From NCBI RefSeq assembly GCF_007004725.1, contig NZ_ML660169.1:1-64000 (forward strand): a DNA stretch of 64,000 nucleotides. Reading direction: 5' to 3'. The DNA is from Aliikangiella coralliicola. Lineage in GTDB: Bacteria > Pseudomonadota > Gammaproteobacteria > Enterobacterales > Kangiellaceae. The notes beneath the pieces were generated by a model. It did no database searches and was not told where the DNA came from. It saw only the letters and a list, made by a program, of their open reading frames with translations. The position numbers and the translations under genes were made by a program. Below, one piece after another: positions 1 to 64,000 of this stretch (positions are counted from its first letter, which is position 1; every line of letters begins with the position of its first letter).

Positions 1-1963
1 CGCTTGATAAATCTTTGCTGACCAACATTTTACTTTCGCCATTTCCTTCAACATAAAAAAGTCGGTTATTGATCACATCAAAACTATTTGAGTTTAGGTT
101 AACAAAGGACATTGGTGTTTCGAATAGTTCATCGATTATTCCATCAGACGAAATCTGATAAAGATAATTCTTATTTTCTTTCTGTCTGAAAAAATATACA
201 TCGCCGTTTTCTGTTGCTTTGGGCATAAAACCATCAGTTAATATGGTTTCTTTCGTGGGATCGGCTAAATCAATTTTCTTTACTTTCAACTTATCATTTT
301 CCTTAACACCGACAAACAAAGCCTTATTATCATGGCTGAACGAAAAACCTTTGACTATCATACTTCTGCTGAATTTCAAGTCGCCTGAACTGTCCACGAT
401 GTTTAATTGCGCATTTTTATTAAAAGCTAAAAGTGTCCCATCCACAGCTATTGCGATATCTTCAACTCCCGCGTATTCGTCAAACCCTAACACTTTTGAA
501 GATATCGAGCCTTTCCGAAGTAACAATTGTCGCTTCCCATCATGCAACGACATATATCCAATATCTCCGGTATATTTTGCTATTACAGCTCTATAGTCAT
601 GAGTTGGTAGAGAAAGGCTATTATCTATTTTTCCATTGGTTAAGTTAACAATAAAAATGTCATTATCGACCAATCTTCCACGAACGTAACCGACTCGATT
701 GTTATCTATAGAAAAAGGAAAGCTCTGTTGATGTGCTTTATCAAAATATACCTGAGAGGTTTTTCCCTCTAGATTGATTACTTCAAACTTTCTTTTACCT
801 TTAATCAAAATACTTTCTGAGTTCAGCCAGGCCGCGGAATATGGTTGGTAGGAATACAACTTTAACAACGAATCCGAGTTGTTTGAAAAATCAAATATTC
901 TCAGTTCACTACCAGAATCAACCATTGAAGATCTTAGATAGGCAAGTTTATTATTAGCTAAGTTAAAAAAGATCCCGTAGTTACCATGATCAGACCGCCC
1001 AGGCGAAGTAATGACATTTCGCTCATTCGTTAGTAGATCAATCTCTGTAATTTCCTTAGTACTGTTGACCTTCTCAGACATAGCTACCATCAGCGAACTT
1101 TCAGTTCGCCATTGTGGTGTCCTAGCCCATCGATTAACACAACCAGAAATAGAGCGAGAATTACTTAGACTTAAACTTGCCGAATGGAAATCCGCAATCA
1201 TAATTTCACAATAACTGCGATAGTCTGTTTTTACCCAAGCTATTTGTCGACCAGAAGGCGAGAAGCTTGGCTCAGTATGATAGCCTTGTGAGTCATTACT
1301 ATTAACAAGGATCTTACTTTCCTCTGTTCCAATTCGTAGAGCTCTTAGCCCCCAACCTAACTGATGATTAAGACGGTGCATAAAGACCAATATAGATTTA
1401 TCTGGAGAAACAACGGCCCTCTCAACCTCCCCTTCCAGATCCGTCAACAACTCAAAATCAACAGCCTTATACCCCGCAACTTTATCAGCAGTTTGAATTC
1501 TTAAGATTGCTGTAGCAACCATTACTCCAACAACCAAAAAAGCAGCAAGACTTCTCGTCAACTGCCAAAACTTGTTACGACAAAAAACATAGTGAACCTT
1601 TGCTTTGGGAGCAAGCGCATAGTGATTTTTTGTGGGGTTGGTTATATACCGCCAAGGCTTCTGGCTATCACCTAGCTCTTTACGAAGTACCCCAATCGTT
1701 TTATGAAAATTCTCATCTGTACACCCTTTCTCCTCCCATACATTGGCAATTATGTCTTGTCGAGTAATCGCTTTATGCTGGTTAATTATTAGAAAGTTTA
1801 AAATTTGCGCAGGTTTAGCAGTAAGAGCCGATAACTTCTTCTTTCGAGAGATTTTACTGACTTTGGGATAATATCGAAGATCTTCAAATGAAATGAACTT
1901 TATTTCGCGAGCATCACTAAGGGATAGTTCTTTTTCTGATTTATTCTTTTTGTTATCTTCCAT
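1..1963 (-). CDS. Winged-helix transmembrane regulator with TolB-like propeller (3' end beyond window)
   Basis: I translated this frame directly; it runs open from the ATG at 1963 to the window edge, giving about 654 residues without a stop. Residues about 25-118 form an OmpR/CadC-type winged helix, with the typical lysine-rich start and a 'TRQDIIANVW' helix followed by 'TIGVLRKELGD'. Residues 137-155 are a single membrane helix. The rest has repeated 'F/SPSGRQIAW'-like blades as in TolB-type beta-propellers, expected in the periplasm. This is the ToxR/CadC class of one-component membrane regulators, which bind DNA in the cytoplasm and sense outside. A GGAG ribosome site sits 12 bases before the ATG. 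The signal sensed and the target genes are not visible; the exported-protein genes just upstream are candidate targets by position only. Confidence 0.8.
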   Translation of the reverse strand, partial: MEDNKKNKSEKELSLSDAREIKFISFEDLRYYPKVSKISRKKKLSALTAKPAQILNFLIINQHKAITRQDIIANVWEEKGCTDENFHKTIGVLRKELGDSQKPWRYITNPTKNHYALAPKAKVHYVFCRNKFWQLTRSLAAFLVVGVMVATAILRIQTADKVAGYKAVDFELLTDLEGEVERAVVSPDKSILVFMHRLNHQLGWGLRALRIGTEESKILVNSNDSQGYHTEPSFSPSGRQIAWVKTDYRSYCEIMIADFHSASLSLSNSRSISGCVNRWARTPQWRTESSLMVAMSEKVNSTKEITEIDLLTNERNVITSPGRSDHGNYGIFFNLANNKLAYLRSSMVDSGSELRIFDFSNNSDSLLKLYSYQPYSAAWLNSESILIKGKRKFEVINLEGKTSQVYFDKAHQQSFPFSIDNNRVGYVRGRLVDNDIFIVNLTNGKIDNSLSLPTHDYRAVIAKYTGDIGYMSLHDGKRQLLLRKGSISSKVLGFDEYAGVEDIAIAVDGTLLAFNKNAQLNIVDSSGDLKFSRSMIVKGFSFSHDNKALFVGVKENDKLKVKKIDLADPTKETILTDGFMPKATENGDVYFFRQKENKNYLYQISSDGIIDELFETPMSFVNLNSNSFDVINNRLFYVEGNGESKMLVSKDLSS

Positions 1964-2204
1964 TCAACTTCTAACTCCAACAAACAAACTCTTTCTTTGA
2001 CTAAAAATTATCCAGATGTAGAAAATTCCAAGTCTTAAACAAGACACTCAGCCCAAAACCAGCATCTCCCAAAAAATTAGATTTTTATCTGATTATGCTA
2101 TCAATATTTGTGCAACAATCAATTTCAAATTTCCTGGTCACGCATTCTAATGAGCTGAGTGTTCTTTTACCTTGTCATTCTTATCAAAATAGTTCTATTG
2201 AACA

Positions 2205-2756
2205 CTAAAACGGCAAACTATTATTGACTTCAACAGTGTAATTACCTCTACTCTGTTTAGTAGAGTTTCGCCAAAAGTCGTCGATATTAACATGACTGAT
2301 TAAAGCCACTCCATTAACATCAGACGCGCTCCAACTGATAGTTCCATAACCCCTTAGCGTGGTATACGAACCGTTACTATCACTCTTCAAATTTATCTGT
2401 ACAGTTTTGTGCGCCGCTAAATCAAACGTAACCGACTTATCTGTATGTGTATCATCATAATTTGAAAAATCAAATGAAGCACTGATATGCCCTGCACTGG
2501 GACTATCATCTGAATCACCCGCGATCAGCCCTGCGGCATTATAAAATGTCACCGCAACGCTAACGGTTTTGTTACTGATATTAGAAATAGAGATATAGCA
2601 GTTAACTCTGTTGTCACCACCACTATCACGAGCATTAAGATGCGGAATAATTGCACTTCCCGAACCTGAAAATGCGGGCATCGTGAAAATGAATGCCGGA
2701 AACAAAAAGACTAAACGTGTTACTACTTTTATATAATTACAAGAAATGATTTTCAT
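2205..2756 (-). CDS. Exported hypothetical protein
   Basis: 183 residues. It starts with a signal peptide (positive MKIISCNYIK, then a hydrophobic stretch ending near 'PAFSGSG', about residue 30), so it should be exported. The mature part is rich in Ser, Asn, Asp and Val with alternating hydrophobic residues ('VNCYISISNISNKTVSVAVTFYN'-like), suggesting a beta-sandwich. I do not recognise a family. It is on the same strand as the membrane regulator, whose start lies 241 bases downstream. Function unknown; a surface or extracellular structural role is only a guess from the composition. Confidence 0.65.
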   Translation of the reverse strand: MKIISCNYIKVVTRLVFLFPAFIFTMPAFSGSGSAIIPHLNARDSGGDNRVNCYISISNISNKTVSVAVTFYNAAGLIAGDSDDSPSAGHISASFDFSNYDDTHTDKSVTFDLAAHKTVQINLKSDSNGSYTTLRGYGTISWSASDVNGVALISHVNIDDFWRNSTKQSRGNYTVEVNNSLPF

Positions 2757-3240
2757 TTGTCTACTCTCGCTTTATGAATAAATAGATAATTAAACATCGA
2801 GATGGTAATTGTAAAAAGTACGTCACCAATTGCCCTGTTCTTCTATGAAAAGAAGAGTCTGAGACCCTACAGTGAAACCTGGATTTTGTAAATTTGGTTT
2901 GGAAGCTAATGATGAATTCCTCCTAATTATCTACTCCTGTCCGCAAAATATTCCCAAAATTACTATTTCCTGTCTCATTTTTATTACCTCTGCATCCCGC
3001 GTATTTGCTAACTTTCTGTACTTAATCTCGATACACAATAACTCTCGCTGATAGCGCCAGTATTCAAAGTTTAATAACTGTTCAAATTTCAATTTATATT
3101 TAGCGACATAACCGGAGGTACAACTTAGTTCAAAATTTAAGCAATAACTTTTTACAAACATACTGAAGCACAGAGGCCTTAATTGTCGAAGTGACAACAA
3201 AAGGTTTTCGTTCAATTAATTCAAAATTAGGTTTAACATA

Positions 3241-3534
3241 ATGAAAATACTTGCCAATAGTAAAAAAGCAGTTTTGGTAACAACTTTAATTTCCCTGACT
3301 TCTTTCGCGGCCTATGCAGCCGTTTTCCAAAAACACACTTACACGTATTACTCTGATAGTTCAAAAACAACTGAGATCGGCACAGAAGTAACCAGCTGTA
3401 AAAATAATGGCCGCAATATATTAGACGGAGAAAGATCGCCTTACTACACAGTGAAGAGCGAAAAATGCACAGACACGGATCTAGATACTGATTGTTTCTA
3501 CCAAGATCCTTGGGGAAGACCATACTGTGAGTAA
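3241..3534 (+). CDS. Small exported protein, DUF6289-like
   Basis: 97 residues. A signal peptide covers residues 1-26 (MKILANSKK, hydrophobic core, cleavage near 'AYAAVF'). The mature part begins with 'YTYYSDSSKTTEIGTEVTSC', which resembles the small secreted DUF6289 proteins with their 'YYSD..T..VG' start and a central Cys. There are five cysteines (two as C-N-x or C-T pairs, one near the C-terminus), so disulfides are likely. The ribosome site is weak. A hairpin terminator follows 28 bases after the stop, so this is probably a single-gene transcript. The family match is from memory of the motif, not a search. Confidence 0.6.
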   Translation: MKILANSKKAVLVTTLISLTSFAAYAAVFQKHTYTYYSDSSKTTEIGTEVTSCKNNGRNILDGERSPYYTVKSEKCTDTDLDTDCFYQDPWGRPYCE

Positions 3535-3562
3535 TCATTAATTTTGATGGTCAGCTTAGTGG

Positions 3563-3600
3563 CACCGAGTATCCCAAAGGTCTCGGTGTTTCTCCCGTTT
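3563..3600 (+). terminator. Hairpin terminator after the DUF6289-like gene
   Basis: Inverted repeat CACCGAG (3563-3569) / CTCGGTG (3582-3588) with a 12-base loop, followed by a T-rich tract. It shares the ACCGAG/CTCGGT core with the terminator at 6812. Confidence 0.65.
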
Positions 3601-3790
3601 TAATATTTTAGATAGACAGTCTGTTTACCAAATCAGGTTCGCCGAAAAATTAACGTCAGGCTATTTGAAACCAACATTACCAACAGACCATATTCAAATA
3701 TCAGTACTTATCTCATTGTTTTTTCAATGATTCAAAGTGGGGTGTCTGATATGAGTTCTTGTTTTGAACAAATTTAAATAAAGGAAAATT

Positions 3791-6724
3791 ATGGTGAAAA
3801 ACACACTTATTTTTGGTTTTTTGTTAATGGTAAAAACTTTTGTTTTCATCCCCAATTTCGCAATTGCTGCTCTCGGAGAAAAGCCCCCACCTATCCCTCT
3901 TAATGTTCAGAGATTTGCAGATGGAGACGGAGCATACAATGTAACCTGGGGACTTGTTAGTCAAGCCACTTTTTACAAGTTTTGGGAAAGGCGATCTGAC
4001 GGGGCGTGGAAGCAAATCGGCGGTAACTTACCCGCTTCACAAATGAGTTACTCAGTTTCAGGTCGCACCAACGGCTTATATTACTATGTAATACATTCTT
4101 GCAACCAATACGGCTGCTCAGGCTTACTTACTGCAGCCGTCACTGTTGATTTGAACAGTCAAAATCCTGTTGTTAATGCCAGCTGGAATGCTCATGCAGT
4201 TGATTACAACTCACAAGCAACATTTTCCTGGAATTCCACCTATGCGGATAAGTGTACATTGAATGGAAGCCAGGTTGCTACATCAGGTAGTAAAGCATAC
4301 ACCTTGACAGAAACAACAACGAACACGCTGACTTGTACTAACCAATGGGCAGGAGGCGATTTAAATAAAAGTGTTTCAGCAACAGTTGGTGTCAAACCTC
4401 CGCCTATCCCTCTTAATGTTCAAGATTTTGTAGATGGCGACGGCGCGTATACCGTCACTTGGGGAAATGTTCAGCAAGCCAGCTACTACGTGCTTTGGGA
4501 GAAAAAAGATGGCGTCTGGAAAAACATTCCCTGCACGAATGTCATGTTAGGTTCTTACATCACTCCCGAATGTAGACTGTCTTCTTCTACATTATCCTAT
4601 GCATTATCTGGTCGTACCGACGGCAATTATTCCTATGTCGTTCATAGCTGCAACCAATATGGCTGCGGGGGGTTACTGACCGCAAAAGTCGAAGTTGACC
4701 TGGACAGCCAAAATCCTATTGTCAATGCCAGCTGGAATGCCAATGCAGTTGATTACAATTCACAAGCAACATTTTCCTGGAATTCTACCTACGCGGATGA
4801 ATGTACATTGGATGGAAGTATAGTCTCCACCTCCGGTAACCAAGTGTATACCTTAACAAAAGAAACCACGAAAACGCTTACTTGCAAAAATAAATGGGCT
4901 GGCGGTGAATTAAATAAAAGCGCTTCAGCAACAATTGGTGTCAAGCCTCCACCAATTCCTCTTAATGTTCAAGAATTCGTAGATGGAGACGGCGCTTATA
5001 CTGTCACTTGGGGAGAAGTTCAGCAAGCTGACTACTACGTACTTTGGGAGAAAAAAGATGGTGTCTGGAAAAATATTCCCTGCACGGATGTTATGCTAGG
5101 TTCTTACATCACAACAGAATGTAAACTTCCCTCTTCTACATTATCCTATGCATTGTCCGGTCGTACCAATGGCAGTTACGCCTATGTCGTTCATAGTTGC
5201 AACCAATATGGTTGCGGGGGATTGCTGACCGCTAAAGTCGAAGTTGACCTTGACAATCAAAATCCAGTTGTCGATGCCAACTGGAATGCCCACTCGATGA
5301 ACTACAACTCCCAAGCAATTTTTTCCTGGAACTCCACCTACGCAGATGAGTGTACATTGGATGGGAATATTGTCTCTACGTCAGGGACCCAAACTTATAC
5401 CTTGACAGAAACAACAACGAAAACGCTTACTTGTACCAATCATTGGGCAGGCGGAGAAAAACATAGTTCAGCACAATCAACAATCGAAGTAAGAGCCTCC
5501 AACGATCCTAAAATGGAAGCCACCTACGCAGGTGTTTACTTATATAAAGGCCACGATATCGACGATCGAGTAGATACGGGAACTGGTAGCGCTATTGAAA
5601 ATAGTGACGCTGATAATGATGCAGATGGAGATGGTTTCGAAAACTATGGGCAAAAACATGTTTTTTTCGAAGGCGATAGCCACGATGAAGGTATTTATGA
5701 AGATAATTGCCGCGAGAAAAACACTGTTCAAAATTTGACTGGTTATGACCATAACTACGACAAGCTCGGTTTAAATTTAGATTGTCTCGCTCATCGAGTA
5801 GCGCAAAGCAAGTCCAACACTTATTTTTATCGTTTTAGTGGTCACTCTCCTACACATTGGGATAAATTTGGTGACTTTATCAATAAACTAAATGAAAAAG
5901 CTCCAAACACAAAAGTATATGCTTACCTTTCGCCAGGCGAAGACATTAATGTAGGAACTACTCCTCCAGGAACTCCTCCCATAGGTGTTTTTGAGAGAAA
6001 TCTCAAAAAAATAGTTGAAAAGCTTGTGACAGATTTTGGTACTAATGAACATTTTGCCGGGGTCGCTATTGATGATTGGACACGGGTAATCGACGAAAAA
6101 CCTACTGAATATAATTCGACTGAATTATTGGCAATAAGAGAAGTGCTCAAAGCAAACCAAAGACCATTAGACTTATTAATAACAGCTTATTTACATAACG
6201 AGTTCTTTGGTTACTCACGTAATAAACAGAGCAAAACTAATAGCTACAGAATTATCTGCGGTACCAATATTTCCGACGAAAACGGCGCTTGCTTTTCATT
6301 TGACGGGATCATTTATGTTCTGATGGAATACACAGATTTCAGGCATTTAGATGAAAACGAAAAAATAGTGGGTAGCTATCGAGGTGTTTCACCATTAGTG
6401 GGAGAATATATACATGAAGATAAGGATAGCAATGGTAACGATGTTTATATGCTAGGAATTAAGGAACAATTAAAAATGGTGAAGAAAGGTATAAACAATG
6501 TTAAAACAAGAATATACCCCTTGTTTTATGTGACTGGCTATGATTCTCACCTTAACACTGACATAGCCTATTTAAACACAGTACCTAGGGAAATATACGG
6601 TATGTCAGACGGTCTATTTATGTACCACCTTCAAACCTATAAACATCATCAAAGGTATAAGAGTCAAACTAAGGATTGGAAGCTAAGATTTGAAGCTATT
6701 TTTAATTTATTTAATAGCCTATAA
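3791..6724 (+). CDS. Large exported protein: three repeats plus a glycosidase-like C-terminal domain
   Basis: 977 residues. A signal peptide spans residues 1-27. Three tandem modules start at residues 31, 202 and 385, each opening with 'PPPIPLNVQ' and 'DGDGAY.VTWG' (fibronectin III-like), followed by an Ig-like half with 'NSQATFSWNSTYAD.CTL' and 'LTCTN.WAGG'. Each module has paired cysteines. Modules 2 and 3 are close to identical and carry a Cys-containing insert missing from module 1. Residues about 570-977 are a different domain: an Asp-rich stretch near 605-617 that could bind calcium, then 'KVYAYLSPGED' and 'FAGVAIDDW' segments that look like strand ends of a TIM barrel. This would fit a secreted carbohydrate-active enzyme with binding modules, but I cannot name a family and no catalytic pair is proven. 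A perfect hairpin terminator follows. Confidence 0.8.
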   Translation: MVKNTLIFGFLLMVKTFVFIPNFAIAALGEKPPPIPLNVQRFADGDGAYNVTWGLVSQATFYKFWERRSDGAWKQIGGNLPASQMSYSVSGRTNGLYYYVIHSCNQYGCSGLLTAAVTVDLNSQNPVVNASWNAHAVDYNSQATFSWNSTYADKCTLNGSQVATSGSKAYTLTETTTNTLTCTNQWAGGDLNKSVSATVGVKPPPIPLNVQDFVDGDGAYTVTWGNVQQASYYVLWEKKDGVWKNIPCTNVMLGSYITPECRLSSSTLSYALSGRTDGNYSYVVHSCNQYGCGGLLTAKVEVDLDSQNPIVNASWNANAVDYNSQATFSWNSTYADECTLDGSIVSTSGNQVYTLTKETTKTLTCKNKWAGGELNKSASATIGVKPPPIPLNVQEFVDGDGAYTVTWGEVQQADYYVLWEKKDGVWKNIPCTDVMLGSYITTECKLPSSTLSYALSGRTNGSYAYVVHSCNQYGCGGLLTAKVEVDLDNQNPVVDANWNAHSMNYNSQAIFSWNSTYADECTLDGNIVSTSGTQTYTLTETTTKTLTCTNHWAGGEKHSSAQSTIEVRASNDPKMEATYAGVYLYKGHDIDDRVDTGTGSAIENSDADNDADGDGFENYGQKHVFFEGDSHDEGIYEDNCREKNTVQNLTGYDHNYDKLGLNLDCLAHRVAQSKSNTYFYRFSGHSPTHWDKFGDFINKLNEKAPNTKVYAYLSPGEDINVGTTPPGTPPIGVFERNLKKIVEKLVTDFGTNEHFAGVAIDDWTRVIDEKPTEYNSTELLAIREVLKANQRPLDLLITAYLHNEFFGYSRNKQSKTNSYRIICGTNISDENGACFSFDGIIYVLMEYTDFRHLDENEKIVGSYRGVSPLVGEYIHEDKDSNGNDVYMLGIKEQLKMVKKGINNVKTRIYPLFYVTGYDSHLNTDIAYLNTVPREIYGMSDGLFMYHLQTYKHHQRYKSQTKDWKLRFEAIFNLFNSL

Positions 6725-6811
6725 AATAAAAAACTGATTAGCTTCAAAAGGGACTTTCAAAGTAACAATGAAAATTGTGAGTGTTCATCAAATTTGAAGG
6801 TTAACAGAGCG

Positions 6812-6842
6812 AAACCGAGATCGCAAAAGATCTCGGTTTTCA
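6812..6842. terminator. Bidirectional hairpin terminator
   Basis: Perfect 11-bp inverted repeat AAACCGAGATC (6812-6822) / GATCTCGGTTT (6829-6839) with a 6-base loop, T-rich on the plus side and A-rich before it. It lies between the convergent 977-aa gene and the TPR-methyltransferase gene and could serve both. Confidence 0.8.
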
Positions 6843-6954
6843 CATTGATCTTTTGGATAATGGCTTTGTCAATTAGTTCAGGTTAATAAATCAAGTTGAC
6901 GGTCTTTTTCTTGTGTGTCGTTTTCCTCAATAAAAGATAAAATTAGCAAATACC

Positions 6955-8283
6955 TCACAGAATCCGCACAACCGCTTGACGACTAGAAGGACTAAACGCG
7001 AGATACTCAAACTTTAACTGATGTTCTTCAACCAGTTCCATAAACGCTTTATGCTCATCTTCACGCCAGGTTGAAGTGCTAATATATTCATCAAAAACTA
7101 AAATAGTGCCTGATACAATTTGCTTACCCAGCAAATCAAAAATCGTTTTGGTGGAACTATAAAGATCGCAATCGACGTTGATAAAGGCAACAGGTTCAGA
7201 ATGCGACTCAACAAACTTGGGGAGTGTCTGATCAAACCAGCCATCAATCAGCTCGATGTTTTCTCTTACCGGCGGTAATACCCCGTGAGTGGAATAGTCT
7301 CCTTTACCGGCAGTCTCATTCCAATGTTCAGGCAACCCTTCAAATGAATCAAAACCGTAAAGTTTTCCCGGAATGCTTTTACCGATATGATTCGTCGAAG
7401 TTGCAAACCTCACTCCAAATTCCAGGTGCAACCCTTCAATAGAAATTTGTGACACGGCAAAATCCAACACCTCGAAACTATAGGTCATATACCGCGTGTT
7501 GCTGGTTGAGTTTTCGCGAATGTATTGCCACGCATCCAGGTAATGCGAAAGATCTTCTTCAGTAGTTTCAATTTCAGCAAACAACGCATTGGCGTCTTCC
7601 TCGTTTCCCTGAGTGTCCAAAATACACCCCAGAAAATAACGGCCTAAATTCTGATAAGCGGAATTTTGGGATACGACTTTTTTTAAACAAGCAATCGACT
7701 CTTTGGCATCACTATCTGAATAAACCAATGAATGTAAATTGAAATTGGCTTTAACATGTTTGGGCTGCATGGCCAACACTCGACGGTAAAGCTTAACCGC
7801 TTCTTTTTTATCGCCACTTTCGGCGTATGATTTGGCCAGGTTAAAAACCAGGTCTGGATTTTTGCGATCTTTTCGCAGCACTTTTTTGTAATACTTAATC
7901 CCCTGCTTTAACAACCCATACTCCGCGTACGCATTTGCCAGGTTAAAACAGGTAACCATATTCGACGGAGACAAACTATAAGCCCGCTCCAATATCTCAA
8001 TAGCTGATTTGTAATCACTTCGCGATGAACATAATAAACCCAGGTTAGAAAGCGCTGCGTCGTGATTAGGCTCGATTTGCAACAACTGAATGTAAAGGTT
8101 GGTTGCTTCATCCAGTTTCGCCTGCTGCTGATAAACAATAGCCAGCAAAAACATTGCTTCAACATTTTGCTGTTGCTGCAACACCTGTACACAAATATTT
8201 TGAGCGCTTCCCAACTGTCCCTGAGTGATTAATTGTTGGGCCAGTTTCAATGCCTCTGGAATGCTCATCGTTTCTGCTGTCAT
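6955..8283 (-). CDS. TPR protein with TylF/MycF-type methyltransferase domain
   Basis: 442 residues. Residues about 1-235 are consecutive tetratricopeptide repeats (blocks such as 'AALSNLGLLCSSRSDYKSAIEILERAYSL'). Residues about 255-442 match the TylF/MycF macrocin O-methyltransferase family: 'LEFGV' SAM-loop, 'GKLYGFDSFEGLPE', 'VAFINVDCDLYSST' and 'GTILVFDEY', the acidic residues that bind metal and SAM. The start at 8283 has AGGA 6 bases before it. The gene diverges from the first flagellin gene. TPR-plus-transferase proteins beside flagellins often modify flagellin or its glycan, so methylation of a flagellin-linked sugar is a reasonable inference; a role in polysaccharide synthesis is the alternative. 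Confidence 0.85.
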   Translation of the reverse strand: MTAETMSIPEALKLAQQLITQGQLGSAQNICVQVLQQQQNVEAMFLLAIVYQQQAKLDEATNLYIQLLQIEPNHDAALSNLGLLCSSRSDYKSAIEILERAYSLSPSNMVTCFNLANAYAEYGLLKQGIKYYKKVLRKDRKNPDLVFNLAKSYAESGDKKEAVKLYRRVLAMQPKHVKANFNLHSLVYSDSDAKESIACLKKVVSQNSAYQNLGRYFLGCILDTQGNEEDANALFAEIETTEEDLSHYLDAWQYIRENSTSNTRYMTYSFEVLDFAVSQISIEGLHLEFGVRFATSTNHIGKSIPGKLYGFDSFEGLPEHWNETAGKGDYSTHGVLPPVRENIELIDGWFDQTLPKFVESHSEPVAFINVDCDLYSSTKTIFDLLGKQIVSGTILVFDEYISTSTWREDEHKAFMELVEEHQLKFEYLAFSPSSRQAVVRIL

Positions 8284-8453
8284 TGTTTTTCCTAAAAGTT
8301 AGTGTGCATAAAAGGTATATCTCAACATATGGGTTAAATCTAGCACGAAACCTGCCAAAAATTTCCCTTTCGCCAATAAAGCTGGCTCTGAAGCACCAAA
8401 AAGCGAGTTTGTAAAATAAATTTCAGCTGACGAAAAAAAAATTAAAAATAATT

Positions 8454-8480
8454 TAAAGTCGACTTTTTCAACGCCGATAA
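8454..8480 (+). promoter_or_regulatory. Sigma-28 (FliA) promoter of the first flagellin
   Basis: TAAAGTCG (8454-8461), 11-base spacer, GCCGATAA (8473-8480). Both boxes and the spacing match the sigma-28 consensus. Transcription would start near 8487, giving a leader of about 212 bases. Confidence 0.9.
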
Positions 8481-8486
8481 CAGGTT

Positions 8487-8698
8487 TGAACAGGATTTCT
8501 CACCCCTGTTCGCTTTAGAAAAGAAATTCTCAGTTCCTCATCTAAAGTTCATCACCAGTTCTCAGCAGGTTGATTAGTCAAGAAAGAATAATTCTCAGTT
8601 CTTCTTTCCCAAAATATTTATTTTTAATTTTTGTGCTCAAACAACAGTAGCCTCTGACCGCCTTGTTGTTTCGAAGCATTAGATTAAGGAGTCATAAA
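8487..8698 (+). promoter_or_regulatory. Flagellin leader A with four UUCUCA-loop hairpins
   Basis: Four consecutive predicted stem-loops. (1) GAACAGG 8488-8494 / CCTGTTC 8505-8511, loop with TTCTCAC. (2) CTTTAGA 8513-8519 / TCTAAAG 8541-8547 with an inner GAA/TTC pair around TTCTCAG (8527-8533). (3) ATCACC 8551-8556 / GGTTGAT 8568-8574 around TTCTCAG (8559-8565). (4) GAAAGAA 8582-8588 / TTCTTTC 8602-8608 around TTCTCAG (8592-8598). The motif recurs every 30-33 bases. About 90 unstructured AT-rich bases then lead to the ribosome site TAAGGAG at 8685-8691. Likely an RNA regulatory region; binding partner unknown. Confidence 0.7.
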
Positions 8699-10207
8699 AT
8701 GGGAAACGTATTATCGACTAATGTTTCTTCTCTAAACGCTCAGCGTAACCTGATTAATGTTAACGGTAGCCTGGCGCAGACTTTCAAGCGGTTGTCCTCA
8801 GGTTTGAGGATTAACAGCGCGAAAGACGATGCTGCTGGTCTACAAATTTCCAACGGTTTAACTTCGCAAATTAACGGCCTCTCAGTCGCATCGCGTAATG
8901 CCAATGACGGTATTTCGCTGGCTCAGGTAGCTGAAGGCGCGATGCAGGAAACCACCAACATACTGCAAAGAATTCGTGATTTAGCGATTCAAAGTGCGAA
9001 CGGCAGTAATGGTCCTTCCGAACGAGCAGCACTGAACGCCGAGGTGCAACAGCTCATCCAGGAAGTGGACCGGATTGCCAACACCACTCGGTTTGGTAGC
9101 CGAAATATATTGACCGGAACATTAACCGGCGCCCAGTTTCAAGTGGGTGCACAGGCTTTTGAAACCATCAATATTTCTATTAACTCAGCCAGAGCCGACG
9201 ACCTCGGCATTAACGACCTGGATTTTGCTGGTTTTGCTTCGAATCGTGTCGCGGCAACTTCCACCACACCTGCCAGTGCAATGGTCGCTGACAATCTGAC
9301 CTTTACCGTGAACAGTGCCACTTCAACAGTCGCAGTTTCGGCCGGTGATTCAGCTCAGCAGATCGCTGACAAAATCAACTCTGAGGTGCCTAATGTTACC
9401 GCAGATGCGAAGACAACCGCCCGACTAGCTTTTGCGGGAACGCTGGACGGCGATGAGTCCTTTAGTGTCAGCATTAATGGTAATACCTCTATCGTGGTAA
9501 CCGGTGCAACTGAGGACGATCTTTTAACCTCATTAGGTTCTGGGATCCAACAACTTGGCGCATTATCAAACCTGGAAGTGAATGTTGATTTAACCAATAA
9601 CTATGTTGAAATCACCGATCAGACCGGTGCCGATGTCACGGTACAACTGACAGCATATACCGGTGGCGACGCAGACGAAGATCTCACTGTGGACTTCGTT
9701 GATACCGGCGGCACACCTGGTGGTACGCCAGTGGTTCTTGACGCAGTCTCTGAAGGAACCGTGGTAACCGGCGATATCGCATTTACAACGTCAGATACTA
9801 ATTCAACGTTCTCGTTGATTGGCTCGACTGCAACTGGCGCTGGCGGTGTTATCGGTGTCGCTTCTGTCGCAGGTAATGTGACCTCGGGTACTCGGGTAAG
9901 TGCTCTTGATATCTCCACTAATACCGGTGCTCAGGCCGCTATTGCTGTGGTAGATGCGTCAATCAAACAGATTGATAGTAACCGTGCTGATCTCGGTGCG
10001 GTACAAAACAGGTTGTCATCAACCATATCTAACCTGCAAAGTATCATCGAAAACGTAGCTGCAGCTCGCTCTCGTATTCGTGATACAGATTATGCGACCG
10101 AAACTTCGGAATTATCGAAGAACCAGGTACTTCAGCAAGCCGGATTGTCTGTTTTGGCCCAGGCCAATGCATCTAGTCAATCTGTATTATCTTTACTACA
10201 AGGGTAA
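8699..10207 (+). CDS. fliC: Flagellin A
   Basis: 502 residues from the ATG at 8699, which has TAAGGAG 7 bases before it; a longer in-frame start at 8663 lacks this. Filament subunit, exported by the flagellar type III system without a cleaved signal. The N-terminal D0/D1 region has '[11 protein letters not shown]' and '[17 protein letters not shown]'; the C-terminal region has '[14 protein letters not shown]', '[14 protein letters not shown]' and ends '[14 protein letters not shown]'. The middle (about residues 170-410) is the variable, surface-exposed part, rich in Thr, Ala, Asp and Ser, where glycans usually attach. It has its own sigma-28 promoter and leader, and a hairpin follows the stop, so it is probably transcribed separately from flagellin B. 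Confidence 0.97.
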
Positions 10208-10257
10208 TACCATGAAAGCCGAAAAAGCCCCTACCGTACGACAACTTTAGGTGCCCA

Positions 10258-10288
10258 AACAAAGGTCTGGAGATTTCAGGCCTTTGTT
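10258..10288 (+). terminator. Stem-loop after flagellin A
   Basis: 12-bp stem 10258-10269 / 10277-10288 (AACAAAGGTCTG with CAGGCCTTTGTT, one G-U pair) and a 7-base loop, 50 bases after the stop. No T-run follows, so it may stabilise the mRNA 3' end instead of terminating on its own. Confidence 0.5.
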
Positions 10289-10367
10289 AACGCCTTAACT
10301 TATCCTTTATAAATCAAATAGTTACTCAAAAAACCCTATTTTTTTTCAGTTATTTCTGATCAAAAAG

Positions 10368-10394
10368 TAAAGTCGCCCATTTCAGAGCCGATAC
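10368..10394 (+). promoter_or_regulatory. Sigma-28 (FliA) promoter of the second flagellin
   Basis: TAAAGTCG (10368-10375), 11-base spacer, GCCGATAC (10387-10394). The -35 box is identical to that of flagellin A. The predicted start near 10401 gives a leader of about 326 bases. Confidence 0.88.
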
Positions 10395-10400
10395 TTCTTT

Positions 10401-10726
10401 TGAACGCAACTTGTTCTCAGCAAATTGCGAACACTTCAAATTGTTGTTTCTCAGGCGATGATCGCTCGTAAAGAGCACTCTCAAATTTCATTTCCTTAAG
10501 AAACACCAGTTGAATTTGAAAGAGGTGTTTCTCAGACATTTTTTTCAACCAATGTTTTTATAAAGTTGATTTTATCAGGAACACTTGAAGGACGACTTTA
10601 ATAAAACAAAAATATGCGGATAGCAAACGGTTTCTCAGGCCATAAGCTGTCTTACTTTTTAAGCACTTTGTAATTTCAGGCGGATTTCATTTCCTCTTGA
10701 ATATCAAAGGTTTAGGAGATTTAATC
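10401..10726 (+). promoter_or_regulatory. Flagellin leader B with UUCUCAG hairpins
   Basis: TTCTCAG occurs exactly at 10414, 10448, 10529 and 10632, each time in a possible loop: CGCAA 10405-10409 / TTGCG 10425-10429; ATTGTT 10440-10445 / GGCGAT 10454-10459 (with G-U pairs); AGGTGT 10523-10528 / ACATTT 10536-10541 with exactly TTCTCAG as the loop; GATAGC 10619-10624 / GCTGTC 10646-10651. The third can be replaced by a stronger 8-bp stem GAAACACC 10500-10507 / GGTGTTTC 10524-10531, which hides part of the motif. The ribosome site AGGAG is at 10714-10718. Confidence 0.6.
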
Positions 10727-12226
10727 ATGGGTAATGTAATACAGACGAATGTATCGTCTATTGGCGCTCAGCGCTCACTGGGTCGTACTAACGACGCACT
10801 CTCAACGACTTTCCAACGTCTATCAACCGGGCTTCGAATTAACAGCGCGAAAGATGACGCCGCAGGTTTGCAGATTTCAAATAGTTTGACTTCTCAAATC
10901 AACGGGTTGGGTGTAGCGGTTAGAAACGCTAACGATGGTATTTCATTGGCACAGGTTGCTGAGGGTGCACTTCAGGAATCGACCAATATCTTACAACGTT
11001 TGCGTGACCTGTCTATCCAGAGTGCGAACGGTAGTAACAGTGGTACAGAGCGTGCCGCGTTACAACAGGAAGTTGCTCAACTTCAATCAGAACTTAACCG
11101 AATCGCTGACACCACTCGATTTGGTGGTACTAACCTGCTTGACGGTTCATTTTCAACCAAGTCTTTCCAGGTTGGAGCACAGGCGAATGAAACCATTTCG
11201 GTGACCATTAGTGGTGCTCGAGCCACAAACCTTGGTGATAACCGAATTGATGTTGGTGGTAGTGGTATTGGTGAAGTCGCGGCAGCAGCAGCGGCACCAG
11301 CAGCAAATACCGTCGCGGCGCAAGTACTAACGCTAAATGGTAGTTTAGGCTCAGCAACTGCAACCGTTGGTGTGAACAGCAGTGCAGCGACCGTTGCTGG
11401 ATTGGTCAATGCAGAAACTGGTGCAACCGGTATCTCCGCTGATGCAAGAACCAATGTTCGATTAAGTGGATTAGATACTGCTGGAACCGTTTCATTTGAT
11501 ATCGCCGGTACTGGCGGTGTGGCATCAAGTATTTCGGTGAACGTAACTTCTGTGGGTGACTTATCTGGACTTGCCGAAGCTATCAATGCAACTTCAGCTA
11601 GTACGGGTATTATCGCAACAGCTAACGGTGCAACACTTGACTTAGTGAATGAAGCTGGTGATGACATCACCATCGACGCATTTGACGTTGGTACAGCTGA
11701 TGATGGTACTGGAACAATCACGGTCACATCGCTGAACTATGACGGTACTGCAACGACTGCTTCTACTACTAACCTGGTGGATGCTGCTTCAGGTGCAACT
11801 GATGCAACTCGTATTTCAGGTCAGCTTCGTTTTTCTTCTGGTAGTGCATACACAGTTGCAACTGACACAGGTACAACTTTGTTGTCAGCAGCGAGCGTCG
11901 CTTCAGGTCTTACAGCGGTTTCTAGCGTTAACATCAGTACTGCAAGCGGTGCCCAGGCAGCGATAAGTACGATCGACGCGGCAATAACGGCGGTAGACTC
12001 TCAACGAGCCCAGCTCGGTGCGGTTCAAAACCGATTAAGCAGCACCATCTCTAACCTTGGAAGCATCATCGAAAACGTATCGGCCGCACGGTCTCGTATT
12101 CGTGATACAGACTTCGCTGCGGAAACAGCGAATCTGGCTAAAAACCAGGTATTGCAACAGGCTGGATTATCTATCCTGGCGCAAGCTAACGCTTCTAGTC
12201 AGTCAGTATTGTCATTACTTCAGTAA
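10727..12226 (+). CDS. fliC: Flagellin B
   Basis: 499 residues from the ATG at 10727, with AGGAG 8 bases before it; an earlier in-frame start at 10697 lacks a ribosome site. It is a paralog of flagellin A: the N-terminus '[18 protein letters not shown]', the '[17 protein letters not shown]' block and the C-terminus '[19 protein letters not shown]' ending '[10 protein letters not shown]' are almost the same, while the central domain (about residues 170-400) differs strongly and is very rich in Ala, Thr, Gly and Val. The pair arose by duplication with diversification of the exposed domain. It is followed by flaG after 109 bases and may be cotranscribed with it. Confidence 0.96.
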
Positions 12227-12238
12227 GTTGATGGCAGG

Positions 12239-12310
12239 CGTTAAATTAAAATTTAACGTCAGGCGGGAAAGTTGGTACGAACAATTATTTCGATTTTTCA
12301 CCACTTTCCC
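12239..12310 (+). other. Inverted repeats between flagellin B and flaG
   Basis: Two nested structures fill this 109-base gap: a near-perfect AT-rich palindrome CGTTAAATT / AATTTAACG (12239-12258), and GGGAAAGT (12265-12272) / ACTTTCCC (12303-12310) with a 30-base loop. Neither has a T-run. They could lower expression of flaG relative to flagellin, by partial termination or RNA processing. Confidence 0.45.
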
Positions 12311-12335
12311 ATTCGCTCTATAAAGGTAACGTGCT

Positions 12336-12776
12336 ATGGCTATACATAATTTGTCAGGCAACTTTCAACCGCCATCGGTTGAGACCGGCAGCCGTTTGCC
12401 GCAACCGAGTAGCAGAGCGCCTTCAACAGCTAAAGTGGATAATGATGGATTGAAAGTGGTTGCCAATACAGAAACGAATAGTAATACCATTCAATCTGTG
12501 GCGGTCAATCAAAACGAGAAACCTACGGAGAACCAGGCAGAAGTTAAATCACAGATTGAAGAGTTCCAAAGCTTCAATCAGAGTATTGACCGAAGCCTTC
12601 AGTTCAAAGTTGACGAAGAACTCGGCGTGACAATTGTTAGAGTAGTCGATAAAGAAACCGATGAACTCATCAGGCAATTCCCACCCGAAGAACTAATCAA
12701 CTTATCCAAGCGGTTGAAGGAGCTTAACGAGGAAGATATCTCCAGCAGTGGAATTCTTCTTCAAGAGAAAGTGTAA
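12336..12776 (+). CDS. flaG: FlaG family protein
   Basis: 146 residues. The C-terminal half carries the FlaG signature: 'LQFKVDEELGVTIVRVVDKETDELIRQFPPEELI' with 'LSKRLKEL' following. The N-terminal half (about 1-75) is polar, low-complexity and probably unfolded. FlaG proteins influence filament length and sit between flagellin and fliD in polar flagellates, exactly as here. A GC-rich terminator follows 7 bases after the stop. Confidence 0.92.
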   Translation: MAIHNLSGNFQPPSVETGSRLPQPSSRAPSTAKVDNDGLKVVANTETNSNTIQSVAVNQNEKPTENQAEVKSQIEEFQSFNQSIDRSLQFKVDEELGVTIVRVVDKETDELIRQFPPEELINLSKRLKELNEEDISSSGILLQEKV

Positions 12777-12783
12777 GGGCTTG

Positions 12784-12810
12784 AAAAGGGAGCCTTGCTC
12801 CCTTTTCTTT
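12784..12810 (+). terminator. Terminator after flaG
   Basis: Perfect 10-bp stem AAAAGGGAGC (12784-12793) / GCTCCCTTTT (12797-12806), 3-base loop, T-rich tail. It separates the flagellin-flaG unit from the sigma-54 fliD unit. Confidence 0.9.
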
Positions 12811-12837
12811 ACCTTCAAGACTTGTTACCAGTAAGAC

Positions 12838-12853
12838 TGGCGCAAAAATTGCT
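12838..12853 (+). promoter_or_regulatory. Sigma-54 promoter of fliD-fliS-fliT
   Basis: TGGCGC (12838-12843), 5 bases, TTGCT (12849-12853): the -24/-12 elements with exact spacing. It lies 89 bases before fliD and fits class III control by an FlrC/FleR-type activator. Confidence 0.75.
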
Positions 12854-12941
12854 ATTTTTTAGTAAATAGTCAGTCAGTTTTAGTGGTAATTGAGTTTTGT
12901 CGATTATTAGTTTATTTTTTTGTTAATACAGGATTTCAGCT

Positions 12942-14324
12942 ATGGGACTCATATCAATTGGCGGCTTAGGCTCAGGACTCGATACAAAAAGTATCGTTGA
13001 AGCTTTAGTAGCCGCAGAAAGAGCTCCAAAGGAAAATAGCCTTAACAGGCTAGAGACAGATGTCACCGTTTCACTAACGGGCTTAGGCGGTTTAAAGTCA
13101 GCGCTCGATGAGTTGCGCACGGCGGCTTTCGATCTGAGCTTATCAACAAGTTTTAGTAAACGCTCAGTGACTGTGTCTGATAGTGACTTTTTCACCGCAA
13201 CAGCTACCTCCAGCGCAACAGCTGGAACTTACGCTATAGAAGTCAGCACCCTCGCGGCCGGCAGCATTCACCAATCACAAGTTTTTACCGGTGGCAGCTC
13301 AACCACTTTTGGTGATGGTACTTTAACCTTCACTATCGGCAGTGATACTTTTGATGTGGCTGTTTCAGCTACCGATACGCTAGAAGATATTCGTAATAAC
13401 ATTAACGCAGCAACCGGTAACGACTTTGTTTCAGTAAACTTGCTAAACAATGTTACCAGCGGACCAGACACAGGTAGTGTTCTGACATTTAACTCAACCA
13501 CGACAGGTACGGGTAATGATCTGGTTGTTACATTTAGCGGCGATGCATCTCTGGCCGACCTCTCAACTGGATTAACCCAGACTCAAACCGCCATTGATGC
13601 TAGCATTCTAGTGGATGGTTTCGCTGCAACCAGCAGCACGAATAAATTCGAAAACATTATTCAAAATGTCACGATTGATGTGTCGAAAGCGCATACTCCA
13701 GCGGGCACCACCGACACACTAACGGTGTCTCTGGACACTAACAGCACCAAATCGTTAATAACCAACTTTGTCGACACTTTTAATGCTTACGTTGACGTTT
13801 CCAAACAACTGGGCTCAGCCGATACCGCCCAACCAGGTCTACTTCTTGGGGACTCAACTTTACGGCAAGTCGACTCGCAAATCAGAAATTTATTTGCATC
13901 AACGGTGTCAACAATCACCGGGGATTTTAACAGCTTATCTGCGATCGGTATCACCACCACGCAAGACGGCAAACTGGAAATCGACAACGATACACTCGAC
14001 ACAGCGATAGATAGTAACTTTGAACAATTTGACGATCTGTTCGCCAGCGAAGAAGGCTTTGCAACCCAACTTAGAAGCTTGATTGACAATTATACCGGCA
14101 GTGGCGGTGTTATCACTTCTAGAACAGAATCACTCAATGAGCAGCTAAGCCAAATCGCCGATGAAAGAATTTCTCTCGATTTAAGAATTGAATCGCTGAC
14201 TTTAAGATTAACTAATCAATTCGCCACTATGGATGCCATCGTGGCACAATTTAATTCTACGCAAAGTTTTATTGCCCAACAATTTGCTAACTTACCCGGT
14301 TTCTCGAGTAATAAAAGCGAATAG
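12942..14324 (+). CDS. fliD: Flagellar hook-associated protein 2 (filament cap)
   Basis: 460 residues, normal for the family. The N-terminus 'ISIGGLGSGLDTKSIVEALVAAERAP' is the FliD D0 signature; the C-terminal domain has 'LRSLIDNYTGSGGVITSRTESLNEQLSQI' and a helical end with 'RLTNQFATMDAIVAQFNSTQSFI'. The middle is beta-rich and Thr/Ser-rich. FliD forms the cap at the filament tip under which flagellin folds. AGGA lies before the ATG. It heads a fliD-fliS-fliT-like unit with gaps of 32 and 1 bases. Confidence 0.95.
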   Translation: MGLISIGGLGSGLDTKSIVEALVAAERAPKENSLNRLETDVTVSLTGLGGLKSALDELRTAAFDLSLSTSFSKRSVTVSDSDFFTATATSSATAGTYAIEVSTLAAGSIHQSQVFTGGSSTTFGDGTLTFTIGSDTFDVAVSATDTLEDIRNNINAATGNDFVSVNLLNNVTSGPDTGSVLTFNSTTTGTGNDLVVTFSGDASLADLSTGLTQTQTAIDASILVDGFAATSSTNKFENIIQNVTIDVSKAHTPAGTTDTLTVSLDTNSTKSLITNFVDTFNAYVDVSKQLGSADTAQPGLLLGDSTLRQVDSQIRNLFASTVSTITGDFNSLSAIGITTTQDGKLEIDNDTLDTAIDSNFEQFDDLFASEEGFATQLRSLIDNYTGSGGVITSRTESLNEQLSQIADERISLDLRIESLTLRLTNQFATMDAIVAQFNSTQSFIAQQFANLPGFSSNKSE

Positions 14325-14356
14325 TTTAACTAATAATCATTAAAGAGGTTTTATCA

Positions 14357-14758
14357 ATGGGATTAACTGGAGCTAACGCCTACACCAAAATGAGTGCGGC
14401 GACCGGTGTTGAAAATGCAGATCCACATCGATTAATTCAAATGCTCATCGACGGTGCAATTGAAAAAATCAACCGAGCGAAGTTTTTTATGAACAATAAA
14501 AAGCTGGCGGAAAAAGGTCAACATATCAGCTGGGCGATTTCGATTATTGGTGGTTTGAGAGGAAGCCTTAACATGGAGCAAGGCGGTGATCTCGCACATA
14601 ATCTGGACGCTTTATATGACTACTGTTGTACTGCACTAGTTGCGGCTAACCTGGAAAATAGCGAAGAAAAACTCAATGACGTGCTAGGAGTGATGCAGCA
14701 GGTAAAAGAAGGTTGGGATGGCATTCGCGAACAAGCGTTACAGGAAATGCAATCTTAA
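14357..14758 (+). CDS. fliS: Flagellin export chaperone FliS
   Basis: 133 residues. 'NAYTKMSAATGVENADPHRLIQMLIDGAIEKINRAK' at the start and 'NLDALYDYCCTALVAANLENSEEKL' in the middle are typical of FliS, a small four-helix cytoplasmic protein that binds the flagellin C-terminus and stops it polymerising before export. It lies directly behind fliD; AGAGG before the ATG gives a ribosome site. With two flagellins in the window, it presumably serves both. Confidence 0.95.
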   Translation: MGLTGANAYTKMSAATGVENADPHRLIQMLIDGAIEKINRAKFFMNNKKLAEKGQHISWAISIIGGLRGSLNMEQGGDLAHNLDALYDYCCTALVAANLENSEEKLNDVLGVMQQVKEGWDGIREQALQEMQS

Positions 14759-14759
14759 C

Positions 14760-15080
14760 ATGTCTACTATTACCGCCAAGCTCGATAAACTCAATGATGA
14801 AATCAGGCGCTATGCTGACAAACTTGAGTGGGAAACCGTTTTAGGATTAACCGGCGAAAGACACCAGCTTATTCAAGACTATTGCGAAGAAAACCAAAAT
14901 CAGCTGAGTGCAGAACAGCTGCAACTCATTGCCCAAAAAGTAAATACCTGTGACCAACTTGTGGGTTCGGCGGTTGCTAAACACAAAGAGTCGGCGATCC
15001 AGTCGGGTATTAATTTAAGAAAAACCCACCGTGCGATTAACCACTACAAAAACACACATAACTCTGCCACTGAACACTAA
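14760..15080 (+). CDS. fliT: FliT-like flagellar protein
   Basis: 106 residues from the ATG at 14760, one base after the fliS stop, which indicates translational coupling; a longer frame starting at 14718 inside fliS has no support. The protein is all-helical and charged ('LDKLNDEIRRYADKLEWETVLGLTGERHQLIQDYCEEN'). FliT proteins are short helical chaperones for FliD encoded at this position. Sequence similarity within the family is low, so the name rests mainly on position, size and predicted helices. Confidence 0.6.
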   Translation: MSTITAKLDKLNDEIRRYADKLEWETVLGLTGERHQLIQDYCEENQNQLSAEQLQLIAQKVNTCDQLVGSAVAKHKESAIQSGINLRKTHRAINHYKNTHNSATEH

Positions 15081-15084
15081 TTTG

Positions 15085-15146
15085 TATTAAAATCATTTTT
15101 ATACCAGAGCCTTTTTATACTAAAATCTTATTTATAATAAAATCCT
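15085..15146. repeat. Degenerate short repeat after fliT
   Basis: Three copies of TA(T/C)TAAAATC or AATAAAATCC, starting near 15085, 15118 and 15136, in AT-rich DNA. One of several short-period duplications in spacers of this window. Confidence 0.4.
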
Positions 15147-15215
15147 AGCCACACCAGTTTTTTATCGGCAATCAAACTCGTAGATTCGAGAGATTAATAA
15201 AATAAATAAATTGAT

Positions 15216-15698
15216 ATGTTAGACATTCGCCAGGCAAATACCGAAGATATCGAATTAATATTCCAATGGACACTGCAGCTCCACCATCATGAGGACGATG
15301 GCGAACTAAAAGCGCATGCTGACTTTCCTGTTCACCTGAAGCAATGGTTATCGGGACAGCTGGAAGATACTGGAAACCTTTGTCTTATTGCCGAAGTTGA
15401 TGCTCAACCTATTGGGTTTATTTTAGCGTCGAGTATCATCAATGATAACGGATTTTTAGAGTCTCCCGCGAAAGGTATCATTCAACTATTGTGGATTAAT
15501 GAAGATCATCGAAAACAACATATTGCTGACACGCTAGTTAGTGAAATTGAACAGTGTTTTATATCCGTTGGTATTGGATATATCGAGTGCAATTATACTT
15601 CTCATAATAACCTAGCGAAATCCTTCTGGGATAAACAGGGATATCTTCAAAGAACTGTCACCGCGCGAAAAATGTTAAAATTACCCGATTCAAATTAA
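15216..15698 (+). CDS. GNAT family N-acetyltransferase
   Basis: 160 residues. The GNAT order is visible: N-terminal 'LDIRQANTEDIELIFQW' strand-helix, beta-strands 'NLCLIAEVDAQPIGFILAS', the acetyl-CoA loop region 'IIQLLWINEDHRKQHIADTLVSEIE' (a relaxed version of the R/Q-x-x-G-x-A loop), and a final 'SHNNLAKSFWDKQGYLQRT' motif. It transfers an acetyl group to an unknown amine. It begins the non-flagellar block and appears to be transcribed alone. Confidence 0.85.
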   Translation: MLDIRQANTEDIELIFQWTLQLHHHEDDGELKAHADFPVHLKQWLSGQLEDTGNLCLIAEVDAQPIGFILASSIINDNGFLESPAKGIIQLLWINEDHRKQHIADTLVSEIEQCFISVGIGYIECNYTSHNNLAKSFWDKQGYLQRTVTARKMLKLPDSN

Positions 15699-15769
15699 GC
15701 AGTATTTTACCCTACCCTAGATTACGTCTGATTATACTTCTAACATAAAATACTCGTCGTTTTGTGTCT

Positions 15770-16129
15770 CTACCTAACCTCAGATTTCCCGATGGCAAAA
15801 TGGTCAACAACCCAAAGCCAACTACCATCCGACTGTCGCCGAGCAATCTCAGCCGTGACATCACCGTTGTGAAGTCGTGATGAGGTTAGCGCCAGCTCAC
15901 CACTTAACAATGGTTTAGCTTGCTTGCTCGGTAGAAGTTGCGGCTTACTCGATAAGAATTTGATAAAGAAGCTTCTAATTTCCTCGTGGCCCTGAGCAAC
16001 CTTGCCGTCGCCAGAATCGAGTGTTGCATCAAACTCATACAAACACACAAGTCCTTCAACGTCGCCGGCGTTAGCTCGCTCAACGAAGAATTTCTCAAGA
16101 TCATTTGGGTCTTTGGCTGGCTGATACAT
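15770..16129 (-). CDS. NTF2-like (SnoaL/ketosteroid isomerase fold) protein
   Basis: 119 residues from the ATG at 16129 (AGG before it); a start at 16189 would add 20 residues that do not fit the fold and has no ribosome site. 'LEKFFVERANAGDVEGLVCLYEFDATL', 'GHEEIRSFFIKFLSSKP' and the final strands 'GSWLWVVDHFAIGK' are typical of the DUF4440/SnoaL-like NTF2 fold. These are small enzymes or binding proteins with a cone-shaped pocket; the substrate is unknown. It is divergent from the nitrilase gene, 160 bases apart. Confidence 0.8.
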   Translation of the reverse strand: MYQPAKDPNDLEKFFVERANAGDVEGLVCLYEFDATLDSGDGKVAQGHEEIRSFFIKFLSSKPQLLPSKQAKPLLSGELALTSSRLHNGDVTAEIARRQSDGSWLWVVDHFAIGKSEVR

Positions 16130-16289
16130 GGTTGAACCTATGCTGCTTAAACTGTAAGTTGATTGATGACGCATACGCCAAACAATCAAAAAATTGATGA
16201 CTAAAAATTAAATTCGATAATTCACTTCAATAATAGTTAGACTAAGAATATATTAAAAGTCATCGTGACAAAACTTCTGAGGATTCCAC

Positions 16290-17198
16290 ATGAGCCAGAC
16301 AAAAATCGGTGCACTCCAAATTGGTAGCGCTTTGAGCTCCAGCAAAGTAACCATTCAAAAAGTTCTGGATTATGAAAGCCAAATCAAAGATGAAGCCTGT
16401 GAACTCATTGTTCTACCAGAAGCACTCATTGGTGGATATCCAAAAGGTTGGGATTTCGGTACTCGAATCGGCTATCGCAAAGAGGTCGGTCGAGAACAAT
16501 TTTTACATTACTGGAACCAGACGGTCAACTTACAGACAGATGACTTAAAAGACATCAGGCAAATGGCCAAGCGTACTCAGACGAATTTGATCATTGGCGT
16601 CATCGAAAAAGTTCGCTCATCGCTCTATTGCACAACGGCTTTCATTTCCAACCAAGGCGAGCTTAACGGTGTTCATCGAAAGTTAATGCCAACAGCAAGT
16701 GAAAGATTAATCTGGGCTCAAGGTGACGGTTCAACAATGCCGCTGATTAAAACTGAAAACCTTAAAGCCGGTAGTGTGATTTGTTGGGAAAATTATATGC
16801 CTTTGCTAAGATCGCACATGTATTCAAAAGACCTCAATTTATGGTGTGCTTCGACTGTTGACGACAGAGAAATATGGCAAGCCTCAATGCGCCATATCGC
16901 TTATGAAGGTCGAATGTTTTTGATCAGTGCCTGCCAATATCTGGGCTCGCCATCGAGTCTTGGGTTCGACACCGAGTGGCCTGACGATAAAGAACTGATT
17001 CGAGGCGGCAGTGTTATTGTTTCACCTATGGGAGAAGTACTAGCAGGCCCCATTTATGGTGAAGAAAAATTACTATCCGCAGAGATCAACCTGGATGATG
17101 TAATTAAAGCCCGTTATGATTTTGATGCTTCCGGGCATTATTCTAGGCCAGATATTTTTAAATTGAATGTTGATCAAGAGGAACGAATTAAAAACTAG
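16290..17198 (+). CDS. Nitrilase-family carbon-nitrogen hydrolase
   Basis: 302 residues, near the usual 300-350. The Glu-Lys-Cys catalytic triad is present: E44 in 'LIVLPEALIGGYPKG', K131 in 'VHRKLMPTASE', C165 in 'GSVICWENYMP'. The 'GGYPKG' after the Glu and 'CWENYMPLLR' around the Cys are those of true nitrilases (plant/bacterial aliphatic-aromatic nitrilase branch), which turn nitriles into acids and ammonia. It is cytoplasmic with no signal peptide. Its stop overlaps the end of the convergent serine hydrolase gene by 4 bases. Confidence 0.9.
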   Translation: MSQTKIGALQIGSALSSSKVTIQKVLDYESQIKDEACELIVLPEALIGGYPKGWDFGTRIGYRKEVGREQFLHYWNQTVNLQTDDLKDIRQMAKRTQTNLIIGVIEKVRSSLYCTTAFISNQGELNGVHRKLMPTASERLIWAQGDGSTMPLIKTENLKAGSVICWENYMPLLRSHMYSKDLNLWCASTVDDREIWQASMRHIAYEGRMFLISACQYLGSPSSLGFDTEWPDDKELIRGGSVIVSPMGEVLAGPIYGEEKLLSAEINLDDVIKARYDFDASGHYSRPDIFKLNVDQEERIKN

Positions 17199-18274
17199 CG
17201 AGACATCAAGTCAGGCAAAACATAACGGTACATAATATCAAACGGTTGCTTTTGCCGTTTAATATTCCCTTGATTGCTGCCGGTAAATACGACAACCGCC
17301 TCAAGCTTCGGTACAACGAAAATAAATTGACCACCGTTTCCCCAACTATGGAGCGAGGTAACTTTTTCGCCTTTCACCTCAAATGTCGTCTGGTACCATT
17401 GGTTTCCGTATAAGGTTTGACTCGCGGGATGTTCAGGTATTTCATCTGTCCATGACCAATTGATTTTCTCGTTTGCCTGATAAAGTTCATTGATTGAGGC
17501 TTCCGATACGATTCTTTTTCCTCGCCATATGCCTTTGTTTAAAACGACCAATCCAAACTTAGCTAAATCCTTCGACTTAAAATTTGAATTGCCCTGCCCC
17601 ATTAAAAATTGGCCGTCATGACTGGTTCTCAGGCGATAGTTATTTTTCTCAATTTCTAACGGTGCAAATAAATAGCGATGTGCGAACTCAAAAATATTTT
17701 CCCTGTTCGCTCTTTCAAGCGCGGCGGAAATCACGGCAGCAAGCAAAAAGCTATTAGCACTACAATAATGCCAGCTAGCCCCAGGTTTATTTTTCATCCT
17801 GATATTTAAGCTATATTCAAATGGCGTTGGTCCTTCATCAACGCCCCACTCATGACTCGGGCCGACGCCGCCTGGTGCTTCATCGCAATCTAATCCAGAC
17901 GTCATATCGAGTAAGTGTTCTACTCGCAAAAGTTTTTTTCGAGAATCAAGCGCTTTCGGTTCTCCAAACCGCTTTAGTAAAGGCAGAACAAATTCGTTTG
18001 CTTGTAATATTTTTTGATCGAAAGCTATCAGAGCGAGTAAACCATTAATACTCTTAAATGTTGAGTGGGTTCTGTGTAGCGTGTTTTCGTTGAAACGACC
18101 ATAATAACTTTCGAAAATGAGCGAGTTCTTATGGTAGACCAACATGCTATCAATTTTAGAGTAGGCGTTGCTTTTAATGCTTTCGTTTGCCTGCTCTAAC
18201 CATGATTTTTTAGCAGCGAAGCAAGATGTAGTAATAACAAGTATAGATACAAGGAGCAAAATTCCCTTTTTCAT
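17195..18274 (-). CDS. Exported serine hydrolase (class C beta-lactamase-like)
   Basis: 359 residues. A signal peptide covers about residues 1-20 ('MKKGILLLVSILVITTSCFA'); a Cys at 18 might be a weak lipobox. The active-site motif S-x-x-K is S71-T-F-K74, the Tyr motif is Y170-C-S, and 'HSWGNGGQF' near the C-terminus replaces the K-T-G box. This pattern is of the beta-lactamase/NylB-type esterase group rather than a resistance enzyme. Substrate unknown. It is probably monocistronic. Confidence 0.85.
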   Translation of the reverse strand: MKKGILLLVSILVITTSCFAAKKSWLEQANESIKSNAYSKIDSMLVYHKNSLIFESYYGRFNENTLHRTHSTFKSINGLLALIAFDQKILQANEFVLPLLKRFGEPKALDSRKKLLRVEHLLDMTSGLDCDEAPGGVGPSHEWGVDEGPTPFEYSLNIRMKNKPGASWHYCSANSFLLAAVISAALERANRENIFEFAHRYLFAPLEIEKNNYRLRTSHDGQFLMGQGNSNFKSKDLAKFGLVVLNKGIWRGKRIVSEASINELYQANEKINWSWTDEIPEHPASQTLYGNQWYQTTFEVKGEKVTSLHSWGNGGQFIFVVPKLEAVVVFTGSNQGNIKRQKQPFDIMYRYVLPDLMSR

Positions 18275-18413
18275 CGATTTCTCTTTTTAGTTGTTTTTTC
18301 TTTTAATGACCAGCTTAAACATATCAATAGTCATTCAATTGAGTGCTTGATTGATATTCTTTATATTTGTTCGACATTTTATACGGTAAAAAGGTTGGCA
18401 GCGATTTTTACTT

Positions 18414-19346
18414 CTATAGGCCCTTATTTGTAATCAGTTTTAACGCATTTTCGATTGCCTTTCGCTCCCCCAAATTGATGAGGTCCGCATAATAGGAATC
18501 AGGCCCTTTCTTCTTCGCTTCGATGAAATCAAGAATCTGCACCGCGTTTATTCTCCATTGATTTAGTGCTTCTCTATCAGCTTTTACCTTTACTAGCTTT
18601 TTCGTATCCTTTTCATCATTACTAAGTGCTTCCCGTTGCAAAGCGAAGCCAACCATATTGGCATAAAAGATGGTTCCTTCGGATTCAAGCAACTCTCCCA
18701 GTTGAATACAGGTCACTTTCCAATCCCGGCTCAACTTAGCCTGCGCATTACACAAATCCATTAGTTTTTTATATGGCTGAACCACCATATAGTGTGCAAG
18801 TTTGATTGAGGCAGTATGTAAATATTCAGTAGGAAAGTCACTGTTCTTCAAGACTTCCAATAACAAGGAAAATCTCTTAAAGTAGTAATCATCATATTTT
18901 TTTCGACTCGCCGCTTTTTCCAAATCGGCCAACGCCAATGACCACTCTCTATTTTTTGCTCGAAATAGCGCTGAGTAGACATAAGGTAAAGCATTTTCAC
19001 TATCAAGTTTTTTGAGTTGACTGATTAAAAGTTCTAGATCACAGTTTTTATTTTCTTTTGCTATCAAACAGGATTTAATCTCGTGATCAACCCAAAGCTT
19101 ATTTTCATACCCTATAGCTCGAGCGCGAGAATAAAGCAGCTCTAATTGGTTAAGATGGCCCGTTTGATTAGCGATTATAATGCCGGCAACAACTTCGCTA
19201 AAATGATTGCTTTTAGCGGCCATTGGCAAATAGGACTCAATAAACTTCCACTCATGCTTAGATAGCTCAACAGCCCATAAGTTTAGGGGGAAAATAGAAA
19301 ATACTAGAAAGGCGGTTACTAATTTTATTTTTTTTAAAAAGTGCAT
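18414..19346 (-). CDS. Exported helical repeat protein of unknown function
   Basis: 310 residues from the ATG at 19346, which has AAGGAG just before it and opens a clean signal peptide ('MHFLKKIKLVTAFLVFSIFPLNLWA'). The mature part is helical, with TPR-like stretches ('ALPYVYSALFRAKNREWSLALADLEKAASRKKYDDYYFKRFSLL'). Two Cys pairs may form disulfides. I do not recognise a family; it is likely a periplasmic protein-protein interaction module. Confidence 0.65.
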   Translation of the reverse strand: MHFLKKIKLVTAFLVFSIFPLNLWAVELSKHEWKFIESYLPMAAKSNHFSEVVAGIIIANQTGHLNQLELLYSRARAIGYENKLWVDHEIKSCLIAKENKNCDLELLISQLKKLDSENALPYVYSALFRAKNREWSLALADLEKAASRKKYDDYYFKRFSLLLEVLKNSDFPTEYLHTASIKLAHYMVVQPYKKLMDLCNAQAKLSRDWKVTCIQLGELLESEGTIFYANMVGFALQREALSNDEKDTKKLVKVKADREALNQWRINAVQILDFIEAKKKGPDSYYADLINLGERKAIENALKLITNKGL

Positions 19347-19380
19347 TGCGCTCCTTAGATCACACAAAAACTCATTAAGA

Positions 19381-19677
19381 CTAAGCTAACCGATTATAGG
19401 TTTGAATCGAAAATACGACATCACTTGATTGAAATAAAGTACCGGACTTTTTCATCAGGACATTCCAATCTTCAGATTGCATACATCTTTCATGATCTTC
19501 TTGAGATTCCCACTCCCAATACATCATCGTCTCATTTTCATCATGTGACTGATGGAAGCTGATGGATATAAGGCCAGCCTGCGACTTGGCTTCGGCGACC
19601 ATTTCTAAGCCAAACGCGTGAATTGCTTCTTTCAGCGCAGGTGGAAACTTTACCTTTGATATTGCGACAAAACTCAA
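19381..19677 (-). CDS. Antibiotic biosynthesis monooxygenase (ABM) domain protein
   Basis: 98 residues. It uses a TTG start at 19675-19677, supported by AAGGAG 7 bases before it. 'FVAISKVKFPPALKEAIHAFGLEMVAEAKSQAGLISISFHQSHDENETMMYWEWESQEDHERCMQ' (in part) is the ABM/YgiN dimeric ferredoxin-like fold, including the 'W-E-S/D' strand. Members are small cofactor-free monooxygenases, or heme- or quinol-handling proteins. Substrate unknown. Confidence 0.8.
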   Translation of the reverse strand: MSFVAISKVKFPPALKEAIHAFGLEMVAEAKSQAGLISISFHQSHDENETMMYWEWESQEDHERCMQSEDWNVLMKKSGTLFQSSDVVFSIQTYNRLA

Positions 19678-19733
19678 GTGAACTCTCCTTAACTTAATTT
19701 GTGAACACTCACTAAAAATACTGAAACGATTGC

Positions 19734-20138
19734 TTATAACTTTGCTTTCTTTTTTGATCGCTCGACGATATTCTTCCTGATAGCAAACAAATAGTTTTCT
19801 AAGTTTTCCAATTGGGCTTTATGCTTTATTTCTTTTGAGTATTGACTAAGATTACAACCATCGAAGTATCTATGAATATCTTTACCATCCCAATTAAAAC
19901 AAAGTCTCACAGAACCAATATCATCGATTTCCAATTCGTACCTTTCATCAAGTTCTAGAAGCGCTTCCATTACACTTAGTATATCAAGTGGCCTATCAGC
20001 TAGCTCAATTGTAAATGAATCACCTCTTATCCGACCGATGAAACAGTCAAATGTAATATTACATTTTTCTCCATCGATAGCAGCTTTAAATGAAATAAGC
20101 TCCTCTGTGAAGCCATCAAAGTAATCAATATCTAACAT
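19734..20138 (-). CDS. Hypothetical cytoplasmic protein
   Basis: 134 residues without a signal peptide. The first 100 are beta-rich and acidic ('ISFKAAIDGEKCNITFDCFIG', 'YELEIDDIGSVRLCFNWDGKD'), the last 30 form a basic helix ('FAIRKNIVERSKKKAKL'). I do not recognise it. It could be an immunity-like or domain-of-unknown-function protein, but there is no toxin gene beside it. Confidence 0.55.
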   Translation of the reverse strand: MLDIDYFDGFTEELISFKAAIDGEKCNITFDCFIGRIRGDSFTIELADRPLDILSVMEALLELDERYELEIDDIGSVRLCFNWDGKDIHRYFDGCNLSQYSKEIKHKAQLENLENYLFAIRKNIVERSKKKAKL

Positions 20139-20213
20139 AAAATAATCGGTCTTATAATTTATCCAACCTACCTTATCCTAATTTACCATGTTTGTTAGAT
20201 TTTTTAATATGAA

Positions 20214-21296
20214 TCAATTCAATTTGTCTGGTTTGCTTCCATAGATTTTGTACATATTACTAATACCTAAGTCTTTTTGCTTCAAGTTCACGAAAAACTT
20301 CGCGGTTGTTACACCAAAGGGCATTTGTGCAACTCCAGAATCAGTTCCAGTTGGAGTGATTACTGCGAACGGCGGGGTTTTATACGGTTTAATTTTTTTT
20401 CCTTTCGCCGATCTCAGTAGAGCATCTGCCAGCATAGCACCTTGAACACTAGCTACGTAACCGTGTTTATGGTTATCAAGCGTTGCACAATCACCTAATG
20501 CATACAGGTTTTCATAGCCCTGCACTTTCATCAATGAATCCACTTTGACAAAGCCTTTATCATCAAGAATACCTGGAAGCTCAGCTTTTAAAAACTCAGT
20601 ATTGGGAAGCATCCCCACGCAAGCATAAGCGATGTCCACCTGAAGGGATTCCTGGCTTTTGGAACAGCGATAAACATTCCCGTCTTTGGTAAACCTGCGG
20701 TTAAACTTCACATTTACACCTTTGGCTGTTAATTGCTCCAATGCTTTGCGTTGTACCTTAGGTTTCATGTTATCCAACAGCGTGTCGGTTGAATGGGCTA
20801 GAGTAATATCTTTGTCGGGAAAGGCACTTGCAATTTCACCTGCGAATTCTACCCCTACAGCGCCGCCGCCAATCACTAGAATCGATTTCGCGGATGCAAT
20901 TGATTTATGCTCATTCATGATTTCCTGGTTGCGCTCACTATAGTCAAATGCAGAATTCGACTTTGCCAGCGGCAACGAGGGATAGCGGCTTCCAGATGCG
21001 ATGATGGCTTGCTTAAACCGAATACTCAATCCATTTGTAAGCTTCGCTTCTTTATCATTCATTGACTCAATGCTGCCCTGAATAAAGGTCCCGTCAATAA
21101 AATCACTGTAGAGTTTACGTGGCGAATTACCAAGTCTTCCGGGGTCAGTAACATCGCGTAGCGTTGCAAAGGTCACTTCGAAGTAATTTTTTCTGTCAAC
21201 CAATGTAACGCTGACGCCATTTTTCGACAACTTCTGAGCTGCACCAACTCCTCCAAAGCCACCACCAATAATAAGTACATCTGTTTGCTTTTGCAT
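20214..21296 (-). CDS. FAD-dependent pyridine nucleotide oxidoreductase (NDH-2/AIF-like)
   Basis: 360 residues. The FAD-binding Rossmann motif is at residues about 8-18 ('VLIIGGGFGGVGAA'), a second nucleotide motif near 143 ('ILVIGGGAVGVEFAGE'), and the FAD-ribityl motif 'NLYALGDCATLD' near 265. The order and size fit the NDH-2/AIF/FSP1 group of quinone or electron-acceptor reductases; no redox-active CxxxxC pair is seen. It diverges from a LysR gene 132 bases away, a typical regulator-target pair. Confidence 0.85.
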   Translation of the reverse strand: MQKQTDVLIIGGGFGGVGAAQKLSKNGVSVTLVDRKNYFEVTFATLRDVTDPGRLGNSPRKLYSDFIDGTFIQGSIESMNDKEAKLTNGLSIRFKQAIIASGSRYPSLPLAKSNSAFDYSERNQEIMNEHKSIASAKSILVIGGGAVGVEFAGEIASAFPDKDITLAHSTDTLLDNMKPKVQRKALEQLTAKGVNVKFNRRFTKDGNVYRCSKSQESLQVDIAYACVGMLPNTEFLKAELPGILDDKGFVKVDSLMKVQGYENLYALGDCATLDNHKHGYVASVQGAMLADALLRSAKGKKIKPYKTPPFAVITPTGTDSGVAQMPFGVTTAKFFVNLKQKDLGISNMYKIYGSKPDKLN

Positions 21297-21428
21297 AATT
21301 ACCTTCAGTATTGAGATTATTTTGAATAATAGAATTCACTTAACGATAGATAGAAGGTAACATTAGCTTTAATCTAATGAAATTTCTTATTTTTTATCAA
21401 TATGTAAGTTTTTTTCTAAGGAGAAACT

Positions 21429-22304
21429 ATGACGCTAGATCAACTTAAATCGTTGCAAGCAATCGTTGAAGGTGGCTCCCTGAGAGTAGCCGCTCAGAAT
21501 CTAAACCGAACGCAGCCGACAATTAGCGTAGCGATAAAGAATCTTGAGGACGAACTTGGCCTGAAAATATTCGATCGAGACCAGTATAGAAACAAGCTAA
21601 CACCACAAGGAAAAGCCCTTTATGAAAAAGCGAAATTGGTATTAGGCCAGGCACAATCATTTAAAAACCTGGCGAATCAACTGGCCACCGGAGAAGAACT
21701 TGAGGTGGGCATTGCTTTTACTTCTGCGATTCCCGTTTCGCCTATTATCAGCACTATCAGGCAGTGTAAAGTGGAATTTCCCGGCACTCGGCTAGAGGTT
21801 TATTCTGAAAATGGAATGGGCCCCCTCGATTTGCTGGAAGACGGACGAGCTTCTATTTTGATCATTCCCTGGATTGAAAATTTTGAAAAATTAGAATCAA
21901 TGCACTTTATGAATTTGCGTTTCAAGTCAGTTATTGCAGCAGATTCTCCTTTATTGCAAGAATATGACGTTGTACCTAAAGCCGTCATGAAGAAACATCC
22001 GCAAGTCATCATCAGTGGTCGTAAATCTTCAAATAAAACTTATGGTGTTCTTGAAGGCGGCGATCAGTGGAGGGTCAATGATTTCCAAACTAAAAAAGAA
22101 ATTATCATGCAAGGCATGGGCTGGGGGAGTTTGCCTGAACACCTTATAAAAGATGAGCTTGAACAGAGACTACTGGCTCCCTTGAAAGTTGAAGGTAATG
22201 TTGAGTCTCCTGGCGTTGAGTTGAGAATTGTTAGATTAGAATCTGAGCCTGTTGGACCCGTTGCTCAAAGACTTTGGCAATTGTTTCGAGAAGGGTCTAA
22301 CTGA
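21429..22304 (+). CDS. LysR-family transcriptional regulator
   Basis: 291 residues. The N-terminal winged helix is clear ('LDQLKSLQAIVEGGSLRVAAQNLNRTQPTISVAIKNLEDELGLKIFDRD'), followed by a linker helix and the periplasmic-binding-like effector domain from about residue 90 ('EELEVGIAFTSAIPVSPIIS'). AAGGAG lies before the ATG. It presumably controls the divergent flavoprotein gene and itself; the effector is unknown. Confidence 0.9.
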   Translation: MTLDQLKSLQAIVEGGSLRVAAQNLNRTQPTISVAIKNLEDELGLKIFDRDQYRNKLTPQGKALYEKAKLVLGQAQSFKNLANQLATGEELEVGIAFTSAIPVSPIISTIRQCKVEFPGTRLEVYSENGMGPLDLLEDGRASILIIPWIENFEKLESMHFMNLRFKSVIAADSPLLQEYDVVPKAVMKKHPQVIISGRKSSNKTYGVLEGGDQWRVNDFQTKKEIIMQGMGWGSLPEHLIKDELEQRLLAPLKVEGNVESPGVELRIVRLESEPVGPVAQRLWQLFREGSN

Positions 22305-22405
22305 ATTTACAACAATGTCCCCGTCTATTAATGCTACAAAAGGTGATATAGAGCTTATAGGGTTTTGCCAATGCCCCTCATCATAATGTTCTGGCGCCCA
22401 TGCCT

Positions 22406-22894
22406 TCAGTTGTCACCTGTATCAGCAGCCTTTTTACTGCGATTGTCAAACGTATCTTCACAGTAACTCTTAAGACCTACCAATCTATCTTTAACTGTCT
22501 TCCTAAAGTACAGGACAGCTAGCCGATCAGTAATAAATGGTAGTGCCCACTTCTTCGACTTAATGGAATATCGAAACTTAGCTTTTGTTCTGCCATTATC
22601 TAAAGGCTTAAAAATCCAGCTCCCGACAAAACTATCTAGAAATATTGGCCCTTTAACCATCGCTATTGTCGTTGTTGTTGGAGGTGAAACTTGTATAAAT
22701 TCAACTTCCATTTCCAGGGAAGATTTCGCTTTCACGTATGCTCTAGTGCCTTTAGATATTTTGTCGTCACCATTGAGAAGCTGAACTCGTTCAGGGAATG
22801 GATCCCAATCATATCTGACGGAGTAATCCTGAGAAACTTTATAAACTTCATCCGGTGAAGAGGATATTTCAATTTCAAATTGTGCTATCGCCAT
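22406..22894 (-). CDS. SRPBCC (START-like) protein
   Basis: 162 residues. 'AIAQFEIEISSSPDEVYKVSQDYSVRYDWDPFPE' begins a polyketide cyclase/START-like fold, with the long C-terminal helix 'ITDRLAVLYFRKTVKDRLVGLKSYCEDTF'. Such proteins bind hydrophobic ligands in a helix-grip pocket. No partner gene indicates the ligand. It ends the metabolic block. Confidence 0.8.
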   Translation of the reverse strand: MAIAQFEIEISSSPDEVYKVSQDYSVRYDWDPFPERVQLLNGDDKISKGTRAYVKAKSSLEMEVEFIQVSPPTTTTIAMVKGPIFLDSFVGSWIFKPLDNGRTKAKFRYSIKSKKWALPFITDRLAVLYFRKTVKDRLVGLKSYCEDTFDNRSKKAADTGDN

Positions 22895-23213
22895 ATAATT
22901 ACCTAATGCCTAATCAAATTTCACAGCCAGATAAAGGTCTTATTTTTTGTTAGCAGATTGACTCACTGTGTAGTTAACCATAACTGTATCGAATATTTAC
23001 CTGACTCCTAAGCAAAGTCAACATTGGACTTATTAAGATTAGCGGTGTTTCTTTACAAACTTAACTATCACTGACGGTTTATTTAAATAATCAAATAAAT
23101 ATTGTTATCAGAGAAAGTAATGAAAGTGCAAAAATTGGAGAATGTTGAAACGTGGTTCTGATATGAGAAAAAATCGATAAAACATAAAGCAATAAGTTAA
23201 AGCTACCCTCCCC
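22895..23213. other. 319-base gap, nothing recognised
   Basis: AT-rich DNA between the SRPBCC gene and the end of flgL. I found no open frame of note, terminator with T-run, tRNA or repeat. Confidence 0.5.
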
Positions 23214-24428
23214 CTACAAAAAGTTAAACAGATTTAACCCTTGCACTCTAACAAAACTGGCCTGAGCCGCCTCTAATACAACAAGCTGCTGAGAAAACCG
23301 TGTCGATGCCTCCACAACATCTAAATCCTGAACATCAGACAAGGTTGATTTGCTGGTGATTAATAATGACAGGTTACTATTAAATTCCGAGTCAACCGCA
23401 TTTAGCCTGCTACCAACTCTACCGCGGACAACATCAACATTTTGCATATGTCCTTCCAGAGTTTCTTGAACACTATTAATTGTGCTAAGGAACTTAGCAG
23501 TATTAGCGGGACTTTGAGAAAAACTTTCCGCCGCGTCAATCGCGGTTTGAATTGTTGTGAAAAGATCTTCTGAACTACTGGGCGCGATATGGAATTGATC
23601 ACCAGCAACCGGCGCGCCGGCAACTTGTGTTGTAATGCCGTTGAAAGAAATTTGATCGCCTTCTTGCCAGATGGTTGCGGGTACTATCGTCCCCGCACTG
23701 ACGTCACCGGTGACAGTATAGGTTGTGTTACCGTTTATGTCTGTACCAAAAGTAATTGTGTATGGTTCGGCCAAAAAGTTGGGAGGCGCTTGATAGTCTC
23801 CAGGCGAAATAATGCCAGAACCGGTGTTCGCAGTATTTGCGGAAGTGATGAATTTTCCGTTACCATTTTTTGTATCAACGAAAACATCAAATCCCGGATC
23901 TGATACAGCGACAACAACGCCACTACTGACTCTTAACATTCGTTGGTTTTGATCGCCATTGTAAACATAATTTCCTGCAGCATCTCGCGCAAACGGCTGT
24001 GTTTTTACTTTGCTACCGGAAAATAGATAGTCGCCGTTTGCATTTTTTGTATTGGCCAGGCCGAGTAATTCCCCCAGCCTTTCTTTCATTTCAACGGCGA
24101 CACTATTGATCTCATCTTCACCATAAGTACCATTTCCCATTTCAACGGTTAGACTGCGAATGCGAAATAAGATATCCGTTACGCTAGCTAACACGCTTTC
24201 TTCTAATTCATTATTCGATTTGGCCGCGTCGCCATTCACATTAAATTGTTCTAATTGCGCAATTTCCGTTTGTAAAAAACTAATCGACGTTGCCGCTACT
24301 GGATCGTCAGAAGGTTTTAACACTCTTTTCTGTGTAGCTAACTGAAGTTGAGTATGCTGGATATCGGCCTGCCGTAAGAGAAGTTCTCTCACGCCTGCAC
24401 TGGTCATTTGTGTTGTCGATAATCTCAT
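23214..24428 (-). CDS. flgL: Flagellar hook-associated protein 3 (hook-filament junction)
   Basis: 404 residues. The N-terminus 'MRLSTTQM' with 'LLLRQADIQHTQLQLATQKRVLKPSDDPVAA' and the C-terminus 'SRLNAVDSEFNSNLSL' with 'DLDVVEASTRFSQQLVVLEAAQASFVRVQGLNLFNFL' are the flagellin-like D0/D1 ends of FlgL. It joins the hook (through FlgK) to the first flagellin ring. Last gene of the minus-strand flg run, 97 bases after flgK. Confidence 0.95.
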   Translation of the reverse strand: MRLSTTQMTSAGVRELLLRQADIQHTQLQLATQKRVLKPSDDPVAATSISFLQTEIAQLEQFNVNGDAAKSNNELEESVLASVTDILFRIRSLTVEMGNGTYGEDEINSVAVEMKERLGELLGLANTKNANGDYLFSGSKVKTQPFARDAAGNYVYNGDQNQRMLRVSSGVVVAVSDPGFDVFVDTKNGNGKFITSANTANTGSGIISPGDYQAPPNFLAEPYTITFGTDINGNTTYTVTGDVSAGTIVPATIWQEGDQISFNGITTQVAGAPVAGDQFHIAPSSSEDLFTTIQTAIDAAESFSQSPANTAKFLSTINSVQETLEGHMQNVDVVRGRVGSRLNAVDSEFNSNLSLLITSKSTLSDVQDLDVVEASTRFSQQLVVLEAAQASFVRVQGLNLFNFL

Positions 24429-24525
24429 TTACTTTACTCTCGTTCTTTAATAAACGAAATTGGCGTTAAAGATATCAGGCGATCTCACCAATAATCCTGT
24501 TTTACTCGCTAATTTCTTAAAACTC

Positions 24526-26514
24526 TTATCTTACTGAATCCAAGACCGTCTGAAACAAGGTTCTCGCTACCGAGATCACCTGGGCTGAAGCTTCATAAGC
24601 TTGTTGAAACTTTATTAAATTCGCCGCCTCCTCATCTAAGTTGACGCCTGAAGTACTTTGTTTTCTCTCGTTTGCCTGGAACAAAAGACTTTCGGCTGCA
24701 TCACGTTTGATTTCAGCGGCTTGAGTATTAACACCAACACTACTAATAATTCGTCCGAAGGCTTGCTGAAAATTAGAGTTACCGTTGTCTAATGTGTTTG
24801 CAAACTGCAACTCGCCCAGTAAAGAAATATTTGAGTTATTACCCGCGCCGTTAGCATTATAACTAATGTCAAAATCATCGCCGGCTTGCGGATCTCCAGA
24901 AATTGTGACTTCATATCCATAGGCGTTATAAGGCGCACCGGCCAGAGCCAACATATTATTTTCCTGATTGGGAACAAACCCGGTAACACCGCCGACCAAT
25001 AGCACTGGAACGCCTGTTGTCATATCATAGAGAGAAAACTCTCCGGGCGTCGCATCAAACTCGATTCTAATTGGAGGCGCAAGGTTTCCTGGCGTTGTGG
25101 TAAATTGCGCGGTTGATGTATCAGTCACCGTCAACGCAGTAATGCTACCGGATCCAATATTAGTTGAAGCTTGTTCACCTCGAATGGGCGATGCCGCAGC
25201 AATTTGTTCTGGTGTCGTTACTAAAACGTCGATATCTCGCGCAAAATTTCGCGTATTTTGAAACTCAAATGCGTCGCCATTATTCGCTGCGCCAGAAAGA
25301 AAATTAATCGTAAATCCTTCAGCAGCGACCTGCACGGTATCAGGTACTACACCAGGCGGCGCGAAGGTCGCGATGGTAGCGTTATTGGATAAATCAAACA
25401 ACTGGTAGTTCCCACCAATTAAACGTAATTGATAATTAGAATCCGTAAGCAAAGAAGGATCGTCAATGGTAATACTTAACGTCGCATTACCGGTATTTGA
25501 GGTTGATGCAATCACTCTTGACGCTTCGATGCTGGCAGAGTTCATATCAGTAAAAAAAGCACCGCCAAGCTGGTTGTTTAAATCAAGTCCGAGCTGGTGT
25601 TGATTATTAAAGGAATTTGAAATTCCTATCGCCACTCTTCCTAAAGTATTGAATGCAGGTTCAATGACATCGTCCACGACATCTAATAAACCGCCCAACT
25701 CACCACCGGTCAGATTGTTTGTGATATCAATTGCGGAACTACCTGCAGTGATACTGAGCTGCATGCTTCTTGGGTCTAATGGATCAACGGTCGCGCTAAG
25801 CGTATTTGATAAAGAACCGACAACTAATGATTGGCCGGTACCGATAAATACATTAAGACTGCCATCATCCTGCTCGAGAGTCTGAACCCCAATTAATTCA
25901 CTGAGCCGCGTAATTTCTCTATCTCTTCGATCCAGCAGATCAGGTGGTGCACTGCCTGGAGAACCAGCTATCTGGTTATTCAATTTTGCAATGGAATCAG
26001 CAAGAGCCGAAATTTCACTGGCGATAGAATCAATGCTTCCATTTATTTCACTAATCTGATTTTCTAATTGCGAATGCACCTGTTCAAACCGTGAAGCCAT
26101 CGTCTCGGCTTCACTGAGCATAACTTGTCTTGCAGGAACCGAAGCCGGATCATTAACGACGCCTTGCAACGCCGTATAAAATTTTTGAATGGCATTGTTG
26201 ATACCATTGTCACTATCGGCCAATAATCCATCAACTCGCTGAGCTTGGTTGAGAAAACTCTCAAAGTTATTAAAATCTGCAGTCGCCGCCTGGAGTTCTA
26301 ACTGTTGGGTCGCTTCGAATATTCTCCGAACATTACCTACCTCGACACCTGTACCAAAAAAATTACCACCAATAAACTCAGGCGTTCGTGCGCTTTGGTC
26401 AATTCTCTGGCGGGAATAGCCTTCGACATTAGCGTTGGCTATATTGTGAGAAGTGGTGGCAATTGACGCTTGATTGGTCAATAACCCCGAAATGCTGATG
26501 TCAAAAATACCCAT
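24526..26514 (-). CDS. flgK: Flagellar hook-associated protein 1
   Basis: 662 residues. N-terminal rod/hook signature 'ISGLLTNQASIATTSHNIANANVEGYSRQRI', C-terminal 'GVNLDEEAANLIKFQQAYEASAQVISVARTLFQTVLDSV'. The central domains are beta-rich and longer than in E. coli (547 aa), as often in marine species. FlgK sits on the hook and is the base for FlgL and filament. It lies 94 bases after flgJ, in a spacer with short tandem repeats. Confidence 0.96.
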   Translation of the reverse strand: MGIFDISISGLLTNQASIATTSHNIANANVEGYSRQRIDQSARTPEFIGGNFFGTGVEVGNVRRIFEATQQLELQAATADFNNFESFLNQAQRVDGLLADSDNGINNAIQKFYTALQGVVNDPASVPARQVMLSEAETMASRFEQVHSQLENQISEINGSIDSIASEISALADSIAKLNNQIAGSPGSAPPDLLDRRDREITRLSELIGVQTLEQDDGSLNVFIGTGQSLVVGSLSNTLSATVDPLDPRSMQLSITAGSSAIDITNNLTGGELGGLLDVVDDVIEPAFNTLGRVAIGISNSFNNQHQLGLDLNNQLGGAFFTDMNSASIEASRVIASTSNTGNATLSITIDDPSLLTDSNYQLRLIGGNYQLFDLSNNATIATFAPPGVVPDTVQVAAEGFTINFLSGAANNGDAFEFQNTRNFARDIDVLVTTPEQIAAASPIRGEQASTNIGSGSITALTVTDTSTAQFTTTPGNLAPPIRIEFDATPGEFSLYDMTTGVPVLLVGGVTGFVPNQENNMLALAGAPYNAYGYEVTISGDPQAGDDFDISYNANGAGNNSNISLLGELQFANTLDNGNSNFQQAFGRIISSVGVNTQAAEIKRDAAESLLFQANERKQSTSGVNLDEEAANLIKFQQAYEASAQVISVARTLFQTVLDSVR

Positions 26515-26572
26515 AGTCTTAACCTGATAATCAAATGGTTCTCGGTCAATCGCCCCCCAGCCAAATCAGTCT

Positions 26573-26614
26573 GATTTAACTTACTGCGATTTAACTTACT
26601 TCCAAAACTTACTC
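26573..26614. repeat. Short tandem repeat, flgJ-flgK spacer
   Basis: GATTTAACTTACT at 26573-26585 and 26588-26600 (15-base period), then a degenerate AAAACTTACT at 26604-26613. Confidence 0.6.
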
Positions 26615-27775
26615 TCCCGAGTCAACTTTTTGAATCACATCTTCACCGAGAATCCGCAAAATTTTATTTGCGTAGTTTGGATCGGTCGCATAACCTGAAT
26701 CTTGCAACTCCTGAATGTAAACATTCGGGCTTTCACTCGACTCTAGTGCCTTTTGATAACGAGGACTCCCTGAAATGAAGTCTACGTAATCGTTAAAAGA
26801 CTCAGAAAAATTTTGATACTTTCTGAATGAAGCATTGACCTTATGAACCTGCTGAGCCTCGACTTCTAAAGTATCAATATTGATGCTCTCCCCTTTCCAA
26901 TTGTTGCCTGCTTTAATCCCAAAAAGATTAAAACCAGGTTTGCCCGAGTTATCGTGCATAATAAATTTTCCCCAACCAGTTTCCAACGCGGCTTGGGCGA
27001 TCAACAGTTTAGGTTCAAGATTTAACTTTTGAGCAGCGGCTTTAGCGTATGGCCACAACTCAGCCACAAATTCTTTCGCTTCGCTAAACAATGACTTTTT
27101 CTCTGGCTTAACAACCTCTGTATTAATAACGTTCGTATTAACAACTGTTTTATTAACAAGCGCTGAGTCAGCAGAGTCGACTTTTCGTTTTTCATCTTCG
27201 CTGGTTAAAAAACTTGAATTCTTAGTAGCTAAATTACTCTGAGCCAAAACAACATTTGTCACGTCAATAGCGTCAATTGGATTAGACGGTTCAGCAGACT
27301 TCAGAGATACCGAATCTGAAACCCCATCAATTGAAGATGACTTATCCAGGTTAAAACGTTCTTTTACACTTGTTGTTAATTCAGATACCAGACTATCCTG
27401 ATCGTTAATCTGTTTTTCCTTAGTCGAATCCATAGCCGACAACGAGCCTTTTTGCCGCATTAATTGCGCCATCATTAATTCCGAAATTCCCAGCGTTCCT
27501 TTCTGTGATAAATCGATAGATAGCTGTTCATCTAACATTGAGGTGAACATTTTTTCCTGTTGGCTGCTAAAAAGTGAATCACCACCGATCACTTCACTTG
27601 CCTGGCGCATTGACTTAAGCATCAGGTTAAGGAAAAAGGCTTCAAACTCTTTGGCGGCTTTTTTTAGTGCGCCGGCCTCATCGCTTAGTCCTTGTTGACG
27701 AATAGCATCCAGCGAATTCAAATCTGAATAAATGCTCGCTTGTTCAAATTGTCTGGATGTATTAATAGCGTCCAT
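26609..27775 (-). CDS. flgJ: Rod-cap protein FlgJ with peptidoglycan hydrolase domain
   Basis: 388 residues. The N-terminal rod-binding domain (about 20-110) has 'ALKKAAKEFEAFFLNLMLKSMRQA' and 'LGISELMMAQLMRQ'. A polar linker (about 115-225) follows. The C-terminal domain is a glucosaminidase (GH73): 'LIAQAALETGWGKF' with catalytic Glu265, and 'NLFGIKAG'. It scaffolds rod growth and opens the peptidoglycan in the periplasm. The two-domain form is the gamma/betaproteobacterial type. Confidence 0.96.
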   Translation of the reverse strand: MDAINTSRQFEQASIYSDLNSLDAIRQQGLSDEAGALKKAAKEFEAFFLNLMLKSMRQASEVIGGDSLFSSQQEKMFTSMLDEQLSIDLSQKGTLGISELMMAQLMRQKGSLSAMDSTKEKQINDQDSLVSELTTSVKERFNLDKSSSIDGVSDSVSLKSAEPSNPIDAIDVTNVVLAQSNLATKNSSFLTSEDEKRKVDSADSALVNKTVVNTNVINTEVVKPEKKSLFSEAKEFVAELWPYAKAAAQKLNLEPKLLIAQAALETGWGKFIMHDNSGKPGFNLFGIKAGNNWKGESINIDTLEVEAQQVHKVNASFRKYQNFSESFNDYVDFISGSPRYQKALESSESPNVYIQELQDSGYATDPNYANKILRILGEDVIQKVDSGE

Positions 27776-27802
27776 TAAGTAGCTCGGTTACGAAATAAAA
27801 AG

Positions 27803-28900
27803 TTAAATCACGATGAGATCGCCGCTAATCGCACCGGCTTGTTTTAGCGCTTCCAAAATCGCCATAACGTCACCGGGAGCAGCGCCAACAGCATTCACCG
27901 CTTCAACCAACTGTTGCAAAGTTGCACCCGGTTTAAAATGAAACATTCGGGTATTTTCAGCATCGATTTCAATTTCAGAATCTTGGGTAGTAACTGTGTC
28001 TCCCTGCCCTAATGGTGCAGGTTGACTCACATCCTGGCTTTCCTTAATTCTGACAATTAAATTACCATGAGCGATTGCCGCTTCCTTCAAATTAACATGC
28101 TTGCCGATGACAATGGTGCCGGTTCGAGAATTCACAACAATTCGACCAATTGGTTCGGCGGGACTGATTTCTATATTTTCTAAAACAGAAAGATAGTTAA
28201 TTCGTTGTGCCGCATCTCTTGGCGCATTGACCTGAACGGAAGTTTGGTCAATCGGTTTAGCAGTATTAGGCCCGATCAATCGGTTGATTGATTTTGCCAG
28301 GCGAACTGCGGTTGTGAAATCTGGCTTGTGTAAATTGAAAACCAGGAACTCATTAGTCAGAAAATTAGTAGTCACAGTCTGCTCGACTGAAGCGCCATTA
28401 GGCACTCTTCCCACCGTTTGATGGTTAACGCTAATTCTCGAACCATCACTCCCCTGAGCACCAAATCCGCCCACGACCAAGTTACCCTGTGCAATCGCAT
28501 AAGTCTTTCCGTCAACGCCTCTTAATGGCGTCATTAAAAGTGTGCCGCCGCGTAAACTTTTCGCTTCGCCTAAACTACTCACGGTGATATCAATCGTTTG
28601 CCCGGCTTTAGCAAAAGCAGGTAAAGTTGCATGAACTGCGACAGCGGCCGAATTGTTGAGTTTTAATTGACTGCCAGGCGGAACATTGATACCGAAACGT
28701 GCCAGCATGGTTCGAAAAGTTTGTTCGGTGTAACGTGTTTTTTCACCGGTACCATCTAACCCAACGACTAAGCCATAACCGATTAATTGATTTTCCCGCA
28801 CGCCCTGTACACTGGTAATATCTTTAATACGCTCAGCCATGGCAATTTCACAACTGGCGAGAATTAAAAGTGTCCAAAGTAAACGTGGTAACTTCATCAT
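27803..28900 (-). CDS. flgI: Flagellar P-ring protein
   Basis: 365 residues with a signal peptide (residues 1-22, cleavage after 'EIAMA'). '[30 protein letters not shown]' and '[24 protein letters not shown]' are FlgI hallmarks; the end '[37 protein letters not shown]' is also typical. It forms the periplasmic bushing around the rod. The gap to flgH is 6 bases, so the two are translationally linked. Confidence 0.97.
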
Positions 28901-28906
28901 AATCTC

Positions 28907-29605
28907 CTAAAATGGCCACCAGCCAGAATTAAAGAAACGCGATAACCAACCTTCTTCGTTCGCTTCTGCAAGAGGACCTGTACCGCCGTATGAAATACGG
29001 GCATTGGCAATTCTCGTTGAGGTGATCTGATTGTCTTTATCAATATCTTCTGGGCGAATAATACCGGCAACACGGATAAACTCACTCCCTTGATTAAGCG
29101 ATATCCACTTCTCACCCTTAATCGCTAAATTTCCATTTGGATATACTTGATGAATAGTAACGGTAATTGTGCCTTGAAGCTGATTACTCTGCTCACTATC
29201 GGTTTCTGCTTTAAAAGAGTTCGCACCAGTGTAACTAACTCCCAGATTTGAGGTTCCGCCACCAACATTGACATTGGCATTGCCTAGTAACGTCGGCGCT
29301 CCCATGCTTAGTGTTGTGTCTTTACCAAGCTCTGTATCTGCTGTTTTCGTAGCATTAGTCCGTTCTGACAAAACAATGGTAATGATATCGCCGATTCGAT
29401 GGGCTTTTTTATCCTGGAATAACATTTGTGCAGAAGCCGGATTAAAAATCGCGCCAGGATTACTTTGACTAGTGTCTGTCACTTCAGGGAAAGCCGGCGC
29501 CCAGTTAGGATCATCCATAGACGCATTTTGATAAATAGTTTTGCAACCAGATAACAAAAAAGCAGATCCCGTGAATATTATTAGCAGCGTTCGATTAAAA
29601 TTCAT
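28907..29605 (-). CDS. flgH: Flagellar L-ring lipoprotein
   Basis: 232 residues from the ATG at 29605; the longer frame from 29635 begins inside the flgG gap and would put charged residues before the signal. The lipobox 'FLLSGC' places the lipidated Cys at 21. 'GSAFLLSGCKTIY', 'GDIITIVLSERTNATKTADTEL' and 'GIIRPEDIDKDNQITSTRIANARISYGGTG' are FlgH motifs. It forms the outer-membrane ring. Confidence 0.95.
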   Translation of the reverse strand: MNFNRTLLIIFTGSAFLLSGCKTIYQNASMDDPNWAPAFPEVTDTSQSNPGAIFNPASAQMLFQDKKAHRIGDIITIVLSERTNATKTADTELGKDTTLSMGAPTLLGNANVNVGGGTSNLGVSYTGANSFKAETDSEQSNQLQGTITVTIHQVYPNGNLAIKGEKWISLNQGSEFIRVAGIIRPEDIDKDNQITSTRIANARISYGGTGPLAEANEEGWLSRFFNSGWWPF

Positions 29606-29635
29606 AAACAAATACTCTCTAAAGCGCCGAATCAT

Positions 29636-30424
29636 TTAAAGTGTCTGATTAATGAACTGCAACATTTGATCCACCGCAGAAAGAACTTTTGCATTGGTCT
29701 CATAAGTTCGTTGAGTCTCGATCATTGCAACCAGCTCTTCCACCGTAGAAACATTAGAGGTTTCCAATTGTCCACCACGTACTGCACCCAGGCCATCGAG
29801 TCCAGGCGTACCAACGACTGGCGCACCGCTACTACCAGTTTCAATGAAGAGGTTTTCGCCGATTGGTTGTAATCCGCTCGGATTCACAAAATCAGCTAAC
29901 TGTAAATTACCGACAACCGTTGGCGCAGCAACGCCTTGCTCCTGCACTGAAATCGTACCGTCAGTCGCCACGTCTAAACTGGTTGAAGTTTGTGGAATGG
30001 TAAAACCAGGCTGCAAAACATAGCCGTTTCCCTGGGTAACAATTTGCCCATTTTCATCGAGTCCAAAATTTCCTGCTCGCGTATAAGCAGTCGAACCGTC
30101 TGGTAGTAACACCTGGAAAAAACCGGCTCCTTGAATAGCCATATCTAATTGATTTTCGCTAGTTTGAAAACTTCCCTGGGTGTGAATTTTTTGTGTCGCT
30201 ACAACCTTTACACCTGTTCCTAATTGCAAACCTGAAGGTAACCGACTATCAGCCGAAGATTGTGCCCCCGGCTGACGTAAATTTTGATAAAAGAGATCTT
30301 CAAATGCGACCCGAGACTTTTTAAATCCAACGGTTCCCGCGTTCGCAAGATTATTTGAAATAACTGCCAAATCTTTGGTTTGCGCTTCGAGACCCGTTTG
30401 CGAAATCCACAATGCAGGATGCAT
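29636..30424 (-). CDS. flgG: Distal rod protein
   Basis: 262 residues, the standard FlgG length. N-terminal 'ALWISQTGLEAQTKDLAVISNNLANAGTVGFKKSRVAFEDL', C-terminal 'SNVSTVEELVAMIETQRTYETNAKVLSAVDQMLQFINQ'. Main part of the rod crossing periplasm. It is exported by the flagellar type III apparatus. Confidence 0.97.
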   Translation of the reverse strand: MHPALWISQTGLEAQTKDLAVISNNLANAGTVGFKKSRVAFEDLFYQNLRQPGAQSSADSRLPSGLQLGTGVKVVATQKIHTQGSFQTSENQLDMAIQGAGFFQVLLPDGSTAYTRAGNFGLDENGQIVTQGNGYVLQPGFTIPQTSTSLDVATDGTISVQEQGVAAPTVVGNLQLADFVNPSGLQPIGENLFIETGSSGAPVVGTPGLDGLGAVRGGQLETSNVSTVEELVAMIETQRTYETNAKVLSAVDQMLQFINQTL

Positions 30425-30456
30425 AATTTTTACCTCTTAAAAAAATAATTCATAAT

Positions 30457-30475
30457 TGCTAATTAATAATTAGCA
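30457..30475. other. Palindrome between flgF and flgG
   Basis: Perfect 8-bp inverted repeat TGCTAATT / AATTAGCA with a 3-base centre in the 58-base gap. Too AT-rich and lacking a T-run for a good terminator; could be an mRNA processing hairpin. Confidence 0.4.
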
Positions 30476-30482
30476 GATTAAC

Positions 30483-31220
30483 CTACGGCTGTAACAACCG
30501 GTCGAGAGAACGTCCTCGTTCTTCCACCGATGACATAAGTTTTACCTGAACTTCAAATTGACGAGATAACGAAATCATATTGGTCAGCTCTTCAACCACG
30601 CTAACATTACTTCCTTCTAAAACGCCGCTCTCTAAAGACACCGCAGCGTCAGCAATAAAAGGCTCATTGTTGCGACTAATGAACAGACCTTCTCGATTTT
30701 TTTCTAACGTAGAAATATCAGGATTGACCATCTTGATACGATCAATAATTGCGGTTGCATTGGCTTCAGCACCCAGAGGCAAAATTGTGATTGTGCCGTC
30801 TTTGGCGATATCAATTTTTTCAAACGGCGGTAATGCAATAGGGCCGCCATCGCCTACAATTGGCTGATTAGCACCATTGAGCAATGCACCGTTAGGCGTT
30901 ATTTTTAGATCGCCTCGTCGTGATAAAAGTTCTTCGCCTTGCTCATTGTGAACAACAAACCAACCTTCGCCGCGAATGGAAATATCAAGGCTTCTTCCTG
31001 TTGTAACTGCGCTACCGGCATCAAAGTTATAACCCGGTCTCTCAGTCATCGCAAACGCCCTGCTGGGCAAACCTTCTCCGTAAACAGGCATAGAGCGAAA
31101 TTGAGCCAGGTCAGCTTTGAATGCAGTGGTATTTGCGTTCGCCAGATTATTAGCAGTGGTTGCTTGCGCCAGCGAAGTTTCGCGCGCCCCGGTCATGGAA
31201 ATGTACAACATATTATCCAT
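30483..31220 (-). CDS. flgF: Proximal rod protein FlgF
   Basis: 245 residues. 'LYISMTGARETSLAQATTANNLANANTTAFKADLAQFRSM' at the start, 'GRSLDISIRGEGWFVV' in the middle and 'NVSVVEELTNMISLSRQFEVQVKLMSSVEERGRSLDRLLQ' at the end define FlgF. Rod component next to FlgG, exported by the flagellar apparatus. Confidence 0.96.
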   Translation of the reverse strand: MDNMLYISMTGARETSLAQATTANNLANANTTAFKADLAQFRSMPVYGEGLPSRAFAMTERPGYNFDAGSAVTTGRSLDISIRGEGWFVVHNEQGEELLSRRGDLKITPNGALLNGANQPIVGDGGPIALPPFEKIDIAKDGTITILPLGAEANATAIIDRIKMVNPDISTLEKNREGLFISRNNEPFIADAAVSLESGVLEGSNVSVVEELTNMISLSRQFEVQVKLMSSVEERGRSLDRLLQP

Positions 31221-31293
31221 TGATATCTTCTCGCCTCTAATCTAACTTTTCGTTTCAAACTACATGCGTGTTACTAATATTCGTCGATCAAAA

Positions 31294-32601
31294 TTAACGG
31301 ATATTAATAATCGCCTGAGTCACAGTGTTGTTAGTTTCAATCGATTTCGCGTTCGCCTGAAAGTTTCGTTGCGCCGCGATTAAATTAACCAATTGCGCAG
31401 TTAAATCAACGTTGGAAACTTCAAGGGCCCCAGAACGAACCTGACCAAAACTCGACGTCAATGCTTCCCCAACCAGTGGTGCACCAGAATCGATGGTATC
31501 TTGCCAGGAATTATTTCCTACCTGCCCTAGACCTTGAGCATTTTGAAAACGTGCTAATGCGATTTTTCCAAGCGCCGTCGTTTGGCCGTTACTGAAGTTG
31601 GCTCGAACGACACCAGTGTCAGAAATTTCCACACCGGTTAGTCGACCGATGGGAAAACCATTTTGGTCTAACACATTTACAGTAAAGGGTGAGGAAAATT
31701 GGGTCGCATTATTATTGGCGTAATTAAAACTGATTAGCTGTGTTGGATCAGAGCCATTTAAGAAATCGATAGCAGTGGTAGTAATGACCGATGGAACATT
31801 CGCTACAAAACTACCAGAGTTATCAAAAGTCAGGGTGTGATAAGTCTGTCCACCAGCACCAACCGGCGCAGTATCACCCGGGCCCACGTCTGCGATATTT
31901 AAAGGAAGTGTCGCACCGTTGGCATCAGTAGAGTTGTAATAAGTCGCCCACTGGTTATCCGCGATTTTCACGTAATAGGCGGTCACAACATGACTTTCGC
32001 CCAGACTATCAAAAACTGTCAATGAAGTTGACGCGTTAAAGGTTGAAGTTTGTAGCGGATCAAAAGCAAGTGGGTCAAGAATATTTCCGTTGGCCGGTAA
32101 ATTTACCCCAATATCAACCAATGAAGTCACCGTTGGAACACCTGCAGTTTGTGGTAACTGCAAAGGAATAGTGCTAGACAAACTAGTTGCCGTCACGGTT
32201 CCGTCTGCGTTTACCGGAAATACCTGAAGCCTGGCACCCGCGTTGTTAACCACAAAACCATTACTATCAACGCCCATTTCGCCATTTCGTGTAAAGATAC
32301 TATTTGAATTAGTTTCACTGGGGCTCAAGATAAAAAAGCCTTCTCCTGAAACCGCAAGGTCTAATGTGTTAGAAGTAAATTCTAAATTACCCTGGTTAAA
32401 CTGTTGCGCAACATTGGCTAACAAAACACCGTTACCAATCGCTGTTCCCGAACTACCAAAAGAGGTTGTCGAAAAAATATCAGCAAATTCTGCTCGGGAT
32501 TCTTTAAATCCTGTGGTCGCCACATTTGCAATGTTGTTAGCGGTGACATTTAATTCTGCCTGTGCTGCATTTAACCCACTCAATGCTGTATTAAATGACA
32601 T
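31294..32601 (-). CDS. flgE: Flagellar hook protein
   Basis: 435 residues. 'SFNTALSGLNAAQAELNVTANNIANVATTGFKESRAEFADIF' and the end 'LEVSNVDLTAQLVNLIAAQRNFQANAKSIETNNTVTQAIINI' are those of FlgE; the middle 'TSLTVFDSLGESHVVTAYYVK' is the hook D1/D2 motif. It forms the flexible hook. It follows flgD after a 104-base spacer with short tandem repeats. Confidence 0.97.
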   Translation of the reverse strand: MSFNTALSGLNAAQAELNVTANNIANVATTGFKESRAEFADIFSTTSFGSSGTAIGNGVLLANVAQQFNQGNLEFTSNTLDLAVSGEGFFILSPSETNSNSIFTRNGEMGVDSNGFVVNNAGARLQVFPVNADGTVTATSLSSTIPLQLPQTAGVPTVTSLVDIGVNLPANGNILDPLAFDPLQTSTFNASTSLTVFDSLGESHVVTAYYVKIADNQWATYYNSTDANGATLPLNIADVGPGDTAPVGAGGQTYHTLTFDNSGSFVANVPSVITTTAIDFLNGSDPTQLISFNYANNNATQFSSPFTVNVLDQNGFPIGRLTGVEISDTGVVRANFSNGQTTALGKIALARFQNAQGLGQVGNNSWQDTIDSGAPLVGEALTSSFGQVRSGALEVSNVDLTAQLVNLIAAQRNFQANAKSIETNNTVTQAIINIR

Positions 32602-32628
32602 AACTGCTCTCCTGTATTAAGCCGGATG

Positions 32629-32680
32629 TTGTCGAAAAAGTCTGTCGAAAAAAATCTGTCAAAAAAGTCTGTCGAAAGAA
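32629..32680. repeat. Short tandem repeat, flgD-flgE spacer
   Basis: Units GTCGAAAAAG (32631), TCTGTCGAAAAAAA (32641), TCTGTCAAAAAAG (32655) and TCTGTCGAAAG (32668), period 13-14 bases. Confidence 0.7.
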
Positions 32681-32705
32681 CTCTTTAAAAAATGTTGTAA
32701 ACTGG

Positions 32706-33383
32706 TTAACCAATTTCTTTAACGTCACTAAATTCAATTTGGCCCAACCCTGTCAGGTTGAGCAAAACACCACCTTCTGATCCGCCGAGGTTGACACTTT
32801 CCACGCGCGCGACAACGGAAGTTGCCAACTGCTCAGTAGAACCACCAACCTGACCATAAGCGGCAATGGAATATAAACCCGGTGGTAATCTTTCACCGTT
32901 GCTGTCTAATCCATCCCAAACGAAGTCAACATCGCCGGCTTCGTGAGAACCAAAATCACTTGAAAAAACAACTTGGCCGGCCTCATCTTTCACTTCCACT
33001 CGAATGTTCGTTGTTGAAGCTTCCAGATTTAACTGTCCACCAATTGCGGCCCCTTCCATCAAGTAGGCATCTGATCCGGGGATCAATACACTTCGTCCTA
33101 CTAGAGAAGAAGCTTGTAACGCCTGATTGGAAGTTAACGAGTTTGATAATTCACCAAATTGATTCACCAGCGTTTGTAAACTGTCGACGCTGGCAAATTG
33201 AGACATTTGAGAAATAAATTCTTTGTTATCAACCGGCGCAGTTGGATCCTGATAAGCCAACTGAGTCGTCAACAATGCAAGAAAGTCAGCTTGCCCCAGT
33301 TCTTTCTTAACTTCTCTGGTTGCTGCCTGATGGGTGTTTAATCCCAGTTCAGAATAATCGGTTGAGTTAATACCTGTTGTCAT
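32706..33383 (-). CDS. flgD: Hook-capping protein FlgD
   Basis: 225 residues. 'LGQADFLALLTTQLAYQDPTAPVDNKEFISQMSQFASVDSLQTL' is the FlgD N-terminal signature; the C-terminal half ('VVFSSDFGSHEAGDVDFVWDGLDSNGERLPPGLYSIAAYG') holds the FlgD Ig-like/tudor domains. It forms the cap under which FlgE assembles and is later removed. Confidence 0.96.
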   Translation of the reverse strand: MTTGINSTDYSELGLNTHQAATREVKKELGQADFLALLTTQLAYQDPTAPVDNKEFISQMSQFASVDSLQTLVNQFGELSNSLTSNQALQASSLVGRSVLIPGSDAYLMEGAAIGGQLNLEASTTNIRVEVKDEAGQVVFSSDFGSHEAGDVDFVWDGLDSNGERLPPGLYSIAAYGQVGGSTEQLATSVVARVESVNLGGSEGGVLLNLTGLGQIEFSDVKEIG

Positions 33384-33441
33384 GGCTTTATACTCTTGTT
33401 TCTACTTAACGTGTTTCTCGGGTTTAGTGCTAGTGTTAAAA

Positions 33442-33867
33442 TCACTGCCCCAATGTAAGCGTTCTGGTTAAAAGGTGCTTCGTCATGGTGGCGACCTGAA
33501 CATTACTTTGATAAGAGCGCGATGCCGAAATCATGTTCGCCATTTCTTCCACAATATTGATATTGGGGGCATAAACAAAACCTTGCTCATCCGCGAGCGG
33601 ATTTTCCGGCTGATAACGCGCTATAGGTGCGGCCTGACTTTCGACAATGCCTGCGACACTGACACCAGCACTCGCGTTGCCATTTTGTCCCTGGGCGGCA
33701 ATCCCATTCATGACCGCCTGAAATACTGGATGGCGAGCCTTGTAGGTTTCACCGCTACTGCTAGCAACGCTGTCAGCATTGGCAATGTTACTTGCCGTCG
33801 TATTTAACCTGATACTCTGCGCTGACATGGCAGAACCGCTGATATCAAAGATGTCGTATAAACCCAC
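33442..33867 (-). CDS. flgC: Proximal rod protein FlgC
   Basis: 141 residues. 'IFDISGSAMSAQSIRLNTTASNIANADS' at the start and 'GFVYAPNINIVEEMANMISASRSYQSNVQVATMTKHLLTRTLTLG' at the end are typical FlgC. Rod subunit; gap of 95 bases to flgB and 58 to flgD. Confidence 0.96.
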   Translation of the reverse strand: MGLYDIFDISGSAMSAQSIRLNTTASNIANADSVASSSGETYKARHPVFQAVMNGIAAQGQNGNASAGVSVAGIVESQAAPIARYQPENPLADEQGFVYAPNINIVEEMANMISASRSYQSNVQVATMTKHLLTRTLTLGQ

Positions 33868-33901
33868 CTGACTTCTCCTGTAAAATATTTTTCGGTTAAA
33901 A

Positions 33902-33948
33902 ACTTTCCGAAAGTCTACTTTCCTAAGATCTGCTTTCCGAAAATTGAC
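33902..33948. repeat. Short tandem repeat, flgB-flgC spacer
   Basis: CTTTCC starts at 33903, 33918 and 33933 (15-base period) within a degenerate ACTTTCCGAAAGTCT unit. Confidence 0.65.
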
Positions 33949-33962
33949 TATTTAACTTTTCT

Positions 33963-34373
33963 TTATTCGCCTTTAATGGCTGCGATCAAACCTTTGATTT
34001 TTCCATTCAGAAATCTCAAAGAGGCCTGGTACTGCATGGCGTTTTCAGCAAACTTGGCTTGTTCAGTTTGTGCATCGACGCTATTACCATCACCCGTATC
34101 CGGCTGCGTTGGAATTCTGTAACTCAGCCCGGGAATTGCATTATCAAACTGGGTGCCGAGTCTGCTATCCAAATGTGCTTCGTGTGTTCTTTTTAATGCA
34201 CCCGATTGATTCGATTGAGCTAACTGGAGCGCTTTGGAAAAGTCTATGTCTCTTGCTTTGAAGTTTGGTGTATCAGCGTTGGCTAAGTTATTCGCAAGCA
34301 CCTCGGCTCTCTGAGACCGGATGGTCAACGCCGTTTCGTGAATACCAAATGCTTTTTCAAAGTTGATTGACAT
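33963..34373 (-). CDS. flgB: Proximal rod protein FlgB
   Basis: 136 residues from the ATG at 34373, which gives the conserved start 'MSINFEKAFGIHE' with GGA before it; a frame from 34391 adds six residues. 'ALTIRSQRAEVLANNLANADTPNFKARDIDFSKAL' and the end 'QYQASLRFLNGKIKGLIAAIKGE' are FlgB motifs. First gene of flgBCDEFGHIJKL, preceded by a sigma-54 promoter. Confidence 0.95.
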   Translation of the reverse strand: MSINFEKAFGIHETALTIRSQRAEVLANNLANADTPNFKARDIDFSKALQLAQSNQSGALKRTHEAHLDSRLGTQFDNAIPGLSYRIPTQPDTGDGNSVDAQTEQAKFAENAMQYQASLRFLNGKIKGLIAAIKGE

Positions 34374-34448
34374 AGTTTTCCGCAGCTCCAATATCTAGGA
34401 TTTATTCGGGCCTCTGACCGCCATAGGAATAAATTCAAATAACAACAT

Positions 34449-34464
34449 TGCAATCGTTATGCCA
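34449..34464 (-). promoter_or_regulatory. Sigma-54 promoter of flgB operon
   Basis: On the minus strand TGGCAT, 5 bases, TTGCA, the exact -24/-12 arrangement, about 75 bases before flgB. Fits class II/III control by an FlrC/FleR-type activator. Confidence 0.85.
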
Positions 34465-34578
34465 ATAACCAGAAGGCTATTTTATTGGGCTACAAGCTCG
34501 ACGCCATTTTAAAGCGGCAACCCGAATCCGCTTGAGCGGCAAAAGATGAAGGAAAGAAAGTGTGGATTTGAGCAGGAA

Positions 34579-34607
34579 AACAGTCAAGAGAACTTGGCTT
34601 GACTGTT
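34579..34607 (-). terminator. Stem-loop after cheR
   Basis: Perfect 10-bp inverted repeat AACAGTCAAG (34579-34588) / CTTGACTGTT (34598-34607) with a 9-base loop. Read on the minus strand it is followed by a short T tract, so it may end the cheV-cheR transcript. The rest of the 487-base flgB-cheR gap holds only the sigma-54 site and no gene I can support. Confidence 0.6.
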
Positions 34608-34860
34608 AATTAACCTGAGGTTTGGATAAGGGAATTCAAAAGACTTCCCAGTAGACTATTATTTCAATCCTTTAAAATAATTTTTGATGAATTGATTAAC
34701 TCAATATTGGCCAGTGTCACTATTTTTGTGTCTATCAAGGCAAGGATGTGAAGCAATAGCAAGCTATTGAAAACAGACTTAACGTAGAGAGCCGCAAAAA
34801 TAGGGGCGCTGGGGAATTTCCTTATCTGAATCTCAGGTTAATTACCCAATGAGAAATGAA

Positions 34861-35667
34861 TCAAGCTTCTTTCTGGTAAACCAAACCGGGGTTGCAACGA
34901 ACCATTTTCATTGGTTTAGAACCACGAGTCAGCGCTTCAGAAGAACCCAGAAATAAATATCCGCCCGGTTTTAAATTGTCAATTAACCCGTTGATAACAC
35001 GGGTTTTATTTTCATTAGAAAAATAAATTAAAACATTACGACAGAAAATAACATCGAACTTACCCAAGCTATAGGGCAGGCTGAGCAAATTGAGAGGTTG
35101 ATAGCGAATCTTGTTACGTAGCTTGGTATTAACTTGCCAGTCACCACCATCAGCAGGTGAAAAAAAACGCTTGAGTTTTTCTTGTGGCATGCCGCGATTG
35201 AGTTCAATTTGCTGGTAGATTCCAGTGCGCGCTTTGGTAAGCACTCTATCAGACAGATCCGTCGCAATAATCTCACTGTTATTTAAAGTGCCCATTTCAT
35301 CCAATTGCATGGCAATTGAATAAGGCTCTTGACCGGTTGAACAGGCCGCACACCAGATCCGAAAATTAAAGCTCTTTTTTCTGAGTTCGGGGACAATAGT
35401 TGAGCGCAAATATTCGAAGGGATAACGATCACGAAACCACAAAGTTTCGTTGGTCGTCATACGCTCAACAACAAGTTTGAGAAGCGGCGTGCCGCCGGGC
35501 CTCGAGATTTGATCTAACAAATTGGATAAAGAGGAAAGCCCTTTTTCCTGAATGAGGTTACTGAGTCGGCTAACGACCAGGTACTGCTTATTATCGCCGA
35601 GCAGTATTCCGCTTTGCTTCTCTAAGATAAGTTTAAAGCGCTCATAATCGGCTAATGATATTTCCAT
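34861..35667 (-). CDS. cheR: Chemotaxis protein methyltransferase CheR
   Basis: 268 residues. The N-terminal helical domain ('LADYERFKLILEKQSGILLGDNKQYLVVSRL') precedes the SAM-binding domain with 'FRIWCAACSTGQEPYSIAMQL', 'IIATDLSDRVLTKARTGIY' and 'FDVIFCRNVLIYFSNE'. It methylates glutamates of chemoreceptors in the cytoplasm. It follows cheV by 25 bases and so is cotranscribed. Confidence 0.97.
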   Translation of the reverse strand: MEISLADYERFKLILEKQSGILLGDNKQYLVVSRLSNLIQEKGLSSLSNLLDQISRPGGTPLLKLVVERMTTNETLWFRDRYPFEYLRSTIVPELRKKSFNFRIWCAACSTGQEPYSIAMQLDEMGTLNNSEIIATDLSDRVLTKARTGIYQQIELNRGMPQEKLKRFFSPADGGDWQVNTKLRNKIRYQPLNLLSLPYSLGKFDVIFCRNVLIYFSNENKTRVINGLIDNLKPGGYLFLGSSEALTRGSKPMKMVRCNPGLVYQKEA

Positions 35668-35692
35668 GAGCTGGGTCTAATCTTCTACTTTA

Positions 35693-36619
35693 TTAATCTT
35701 CTAGTTCCATTCTTTTCTGCACAGCTTGTGCCAGCTCATCCGGATTAAACTTAGGGATAAAATCATTTGCACCAACTTTTTGCACCATTGCCTCGTTAAA
35801 GACACCACTTAATGATGTATGTAGCATTACCCACATATGACTGAGTTTATCGTTACCTCTAATTTCAGCGGTGAGAGTATATCCATCCATCTCCGGCATT
35901 TCAATGTCGGAAATAAGTAGTAAGACCTCATCGTCAACCGACTGACCATTCGCGACTATCCCCTCCAGATATTCCAATGCCTCTTTACCGTCTTTACACA
36001 ATTTAGTCTGAAAACCTAACTGTTCAATTGTTCTTTTGATTTGTCCACGAGCCACCGAAGAATCATCCGCAATTAACACGACTTTATCTTGTGGCGCTTT
36101 GCCTGCTTGCTCTTCCACGATCTCCGCACTAACAGTTGCATCGTTAGGTGTAATTTCAGCGAGAACTTTCTCGACATCAATAATTTCAACTAACTGACCG
36201 CCAATGTCAGTAACAGCGGTTAGATAACTGGATTTTCCTGAACCCTTGGGTGGTGGATGAATATCGCTCCAGTTCATATTGACAATCCGTTCTACTGAAT
36301 TCACCAGAAACCCCTGTACTTTCCGGTTATACTCCGCAATCACCACAAAACAATTTTGCACATTACCCAGCGAAGGTCCTCCCACGGCGAGACTCAAATC
36401 GATGACTGAAATTGTCATCCCACGAATATGAGCAACGCCACGAACAACCGGGTTGCGTTGAGGCAATTCAGTCAGTTCAGGACATTGAAGAACTTCTCTC
36501 ACCTTAAAAACATTAATGCCATAAACCTGCTTGCCTTTTAACCTGAACAAAAGCAGTTCGAGCCGGTTCTGACCCACCATTTGTGTTCTCTGGTTAACCG
36601 AATCAAGAATACTCGACAT
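35693..36619 (-). CDS. cheV: Chemotaxis coupling protein CheV (CheW-REC)
   Basis: 308 residues. CheW-like domain at about 15-165 ('LLLFRLKGKQVYGINVFKVREVLQCPELTELPQRNPVVRGVAHIRG') and a receiver domain at about 185-305 ('VVLIADDSSVARGQIKRTIEQLGF', phospho-acceptor D238 in 'LLISDIEMPEMDGY'). It couples receptors to CheA and adapts by phosphorylation. GGAAGG ribosome site. It diverges from flgA. Confidence 0.97.
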   Translation of the reverse strand: MSSILDSVNQRTQMVGQNRLELLLFRLKGKQVYGINVFKVREVLQCPELTELPQRNPVVRGVAHIRGMTISVIDLSLAVGGPSLGNVQNCFVVIAEYNRKVQGFLVNSVERIVNMNWSDIHPPPKGSGKSSYLTAVTDIGGQLVEIIDVEKVLAEITPNDATVSAEIVEEQAGKAPQDKVVLIADDSSVARGQIKRTIEQLGFQTKLCKDGKEALEYLEGIVANGQSVDDEVLLLISDIEMPEMDGYTLTAEIRGNDKLSHMWVMLHTSLSGVFNEAMVQKVGANDFIPKFNPDELAQAVQKRMELED

Positions 36620-36666
36620 TACTTACCTTCCTATCACTTTAAAAATATGAATGATTTATCTCTATG

Positions 36667-36682
36667 CGGCACACAATTTGCT
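36667..36682 (+). promoter_or_regulatory. Candidate sigma-54 promoter upstream of flgA
   Basis: CGGCAC (36667-36672), 5 bases, TTGCT (36678-36682). Spacing is right, but the first base of the -24 box is C and it lies 250 bases before flgA. The 312-base cheV-flgA gap also holds GTGCC/GGCAC arms near 36750 (5-bp hairpin); no other feature seen. Confidence 0.4.
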
Positions 36683-36931
36683 TATTTGTTTATATATTTA
36701 ACTTTGCTTAACTTGTAGCGGGTCATATTGGTAGAGACTAGCGTCAATGGTGCCAAAACGGCACATTTTATTCAGGTTAAGACGTATTTTTGACTAAATA
36801 CCAGTTAAATAATGGTTAAGCCTCGATAAAGCACTGAAAGTGAGGCAATTAACAAGCGCGCAGACAAATACCGCAACTTGCGTGTTATTGGTTTTAAGTA
36901 TAGTCAATATTCGTAAAACAACAGGAAAATC

Positions 36932-37699
36932 ATGAAATTAATTAACGATAGCGATCCAGAGAAATTAGCCCTAACAAGGCAGTTTACGGACAATTCAATG
37001 TTTTTTTTAATGATATTGCTATTGATAATCTCGTTGCCATTAACGGCGAAAAACGCTGAAAACTATCAGTCTCTGGAAGAAATTCGCCAAGCGGCAAAAA
37101 AATTCCTTGAGGAAAAGCAACCTTCTGCCGATATAGCAAGTACCGAGATTACTGTCGGTCATATTGACCCTAGAACTCGATTGCAATTATGTGACAATGG
37201 ATTGGTTGCTTTTCTGCCAAGCGGCAGCCGACTAAAGGGTAAAACCACGGTTGGCGTACGTTGTAATGGTAAACAAAGCTGGAAGCTGTTTCTTTCTGCA
37301 AAAATTGAGCGTTACCAACATGTGTGGGTGACAACCAGGAACTTAAGACCGAGTGATATATTGACCAAATCAGATTTAACCAGGCAAAGAGTATTGACTA
37401 CTAATATGCGCAAAATTCCGGTTGAAGACATTGCGCTTATTATGAACACGAGCCCGAAGCGCTCGATGCGTAGCGGTTCTGTGATTTTTCAGGATAGCGT
37501 TTGCATGGTTTGTAAAGGTCAGAAAGTGAGTGTTTCGGCAAACAGTCAATTTATTACTATTAACGTGGACGGTATGGCGCTTAATGACGCAGCGCTGGGT
37601 GAAACAGCCCAGGTGAGAAATTCAAAATCAAAACGCATTTTTGGTGCTATAGTTACCGGAAAAAACCAATTAAGCGTTAACTTAGCAGGTACAAATTAA
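36932..37699 (+). CDS. flgA: Flagella basal body P-ring formation protein FlgA
   Basis: 255 residues. A membrane/signal helix lies at about residues 24-38 ('MFFLMILLLIISLPLTA'), after an unusually long 23-residue N-terminal tail, so the true start could be the internal ATG near residue 23. The SAF-type domain follows with 'GHIDPRTRLQLCDNGLVAFLPSGSRLKGKTTVGVRC', 'LRPSDILTKSDLTRQRV' and 'GETAQVRNSKSKRIFGAIVTG'. Periplasmic chaperone for the P-ring. flgM follows after 3 bases. Confidence 0.95.
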   Translation: MKLINDSDPEKLALTRQFTDNSMFFLMILLLIISLPLTAKNAENYQSLEEIRQAAKKFLEEKQPSADIASTEITVGHIDPRTRLQLCDNGLVAFLPSGSRLKGKTTVGVRCNGKQSWKLFLSAKIERYQHVWVTTRNLRPSDILTKSDLTRQRVLTTNMRKIPVEDIALIMNTSPKRSMRSGSVIFQDSVCMVCKGQKVSVSANSQFITINVDGMALNDAALGETAQVRNSKSKRIFGAIVTGKNQLSVNLAGTN

Positions 37700-37702
37700 A
37701 TT

Positions 37703-38014
37703 ATGGTTATGGATATTCGCAGTCTGGTACCGGGGCACACCAAAGCTAACCTGGGAAAGACAGATAAATCTCGTAAGAAAGGTTCTTCTAACGAATCCAG
37801 TTCCAACGCAGTTGAAGCGGATGACTCTGTCAGTTTGACGGGACAGGCTTCACAGATCAATAGCCTTATTCAACAAATGAAGGCTGCGCCTGTGCTCGAC
37901 CCAGATAGAGTTTCTCCGGTAAAAGAGAAGCTGGACAATAACAAATACGAAATTGAATATGAGCAGGTGGCCAATAAAATGCTCGATTTCGAAGCTGATT
38001 ATTATCGCCATTAA
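37703..38014 (+). CDS. flgM: Anti-sigma-28 factor FlgM
   Basis: 103 residues, mostly unfolded at the N-terminus, then the FlgM motif: 'DSVSLTGQASQINSLIQQMKAAPVLDPDRVSPVKEKLDNNKYEIEYEQVANKMLDFE' (in part). It binds FliA until the hook is complete, then is exported. Its targets in this window are the promoters at 8454, 10368 and 50700. Two adjacent ATG codons (37703 and 37709) are possible starts. Confidence 0.94.
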   Translation: MVMDIRSLVPGHTKANLGKTDKSRKKGSSNESSSNAVEADDSVSLTGQASQINSLIQQMKAAPVLDPDRVSPVKEKLDNNKYEIEYEQVANKMLDFEADYYRH

Positions 38015-38086
38015 TGGTCATGAATGATGATTTTATTTGCAGCCAGCTCAGCAAATCATTCAATCGAATTACGATAAGGTGCAACT

Positions 38087-38548
38087 ATGAACAGTGCTCA
38101 ACTTTGCCAAACGTTGATTAATCAATGGCAACAAGACTACCAGCAGTTACACGATATTCTCAACAGCGAACAGGTTGCTTTAGAAAACCGAGATTTCGCG
38201 TCATTAACTAAGCTTATCAAAGAAAAAGATAGTCTGGTCCAGACGATTAACAAACACAATATTCCGCCGATTTTAAAACAGCACGGCATTAGCGTATCTA
38301 GCATGAATGAGTTCAAACACTATTGTTTTGCCGACGAACAACTCGCCCCTGTCTGGCGAGAATTAATGGGACTGGTAGAAAAATGTAGCTTTAAAAACGA
38401 AGTGAACTCCAGGCTTATTGAACTTCTTAATGTCTCTTGCAGAAGAACTTTCAATTTGATTAAGGGATTCGATCCCGATAATAATATTTATAACGCCAGC
38501 GGTGATAGAACTGCCGTGAAACATTTTAGCGCTTCTATTTCTGCCTGA
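38087..38548 (+). CDS. flgN: FlgN-type flagellar chaperone
   Basis: 153 residues, all helical: 'LINQWQQDYQQLHDILNSEQVALENRDFASLTKLIKEKDSLVQTINKHN'. Size and position directly after flgA-flgM fit FlgN, the cytoplasmic export chaperone for FlgK and FlgL. AAGG lies before the ATG. The family diverges strongly, so the call rests partly on position. Confidence 0.85.
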   Translation: MNSAQLCQTLINQWQQDYQQLHDILNSEQVALENRDFASLTKLIKEKDSLVQTINKHNIPPILKQHGISVSSMNEFKHYCFADEQLAPVWRELMGLVEKCSFKNEVNSRLIELLNVSCRRTFNLIKGFDPDNNIYNASGDRTAVKHFSASISA

Positions 38549-38607
38549 CCTGAGTTCTGGATAAGAACTCAGTTTGCCTGTTTATAAAGTTCGAAAACGA
38601 TCAATTT

Positions 38608-39271
38608 ATGATCGATTAGATGTTTTAGATCGATTAAATATTTTAAATCACTCAAAAAGTTATTCCATTTATCCCCACTTTTAGTGGATATCATTGGGGA
38701 TAACTCTTGCAACCCGTTGCAATAACTTGGTTACAGACAATTGTTGATTTCTTGATCTGATCATTCTTTGATCTGAGTAATCTTTGATCGAAAAAATTTT
38801 TTTAAGTGAGGAAGTAAAACAGCAAACTGCAATCTCGAATGCAATAGAGAGACGGCAGAGAAGCTAAACCAAAAGTCCGAACCACACATTGTCATCTCCA
38901 CGCTGGCCGAGGTGACCGAGAAACTAAATTAAAATTAATTGCCGAATTTTGAACATCAAACTTTAACAAAATGATTCAATTTAAAAAAAATGATCAAATT
39001 ATGATCGACTTACCACTTTAAACACCAAATATTTTATCCCATTTATCCCCATTTTTAGTGGATATCATTGGGGATAACTCTTTCAACACTTTGAGATATC
39101 TTGGTTGCAGACAATTGTTGAATTCTTGATCTGAATATTTTTTGATCGAAATTTTATGATCAAATTAACGCATTTTTACTGATGCCTTGATCATGATTGG
39201 AAATACAGGCGATGTTGCCGCATGGTTTTAATTTGGTTTCTGGATTACCGTAAAGCAGTCACCGCTGAAAA
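38608..39271. repeat. GATC-rich non-coding region with duplicated hairpin
   Basis: 723 bases between flgN and rnt without a gene. Copy 1 (about 38661-38792) and copy 2 (about 39035-39150) share a hairpin TTATCCCCA / TGGGGATAA (38669-38677/38695-38703 and 39043-39051/39069-39077) with an almost identical 17-base loop, then 'CAGACAATTGTTGA', 'CTTGATCTGA' and 'TTTGATCGAA'. I count 13 GATC sites in about 620 bases, well above the two or three expected. TTATCCCCA differs from the DnaA box TTATNCACA at one base. A further GATCGATTA duplication lies at 38608-38640. Confidence 0.75.
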
Positions 39272-39889
39272 TTAATCTCCCAGCGGCCAACCGCCTAATT
39301 TTTTCCATCGGTTGACGATATAACAAAATAACTCAGCCGTTTTCTCTGTGTCATAGAGCGCGGAATGCGCTTGCTCGCTATCAAAACTAATTCCTGCCGT
39401 TTGGCAAGCTCGCGCAAGAACCGTTTGGCCAAGTGCCAGGCCAGCCATGGTCGCAGTATCAAAAGTGGTGAATGGATGAAACGGGTTTCGTTTAGTATTA
39501 ATACGTTCTGACGCAGCCATCAGAAACCCCAGATCAAATCCAGGGTTGTGTCCAACTAAAACGCTTCGTTGGCATTCCGCCTGTTTTTGCTCAACTTTAA
39601 CGCCTTTGTATATCTCGTTGAGAGCAACTTTTTCAGAAACTGCACCGCGTAAAGGATTAAAGGGATCAATACCAGTAAAGTCGAGTGATGACTGCTCGAT
39701 ATTCGCGCCCTCGAATGGCTCAACATGAAAATGCCATCGGTTGGAAATTTTTAAATATCCCTGCTCATCAAACTGAAGTGATACTGCGGCAATTTCTAAC
39801 AGAGCGTCTTTTGATGCGTTAAACCCGCCGGTTTCAACGTCGACCACCACTGGAAAAAAGCCCCGAAACCGGCGACTCATCATTGTCAT
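39272..39889 (-). CDS. rnt: Ribonuclease T
   Basis: 205 residues. DEDDh exonuclease: D17 and E19 in '[28 protein letters not shown]', '[11 protein letters not shown]' and '[17 protein letters not shown]'. It trims tRNA and rRNA 3' ends and acts as a dimer. Starts at 39889, 39883 or 39880 are all possible; AGGA supports the first. Confidence 0.96.
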
Positions 39890-39946
39890 TTTATTATCTG
39901 ATCCTTAAGACCTTCCCAAACACTACCTTGAATTACTGTATTTTTG

Positions 39947-39976
39947 GTCGATCTGCTATTAATCTGTCGATCTGCT
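39947..39976. repeat. Short duplication upstream of rnt
   Basis: GTCGATCTGCT at 39947-39957 and 39966-39976, a 19-base period. Confidence 0.5.
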
Positions 39977-40146
39977 TTTATCTATTATCACTCAGGAACT
40001 ATACCCGTGATAGTTCAAGAATTCTAACACTGGATTATCACCTAAACCAATCAATCAAGCCATAAATACAGCTCTGTTGCGCTCCAACTGGAAATATTAC
40101 CGAAAATTCCTGTTGTTTATAGCGATATTAACGATGAAAGCGTCTT

Positions 40147-42945
40147 TTATGAAAACAATGTGAGATGACGTTGGTGGAGCATCATGGCGATATCTCCCAT
40201 ACAACTGCCACACGCCCTGCCCGCTCCAGTCAACTCACTAATCTTTGTAATATCACTAATACCACAACCCACGATAGTGCTCTCAATTTGCTTTTTACTC
40301 ACCTTCATACACAAACAGAGTGGTTTATCCTGCTCAATTTCTTTATTCGCATTGCCTGATAAAAGTGCCCTGGCTAATTGCGGTGATACTTCCGCTTTCA
40401 GTAATTCAGTAAACCAACTATCATCAATACCGGATTTTCGCGAACTAATCTGCATGCTCCACAGAAGTCTATCACCGTCAAATACAGTTGATTGAAATTC
40501 ATTAGGACCATTCGCTCTAGTGTTCAACCAATACTTGCTTTTACCACCGATTTTTTTCAATTGCCCGGTTAATTTTGTATAAAGTTCATCGGGCTCGACA
40601 CAACTGGCAATATGATACAAAACGCCTTGTGAGACTTTCTGTTTTACCCAATAATCCAATCCTGTTATCAATTGTCGGTCTAACGGCAGTCGACAGAGTA
40701 GCAATGCCTCACTCCTGATCGGCCGGCGATTGGTCGGCAAATTATCTAATGCAGGGACCTCTGCTTTACTCGAAGATTTAGTTTCCGCGTCAACTCGAAT
40801 AACGCTTAATGTGACTTTCGCCTGTTTAAATGCCGGTTGTTTTGATAGTGGGTCGACACTGTTATCAACCAACTGGTTAATCGCACCGCCGCTGAAATTT
40901 GCATGACTCCAGTGAATTGGAACAAAAAGCTCACCGCTTGCAACTTGTGAACTGATCTTAATCCTGATTCCCATTGTCAACGATTGGGCAGCCACGCAAA
41001 CAATTTCATCATCGGAGATTTTGAGCAATGCTGCATCTTCTGGATTTATCAGTAACCTGGGCTCGGTGGAATGCAGGCTTAACTGAGGAGAGAGCCCGCT
41101 GCGGGTCATGGTGTGCCATTGATCGCGAACTCTGCCAGAGTTTAGAACAAATTCGAATTGCCCACTATTCATCGCGCCCCGATTAACTTCGCGGTTAATG
41201 GAATTTCTATCAACAGAAAAAACCGGGATCATATTCGCTCGTTGATCGAAGGTATGAAATTTCCCATCAGCAAAGGGTTTTAAGCTTTGCAACTTAATGG
41301 CATTTTTATCGCGCTGAGGCCATTGCAACGGAACCAGGTTATCATACCCTTGTCGATCAATGTTCGATAATGCGGCCAACTCAAAACTGCCGGTATGCCC
41401 CGCTGCCATATTAGATAACGCAACATGCTCCTTAAAAATATCGAACTCATTTTGATATTTAAAATGCTTTCCAAATCCCATACCTTTCGCAACCTGAGAA
41501 ATAATCCACCAATCAGGTTTTGATTCTTGGTATGCAGGACGAAATTGCCGCTGTCGAGAAATTCGTCGTTCTGAATTAGTCACTGTCCCTGATTTTTCGC
41601 CCCAGGCTTGCGCAGGAAAAATGACATCTGCGTAATCTAAAGTTTCACTGGTTTTAAAACAATCACTAACCACAACTAACGGACATTTCTCCAGCACCTT
41701 TTTCACTCGATTACTATCTGGCATTGATACAATCGGATTAGTTGCCATGACCCATAAAGCTTTTATTTTTCCTCGCTCGATTTGTTGAAATAATTCAACT
41801 GCAGTTAAGCCTGGTTTATTCGCTAATCGTTCAGTTTGCCAAAACTCGCTCAACAAGCGTGAAGCCTCTCTGTCATCAAAGTTTAAATGCGCCGCTAAAA
41901 CCGTCGCCATGCCGCCTACTTCACGTCCTCCCATTGCGTTGGGTTGCCCCGTGATAGAAAATGGTCCCATGCCCGGCCGCCCTATTCGATTAGTAAACAG
42001 GTGACAATTGATAATTGCGTTACACTGATCCACACCTTGAGTGGATTGATTTATTCCTTGAGAAAAAATAGTTACTACTTTTTCATTTTTGGCAAACAAT
42101 TGAAAAAAGCTTTCTAAATTTCCTGAAGAGACATTGATACCGTTAGCCAACGGCTCAATACCGAGATAATTTTTTCTGGCAGCTTCAATAGTTGCATCAA
42201 TATTGTTGGGAGTAAAAAACTGCGTGTTAGCGTACCCCTTATCAAACAAGTAACAAAGCAACCCGTTAAACAACAATAAGTCAGTTCCAGTTTTAATGGT
42301 AAGATGATGATCTGCTATTTCAAAGCTGGCTGTTACTCGGGGGTCAATCACGACTATCTTCAATTGTGGTCGACGCTGTTTCTCAGCTCTCAACCGTTGA
42401 TACAACACCGGATGACACCAGGCCAGATTTGACCCAACCAGCACAACGAGATCTGCACTTTCAAGATCACTATAAGACACAGGTACACTATCACTGCCGA
42501 ACGCCCTTTTATGAGCAACCACCGGTGACGACATGCAGAGCCTGGAATTAGTATCAATATTACTACTACCAATAAAACCTTTCATTAGTTTATTAGCGAC
42601 ATAATAGTCTTCCGTTAATAACTGACCCGAAACATAAAAAGCAACAGCGTCTCTTCCGTACTTGCCGATCGCCTGATTAAGTTGGTTAGCAACATATGCG
42701 ATTGATTTTTTCCATGTCGCTCTTTTCCCTTTCACAGTAGGATAACTCAGTCGAGTTTCGTTAGATAAAGTCTCTGGCAACAACCGCCCTTTAGTACAAA
42801 GTCGCCCAAAGTTTGCCGGGTGAAATTGATCGCCCTGAACTGAGTAGTTTTCATTTTCTTCACAAGCGATTTCAACTCCACATCCAACACCGCAATATGG
42901 ACAGGTTGTTTTTGTTCTGTTTAAAGAAGTCGATAATTTTGACAT
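40147..42945 (-). CDS. nasA: Assimilatory nitrate reductase catalytic subunit
   Basis: 932 residues. The N-terminal [4Fe-4S] motif uses C15, C18, C22 and C50 ('CPYCGVGCGVE', 'GRLCTKG'). Molybdopterin domains follow ('SSNIDTNSRLCMSSPVVAHKRAFGSD', 'ITGQPNAMGGREVGGMATVL', a molydopterin-dinucleotide-binding domain near 600-720 with 'SGRVRDQWHTMTRSG'). The C-terminus carries a BFD-like [2Fe-2S] domain ('LCLCMKVSKKQIES' and 'CGSCMGDIAMML'), as in Klebsiella NasA. It reduces nitrate to nitrite in the cytoplasm. It diverges from cobA-nirBD-narK and has its own sigma-54 promoter. No separate NasC electron-transfer gene is in view; the BFD domain may receive electrons. Confidence 0.95.
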   Translation of the reverse strand: MSKLSTSLNRTKTTCPYCGVGCGVEIACEENENYSVQGDQFHPANFGRLCTKGRLLPETLSNETRLSYPTVKGKRATWKKSIAYVANQLNQAIGKYGRDAVAFYVSGQLLTEDYYVANKLMKGFIGSSNIDTNSRLCMSSPVVAHKRAFGSDSVPVSYSDLESADLVVLVGSNLAWCHPVLYQRLRAEKQRRPQLKIVVIDPRVTASFEIADHHLTIKTGTDLLLFNGLLCYLFDKGYANTQFFTPNNIDATIEAARKNYLGIEPLANGINVSSGNLESFFQLFAKNEKVVTIFSQGINQSTQGVDQCNAIINCHLFTNRIGRPGMGPFSITGQPNAMGGREVGGMATVLAAHLNFDDREASRLLSEFWQTERLANKPGLTAVELFQQIERGKIKALWVMATNPIVSMPDSNRVKKVLEKCPLVVVSDCFKTSETLDYADVIFPAQAWGEKSGTVTNSERRISRQRQFRPAYQESKPDWWIISQVAKGMGFGKHFKYQNEFDIFKEHVALSNMAAGHTGSFELAALSNIDRQGYDNLVPLQWPQRDKNAIKLQSLKPFADGKFHTFDQRANMIPVFSVDRNSINREVNRGAMNSGQFEFVLNSGRVRDQWHTMTRSGLSPQLSLHSTEPRLLINPEDAALLKISDDEIVCVAAQSLTMGIRIKISSQVASGELFVPIHWSHANFSGGAINQLVDNSVDPLSKQPAFKQAKVTLSVIRVDAETKSSSKAEVPALDNLPTNRRPIRSEALLLCRLPLDRQLITGLDYWVKQKVSQGVLYHIASCVEPDELYTKLTGQLKKIGGKSKYWLNTRANGPNEFQSTVFDGDRLLWSMQISSRKSGIDDSWFTELLKAEVSPQLARALLSGNANKEIEQDKPLCLCMKVSKKQIESTIVGCGISDITKISELTGAGRACGSCMGDIAMMLHQRHLTLFS

Positions 42946-42994
42946 TTTGAATATATGTAATCAGTCACCAGTGAATCATTCGAATAATTACTAA

Positions 42995-43010
42995 GGCAAC
43001 AATCACGCCA
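42995..43010 (-). promoter_or_regulatory. Sigma-54 promoter of nasA
   Basis: On the minus strand TGGCGT, 5 bases, TTGCC, about 50 bases before the nasA ATG. The -12 box has C in place of A/T after TTGC. Confidence 0.65.
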
Positions 43011-43254
43011 ACTAAAACAGGTTTAAGTTGTCAACTACCGTAACCCAGTTCAGTTTGACCAGTAACGGTTGCAAAAAATGTCAACTTCTTTATTCAGCCT
43101 GACAAGCATTTCGCCCGTCGGGAAGGGCGTAAAGAAACTAGAACTAAAAAGTCTCAAAAGTTTTTAGATGAAAAACTCAGACTCAAAACTCATTTATCAA
43201 ACTAAACGCTAGCCGATTAATTTTAGAAACCATTGTGACACCGAGTAAAACTTT

Positions 43255-43271
43255 TGCACCACGCCAGTGCA
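43255..43271. promoter_or_regulatory. NtrC binding site 1
   Basis: TGCACC-N5-AGTGCA; the NtrC consensus is TGCACC-N5-GGTGCA, so 11 of 12 positions match. It is about 155 bases upstream of the nir-side sigma-54 promoter and 245 from the nasA one. Confidence 0.75.
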
Positions 43272-43295
43272 ACACCAAAAAACGCATTACCTTCT

Positions 43296-43312
43296 CGCAC
43301 CGCCTCAGTGCA
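43296..43312. promoter_or_regulatory. NtrC binding site 2
   Basis: CGCACC-N5-AGTGCA, 10 of 12 positions. It lies 41 bases (about four helix turns) from site 1, the same-face spacing expected for cooperating NtrC dimers. Confidence 0.7.
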
Positions 43313-43409
43313 CCACTAAAAACGGCCACGTCCATAGCAGGTAGAAAAACACAAGATAACTTATTGTATTTAAATAATAAAAGAGCAATTACAAAACATA
43401 CAAAAAGGC

Positions 43410-43425
43410 TGGCATTGCTTTTGCT
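43410..43425 (+). promoter_or_regulatory. Sigma-54 promoter of cobA-nirBD-narK
   Basis: TGGCAT (43410-43415), 5 bases, TTGCT (43421-43425), 46 bases before cobA. An AGAGCAA/TTGCTCT inverted repeat (43382-43388/43421-43427) overlaps the -12 box. Confidence 0.8.
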
Positions 43426-43470
43426 CTAGGAGTTGATGCTTAGAAAAAAATAAAGAGCTAACACAACGAA

Positions 43471-44325
43471 ATGACTATCAAAAAAAATTTAACTGGATAC
43501 CATAAACTTGATTCGCAAGTCGATCATATAACTCAAACTGGTTCTAAAAAAACAGGGAAAGTCTACCTCGTCGGGGCAGGTCCCGGTGCTATGGATTTAT
43601 TAACAGTTAAAGCCCTGAGAATTATTCAAAGCAGTGACGTCATCCTTTACGACAAACTAGTCAGCGATGAAATAAAGTCATCTTTTCCGAAAGGCTGTAA
43701 AAAAATATTTGTGGGAAAAAGTAAAGATAACCATAGCATTGCTCAGGAAAGCCTGAACCAATTATTAGTGAGATTATGTCACAAAGGACTACAGGTTTGC
43801 CGATTAAAAGGCGGGGACCCATTTGTTTTTGGCCGAGGGAGCGAAGAAATGTTAGCGATTAGTGAAGTCGGCCTTGACGTAGAAATTGTTCCAGGCATAA
43901 CCGCTGCGTCAGGATGTACTAGCTACGCAGGCATTCCATTAACGCACCGTGAAGTTTCACAAGGATGCACCTTCATTACCGGCCACGCCAAAAATGAACT
44001 CAAATTAAACTGGGCAAGCCTTGCCACCCTTGACCATACCCTCGTTTTTTATATGAGCCTGACTCGGCTCTCCTTTATTAGTCACCAACTCATTAAACAC
44101 GGATTGAACGCAAATACACCTGCAGCATTAATTGAAAATGGGAGTCAACCTCAACAAAGGGTTATCACATCTAGCTTAATAGAACTTTCAACACAGGCAG
44201 ATTTAAAACAATTTAAATCACCAACACTCGTTGTAATTGGCGATGTTGTTCGCTATCAGCAACAGTTGGACTGGTTTCAAAAAGCTCAGTTTGACGACAA
44301 GAAAAGCATTCGTTTGTCTGCATAA
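43471..44325 (+). CDS. cobA: Uroporphyrinogen-III C-methyltransferase
   Basis: 284 residues. 'KVYLVGAGPGAMDLLTVKALRIIQSSDVILYDKLVS', 'VCRLKGGDPFVFGRGSEE', 'VEIVPGITAASGCTSYAGIPLTHRE' and 'TPAALIENGSQPQQRVI' are SUMT motifs. It adds two methyl groups (SAM-dependent) to uroporphyrinogen III to make precorrin-2, on the way to siroheme. There is an N-terminal extension of about 28 residues. Its place before nirB shows the siroheme is for the nitrite reductase. Confidence 0.95.
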   Translation: MTIKKNLTGYHKLDSQVDHITQTGSKKTGKVYLVGAGPGAMDLLTVKALRIIQSSDVILYDKLVSDEIKSSFPKGCKKIFVGKSKDNHSIAQESLNQLLVRLCHKGLQVCRLKGGDPFVFGRGSEEMLAISEVGLDVEIVPGITAASGCTSYAGIPLTHREVSQGCTFITGHAKNELKLNWASLATLDHTLVFYMSLTRLSFISHQLIKHGLNANTPAALIENGSQPQQRVITSSLIELSTQADLKQFKSPTLVVIGDVVRYQQQLDWFQKAQFDDKKSIRLSA

Positions 44326-44335
44326 AGGAAACACG

Positions 44336-46891
44336 ATGAAGAAGTATAAAGTAATAATTATTGGTAATGGAATGGTCGGTCATAGAATCATCCAGCACCT
44401 TTCGGAATTCGATAATAAAAATATCGAAATCATAACCTTCTCTGAAGAAGAAAAACTGGCTTATGATCGAGTTCAACTCAGTAGCTATTTTTCAGGAAAA
44501 AGTGCTGATGACTTGTCACTAACTTCGTCAGACGAATACCAGCGACTCGGTATCAACTACCACTTAAGTCAAAAAGTCATCAATATTGATCGTTCCAGAA
44601 AAATGGTTTTCACCAACACGGGTCAATCATACCAGTACGATAAATTGGTGATCGCCACCGGTTCAACTCCTTTTGTTCCACCAATACCTTTGGAAAGCGA
44701 TGAGCATATCCATGTTTATCGAACTTTAAAGGATCTGGATGCCATAAAAACCTCATCTGAAGCTTCAAAATCTGGAGTAGTTATCGGTGGCGGTTTGCTG
44801 GGATTAGAAGCCGCTAACGCACTAAAGCAACTTAACTTATCAACCCACGTGGTAGAGTTCTCGACGCGCTTAATGCCCGTTCAACTTGATAAAAACGGCG
44901 GCAAGCTTCTCCGTAAAAAAATAGAGGAATTAGGCGTTGTCGTCCATACCGGTAAGAACACTAAAAAAATTGTTAGCGGCAATCAGCAGAGATATCGTCT
45001 TATATTTGCTGATGGAGATTGCCTGGAGACAGATACGATTGTTTTTTCTACAGGCATTCGCCCCCAGGATGAGTTAGCTCGATTAGCCAATCTTGAGATT
45101 GGTGAACGTGGCGGCATAGTCATAAACGATTATTGCCAGACTTCAGACGAAGATATTTACGCCATTGGCGAATGTGCTTTATGGCAAGGCAAAATTTTTG
45201 GCCTGGTAGCCCCCGGTTATAAAATGGCGATGACCGCGGCAACCCATTGTAATCAATCATTATTAGCGGCAGCGTCACAAACTGACAAGTTAAACTTGCC
45301 ATTTACCGGTGCGGATATGAGCACCAAGTTAAAGCTACTTGGCGTTGACGTTGCGAGCATCGGTGATGCGCACGCCGAACAAAATAATTCCTTGTCTTAC
45401 AGCTACAACGACGAATCGTCTGGCGTTTACAAAAAAATTGTTATTAGCGCCGATCGCAAAAAGTTATTGGGCGCGGTGCTGGTTGGCGATACTGAAGACT
45501 ATGGTAGCTGGCTACAGTTTTATATTAACCAGATGGAACTACCTCAACCGCCGGAGCAGTTGCTACTTCCGATTGATACTGATTCAGCTAACCAAAATAC
45601 GGGATCGAGTCTAACCAACCTACCTGAAACAGCACAAATATGTTCGTGTAACGACGTGTCAAAACGAAATATTGTGGACTGCATTCAGCAAGGTGCACAA
45701 GACATCGCTAGCTTGAAAGACCAGTGTAACGCCGGCACCGGCTGTGGCGGATGCACACAACTTGTCAGTCAAATTCTCGATGATGAATTGTCGAAACTGG
45801 GCGTAGAAATTAATAATCATATTTGCGCCCACTTTAGTTTTAGCCGGGCTGAGTTATTCGACATAATCAGCGTAAAAAAAATTCGTACATTCGACGCATT
45901 GATATCAGAATATGGCCAGGGTCTTGGCTGTGAAATCTGTAAGCCTGCTGTTGCTTCTATTCTTGCCTCTTTGTGGAACGAACCGGTCCTCGATAAAAAT
46001 CATATTGGTCTGCAGGATACTAATGATGCCTTTCTAGCCAATATGCAAAAAGACGGCACTTATTCCGTCGTACCGAGAGTTCCAGGCGGAGAAATTACGC
46101 CAGAAAAATTAATCGTCATTGGTCAGGTTGCCAGGGATTTTTCACTTTACACCAAAATAACCGGCGGTCAGAGAATCGACCTGTTTGGCGCTCAACTTCA
46201 CCAATTACCAATCATCTGGAAACGCTTGATCAACGCTGGTTTCGAAACTGGGCACGCGTACGGTAAAGCACTAAGAACAGTAAAGTCTTGTGTTGGCACC
46301 AGCTGGTGTCGTTTCGGCGTTCAGGACAGCACGACAATGGCAATTCTACTGGAAAAACGATACCGCGGAATTCGATCGCCACACAAAATAAAAATGGCAG
46401 TCTCCGGTTGTACCCGAGAATGTGCCGAAGCGCAAAGCAAAGATTTCGGCGTAATAGCAACAGAAAAAGGCTGGAACTTATACGTCGGCGGTAACGGTGG
46501 AATGCGACCAAGACATGCTGATCTTTTTGCCACAGATCTCAGCGATGAAACGCTAATCAGCTACATCGATCGAATCATGATTTTTTATATTCGTACTGCA
46601 GAAAAACTGCAACGAACTTCGGTTTGGCTTGAAGGTCTTGAGGGAGGTCTGGATTACCTCAAACAAGTCATCATTGAAGACAAACTATCTATCAATCAGG
46701 ACATGGAAAAGCAGATGAACTATTTAGTTAGCAGTTATCAATGCGAATGGAAGTCTACGATAGAAAATCCTGAAAAACTCAAGCGCTTTAACCATTTTAT
46801 TAATAGTAAAGAGGCAGACCCACAAGTTATTTTCGTTGAAGAACGCCAGCAAATCAGACCAGCCACCTGGGAAGAAAAAACGCCTGTGTAA
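44336..46891 (+). CDS. nirB: NAD(P)H nitrite reductase large subunit
   Basis: 851 residues from the ATG at 44336 (AAGGA before it); the frame is open upstream into cobA, but a start there is not supported. FAD/NAD domains first ('VIIIGNGMVGHRIIQHL', 'GVVIGGGLLGLEAANALK', 'DIYAIGECALW'), then two BFD-like [2Fe-2S] domains ('ICSCNDVSKRNIVDC', 'CNAGTGCGGC'), then the siroheme-[4Fe-4S] domain with C652 and C658 ('CVGTSWC') and C692 and C696 ('CTREC'). It reduces nitrite to ammonia in the cytoplasm with NirD. Length is typical. Confidence 0.97.
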   Translation: MKKYKVIIIGNGMVGHRIIQHLSEFDNKNIEIITFSEEEKLAYDRVQLSSYFSGKSADDLSLTSSDEYQRLGINYHLSQKVINIDRSRKMVFTNTGQSYQYDKLVIATGSTPFVPPIPLESDEHIHVYRTLKDLDAIKTSSEASKSGVVIGGGLLGLEAANALKQLNLSTHVVEFSTRLMPVQLDKNGGKLLRKKIEELGVVVHTGKNTKKIVSGNQQRYRLIFADGDCLETDTIVFSTGIRPQDELARLANLEIGERGGIVINDYCQTSDEDIYAIGECALWQGKIFGLVAPGYKMAMTAATHCNQSLLAAASQTDKLNLPFTGADMSTKLKLLGVDVASIGDAHAEQNNSLSYSYNDESSGVYKKIVISADRKKLLGAVLVGDTEDYGSWLQFYINQMELPQPPEQLLLPIDTDSANQNTGSSLTNLPETAQICSCNDVSKRNIVDCIQQGAQDIASLKDQCNAGTGCGGCTQLVSQILDDELSKLGVEINNHICAHFSFSRAELFDIISVKKIRTFDALISEYGQGLGCEICKPAVASILASLWNEPVLDKNHIGLQDTNDAFLANMQKDGTYSVVPRVPGGEITPEKLIVIGQVARDFSLYTKITGGQRIDLFGAQLHQLPIIWKRLINAGFETGHAYGKALRTVKSCVGTSWCRFGVQDSTTMAILLEKRYRGIRSPHKIKMAVSGCTRECAEAQSKDFGVIATEKGWNLYVGGNGGMRPRHADLFATDLSDETLISYIDRIMIFYIRTAEKLQRTSVWLEGLEGGLDYLKQVIIEDKLSINQDMEKQMNYLVSSYQCEWKSTIENPEKLKRFNHFINSKEADPQVIFVEERQQIRPATWEEKTPV

Positions 46892-46923
46892 TTCAACCCT
46901 TGATTTTAAAAGGATAACAACCG

Positions 46924-47298
46924 ATGAAAAACCAATTGCTTAATGAAATGCCATCTGAAAATCTTTGGACTGACATTTGTGACATTCAGGACATACCACC
47001 TAACACAGGCGTGTGCGCTCAACTGAACAATCAGCAGATCGCTATTTTTTATTTGCATCCAGAAAAGAAATTGAAGTCAATTGACAACTTCGATCCTATT
47101 GCTAAGGCAAGTGTTTTGTCCCGTGGCATAGTCGCGGAAATCGATGGGAAAAGAGTCGTCGCCTCACCACTTTACAAACAACACTTTTGCCTGGATAGCG
47201 GCCGCTGTTTGCAAGATGACGAAATTCAGGTAGCGACCTATCAAGTGAGGATGAAAGACAATAAAGTTCAAGCGCTGGTGATTGAAGAGGAGCAATAA
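46924..47298 (+). CDS. nirD: Nitrite reductase small subunit
   Basis: 124 residues. Rieske-like fold without the iron-binding Cys/His pairs, as usual for NirD: 'WTDICDIQDIPPNTGVCAQLNNQQIAIFYL', 'FDPIAKASVLSRGIVAEIDGKRVVASPLYKQHFCLDSGRCL'. Accessory subunit of NirB. AAGG before the ATG; narK follows after 2 bases. Confidence 0.95.
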   Translation: MKNQLLNEMPSENLWTDICDIQDIPPNTGVCAQLNNQQIAIFYLHPEKKLKSIDNFDPIAKASVLSRGIVAEIDGKRVVASPLYKQHFCLDSGRCLQDDEIQVATYQVRMKDNKVQALVIEEEQ

Positions 47299-47300
47299 AA

Positions 47301-48764
47301 ATGACGACTCGCTTTAATCTGAAAAGTTTCTCGGGGAAAATGAAAGTTTTGCACCTAAGCTGGGTCGCATTCTTTATCACTTTCTTTGTCTGGTTCAACC
47401 ATGCTCCATTACTCGGGGCCATCGCAGAATCACTTGGCTTGTCACCTGCAGAGATCAAAATTCTACTCATACTCAACGTGGCAATTGCAATTCCAGCCCG
47501 AGTCATAATCGGGATGATTACCGATCACTTCGGCCCACGAATAACTTACAGTGCTTTGCTGCTCGTCAGTAGCTTGCCTTGTTTTATGTTTGCATTTGCC
47601 GACAACTTCGAACAGGCTGCAATCGCCCGATTTTTACTGGGCTTCATCGGCGCAGGTTTTGTCATAGGTATTCGCCTGGTGAGCGAATGGTTTCCGGTTA
47701 ACGAGCTTGGTGTGGCTGAAGGAATCTATGGCGGCTGGGGCAATTTCGGCTCGGCGGCAGCGGCGATTTCTCTTCCTGGACTTGCATTAGTTTTCGGCGG
47801 CGATGACGGCTGGCGTTACGCCATTGCTTCAACCGGAATTATTTGTGCCGGATATAGCATCCTGTTTTTTACTCAAATTTCTGATACACCCAAAGGATCG
47901 ACTTACTATAAACCGAAATCAACCGGCGCTATGGAAGTAACGAGCATCGGCGATTTCTTCCTGTTACTGCTAATGAAAATTCCGATGTACCTGGTGATGG
48001 GTTTATTAGTCTGGAAATTATCTGCCAGCGAAGCTCAACTACTATCGGAAAGTCAATCCCAACTTATTTATGCGGGATTAATCATGCTTTACCTGTTTGA
48101 AGTTTACCAATGTTATCGAGTCAACCGCGACATTTTTAATCAACCTGTTGCGGAAGCCCACCAATATCAATTTAAACAGGTTGCGATTCTCAATTTACTA
48201 TATTTCGCCACATTCGGTTCAGAACTCGCAGTAGTCTCTATGTTGCCGCTCTATTTTTCGGAAGTGTTTGATTTAAGCATGGTCACGGCAGGGTTATTAG
48301 CATCGAGTTATGCATTTATGAATCTGATTTCCAGACCCGGTGGCGGCTGGATCAGTGACCGCTTTGGCCGCAAACGAAGTTTGATTATACTCACCACAGG
48401 ATTATCAGTGGGCTATCTGTTAATGTCGCTGATCACTCACCAATGGCCACTCGTTTTAGCGGTAACCGTGGCGATGCTTTGCTCCTTTTTTGTACAAGCA
48501 GGGGAAGGCGCGGTATTTGCAACTGTACCTCTGATAAAACGTCGCCTCACCGGCCAAATTGCCGGCATGACCGGTGCATATGGTAATGTTGGCGCTGTCT
48601 GTTATTTGACAGTTTTATCTTTCGTAAGTTACCAATGGTTTTTCTTGATTATTGCGGCAAGCGCCGCCGTTAGCTTAATTTGCCTGGCATTTTTACAAGA
48701 ACCCAAAGGCACCATCACTGAGATCAATGAAGATGGAACAGTGGAGTTAATCGGTGTCGGCTAA
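47301..48764 (+). CDS. narK: Nitrate/nitrite MFS transporter (NarK/NasA type)
   Basis: 487 residues, about 12 membrane helices. The nitrate-porter signatures are present: 'FFVWFNHAPLLGAI' near the start, 'GFVIGIRLVSEWFP' with the substrate-binding Arg, and 'GIYGGWGNFGSAAAAISLP' (nitrate signature in helix 5); a matching second-half motif is 'AGMTGAYGNVGAV'. Inner-membrane uptake of nitrate and perhaps nitrite. Its stop lies 11 bases inside the following kinase/phosphatase gene, so the two are coupled. Confidence 0.96.
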   Translation: MTTRFNLKSFSGKMKVLHLSWVAFFITFFVWFNHAPLLGAIAESLGLSPAEIKILLILNVAIAIPARVIIGMITDHFGPRITYSALLLVSSLPCFMFAFADNFEQAAIARFLLGFIGAGFVIGIRLVSEWFPVNELGVAEGIYGGWGNFGSAAAAISLPGLALVFGGDDGWRYAIASTGIICAGYSILFFTQISDTPKGSTYYKPKSTGAMEVTSIGDFFLLLLMKIPMYLVMGLLVWKLSASEAQLLSESQSQLIYAGLIMLYLFEVYQCYRVNRDIFNQPVAEAHQYQFKQVAILNLLYFATFGSELAVVSMLPLYFSEVFDLSMVTAGLLASSYAFMNLISRPGGGWISDRFGRKRSLIILTTGLSVGYLLMSLITHQWPLVLAVTVAMLCSFFVQAGEGAVFATVPLIKRRLTGQIAGMTGAYGNVGAVCYLTVLSFVSYQWFFLIIAASAAVSLICLAFLQEPKGTITEINEDGTVELIGVG

Positions 48765-50565
48765 ACCCCAACAATCGGCACTCATCGGGCAGGGAAATCA
48801 ACTTAAGTTGGCGTCCGGTGCGTGCTCAAACTCAGGCAAAAAATCACTCAATGAAGATGCTTTTTCTTTTAAGCAGCCTACACGATCAACAAACTCAACG
48901 AAAGGGACGGTTGCCGTGATTGCTGACGGCGTATCTTATGCATCTGAGGCAGCGAAAGCCAGTCGCTATTGTGTTAACGAATTTACTGCAGAGTATTTTC
49001 AATGCCCGCACACTTGGTCAACTCAACATGCCATCTCCCAGGTATTAGCAAAAATAAACAACAGGTTATCGGATAAAAACAACCAAACCGAGAAGACTAC
49101 ATCACGCGGTGAAAGTTTTATTTCGACCACAACTCAGCGTTCTTCGACAGGCAGTCAGTGGTTATCGACTTTAAGTGGTGTTATTTTCAAGTCTGCAACG
49201 GCACATATTTTTCACGTTGGAGATACCAATATTTGTCGTATCAGAGACAATAAGTTAACTCACCTGACTCAAAAACATAACCGGAAACTGGGTAACCATA
49301 CCAGTGTACTAACACGGGTTATCGGCGCAGATAAACACCTGAAAGTCGACTATCAGCAGATCACAATTCGCCCGGGTGACCAATTCGTTTTAACCACCGA
49401 TGGTGTGCATGAATACATTGATGAACATACACTTGTCGAGCTTTGTGGATCAAATGATAGTGTGGAAAAAATCAGCCAGAGGATCGTTCGGCAAGCCCAG
49501 CAAAATGCCAGCCAGGATGATCAAACTTGCTTGCTGGTGAGAATTGACGAGATGCCGACTTTGAAGCCCGAAGAAATTCGTCAGGAATTCGCCGATAAAG
49601 TCATTCCGCCACCATTGCAAGACGGGCAAATCCTCGACGGTTTCAAGGTTATTAGAAGTTTACACGCCAGTTCACGCTCCCACCTTTACCTGGTAAAAGA
49701 AATCCTCACTGAACGTTTTTACATGTTAAAAGCACCTTCGCTGAATTTTGAAAACGATGAAGTTTATTTACAGGGATTTATTCGCGAGGCCTGGGTTGGT
49801 GCACAGGTAAAACATCCTGCGATTATGAGAATTTATCCGCCCAAAACCGATAGCAAATTTCTTTATCATGTGTGCGAATATATTAAAGGTCATACCTTAA
49901 GACAATGGATGCACGATCACCCACACCCTTCTTGCGGGCAAGTACGACAAATACTCGAACAGATTGCCAACGCGCTAAGAATTTTTAAACGCCTGCAAAT
50001 TATTCATAGAGATCTCAAACCTGAAAACCTGATGATCGATTTGAATGGCCAGGTTAAATTGATTGACTATGGCACAGCTTCGGTAGCGGCACTCGCGGAA
50101 AACATGAATAATATTAATGAGGACTATCCGCTAGGTACTGTTAACTATATTGCGCCCGAAACATTGATCAATTTGAGTTCATCCTATCAAAGCGATCTTT
50201 TTTCTCTCGGCGTAATCGCTTACGAAATGTTGACAGGCAGGTTTCCTTATCCAACTAAAACCAGTGTTCGTTACCACGTTAATAACAAATCGCGAAGTAT
50301 CCAAAAGTGGCACTACCGAAGCGCACTGGATTTTCGTAACGATTTACCTTTCTGGTTAGATCTCGCATTGAGAAAAGCCGTTGAATCTGATCCTGAAATA
50401 CGTTATCAAGCTTATTCTGAGTTTATTACCGATATTTCTACACCGAACGAACAAGCTGAAATAGAGTATGCTCATCGGCCGTTGATTGAGCGAGAACCGG
50501 TTAAATTCTGGCAGACTGTCAGTATTCTGTTGGCATTGCTATTGATTATTTCATTAATATTCTAA
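48754..50565 (+). CDS. Fused PP2C phosphatase and Ser/Thr protein kinase
   Basis: 603 residues from a GTG start overlapping narK by 11 bases. Residues about 20-265 are a PPM/PP2C phosphatase ('LNEDAFSF', 'VAVIADGVS', 'HVGDTNICRI', 'FVLTTDGVHEYI', 'SQDDQTCLLV'), with the metal-binding Asp residues. Residues about 290-560 are a kinase: Lys326 in 'YMLKAPS', catalytic 'HRDLKPENL' (D420) and 'DYG' (D438) in place of DFG; the glycine loop is degenerate ('SLHASSRSHLYLV'). A C-terminal membrane helix (about 585-603) anchors it. Such fusions sit next to nitrate assimilation genes in several proteobacteria; the substrate is not known to me. Confidence 0.93.
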   Translation: MSAKPQQSALIGQGNQLKLASGACSNSGKKSLNEDAFSFKQPTRSTNSTKGTVAVIADGVSYASEAAKASRYCVNEFTAEYFQCPHTWSTQHAISQVLAKINNRLSDKNNQTEKTTSRGESFISTTTQRSSTGSQWLSTLSGVIFKSATAHIFHVGDTNICRIRDNKLTHLTQKHNRKLGNHTSVLTRVIGADKHLKVDYQQITIRPGDQFVLTTDGVHEYIDEHTLVELCGSNDSVEKISQRIVRQAQQNASQDDQTCLLVRIDEMPTLKPEEIRQEFADKVIPPPLQDGQILDGFKVIRSLHASSRSHLYLVKEILTERFYMLKAPSLNFENDEVYLQGFIREAWVGAQVKHPAIMRIYPPKTDSKFLYHVCEYIKGHTLRQWMHDHPHPSCGQVRQILEQIANALRIFKRLQIIHRDLKPENLMIDLNGQVKLIDYGTASVAALAENMNNINEDYPLGTVNYIAPETLINLSSSYQSDLFSLGVIAYEMLTGRFPYPTKTSVRYHVNNKSRSIQKWHYRSALDFRNDLPFWLDLALRKAVESDPEIRYQAYSEFITDISTPNEQAEIEYAHRPLIEREPVKFWQTVSILLALLLIISLIF

Positions 50566-50699
50566 ATAACCCGCCCTCCATCGCGAAATGAGGGGGCTAG
50601 CGCATTAACAAGACAATCAATTCTATGGATGAATCTGCTAAGAGTCGTATCTCGTTTTACTCAGAACAATAACGATCTAATAAAAATATAAAATTATAT

Positions 50700-50726
50700 T
50701 TAAGTCGCCTATTTTGACGCCGATAA
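50700..50726 (+). promoter_or_regulatory. Sigma-28 promoter of motY
   Basis: TTAAGTCG (50700-50707), 11-base spacer, GCCGATAA (50719-50726), ending 80 bases before the motY ATG. Confidence 0.82.
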
Positions 50727-50805
50727 ATACTACATCAACTCATCTGGCAGTCTTGTGGCTGCTTGCCTGAGTGTTCGTCAAAATTAACCAGCAGAAAAAT
50801 GTAAC

Positions 50806-51687
50806 ATGAGAACAATTCTCCTAAAACTAATCATATCTGCGAGCGTGACAGCATCGAGCTTTTGCTGTTATGCCAGTTTTAAAGCCTTTGAAGCGCCAGT
50901 GGATGAGTCTCGCTGGATTTATGACGGTACACCTCTCAGCTGTCACTTAAACCATAACATTCCATCTTACGGCGACGCCGAGTTTAAAAAAATTGCTGGA
51001 AAAGGCGAAAAACTCGCGTTTAACCTGGGCTATAAACGCCATCAAATTGCGGCTAACAAATCAGCATCTGTCCGAGCGATTGCGCCTTCGTGGCAACCAC
51101 TCCAGACCAGCCGCGAAATGGGCGAAGTGAATTTGCAGCCGGGCAAATATATTATTTCCAGCCAGGATATCGCGAGTTGGCGCCTGCTGAATGAGCTGGA
51201 AATTGGACGCTTTCCGACTTTTTTCTATCAGGACTTTAACCAGGTTCAGGATCAAGTTTCGGTTGCACTATCCTCGGTCGGCTTTCAAGCCGAGTATGAC
51301 AAGTTTCTGGATTGTCTGGCGAATCTTGTTCCTTACAAATTGAAAGAACTAACCCGGTTAACGCTTTTTTTCGATTTCGACAAATCGTTTATTCGCTCAC
51401 CATACCGGTCAAAACTTCAAGCGCTTGCTCAATACATTAAACACGACCCAAGTATTGAAGTTGTTTTGATTAGCGGTTACACCGACAGTAAAGGCTCACG
51501 TGGTTACAACCAGAAACTTTCTGAGCGTAGAGTCAACTCCGTCAAAACAGCACTATCGCTTGTTGGAGTTGAAACGGAGCGGTTCAAAATCAGAGCCTAT
51601 GGTGAGAAAAATCCGGCCGCTTCGAATCGAACGGCGAAAGGCCGCGCTAAAAACCGGCGAGTTTATATTCGTATCGCTCAAAATTAA
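50806..51687 (+). CDS. motY: Sodium-type flagellar motor protein MotY
   Basis: 293 residues. A signal peptide spans about 1-23. The N-terminal domain is MotY-specific ('SRWIYDGTPLSCHLNHNIPSYGDAEFKKIAGKGEKLAFNL'). The C-terminal OmpA-like peptidoglycan-binding domain has 'LFFDFDKSFI', 'VVLISGYTDSKGSRGYNQKLSERRVNSV' and 'IRAYGEKNPAASN'. In Vibrio, MotY with MotX forms the T-ring that places PomA/PomB stators at a polar motor, so this suggests sodium-driven rotation. It has a sigma-28 promoter and is far from the other flagellar genes, as usual for motY. Confidence 0.93.
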   Translation: MRTILLKLIISASVTASSFCCYASFKAFEAPVDESRWIYDGTPLSCHLNHNIPSYGDAEFKKIAGKGEKLAFNLGYKRHQIAANKSASVRAIAPSWQPLQTSREMGEVNLQPGKYIISSQDIASWRLLNELEIGRFPTFFYQDFNQVQDQVSVALSSVGFQAEYDKFLDCLANLVPYKLKELTRLTLFFDFDKSFIRSPYRSKLQALAQYIKHDPSIEVVLISGYTDSKGSRGYNQKLSERRVNSVKTALSLVGVETERFKIRAYGEKNPAASNRTAKGRAKNRRVYIRIAQN

Positions 51688-51758
51688 TTGAGTTGTTGAG
51701 TTTTTTATTTATCCTATTCGGTCTGGATAAATTCATGACGGTTGCCAGGTAATGTCGT

Positions 51759-54700
51759 TTAACGACTGCTGAGTTGATTTTCTTTTAAGATATCTTCTAT
51801 CGCATCACAGACCAGCGCTAATTGCCTGAGACATATATCGATATCCTGTTCTTTTACCTGGTTATGCTCAGAAAACTCACATTCAAGACGTTCACATTCC
51901 TGTTGTAATTGGCTGGCACTGATAGTCGCTGCGAGACCTTTCATCGTGTGGAAAAAACGTCCCAGTTCATCAGGCTTTTTCCTCTCAAAAAGGTCTTCCC
52001 GACGCCGCAAAGGTTGATATCTGTCGACAAACATTTTTAATACTTCATGATAAAGCTCATCGTTATTATCCATTGAAGCAAGTCCGGCTTTAAAATTAAC
52101 CGGCGAAGAATCAGATTTTTTTTCTAAACTCTCTTCCGGCAGCTGAAAACGACTTTCTTTCTCATTAACCATGGAATTCGTTAGCTCTTCTAACAACAAG
52201 CTCAACGCGCCTAATGATTGCTGCTCATTTTTAAATAACCAAGACTGCATGCATTGATACAAGGCTTCCGGCTTTATAGGTTTGGAAATATAATCATCCA
52301 TCCCCGCCGCGATGCATTTTTCTTTATCGCCGACCATAGCGTGCGCGGTCATCGCTACTATTGGTTGCTCGTCAAGCAACGATTGCTTACGAATGATCTG
52401 AGTGGTTTCTTTACCATCCAGAATCGGCATCTGCATATCCATAAAAACCATATCAAAATGCTGAATTTTAATCATTTCAATGGCTTCTTGACCATTATTC
52501 GCACATTCGACGTGCACACCAAATGCACTAATGAGTTCTTTAGCAACTTGCTGATTAATCGCGTTATCTTCTACCAGCAAAACACTTTTCGATGCCAGTT
52601 TAGCTAATATTCTTGCGCGCTCTTCACCGGAAAAACTAACATCATTCGACGATGGCTTTCTGAGATCAAGGCTAGAGAGCAAACCATCATGCAGCTCTGA
52701 CGGCGTGACTGGTTTTTCAATAATCGTATCAAAGATACGTCGATGGATAGGTTCAACGACGGTCGAAATACCCGTCATTAATAAAACATGGGTTGATGGA
52801 GCCATTATTTTTTGTCTTAAAAAGTAGCCGATATCGACAAAGTTAGACGATGGCAAAGACGCGTCCAGCATAATCAGGTTAAATTGATTAAAGTCCATTG
52901 AAGCTAACTGCAACTGCTTTGGACTAATATCAGAAGCCAAATAGGGTATTGCACAAATTCCAAAGGACTCCAACATACGAATTAACGTCACTAGCGTTTC
53001 TTTATTGTCTTCAATAACCAGGACATTTAATTGATTGAGTAGTGGTTTATCTTCAAAATAAAGTGATTGAGCACGAGAGTCGATTCCAAAACGCGCATTA
53101 AAGCTAAAAGTTGTGCCCTGATTAATTCGGCTGGCCACATGGATTTCTCCGCCCATCAAGTGAACCAACCGTCGGCTCAGTGAAAGCCCTAAACCGGTAC
53201 CACCATACTTTCTGGTGGTAGACATGTCGGCTTGAGTAAAAGGCGTAAAAATTTTCTGGATCTGTTTTTGCGTGAGCCCAATTCCCGTATCAATGACAGA
53301 AATTTTTATTTCTATTGAATTATCATTTTGAACCAGTTTATCAAAACATATTTCAATAAATCCCTGTGTGGTAAACTTGATCGCATTATTCGCCAGATTA
53401 ATGATAACCTGACGAAGTCTTAACTCATCACCAACTAATTTAAAATCGATATCTTCAAGATGAGAAACAATTAACTCAAGACCTTTTTCATTCGCCCGCG
53501 GGGAAATGACATTAATAACTTCTTTAATAACTTCCTCTAAAGAAAATGGGCGTTTTTCTAGTTCCAGTTTATCCGCCTCAATCTTTGAGTAATCAAGAAT
53601 ATCATCAATAATACGTAACAAAGCACTGGACGAGGTCTCAATTTTTGACAGGTAATCTCTTAATTTTTCATTCATAGGTACGCGTAATGCCAAACCACTT
53701 AAACCAATAATGGCATTCATTGGCGTCCTGATTTCATGACTCATGTTAGCCAGAAACTTAGACTTAAGTTCATTAGATTTAACGGCAAAGTCTTTTTCAA
53801 TCTGCGCAATTGTTTTTTCTTTATCTAACTTTTCAGCTAACGCCGACTGACGAAAAATAAAAAACAAAAATGCAAGTAACGCAATCAGGTAGAGACTGTA
53901 AGCCCACCATGAAGTCCAGGGTGCAGAATGTACTCTGATTCTAAGATAGGCAATGTTATCACTCCAAACGCCATCTTTATTACTTGCTTTAACATTAAAA
54001 GTATACCAGCCAGGATCAAGGTTAGTGTAAGTTGCTCGCCGATTGAGTGCATCGGTAAATAACCATTCTTGATCAAACCCGGCTAACTTATAAGCATATT
54101 GATTTAACTCAGGACTGGCATAATGTAAGCCGGAAAACTCTAGCGAAAAAACATTTTGTCTGTGATTAAAGTAAATATTATCTACTTCATCAATCGATTG
54201 GGTTAATGGGGAATTCGAGTCCATTGCCGAAAATACCAGCTCTTTGTTAAACAACATCAGCTTCGTTATCATGACTTTTGGCGGCTTGTCATCAAACTCT
54301 ATTTTTTCTGGGTCGAAATAGGTCAAACCGCTAACGCTTCCAAAAAACATTCCTCCTGACTTTGTTTTATATCGGGCGCGTATATAATATCCCTCCGGTA
54401 TGGTACCGTGATCGGGTCGATAGTTAGTGACTTCAAGTGTGTTTGTATTGACTTTAAATATTCCTCGCATACTGCTTGCCCAAATGTCACCTCGGTTATC
54501 TTCCAAAAGCCCGCCGACGGCGCCAGTTGCATTTTCGTCGCTGCCTCCAATCAACTCAAAAGTTAAGTCCATTTTATTTTTAGTTTTGTTGACAAAATAT
54601 ACTCGGCTAGCCCCTTTGTTGGTTCCAATCCAAAAACGATTTTTACTATCTTTTATGATTGAGTTTATGCTATTTCCAATAACCGAAGCGGTCGAATAGT

Positions 54701-56414
54701 CAGCCAGATATCGTTTGATCACTTTACCTGTTTCAATGTCAAAAATATTCAGTCCGCTTCCTTCAGTTCCTAACCATAGCAAGTTGGAATCATCGTAAAA
54801 TACAAAACTGACCAAGTTGCTTGAAAGCGAATCAGGATCATTAATATCGTGTTGGTAACGAGAAAAACTTTTACTCTTCCTATCGAACCGATTCAAACCT
54901 CCGCCGCGAGTTGCGATCCAAAGATTGCCCATGGGATCTTCAGTAATATGCAGAACATGATTATTGCTCAGGCTTGATGAATCTTCAGGGTCATGCCGAA
55001 AATACTCTACTGTCTCTTGCTCAGTATCATATTTTATCAATCCCTCCGTATTGGACCCCAACCACAATATATTTTTACTATCAAAAAAAACTTCGCGAAC
55101 ATTTCCAGTTTTTTCGATGTCAATAAGAGCATGCCTGCGAGTTTCCCCGGTATCTTGATCAAATTCTAATAAACCACTATCCCACGCAGCCAACCAGATC
55201 CGGTTCTGGTTATCACCGACGATGGCGCGAATCGTTTGGCCTGCCTGGTGGGTCGTACTTTTCACTTGCAAATACTGCTTAAATTGGCTGGAACCAAAAT
55301 CGAGCCGGTTAATGGCCCGCGCCCATGTACCTACCCAAAATACCTGAGTACGATCAAATAATATGGAAACAATATCCCTGTCATTAATATTTGAATTGGC
55401 AGGTGCATCAGGCGAGAAATTGGTTAACTGTTCCGTTGAATCGTCGTAGCTGAACAATCCGTTGTATTGTGTGCCGAACCAGATTTTTCCGAACTGATCT
55501 TGCCCGATCGAAGTAATCGGATTTTGTTTTTTCGAGAGCTCAGTAAAAGCTAAACGGGAAATAGTACTGGTATTCGCACTCTTTTTGAGTAGCCCGGATC
55601 TAATCGTTCCCATCCAGAGGTTTTGATCCTTATCTTCAAATAGTGATACCACCCCAAAAGTTGCATCATTAAAATCACTGCTTACGGGAAGTTGAACCCG
55701 CTCCACGATTTGCCGGTCAACCGGCAGGTCATTTAACTGAATTTTATTAAGTCCGCCAGCTCGATTGGCCGGCACTAATCTGGCACTACCGGATGCGATC
55801 CACAAAATGCCGTTACTATCAACCAATAGGTCGGTAATGTAGTCATTGAGTAAGCTATTAGCATTGTCGGGATCATATCGAAACCGCTCAAACCGATTGG
55901 TTGTGGGGTTATATTTGTTGAGCCCGCCACCCGCGGTACCAACCCAGATAAACCCCTGTTTGTCTTCTGCGATTGCAGTAATATGGTTACTCGAAATACT
56001 GTTTAAGTTAGTTGGCTCATGATACAAGCGTACAAATTGATGGGTCTTGTAATTAAATAGATTAAGCCCGTTACGAGTACCGACCCACAAGCGTTCCTGT
56101 GAATCAATGTAGAGCTTTTTAATAAAGTTGTCGGAAAGTGAGTGTGGATTAACCTGGCTAAATTTAAAAACTTTAAACTCATAGCCATCGTAACGATTTA
56201 ACCCCTCCTGGGTAGCGAACCAGATAAAACCTTTTCCATCTTGCACCATATCTAATATGGTTACTTGTGAGAGACCATTCTCAACCCCAATATGTTTAAA
56301 TCTCAATCTGTCCTGGGCGAAAAGCGATTGGCAAAAAACACAGCCTGCCCCCACGACGAACGCAAAGACTTTCACAAAACTAATTGCTTTATTCTTAATT
56401 ATTTCGACAAGCAT
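51759..56414 (-). CDS. Propeller hybrid sensor kinase (REC-REC-Hpt)
   Basis: 1551 residues. A signal peptide (1-34) is followed by about 700 residues of two-component-regulator propeller blades ('FIWFATQEGLNRYDGYEF', 'LWVGTRNGLNLF', 'IWVGTAGGGLNKYNP' and many more), a Y_Y_Y domain (about 780-845), a membrane helix near 860 and a kinase core with the phosphorylated H893 ('[10 protein letters not shown]'). The ATPase domain ('TGLGLSLSRRL') ends near 1130. Two receivers follow; the first is poorly conserved, the second has D1326 in 'FMDMQMPILDG'. A C-terminal Hpt domain carries H1489. The architecture is that of large periplasmic sensing kinases, often for sugars or polymers; ligand unknown. It lacks the DNA-binding domain of Bacteroides HTCS proteins, so phosphate must pass to another regulator. 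Confidence 0.93.
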   Translation of the reverse strand: MLVEIIKNKAISFVKVFAFVVGAGCVFCQSLFAQDRLRFKHIGVENGLSQVTILDMVQDGKGFIWFATQEGLNRYDGYEFKVFKFSQVNPHSLSDNFIKKLYIDSQERLWVGTRNGLNLFNYKTHQFVRLYHEPTNLNSISSNHITAIAEDKQGFIWVGTAGGGLNKYNPTTNRFERFRYDPDNANSLLNDYITDLLVDSNGILWIASGSARLVPANRAGGLNKIQLNDLPVDRQIVERVQLPVSSDFNDATFGVVSLFEDKDQNLWMGTIRSGLLKKSANTSTISRLAFTELSKKQNPITSIGQDQFGKIWFGTQYNGLFSYDDSTEQLTNFSPDAPANSNINDRDIVSILFDRTQVFWVGTWARAINRLDFGSSQFKQYLQVKSTTHQAGQTIRAIVGDNQNRIWLAAWDSGLLEFDQDTGETRRHALIDIEKTGNVREVFFDSKNILWLGSNTEGLIKYDTEQETVEYFRHDPEDSSSLSNNHVLHITEDPMGNLWIATRGGGLNRFDRKSKSFSRYQHDINDPDSLSSNLVSFVFYDDSNLLWLGTEGSGLNIFDIETGKVIKRYLADYSTASVIGNSINSIIKDSKNRFWIGTNKGASRVYFVNKTKNKMDLTFELIGGSDENATGAVGGLLEDNRGDIWASSMRGIFKVNTNTLEVTNYRPDHGTIPEGYYIRARYKTKSGGMFFGSVSGLTYFDPEKIEFDDKPPKVMITKLMLFNKELVFSAMDSNSPLTQSIDEVDNIYFNHRQNVFSLEFSGLHYASPELNQYAYKLAGFDQEWLFTDALNRRATYTNLDPGWYTFNVKASNKDGVWSDNIAYLRIRVHSAPWTSWWAYSLYLIALLAFLFFIFRQSALAEKLDKEKTIAQIEKDFAVKSNELKSKFLANMSHEIRTPMNAIIGLSGLALRVPMNEKLRDYLSKIETSSSALLRIIDDILDYSKIEADKLELEKRPFSLEEVIKEVINVISPRANEKGLELIVSHLEDIDFKLVGDELRLRQVIINLANNAIKFTTQGFIEICFDKLVQNDNSIEIKISVIDTGIGLTQKQIQKIFTPFTQADMSTTRKYGGTGLGLSLSRRLVHLMGGEIHVASRINQGTTFSFNARFGIDSRAQSLYFEDKPLLNQLNVLVIEDNKETLVTLIRMLESFGICAIPYLASDISPKQLQLASMDFNQFNLIMLDASLPSSNFVDIGYFLRQKIMAPSTHVLLMTGISTVVEPIHRRIFDTIIEKPVTPSELHDGLLSSLDLRKPSSNDVSFSGEERARILAKLASKSVLLVEDNAINQQVAKELISAFGVHVECANNGQEAIEMIKIQHFDMVFMDMQMPILDGKETTQIIRKQSLLDEQPIVAMTAHAMVGDKEKCIAAGMDDYISKPIKPEALYQCMQSWLFKNEQQSLGALSLLLEELTNSMVNEKESRFQLPEESLEKKSDSSPVNFKAGLASMDNNDELYHEVLKMFVDRYQPLRRREDLFERKKPDELGRFFHTMKGLAATISASQLQQECERLECEFSEHNQVKEQDIDICLRQLALVCDAIEDILKENQLSSR

Positions 56415-56770
56415 CTTTTCTACGGTGAAAAGTTCAATCTAATACCTCTTACTTCGCCCACCTTGAAAACTCATTAACCAAAACCAACCTGATAATAAGC
56501 CACAATTCAGCGATGAAGCTCACAAGAAAAATGGGCGAACACTATTTTCTCGCATCTGTTAAGTGTAGTTCATAATTCAGAAAACCTCTGTTGGCCTATA
56601 AATGCGTCAACTAGATGGCTCGTTGGCAAAAGTGGTGTTATTAGTAGACTCGCAGTCAGCTATTGGTCAGGGGAATAATGTTTTAAGAAGTTCGACAAAA
56701 ACGGCGCCATTATCGCTGTGAGCGCGACTATCATGCCAGCTAACAAAAATGAGGGGAAATTAATTGGCAT
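56415..56770. other. Intergenic DNA, no gene recognised
   Basis: The 436-base gap between the propeller kinase and ppsA holds only the terminator of ppsA at its right end. No open frame, promoter box or repeat that I can support. Confidence 0.5.
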
Positions 56771-56798
56771 CAATAAAAACGGGCGGTAAGCCGCCCGT
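56771..56798 (-). terminator. Terminator of ppsA
   Basis: Perfect GC-rich 8-bp stem ACGGGCGG (56779-56786) / CCGCCCGT (56791-56798) with a 4-base loop; on the minus strand it is followed by TTTTTATTG. Confidence 0.9.
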
Positions 56799-56850
56799 AG
56801 AAATATAGATTACTTTGAACCCGACAAATGAAATAACGGGTTAAAATTTT

Positions 56851-59223
56851 TTATTTTTGATTAGCCAGGAACAGCCAGGTTTCAAGCACAGTATCGGGGT
56901 TGAGTGAAACGCTATCAATCCCCTCTTCCATTAGCCACTTAGCTAAGTCAGGATGATCGGACGGCCCTTGCCCGCAAATACCAATATACTTATTCGCTTT
57001 GCGACAGGCTTGAATCGCCATACTTAAGAGCTTCTTTACCGCAGGGTTTCTTTCATCAAATAAATGAGAAATGATGCCGGAATCACGGTCAAGCCCCAAT
57101 GTTAACTGAGTTAAATCATTCGACCCAATTGAGAAACCGTCAAAATACTCTAAAAATTCGTCTGCCAACAAGGCGTTAGAAGGCAGCTCACACATCATAA
57201 TCACGCGTAAACCATTTTCGCCGCGCTTAAGTCCATGCTTTTCGAGTAATTGAATGACCTGAGCAGCTTCTTCAAGTGTTCTGACAAATGGGATCATGAT
57301 TTCAACATTTTCCAGCCCCATCTTTTCCCTGACAGTTTTAATGGCACGGCACTCAAGTTCAAAACAGTCTTCGAACTCTTCAGAAATATAGCGTGAAGCA
57401 CCTCTGAATCCGAGCATGGGATTTTCTTCTTCCGGCTCGTATAGATGACCACCGACAAGGTTTGCATATTCGTTAGACTTAAAATCAGACATTCTGACGA
57501 TCACTTTCTGCGGTGAAAACGCAGCACCTAGCGTTGCGATTCCTTCGACTAATCGGTCAACGTAGAAGCTGACGGGGTCAGCGTATCCAGCCATATGATC
57601 ACGAATGGATTCTTTGAGATCTTCATCGTCGAGGCTATCAAACTCCAGTAAAGCCCTCGGGTGAACACCTATCATTCGATTGATAATAAATTCTAACCGC
57701 GCCAAGCCGATGCCAAAATGTGGCAATCGCGCGAAATCAAACGCCCTGTCAGGGTTGCCGACATTCATCATAATCTTAAAAGGAAGGTCAGGCATATCGT
57801 CAACCTGGCTGTGACTTACATCAAAATCAAGCAGACCTTCATAAATATTGCCCGTATCGCCCTCTGCACAAGAAACTGTGACTTCCTGTCCAGCACTGAT
57901 GCGACTGGTTGCGTCGCCGCATCCAACGACAGCCGGAATACCAAGCTCGCGTGCAATGATCGCGGCATGACAGGTTCTGCCGCCTCGATTAGTAACGATT
58001 GCCGAGGCGCGTTTCATAATGGGTTCCCAGTCAGGATCAGTCATATCGGTAACTAATACATCACCTTGCTTGACTTGCGACATTTCTGATAAATCAGAAA
58101 TCACCTTCGCCTGACCCTTGCCGATTTTCTGACCAATAGCGCGACCATCCACTAAAACATCAGACTTATCAGCCAGAACAAATCGTTCTATTACACGACC
58201 GTCATCACGGCTACGCACAGTTTCTGGTCTGGCTTGAACGATGTAAATTTTGCCATCAGCACCATCTTTAGCCCATTCGATATCCATTGGTCTGTTGTAG
58301 TGCTTTTCTATAATGACTGCTTGCTTAGCTAGCTCTTCAATTTCTTCCGGTGTAACACAATATTGTTGCCGCTGAGCGAGCTCAACCTCAACAGTAGCGA
58401 CAGACTTGCCATGGCCGGAGTCATCGGTATAAACCATTTTGATAGCTTTTCCGCCAAGGGTTTTACGAATAATGGATGGCTTCCCTGCGGCAAGCGTTGG
58501 TTTATGAACATAAAATTCGTCAGGGTTAACGGCTCCCTGCACGACAGTCTCACCCAGGCCGTAAGCACCGGTGATAAATACCACATCAGAAAAGCCTGAT
58601 TCTGTGTCGATAGTGAACATCACACCGCTTGACGCAATGTCGCTGCGCACCATTTTTTGAACTCCTGCGCTCAGTGCAACTTCAGCGTGCTCAAACCCTT
58701 GGTGAACGCGATAAGATATCGCACGATCATTAAACAAGGACGCAAAGACTTCTTTTAATGCCAGTTTGACATTTTCCCAACCACGCACATTGAGAAAAGT
58801 TTCTTGTTGCCCTGCAAAAGAAGCATCAGGTAAATCTTCAGCAGTCGCAGAAGAACGCACCGCCACGGCAAATTCTTCATTCGAATCACCTTTTAGTGCC
58901 AGGTATGCCTCATAAATGACTTTCTCTAATTCGGGCTGAAATGGTGTATCCATCACCCATTGGCGTACTTTACTGCCGGTCACAGCCAACGCATCAACGT
59001 CCTCAACATCCAGAGTTTTCAATTCCGCCTGAATTTTGTCATGTAGACCGCTCTGAGCCATAAAATCTCTAAAAGCCTGAGAAGTCGTTGCAAACCCGTT
59101 AGGCACACTCACGCCCATATTGCTCAGATTGCTGATCATTTCGCCCAGAGAGGCGTTTTTGCCGCCCACTCGGTCGACATCGTTCATTCCTAAACCATCG
59201 TACCAAAGCACATATTCTTGCAC
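56851..59223 (-). CDS. ppsA: Phosphoenolpyruvate synthase
   Basis: 790 residues, standard length. N-terminal ATP-binding domain ('[15 protein letters not shown]', '[26 protein letters not shown]'), swivelling domain with catalytic His419 in '[21 protein letters not shown]', and C-terminal PEP/pyruvate-binding barrel ('[19 protein letters not shown]', '[16 protein letters not shown]'). It makes PEP, AMP and phosphate from pyruvate and ATP for gluconeogenesis, which fits growth on amino or organic acids. It diverges from its regulator ppsR. Confidence 0.98.
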
Positions 59224-59371
59224 AGCCAGTCACTCCTAAAGTCGTGTTTACTATCGTGGAAATAGGAACCGTTACAGTCACTCTGTGTCAGGTTCCAGTT
59301 GCCGATAAATCCCTTGCGTGTTTAAATTCGATCCTTGGAAACCGGCTATTTTACTGCAAGGGCGCAAAAAT

Positions 59372-60190
59372 ATGAAACGGAAGGTGTTTTTTATCTCAGA
59401 CAGAACAGGAATAACGGCAGAAATGTTTGGTCAATCCCTGTTATCCCAGTTTGAAAATGTTGCATTTGACGAAACGACAATTCCCTTTATCGATACCATA
59501 GCTAAGGCAGAAGAAGCCTGTCAGGTCATTAAAAAAGCTGAACAGGAAAGCGGACTACGCCCTATTGTATTTGATACCATCGTTACCCCTGAAATCCGAC
59601 AAATCATTCAGGCGAGCGGCGCCCTGGTATTAGACTTTTTTCATACCTTTATAGGTCCACTAGAAACCGAACTTGGCGAAACTTCTGGGTTCAGGGTGGG
59701 TAAAACCCATTCTTTGAGCGATGAAGAAGCCTATGACCATCGGATCGAAGCGGTCAACTTTTCGCTCAATAATGATGACGGTGTGACAACTCGCCACTAT
59801 GACAAAGCTGACGTCATCTTAGTGGGGGTATCACGCTGTGGAAAAACGCCGACATCGCTTTACATGGCGATGCAATTTGGGATTAAGGCGGCTAACTATC
59901 CATTTACTGAAGATGATATGGAAAAATTACGTCTGCCTATCGATCTGAAGAAGCATAAAAGCAAAATATTCGGCTTAACTATCAACCCAAACCGGCTTCA
60001 TGAGATTCGTACAGAAAGACGGGCCAATTCCAGGTATGCCTCTCTCAAACAATGTCAATACGAAGTGAGAGAAGTTGAGTCTCTTTATCGGCGAGAAAAA
60101 ATCCCGAACCTCAATACAACCAGCCGCTCTGTAGAAGAGCTTGCTGCGAAAATATTAGCGACAACAGGGATCAAGCGCTCGGTGTTTTAG
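59372..60190 (+). CDS. ppsR: PEP synthase regulatory protein (kinase/pyrophosphorylase)
   Basis: 272 residues from the ATG at 59372 (AGGG before it), which gives the family start '[27 protein letters not shown]'; a longer frame from 59318 is less likely. P-loop at residues 152-159 ('GVSRCGKT'). It inactivates PEP synthase by ADP-dependent phosphorylation of a threonine beside the catalytic His and reactivates it by phosphate-dependent removal. Its divergent position opposite ppsA is the usual arrangement. Confidence 0.96.
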
Positions 60191-60284
60191 TATTAATTTT
60201 ACCGATCTTAAAGTTGAAGTTATAAAAAGGTCTTTGTTGTAACTACTTGATCTGGATTTGGGACAAGAGCGTAGGTTAGTTAAT

Positions 60285-61073
60285 TCAGGGTAGCTTTTCC
60301 AGTTTCTTTTCTTCTGTTTTATCTGCAATACGTTGTTGAATATATTTTCTCGTTACTCTATCCCTAAAGCCACTTTTGACAACAACATCGAGTGAGCGCT
60401 GAATTTTATCGACTAACTCATCCGGCGTTTCTTTATTAACAGCGATATAGTAATCGGCATGAGCAATAGTATAAGCTTCGCAAATATCCGGTAAACTGAG
60501 ATCATTTCGCGAACGGCGATAAGCAACATTCAACTTTGAAGTAGGAATCAAATCTATCCTGTTTGACATTAGCATTCGCTCTCCTTGCTCTTCCGACTCA
60601 TAAGAAAAATAGTGGACGTTATTTACAAACCCATTTGCCTTTAAATAACCTTCGACCGATCCACCTCGTGCCACACCCATTTTATATTTTTTCAAATCTT
60701 CAATACTGTCTGCTTTGATATCGTCGCGCGACAATAATCGATAAAAAGTAACATCTTGGCGATAAAGCGGTCCTATCCATTTAAAAAGAGATTCTCTTGG
60801 CGCGATTCGGTTGGTAGTAAAAAGTAATGTGTTTTTATGTTTGAGCGTGGTTTTGTAAGCGCGTTTCCAGGGTAAAAGTTGCATGTCGTAGCTGACGTTG
60901 GCATGTTCTAGTGTCGCCTTTACCAACTCGGTACTAATCCCAACAATTTCGTTATCTTTCGAAAAGTTGAACGGCACCCACTCTTCAGTTAGCACCAACA
61001 CCCGTTCGTTTGCCATCGAAGGCAAAGCCATTAGCGAAACGAATAACAATATTAGATGTGAAATCTTTTTCAT
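60285..61073 (-). CDS. Periplasmic solute-binding protein (family 3-like)
   Basis: 262 residues from the ATG at 61073; an in-frame TTG two codons earlier is less likely. Signal peptide 1-20 ('ISHLILLFVSLMALPSMA'). The pattern 'LTEEWVPFNFSKDNEIVGISTELVKATLEHANVSYDMQLLPWKRAY' and 'KYKMGVARGGSVEGYLK' is of family 3 extracellular binding proteins. No ABC permease or ATPase gene is near, so it may work in sensing; the hybrid kinase gene just upstream on the same strand could be a partner (inference from position). Confidence 0.85.
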   Translation of the reverse strand: MKKISHLILLFVSLMALPSMANERVLVLTEEWVPFNFSKDNEIVGISTELVKATLEHANVSYDMQLLPWKRAYKTTLKHKNTLLFTTNRIAPRESLFKWIGPLYRQDVTFYRLLSRDDIKADSIEDLKKYKMGVARGGSVEGYLKANGFVNNVHYFSYESEEQGERMLMSNRIDLIPTSKLNVAYRRSRNDLSLPDICEAYTIAHADYYIAVNKETPDELVDKIQRSLDVVVKSGFRDRVTRKYIQQRIADKTEEKKLEKLP

Positions 61074-61224
61074 TTGCAACCCGTCAACAATCTCAAATAA
61101 GAATGTCGAATATCAACAGCTCAAGTAACACTTCGACTTTGTTTTGCCTAAAAGTTCATAATAACAATAACAATCTTTTCAGCAATTACTTAATCATGCC
61201 TTTGTCAATATAATTAACCCAAGA

Positions 61225-61240
61225 TGTGACCCACATCACG
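61225..61240. promoter_or_regulatory. Possible CRP binding site
   Basis: TGTGA-N6-TCACG, nine of ten conserved positions of the CRP consensus TGTGA-N6-TCACA, about 150 bases before the solute-binding protein gene. Confidence 0.45.
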
Positions 61241-61273
61241 TTAAGCCTTACAAATAATAAATGGTAAAGGAAT

Positions 61274-63238
61274 TTAGTTAGACATTTCAGACTTCAATGA
61301 GGACCAATAAGTGACTTTGCTAATGAGTTTATCTGCCTTAACCGGCTTGGCAAGATAGTCATTCATACCCGCTTTTCGACATTTCTCTTCATCTTCTTTC
61401 ATTGCATTTGCAGTTAACGCAATAATTGGAACATCACTCGCTTTTCCTTCAAATGCACGAATTTGTTGGCAAGCATTAATACCATCTAACTTGGGCATTT
61501 GCATATCCATGATAATCGCGTCAAACCTATTTTTTCGCGCCGCTTCTACCGCTTTTTCTCCATCGTCGACTATAGTAATTTCGGCATTCAGTTTTCTTAA
61601 GATCCCTAAAACAACCCGTTGATTAACGATGTTATCTTCAGCAACTAATAATTTTATTTTTGGTGATGTTTCCACTTCTGATTGAGATGCTTTCATTTCC
61701 CGGCTAAACGAAGCGTTCGGTAATTTGTCGCTCGTCTTTTCTTTTTGCTGGGAAGCAAGCTTTAAATCAACGGTAAACCAAAATTGGCTACCTTGTTCGA
61801 GTTGGCTACTACAGCCAATATCACCGCTCATCAATTCAACTAACCGTTTTGAAATCGCCAGTCCTAATCCAGTCCCACCAAAATTTCTCGAAGTGTCTTT
61901 GCTAGCCTGGCTAAATGGTTGAAATAATTTATCACGAACATCAGGTCCAAACCCGACACCAGTATCAACAATTTTAAAATGAAACAGTTGTGTGTTGGCG
62001 GAGCGTTTTTTGACACTCAGAGAATCACCTTCATCTAAATATAAACTGACTTCGCCTTCTTGAGTAAATTTAAGTGCATTGCCTATCAGGTTGAGCAAGA
62101 TTTGTCCCAGGCGGCCTTCATCGCCAATAACAATATTATTGATGTTTTCCGGTAAGTAAAAATTAAGTTCGATCCCTTGCTCATTTGCTATCGGCTTCAT
62201 CATTTTCTGTATGCGGCGGCACATTGCGATTAAATCAAATTTTTCTTCGACTAAAACCAGCTTACCAGCTTCAACTTTTGAAAAATCCAGAATGTCGTTA
62301 ATGATCGCCAGCAATGCTTCAGATGAAGTTTTAACGGTTTGAGCATATTCTAGCTGCTCTTCTTTCAACTCAGTTTCAAGCAACAAGTTAGTCATACCAA
62401 TCACACCGTTCATTGGCGTTCGTATCTCGTGGCTCATCACCGCTAGAAATTCAGATTTAGCTGAATTCGCTTTTTCCGCTCGCAATTTTTGAACGCTGAG
62501 TTCTTCGGTTCTTTCTTTAACTCTTTCTTCCAATAGTTGCTGTTGTTTTTTTAGAGATTCTTTAATTTGATATTGTTCGTCCAGTAATTCGTTATAGGCT
62601 TCTACAACTTCGCCAAGCTCATCATTTCTTAATTTTTTCGCCGGGTGCTGAATACCTGAACGTCGCGTTTTTTGAATTGAAGAAAGAAGATTGTTAAGTG
62701 GAGCGCCAACCGAATATTTAAAACCAACCGTGACGCCCCAGATCACGACACCAAATAAAAGCAATACCTGCACAGTTGTTTGATAAACGCTACGTACAAT
62801 TTCTTGCTGTAGTTGCTTGGTATTAAATTGAAAAAGCAGGTAACCTATATTGAGTTTTTCCCCCGAGTTCTCTAAAAAAATAGTTTGCTTGATTAATAAA
62901 CGATCATCATCCTCTTCATCCTTGACACCACTTTGCGCGATTAATTTATTGTCTTCATCAAAAACTGCAGCGTATTGAAACTCGGTGAAAGCACTAAAAC
63001 CATCCAAAATATTGCGAACTTGCTGCTCATCAATTTTCCATACTGATTCACTCAAAACCAGACTCTGGCTCTTGGCTATATTCAATTCCTTAGTACGTAA
63101 TTTTTCGAGCGACTCTTTATACTGGAGAAATTCAAAAGTGGCTAGTAGAGAAACGATAGCGACAAAAATGATAGGCAACAATCTCAGCAACAAACGATTG
63201 CGCACGCTAAAATAGTTTTTTTTGTCAGTTGTTATCAT
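61274..63238 (-). CDS. Membrane hybrid sensor histidine kinase
   Basis: 654 residues. Membrane helices at about 17-37 and 150-172 frame a periplasmic sensor domain of about 110 residues. HAMP and a coiled coil follow (about 173-255). The kinase core has H270 ('[15 protein letters not shown]'), N-box '[12 protein letters not shown]' and '[14 protein letters not shown]'. The C-terminal receiver has D578 in '[12 protein letters not shown]'. No Hpt domain. Its signal may come through the solute-binding protein encoded downstream, on the same strand. Confidence 0.93.
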
Positions 63239-63885
63239 TTACATCAAACCATCAACCCAGCATCAACCCCTAAAATCACTATCCATTCAATGACTTTCAC
63301 ATGTGTTCGTACGTAAAGCGAAACTAGCTTTAAGTATAAGACTTATAGTAGAAACTTCAATTTTCAAACAACTAAACAAAAACCTCACCTACTTTCAGCG
63401 CCAAATAGCCGAATGTGCCTTTTATTAACAACCAGGCAAAAGATGAGCAATATGGTCGCTTTGCAGACTTAGTTTTTAACGTGATCGGACAAAATATCAG
63501 CCAAAGCTATCGTTCAGGAAAGCCGACTGACCTGACTCGGGTTAGAATGAAAACACATAGAAATATTTTTTCAAAGTAAAATAATTACTATTAAATCGAC
63601 GGTGAATATTATTTACTCAAATTTGAGCAAGTAGTATTTCAATATAGGTGGAAGACAGTTTGAATAATGGAACAATTATTAAAATACGGCAGGTTGCCTT
63701 TGGAACCTCGGGCAATACAACGCAATTAGTTATAGGTTTGGTTGATAAAAACTTTACAAGAAATACTCAAGAAATCTGAGAACGTACCAATCGTGCATAT
63801 TTACTGGCCAGTCTAAACTTTCTCAATCGAATCGGCACACATCATTTCGCCAGGATCAGACTGACCAGCATTTAGTGACTACAAA
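63239..63885. other. 647-base gap with one weak small frame
   Basis: No gene I can support. A GTG frame at 63415-63579 (54 residues, 'RFADLVFNVIGQNISQSYRSGKPTDLTRV') reads like protein but has no ribosome site; it may be a gene remnant. Confidence 0.4.
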
Positions 63886-64000
63886 TTAGTGAGTAATAAT
63901 TTCACCTTCGACATTTTTCATCGAAAGACCACCACTACCTGCTTCAATGACGGTTAATCCGGCAGCAAGAGATTCGACTCGAATATCACCCGAACCATCG
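63886..64000 (-). CDS. C-terminus of a DUF2807/DUF4097-like beta-solenoid protein
   Basis: 38 codons end at the TAA at 63886-63888; the gene begins beyond the window. 'DGSGDIRVESLAAGLTVIEAGSGG' shows the repeated G-S-G-D-I strand pattern of the DUF2807/DUF4097 exported solenoid domain, with a final 'KNVEGEI' strand. Function unknown. Confidence 0.65.
   Translation of the reverse strand, partial: DGSGDIRVESLAAGLTVIEAGSGGLSMKNVEGEIITH

Follow-up and report, generated by a model that had tools for sequence, protein, structure and literature searches.

Two neighbouring flagellin genes, which we call flaA and flaB, carry in their mRNA leaders a series of hairpins that display one and the same seven-nucleotide loop, UUCUCAG, and a candidate small RNA (sRNA) gene elsewhere in the genome carries the exact complement of this loop, CUGAGAA, in hairpins of its own. 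Judging from these sequences and from their conservation, we consider it probable that flagellin is under translational repression by a trans-acting antisense sRNA, which would act through kissing loops combined with pairing at the start site.

The window, by which we mean the whole analysed stretch of 64,000 nucleotides from Aliikangiella coralliicola (contig NZ_ML660169.1), belongs to a genome of 7.04 Mb. Its relevant features, together with the sRNA locus outside it, are collected in Table 1; promoter elements are those that we take, by their consensus motifs, to be sigma28-like or sigma54-like. A reading of the sequence alone had described the flaA leader as an array of four stem-loops behind a sigma-28 promoter. 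This array is real: one TTCTCAC and three TTCTCAG motifs follow the promoter, each within an inverted repeat and spaced by 30, 32 and 33 nucleotides. Compared with dinucleotide shuffles, the flaA leader folds with a z score of −3.21 (1/200 shuffles as good) and the flaB leader with a z score of −4.75 (0/100 as good).

Table 1. Features of the flaA-flaB region (window coordinates) and of the sRNA locus (contig coordinates).
Feature	Position	Strand	Basis or remark
sigma28-like promoter of flaA (TAAAGTCGACTTTTTCAACGCCGATA)	8454..8479	+	pattern match
flaA hairpin 1, variant loop with UUCUCAC	8488..8511	+	inverted repeat, TTCTCAC at 8497
flaA hairpin 2, UUCUCAG loop 8527-8533	8513..8547	+	model score 26.9 bits
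flaA hairpin 3, UUCUCAG loop 8559-8565, weak stem	8551..8574	+	18.6 bits
flaA hairpin 4, UUCUCAG loop 8592-8598	8581..8608	+	30.5 bits
flaA, flagellin, 502 aa	8699..10207	+	flagellin models; those listed are below curated cut-offs
flaA 3'UTR site GCCCCTACCGTACGAC, partly complementary to sRNA 3' part	10227..10242	+	helix of 11 nt here; statistics weak across genomes
sigma28-like promoter of flaB	10368..10393	+	pattern match
flaB hairpin 1, UUCUCAG loop (motif 10414)	10402..10432	+	29.5 bits
flaB hairpin 2, UUCUCAG loop (motif 10448)	10436..10466	+	21.6 bits
flaB hairpin 3, UUCUCAG loop (motif 10529)	10517..10547	+	31.8 bits
flaB hairpin 4, UUCUCAG loop (motif 10632)	10620..10650	+	23.4 bits
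flaB ribosome-binding site and start codon, predicted sRNA pairing site	10713..10738	+	sequence complementarity
flaB, flagellin, 499 aa	10727..12226	+	flagellin models; those listed are below curated cut-offs
candidate sRNA gene	G000:C7 ~533901-534134 (L121 ~1396-1629)	-	start inferred from sigma54-like element; outside window
sRNA 139-nt model match	C7:533899-534037		covariance model match

Two minor features of the leaders deserve mention. A variant of the first flaA loop (TTCTCAC, also TTCTCAA or TTCTCAT) occupies a comparable position in several relatives, and such a UUCUCAC/A/T loop would drop the last pair with CUGAGAA. The flaB leader further contains, at about 10664-10712, a block CACTTTGTAA that could pair with CAAAG right before the ribosome-binding site and so form an extra hairpin; CACTTTG, a part of this block, is found in 22 of 36 leaders.

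How widely is the loop motif kept? A flagellin match was obtained in 37 of the 61 genomes searched. In the window's own family (f1, taken as Kangiellaceae) and a second family (f14), TTCTCAG lies within 300 nt upstream of 39 of 40 flagellin starts (101 copies); in a third family, f4, it precedes one of two, and in the remaining 72 loci, many of them from Pseudomonas and Legionella, it occurs in the 300 nt upstream of 0 of 75 starts. This count is based on pattern-matched flagellin starts in loci L001-L109, with L002-L004 omitted as copies of the window. A sigma28-like match is present at 37 of 43 flagellin starts, and every one of the relatives' leaders with a recognisable promoter (36/36) has TTCTCAG downstream of it. 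TTCTCAG is the commonest heptamer of these 36 leaders, which hold 98 copies; 200 first-order Markov simulations gave 1.9 on average and 7 at most. Only motifs downstream of the promoter entered this figure, L094 being omitted as a duplicate and starts without a sigma28-like match likewise.

The flanks of 106 unique leader motifs, taken without regard to pairing and scored symmetrically around the 7-nt loop, pair at 8.11 of 12 positions, compared with a mean of 5.21 (maximum 5.68) after shuffling of the arms. In an alignment of 57 leader hairpins, hand-picked from plus-strand instances, covariation amounts to 0.723, versus 0.226 in shuffles and at most 0.237 in slid versions, and 246 cells are changed on both sides, versus 105 in shuffles; two-sided changes occur at 12 of 12 pairs, yet the shuffles show this too. 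The stems of the leader hairpins show compensatory change. Because the hairpins were collected by motif, the constancy of the loop within these sets is by choice, and it is the enrichment of the heptamer that provides the evidence for the loop. Selection on loop identity together with pairing, as proposed by the sequence-only reading, is borne out by these figures; neither a lack of the motif nor a lack of compensating stem changes in relatives, which it had named as observations that would speak against it, is seen in f1 and f14.

Could the hairpins instead be features of the DNA or of transcription, such as operator palindromes or a repeat element, with no role in RNA? The 103 motifs found elsewhere in the same loci have a flank pairing of 6.33 against 4.55 shuffled. 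While 23 of them sit in sRNA-like loci (8.74 versus 6.02 shuffled), the remaining 80, outside leaders and sRNA loci, still pair slightly above arm shuffles (5.64 versus 4.54, maximum 5.08), which lends this explanation some support. However, the loop is what the hairpins share while stem sequences differ, no other cluster is found among the listed genome matches (150 candidates scored per genome), and a complementary sRNA would be left unexplained. We regard an exclusive role in DNA as hardly credible.

The sRNA locus came to light with a covariance model of the leader hairpin (R1). A search of this type had been suggested by the sequence-only reading, and in seven other genomes it finds matches at flagellin and sRNA loci. 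In the whole-genome search, R1 returned the leaders and C7:534006, which is one hairpin of a two-hairpin element; a number of relatives have the same element some 350-610 nt ahead of flaA. Along the sRNA strand there come first a sigma54-like element, which in this genome reads TTGGCACACCCTTTGCTTT, then the segment CATTACCCATGATAAATTCTCC, the hairpins with CUGAGAA loops, and GTCGTACGGTAAGGGGTCG...CGACCCCTTTTCTTTT, an intrinsic terminator. The predicted transcript has a length of about 230 nt and contains CUGAGAA, the exact complement of the leader loop, two or three times. In its predicted fold (z −4.09) both CUGAGAA loops are open, and UACCC, the complement of GGGUA, is exposed in a small loop.

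Twelve aligned sRNA copies, selected for at least two CTGAGAA, show a stem covariation of 0.455 versus 0.200 in shuffles, with two-sided changes in 14 of 23 pairs versus 5.9, a value reached by 0 of 500 shuffles; 10 further copies found by the model also contain at least two CTGAGAA each. The sigma54-like pattern TGGCAC-N5-NTGC is present in the 230 nt upstream of 22/22 accepted copies (shuffles: mean 0.015, maximum 1 of 22), 79-121 nt before the first sRNA loop. A T-tailed terminator lies on the sRNA strand in this genome, where the gene is intergenic and flanked by terminator-like sites, and the terminator hairpin is also seen in the 12-copy alignment. With a putative promoter and terminator of its own in a free-standing gene, the locus has the layout of a trans-encoded sRNA. 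Since the two RNAs possess exactly complementary hairpin loops and stems that covary on both sides, kissing-loop contacts are predicted, although loop-loop pairing by itself is short (−7.5 kcal/mol).

Which partner do the leader loops have? The sequence-only reading had allowed for an RNA-binding protein or an sRNA. Both the gene with complementary loops and the complementarity at the start site (see below) favour the sRNA. A protein that binds the loops and controls flagellin translation or mRNA life, the sRNA locus being secondary, would account for identical loops on varied stems, an arrangement that resembles arrays of protein sites. Yet the sRNA strand keeps CUGAGAA, and not UUCUCAG, in covarying hairpins, including the 10 copies that were not chosen for it; this counts against a protein, because one that reads UUCUCAG would not need CUGAGAA. 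The start-site complementarity would be left unexplained as well, and we think it unlikely that a protein is the main partner, though an additional one may take part. The likeness to CsrA sites in RsmY-type RNAs, which had also been drawn, finds no support: as its proponent had correctly noted, there is no GGA in the loops, and the partner that was found is an RNA. We rejected a CsrA/RsmA hairpin array on the same grounds, the enriched loop being UUCUCAG with variants UUCUCAC/A/T. Mimicry of a tRNA anticodon, considered for the resemblance of the 7-nt loop to an anticodon loop, was dropped once the complementary sRNA had been found.

A further alternative reverses the polarity of the locus. 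Its opposite strand bears UUCUCAG loops and a flaB-like start, and might give rise to a leader-like decoy RNA, as CsrB/RsmY do for CsrA. Against this, it is the sRNA strand that bears both the T-tailed terminator and the sigma54-like element, and a scan of the 600 nt upstream on the other strand gave no sigma28-like promoter in any of the loci (22/22). A scan for promoters of other kinds, confined to the window's own genome, gave one weak sigma70-like site on the opposite strand, and shuffles gave as many. In 6/22 loci, moreover, the sigma54-like sRNA promoter is divergent from the sigma28-like promoter of flaA. A decoy made from the opposite strand would thus appear very improbable.

We return to the sRNA strand and its distribution, for which a model built on the 3' part of the sRNA (R2) was used with stricter filters that lose weak matches. 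It matches 20 of 61 relatives; in the order, 21 of 394 genomes gave a match (one of them, G346, judged false), and in the class 1 of 369, namely the window's own. All 19 flagellin-bearing genomes of family f1 have one accepted sRNA copy, 10 of them having supplied sequences to the model, and of the f1 genomes without flagellin none does (0/18). Outside f1, the sRNA is found in 1 of the 18 flagellin-bearing genomes of the 61-genome set (G049, family f14); three f14 genomes have it in all (G049, G073 and G092). In G039 (family f4; assembly 89% complete), hairpins occur upstream of one flagellin and there is no sRNA match. Two rejected matches were left out of the 22-genome tests: a second R2 match in G013, which is its own flaB leader read backwards, and that in G346, which is without sigma54-like element or start-site segment.

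In the window's genome the sRNA gene is located upstream of a series of genes, all on one strand of this stretch (L129). Among them are genes that we take, from their context, to encode a FleQ-like sigma54 activator, a sensor kinase and a response regulator, and others that presumably correspond, on the same basis, to fliF, fliG, fliH and fliI. None of the NCBIfam models listed for the activator, the sensor kinase and the response regulator passed its cut-off. Hfq is encoded. A reading frame near the sRNA locus (L129 14234-14764, minus strand) is presumably that of a REP-associated tyrosine transposase-like protein. A search against Rfam 15 (4227 families) gave 0 matches at or above the gathering threshold in the window and 0 in L129 with the sRNA gene; a looser search (E ≤10) gave four, all far under their own gathering scores.

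Does the sRNA match its targets beyond the loops? Its 5' part can form a contiguous helix of 13-25 nt (G-U allowed) with flagellin start windows of the same genome in 20/22 genomes, exceeding all 200 mononucleotide shuffles, with a margin of at most 1 in G000 (the window's genome), G013, G016 and G019. G005 and G049 failed this first test; when their remaining flagellins were added, the helices came to 14 and 18 nt, more than any of the 200 shuffles gave (some flagellins of G003, G005, G049 and G092 came from additional stretches). Complementarity at the start site beyond chance is therefore found in 20/22 genomes and, with added flagellins, in the other two. In the window's genome the flaB start matches over ATCATGGGTAATG and, with a one-base offset, into AGGAGA. 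Ranked by duplex energy among 110 ATGs preceded by a Shine-Dalgarno sequence on both strands of the window, flaB comes out strongest (−38.7; next −28.2).

The start segment of the sRNA changes together with its target between lineages. By eye, ATTTATC is shared by target and sRNA in G002, G003, G006, G008, G012, G015, G018, G021 and G024, ATCTATC in G005, G016 and G019, and ACCTATC in the f14 genomes, whereas G001, G004, G009, G013 and G022 have G-U compatible mixtures. In G011 both partners are off the family pattern and share a 25-nt exact match. In a cross-matrix of whole-duplex energies, cognate sRNA-target pairs do not stand out.

At flaA the start is weakly complementary to the sRNA, with longest runs of 5-9 nt. 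Its 3'UTR shares CCCCTACCGTACGAC-like sequence with the sRNA complement, and G005, G009 and G022 deviate in both (by eye). This site exceeds all shuffles in only 5/22 genomes, G015 and G024 being represented by a flaB-type 3'UTR only. Of 2000 random 93-mers, a set that may overlap the site, some reach its duplex energy of −38.7 or go beyond it, the best having −40.8. The 11-mer TACCGTACGAC has three copies in the window's own genome; this count is no evidence, because a control pattern occurs five times.

We propose the following mechanism. The sRNA, of about 230 nt and encoded away from its targets, would probably be transcribed from a sigma54 promoter. The UUCUCAG hairpins in both flagellin leaders would serve as docking sites at which its CUGAGAA loops make 7-nt kissing contacts. 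In flaB, the 5' part would then cover ribosome-binding site and AUG in a duplex of some 13-25 nt and block translation, and the weaker site in the flaA 3'UTR could pair with the 3' part. Made together with the sigma54 genes, the sRNA would restrain flagellin until the sigma28-driven mRNA outnumbers it. A duplex that covers ribosome-binding site and AUG is typical of repression, which speaks against the possibility that the sRNA pairs with flagellin mRNAs to activate or stabilise them, or that it treats flaA (leader and 3'UTR) and flaB (start) differently. As flaA is without a strong start-site match yet has the 3'UTR site, we grant activation or differential treatment a minor share of the likelihood, and prefer repression.

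Where might such a regulator have come from? On its opposite strand, the sRNA locus resembles first the flaA 3'UTR, then the leader hairpins and then the flaB start, as they follow each other in the flagellin region itself. Because this order is kept, we think it probable that the locus began as a copy, in reverse, of the flaA-flaB intergenic region, and shared ancestry would then account for part of the similarity between sRNA and flagellin genes. The drift that has affected the sequence in between has spared the loops and the start segment, which argues for selection. More speculatively, the gene may be an inverted, degenerate copy of its parent region that has turned into the regulator of that region, a multivalent switch of kissing loops that determines in which order or ratio the two flagellins are made. 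If so, complementarity to flaA 3'UTR, leader loops and flaB start would be kept in the original order, and with two to three loops facing one to five per mRNA, one sRNA could bridge several sites or mRNAs.

Among the matches listed in our literature search, and in Rfam 15, no such RNA was found. The proposed repressor, if real, would represent an undescribed sRNA family built on repeated identical kissing loops, through which flagellar genes of the sigma54 tier would be connected, by base pairing, with flagellin mRNAs driven by sigma28. It would also be a case of a regulator whose origin appears to be an inverted duplication of the target itself, and whose co-change with it is traceable across two bacterial families. 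The predictions are direct and can be tested by compensatory mutation.

Several known systems share single traits with this arrangement. ColE1 RNAI/RNAII and similar loop-loop antisense RNAs use complementary 7-nt hairpin loops as first contact. The likeness lies in these loops on two RNAs; here, in contrast, the genes are unlinked, the mRNA has several copies of one loop, and the effect would fall on the mRNA of a structural protein rather than on plasmid replication. The arrays of CsrA/RsmA sites in RsmY, RsmZ and CsrB consist of repeated hairpins with GGA loops and have a protein partner. In Campylobacter, CsrA and FliW are reported to control flagellin mRNA (PMC4894983). Repeated hairpins with a conserved loop and a flagellin mRNA as target are common to these systems and ours, whereas their GGA loops and protein partner are not seen here.

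E. coli FliX and MotR are described as sigma28-dependent, UTR-derived flagellar sRNAs that pair inside coding sequences, and overexpression of FliX lowers fliC mRNA (PMC10578931). As there, an sRNA within the flagellar regulon is matched to flagellin mRNA, here by sequence; unlike FliX and MotR, it would have a gene of its own behind a sigma54-like promoter, and its matches are to the leader loops and the start site. Its sigma54-like element and intergenic position also led us to reject a sigma28-dependent, UTR-derived sRNA of the FliX/MotR kind. Expression of the Campylobacter jejuni sRNAs CJnc230 (FlmE) and CJnc170 (FlmR) is RpoN-dependent within the flagellar hierarchy; CJnc230, a processing product of flgE mRNA, acts as a repressor of the flgM and Cj1387c mRNAs, and no flagellin mRNA is named as a direct target in the abstract of that study, in which the system differs from our candidate (PMC11187230). 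RpoN-type control in a flagellar hierarchy is the shared trait, seen here as a sigma54-like element only.

Are there targets other than flagellin? In the window's own genome R1 gave 19 matches at E ≤10 (150 of 1351 candidates scored): six in flagellin leaders, one opposite the sRNA strand and 12 elsewhere, 10 of these inside reading frames and two between. This search missed the flaB hairpin at 10620, which was scored in another. In seven other genomes there were 28 matches (150 candidates scored per genome), eight of them outside flagellin and sRNA loci: seven inside reading frames and one (L176) intergenic. Among the scored genome matches no further target was convincing, and none of those listed formed another cluster. 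A search for three consecutive motifs separated by 10-25 nt had no match, one gap in the flaA leader being 26. The two intergenic matches of the window's genome are single TTCTCAG hairpins (L114 1513-1519 on C7 and L128 1513-1519 on C3), which may be further targets or chance; that in L128 is placed about 150 nt ahead of a reading frame of 419 aa.
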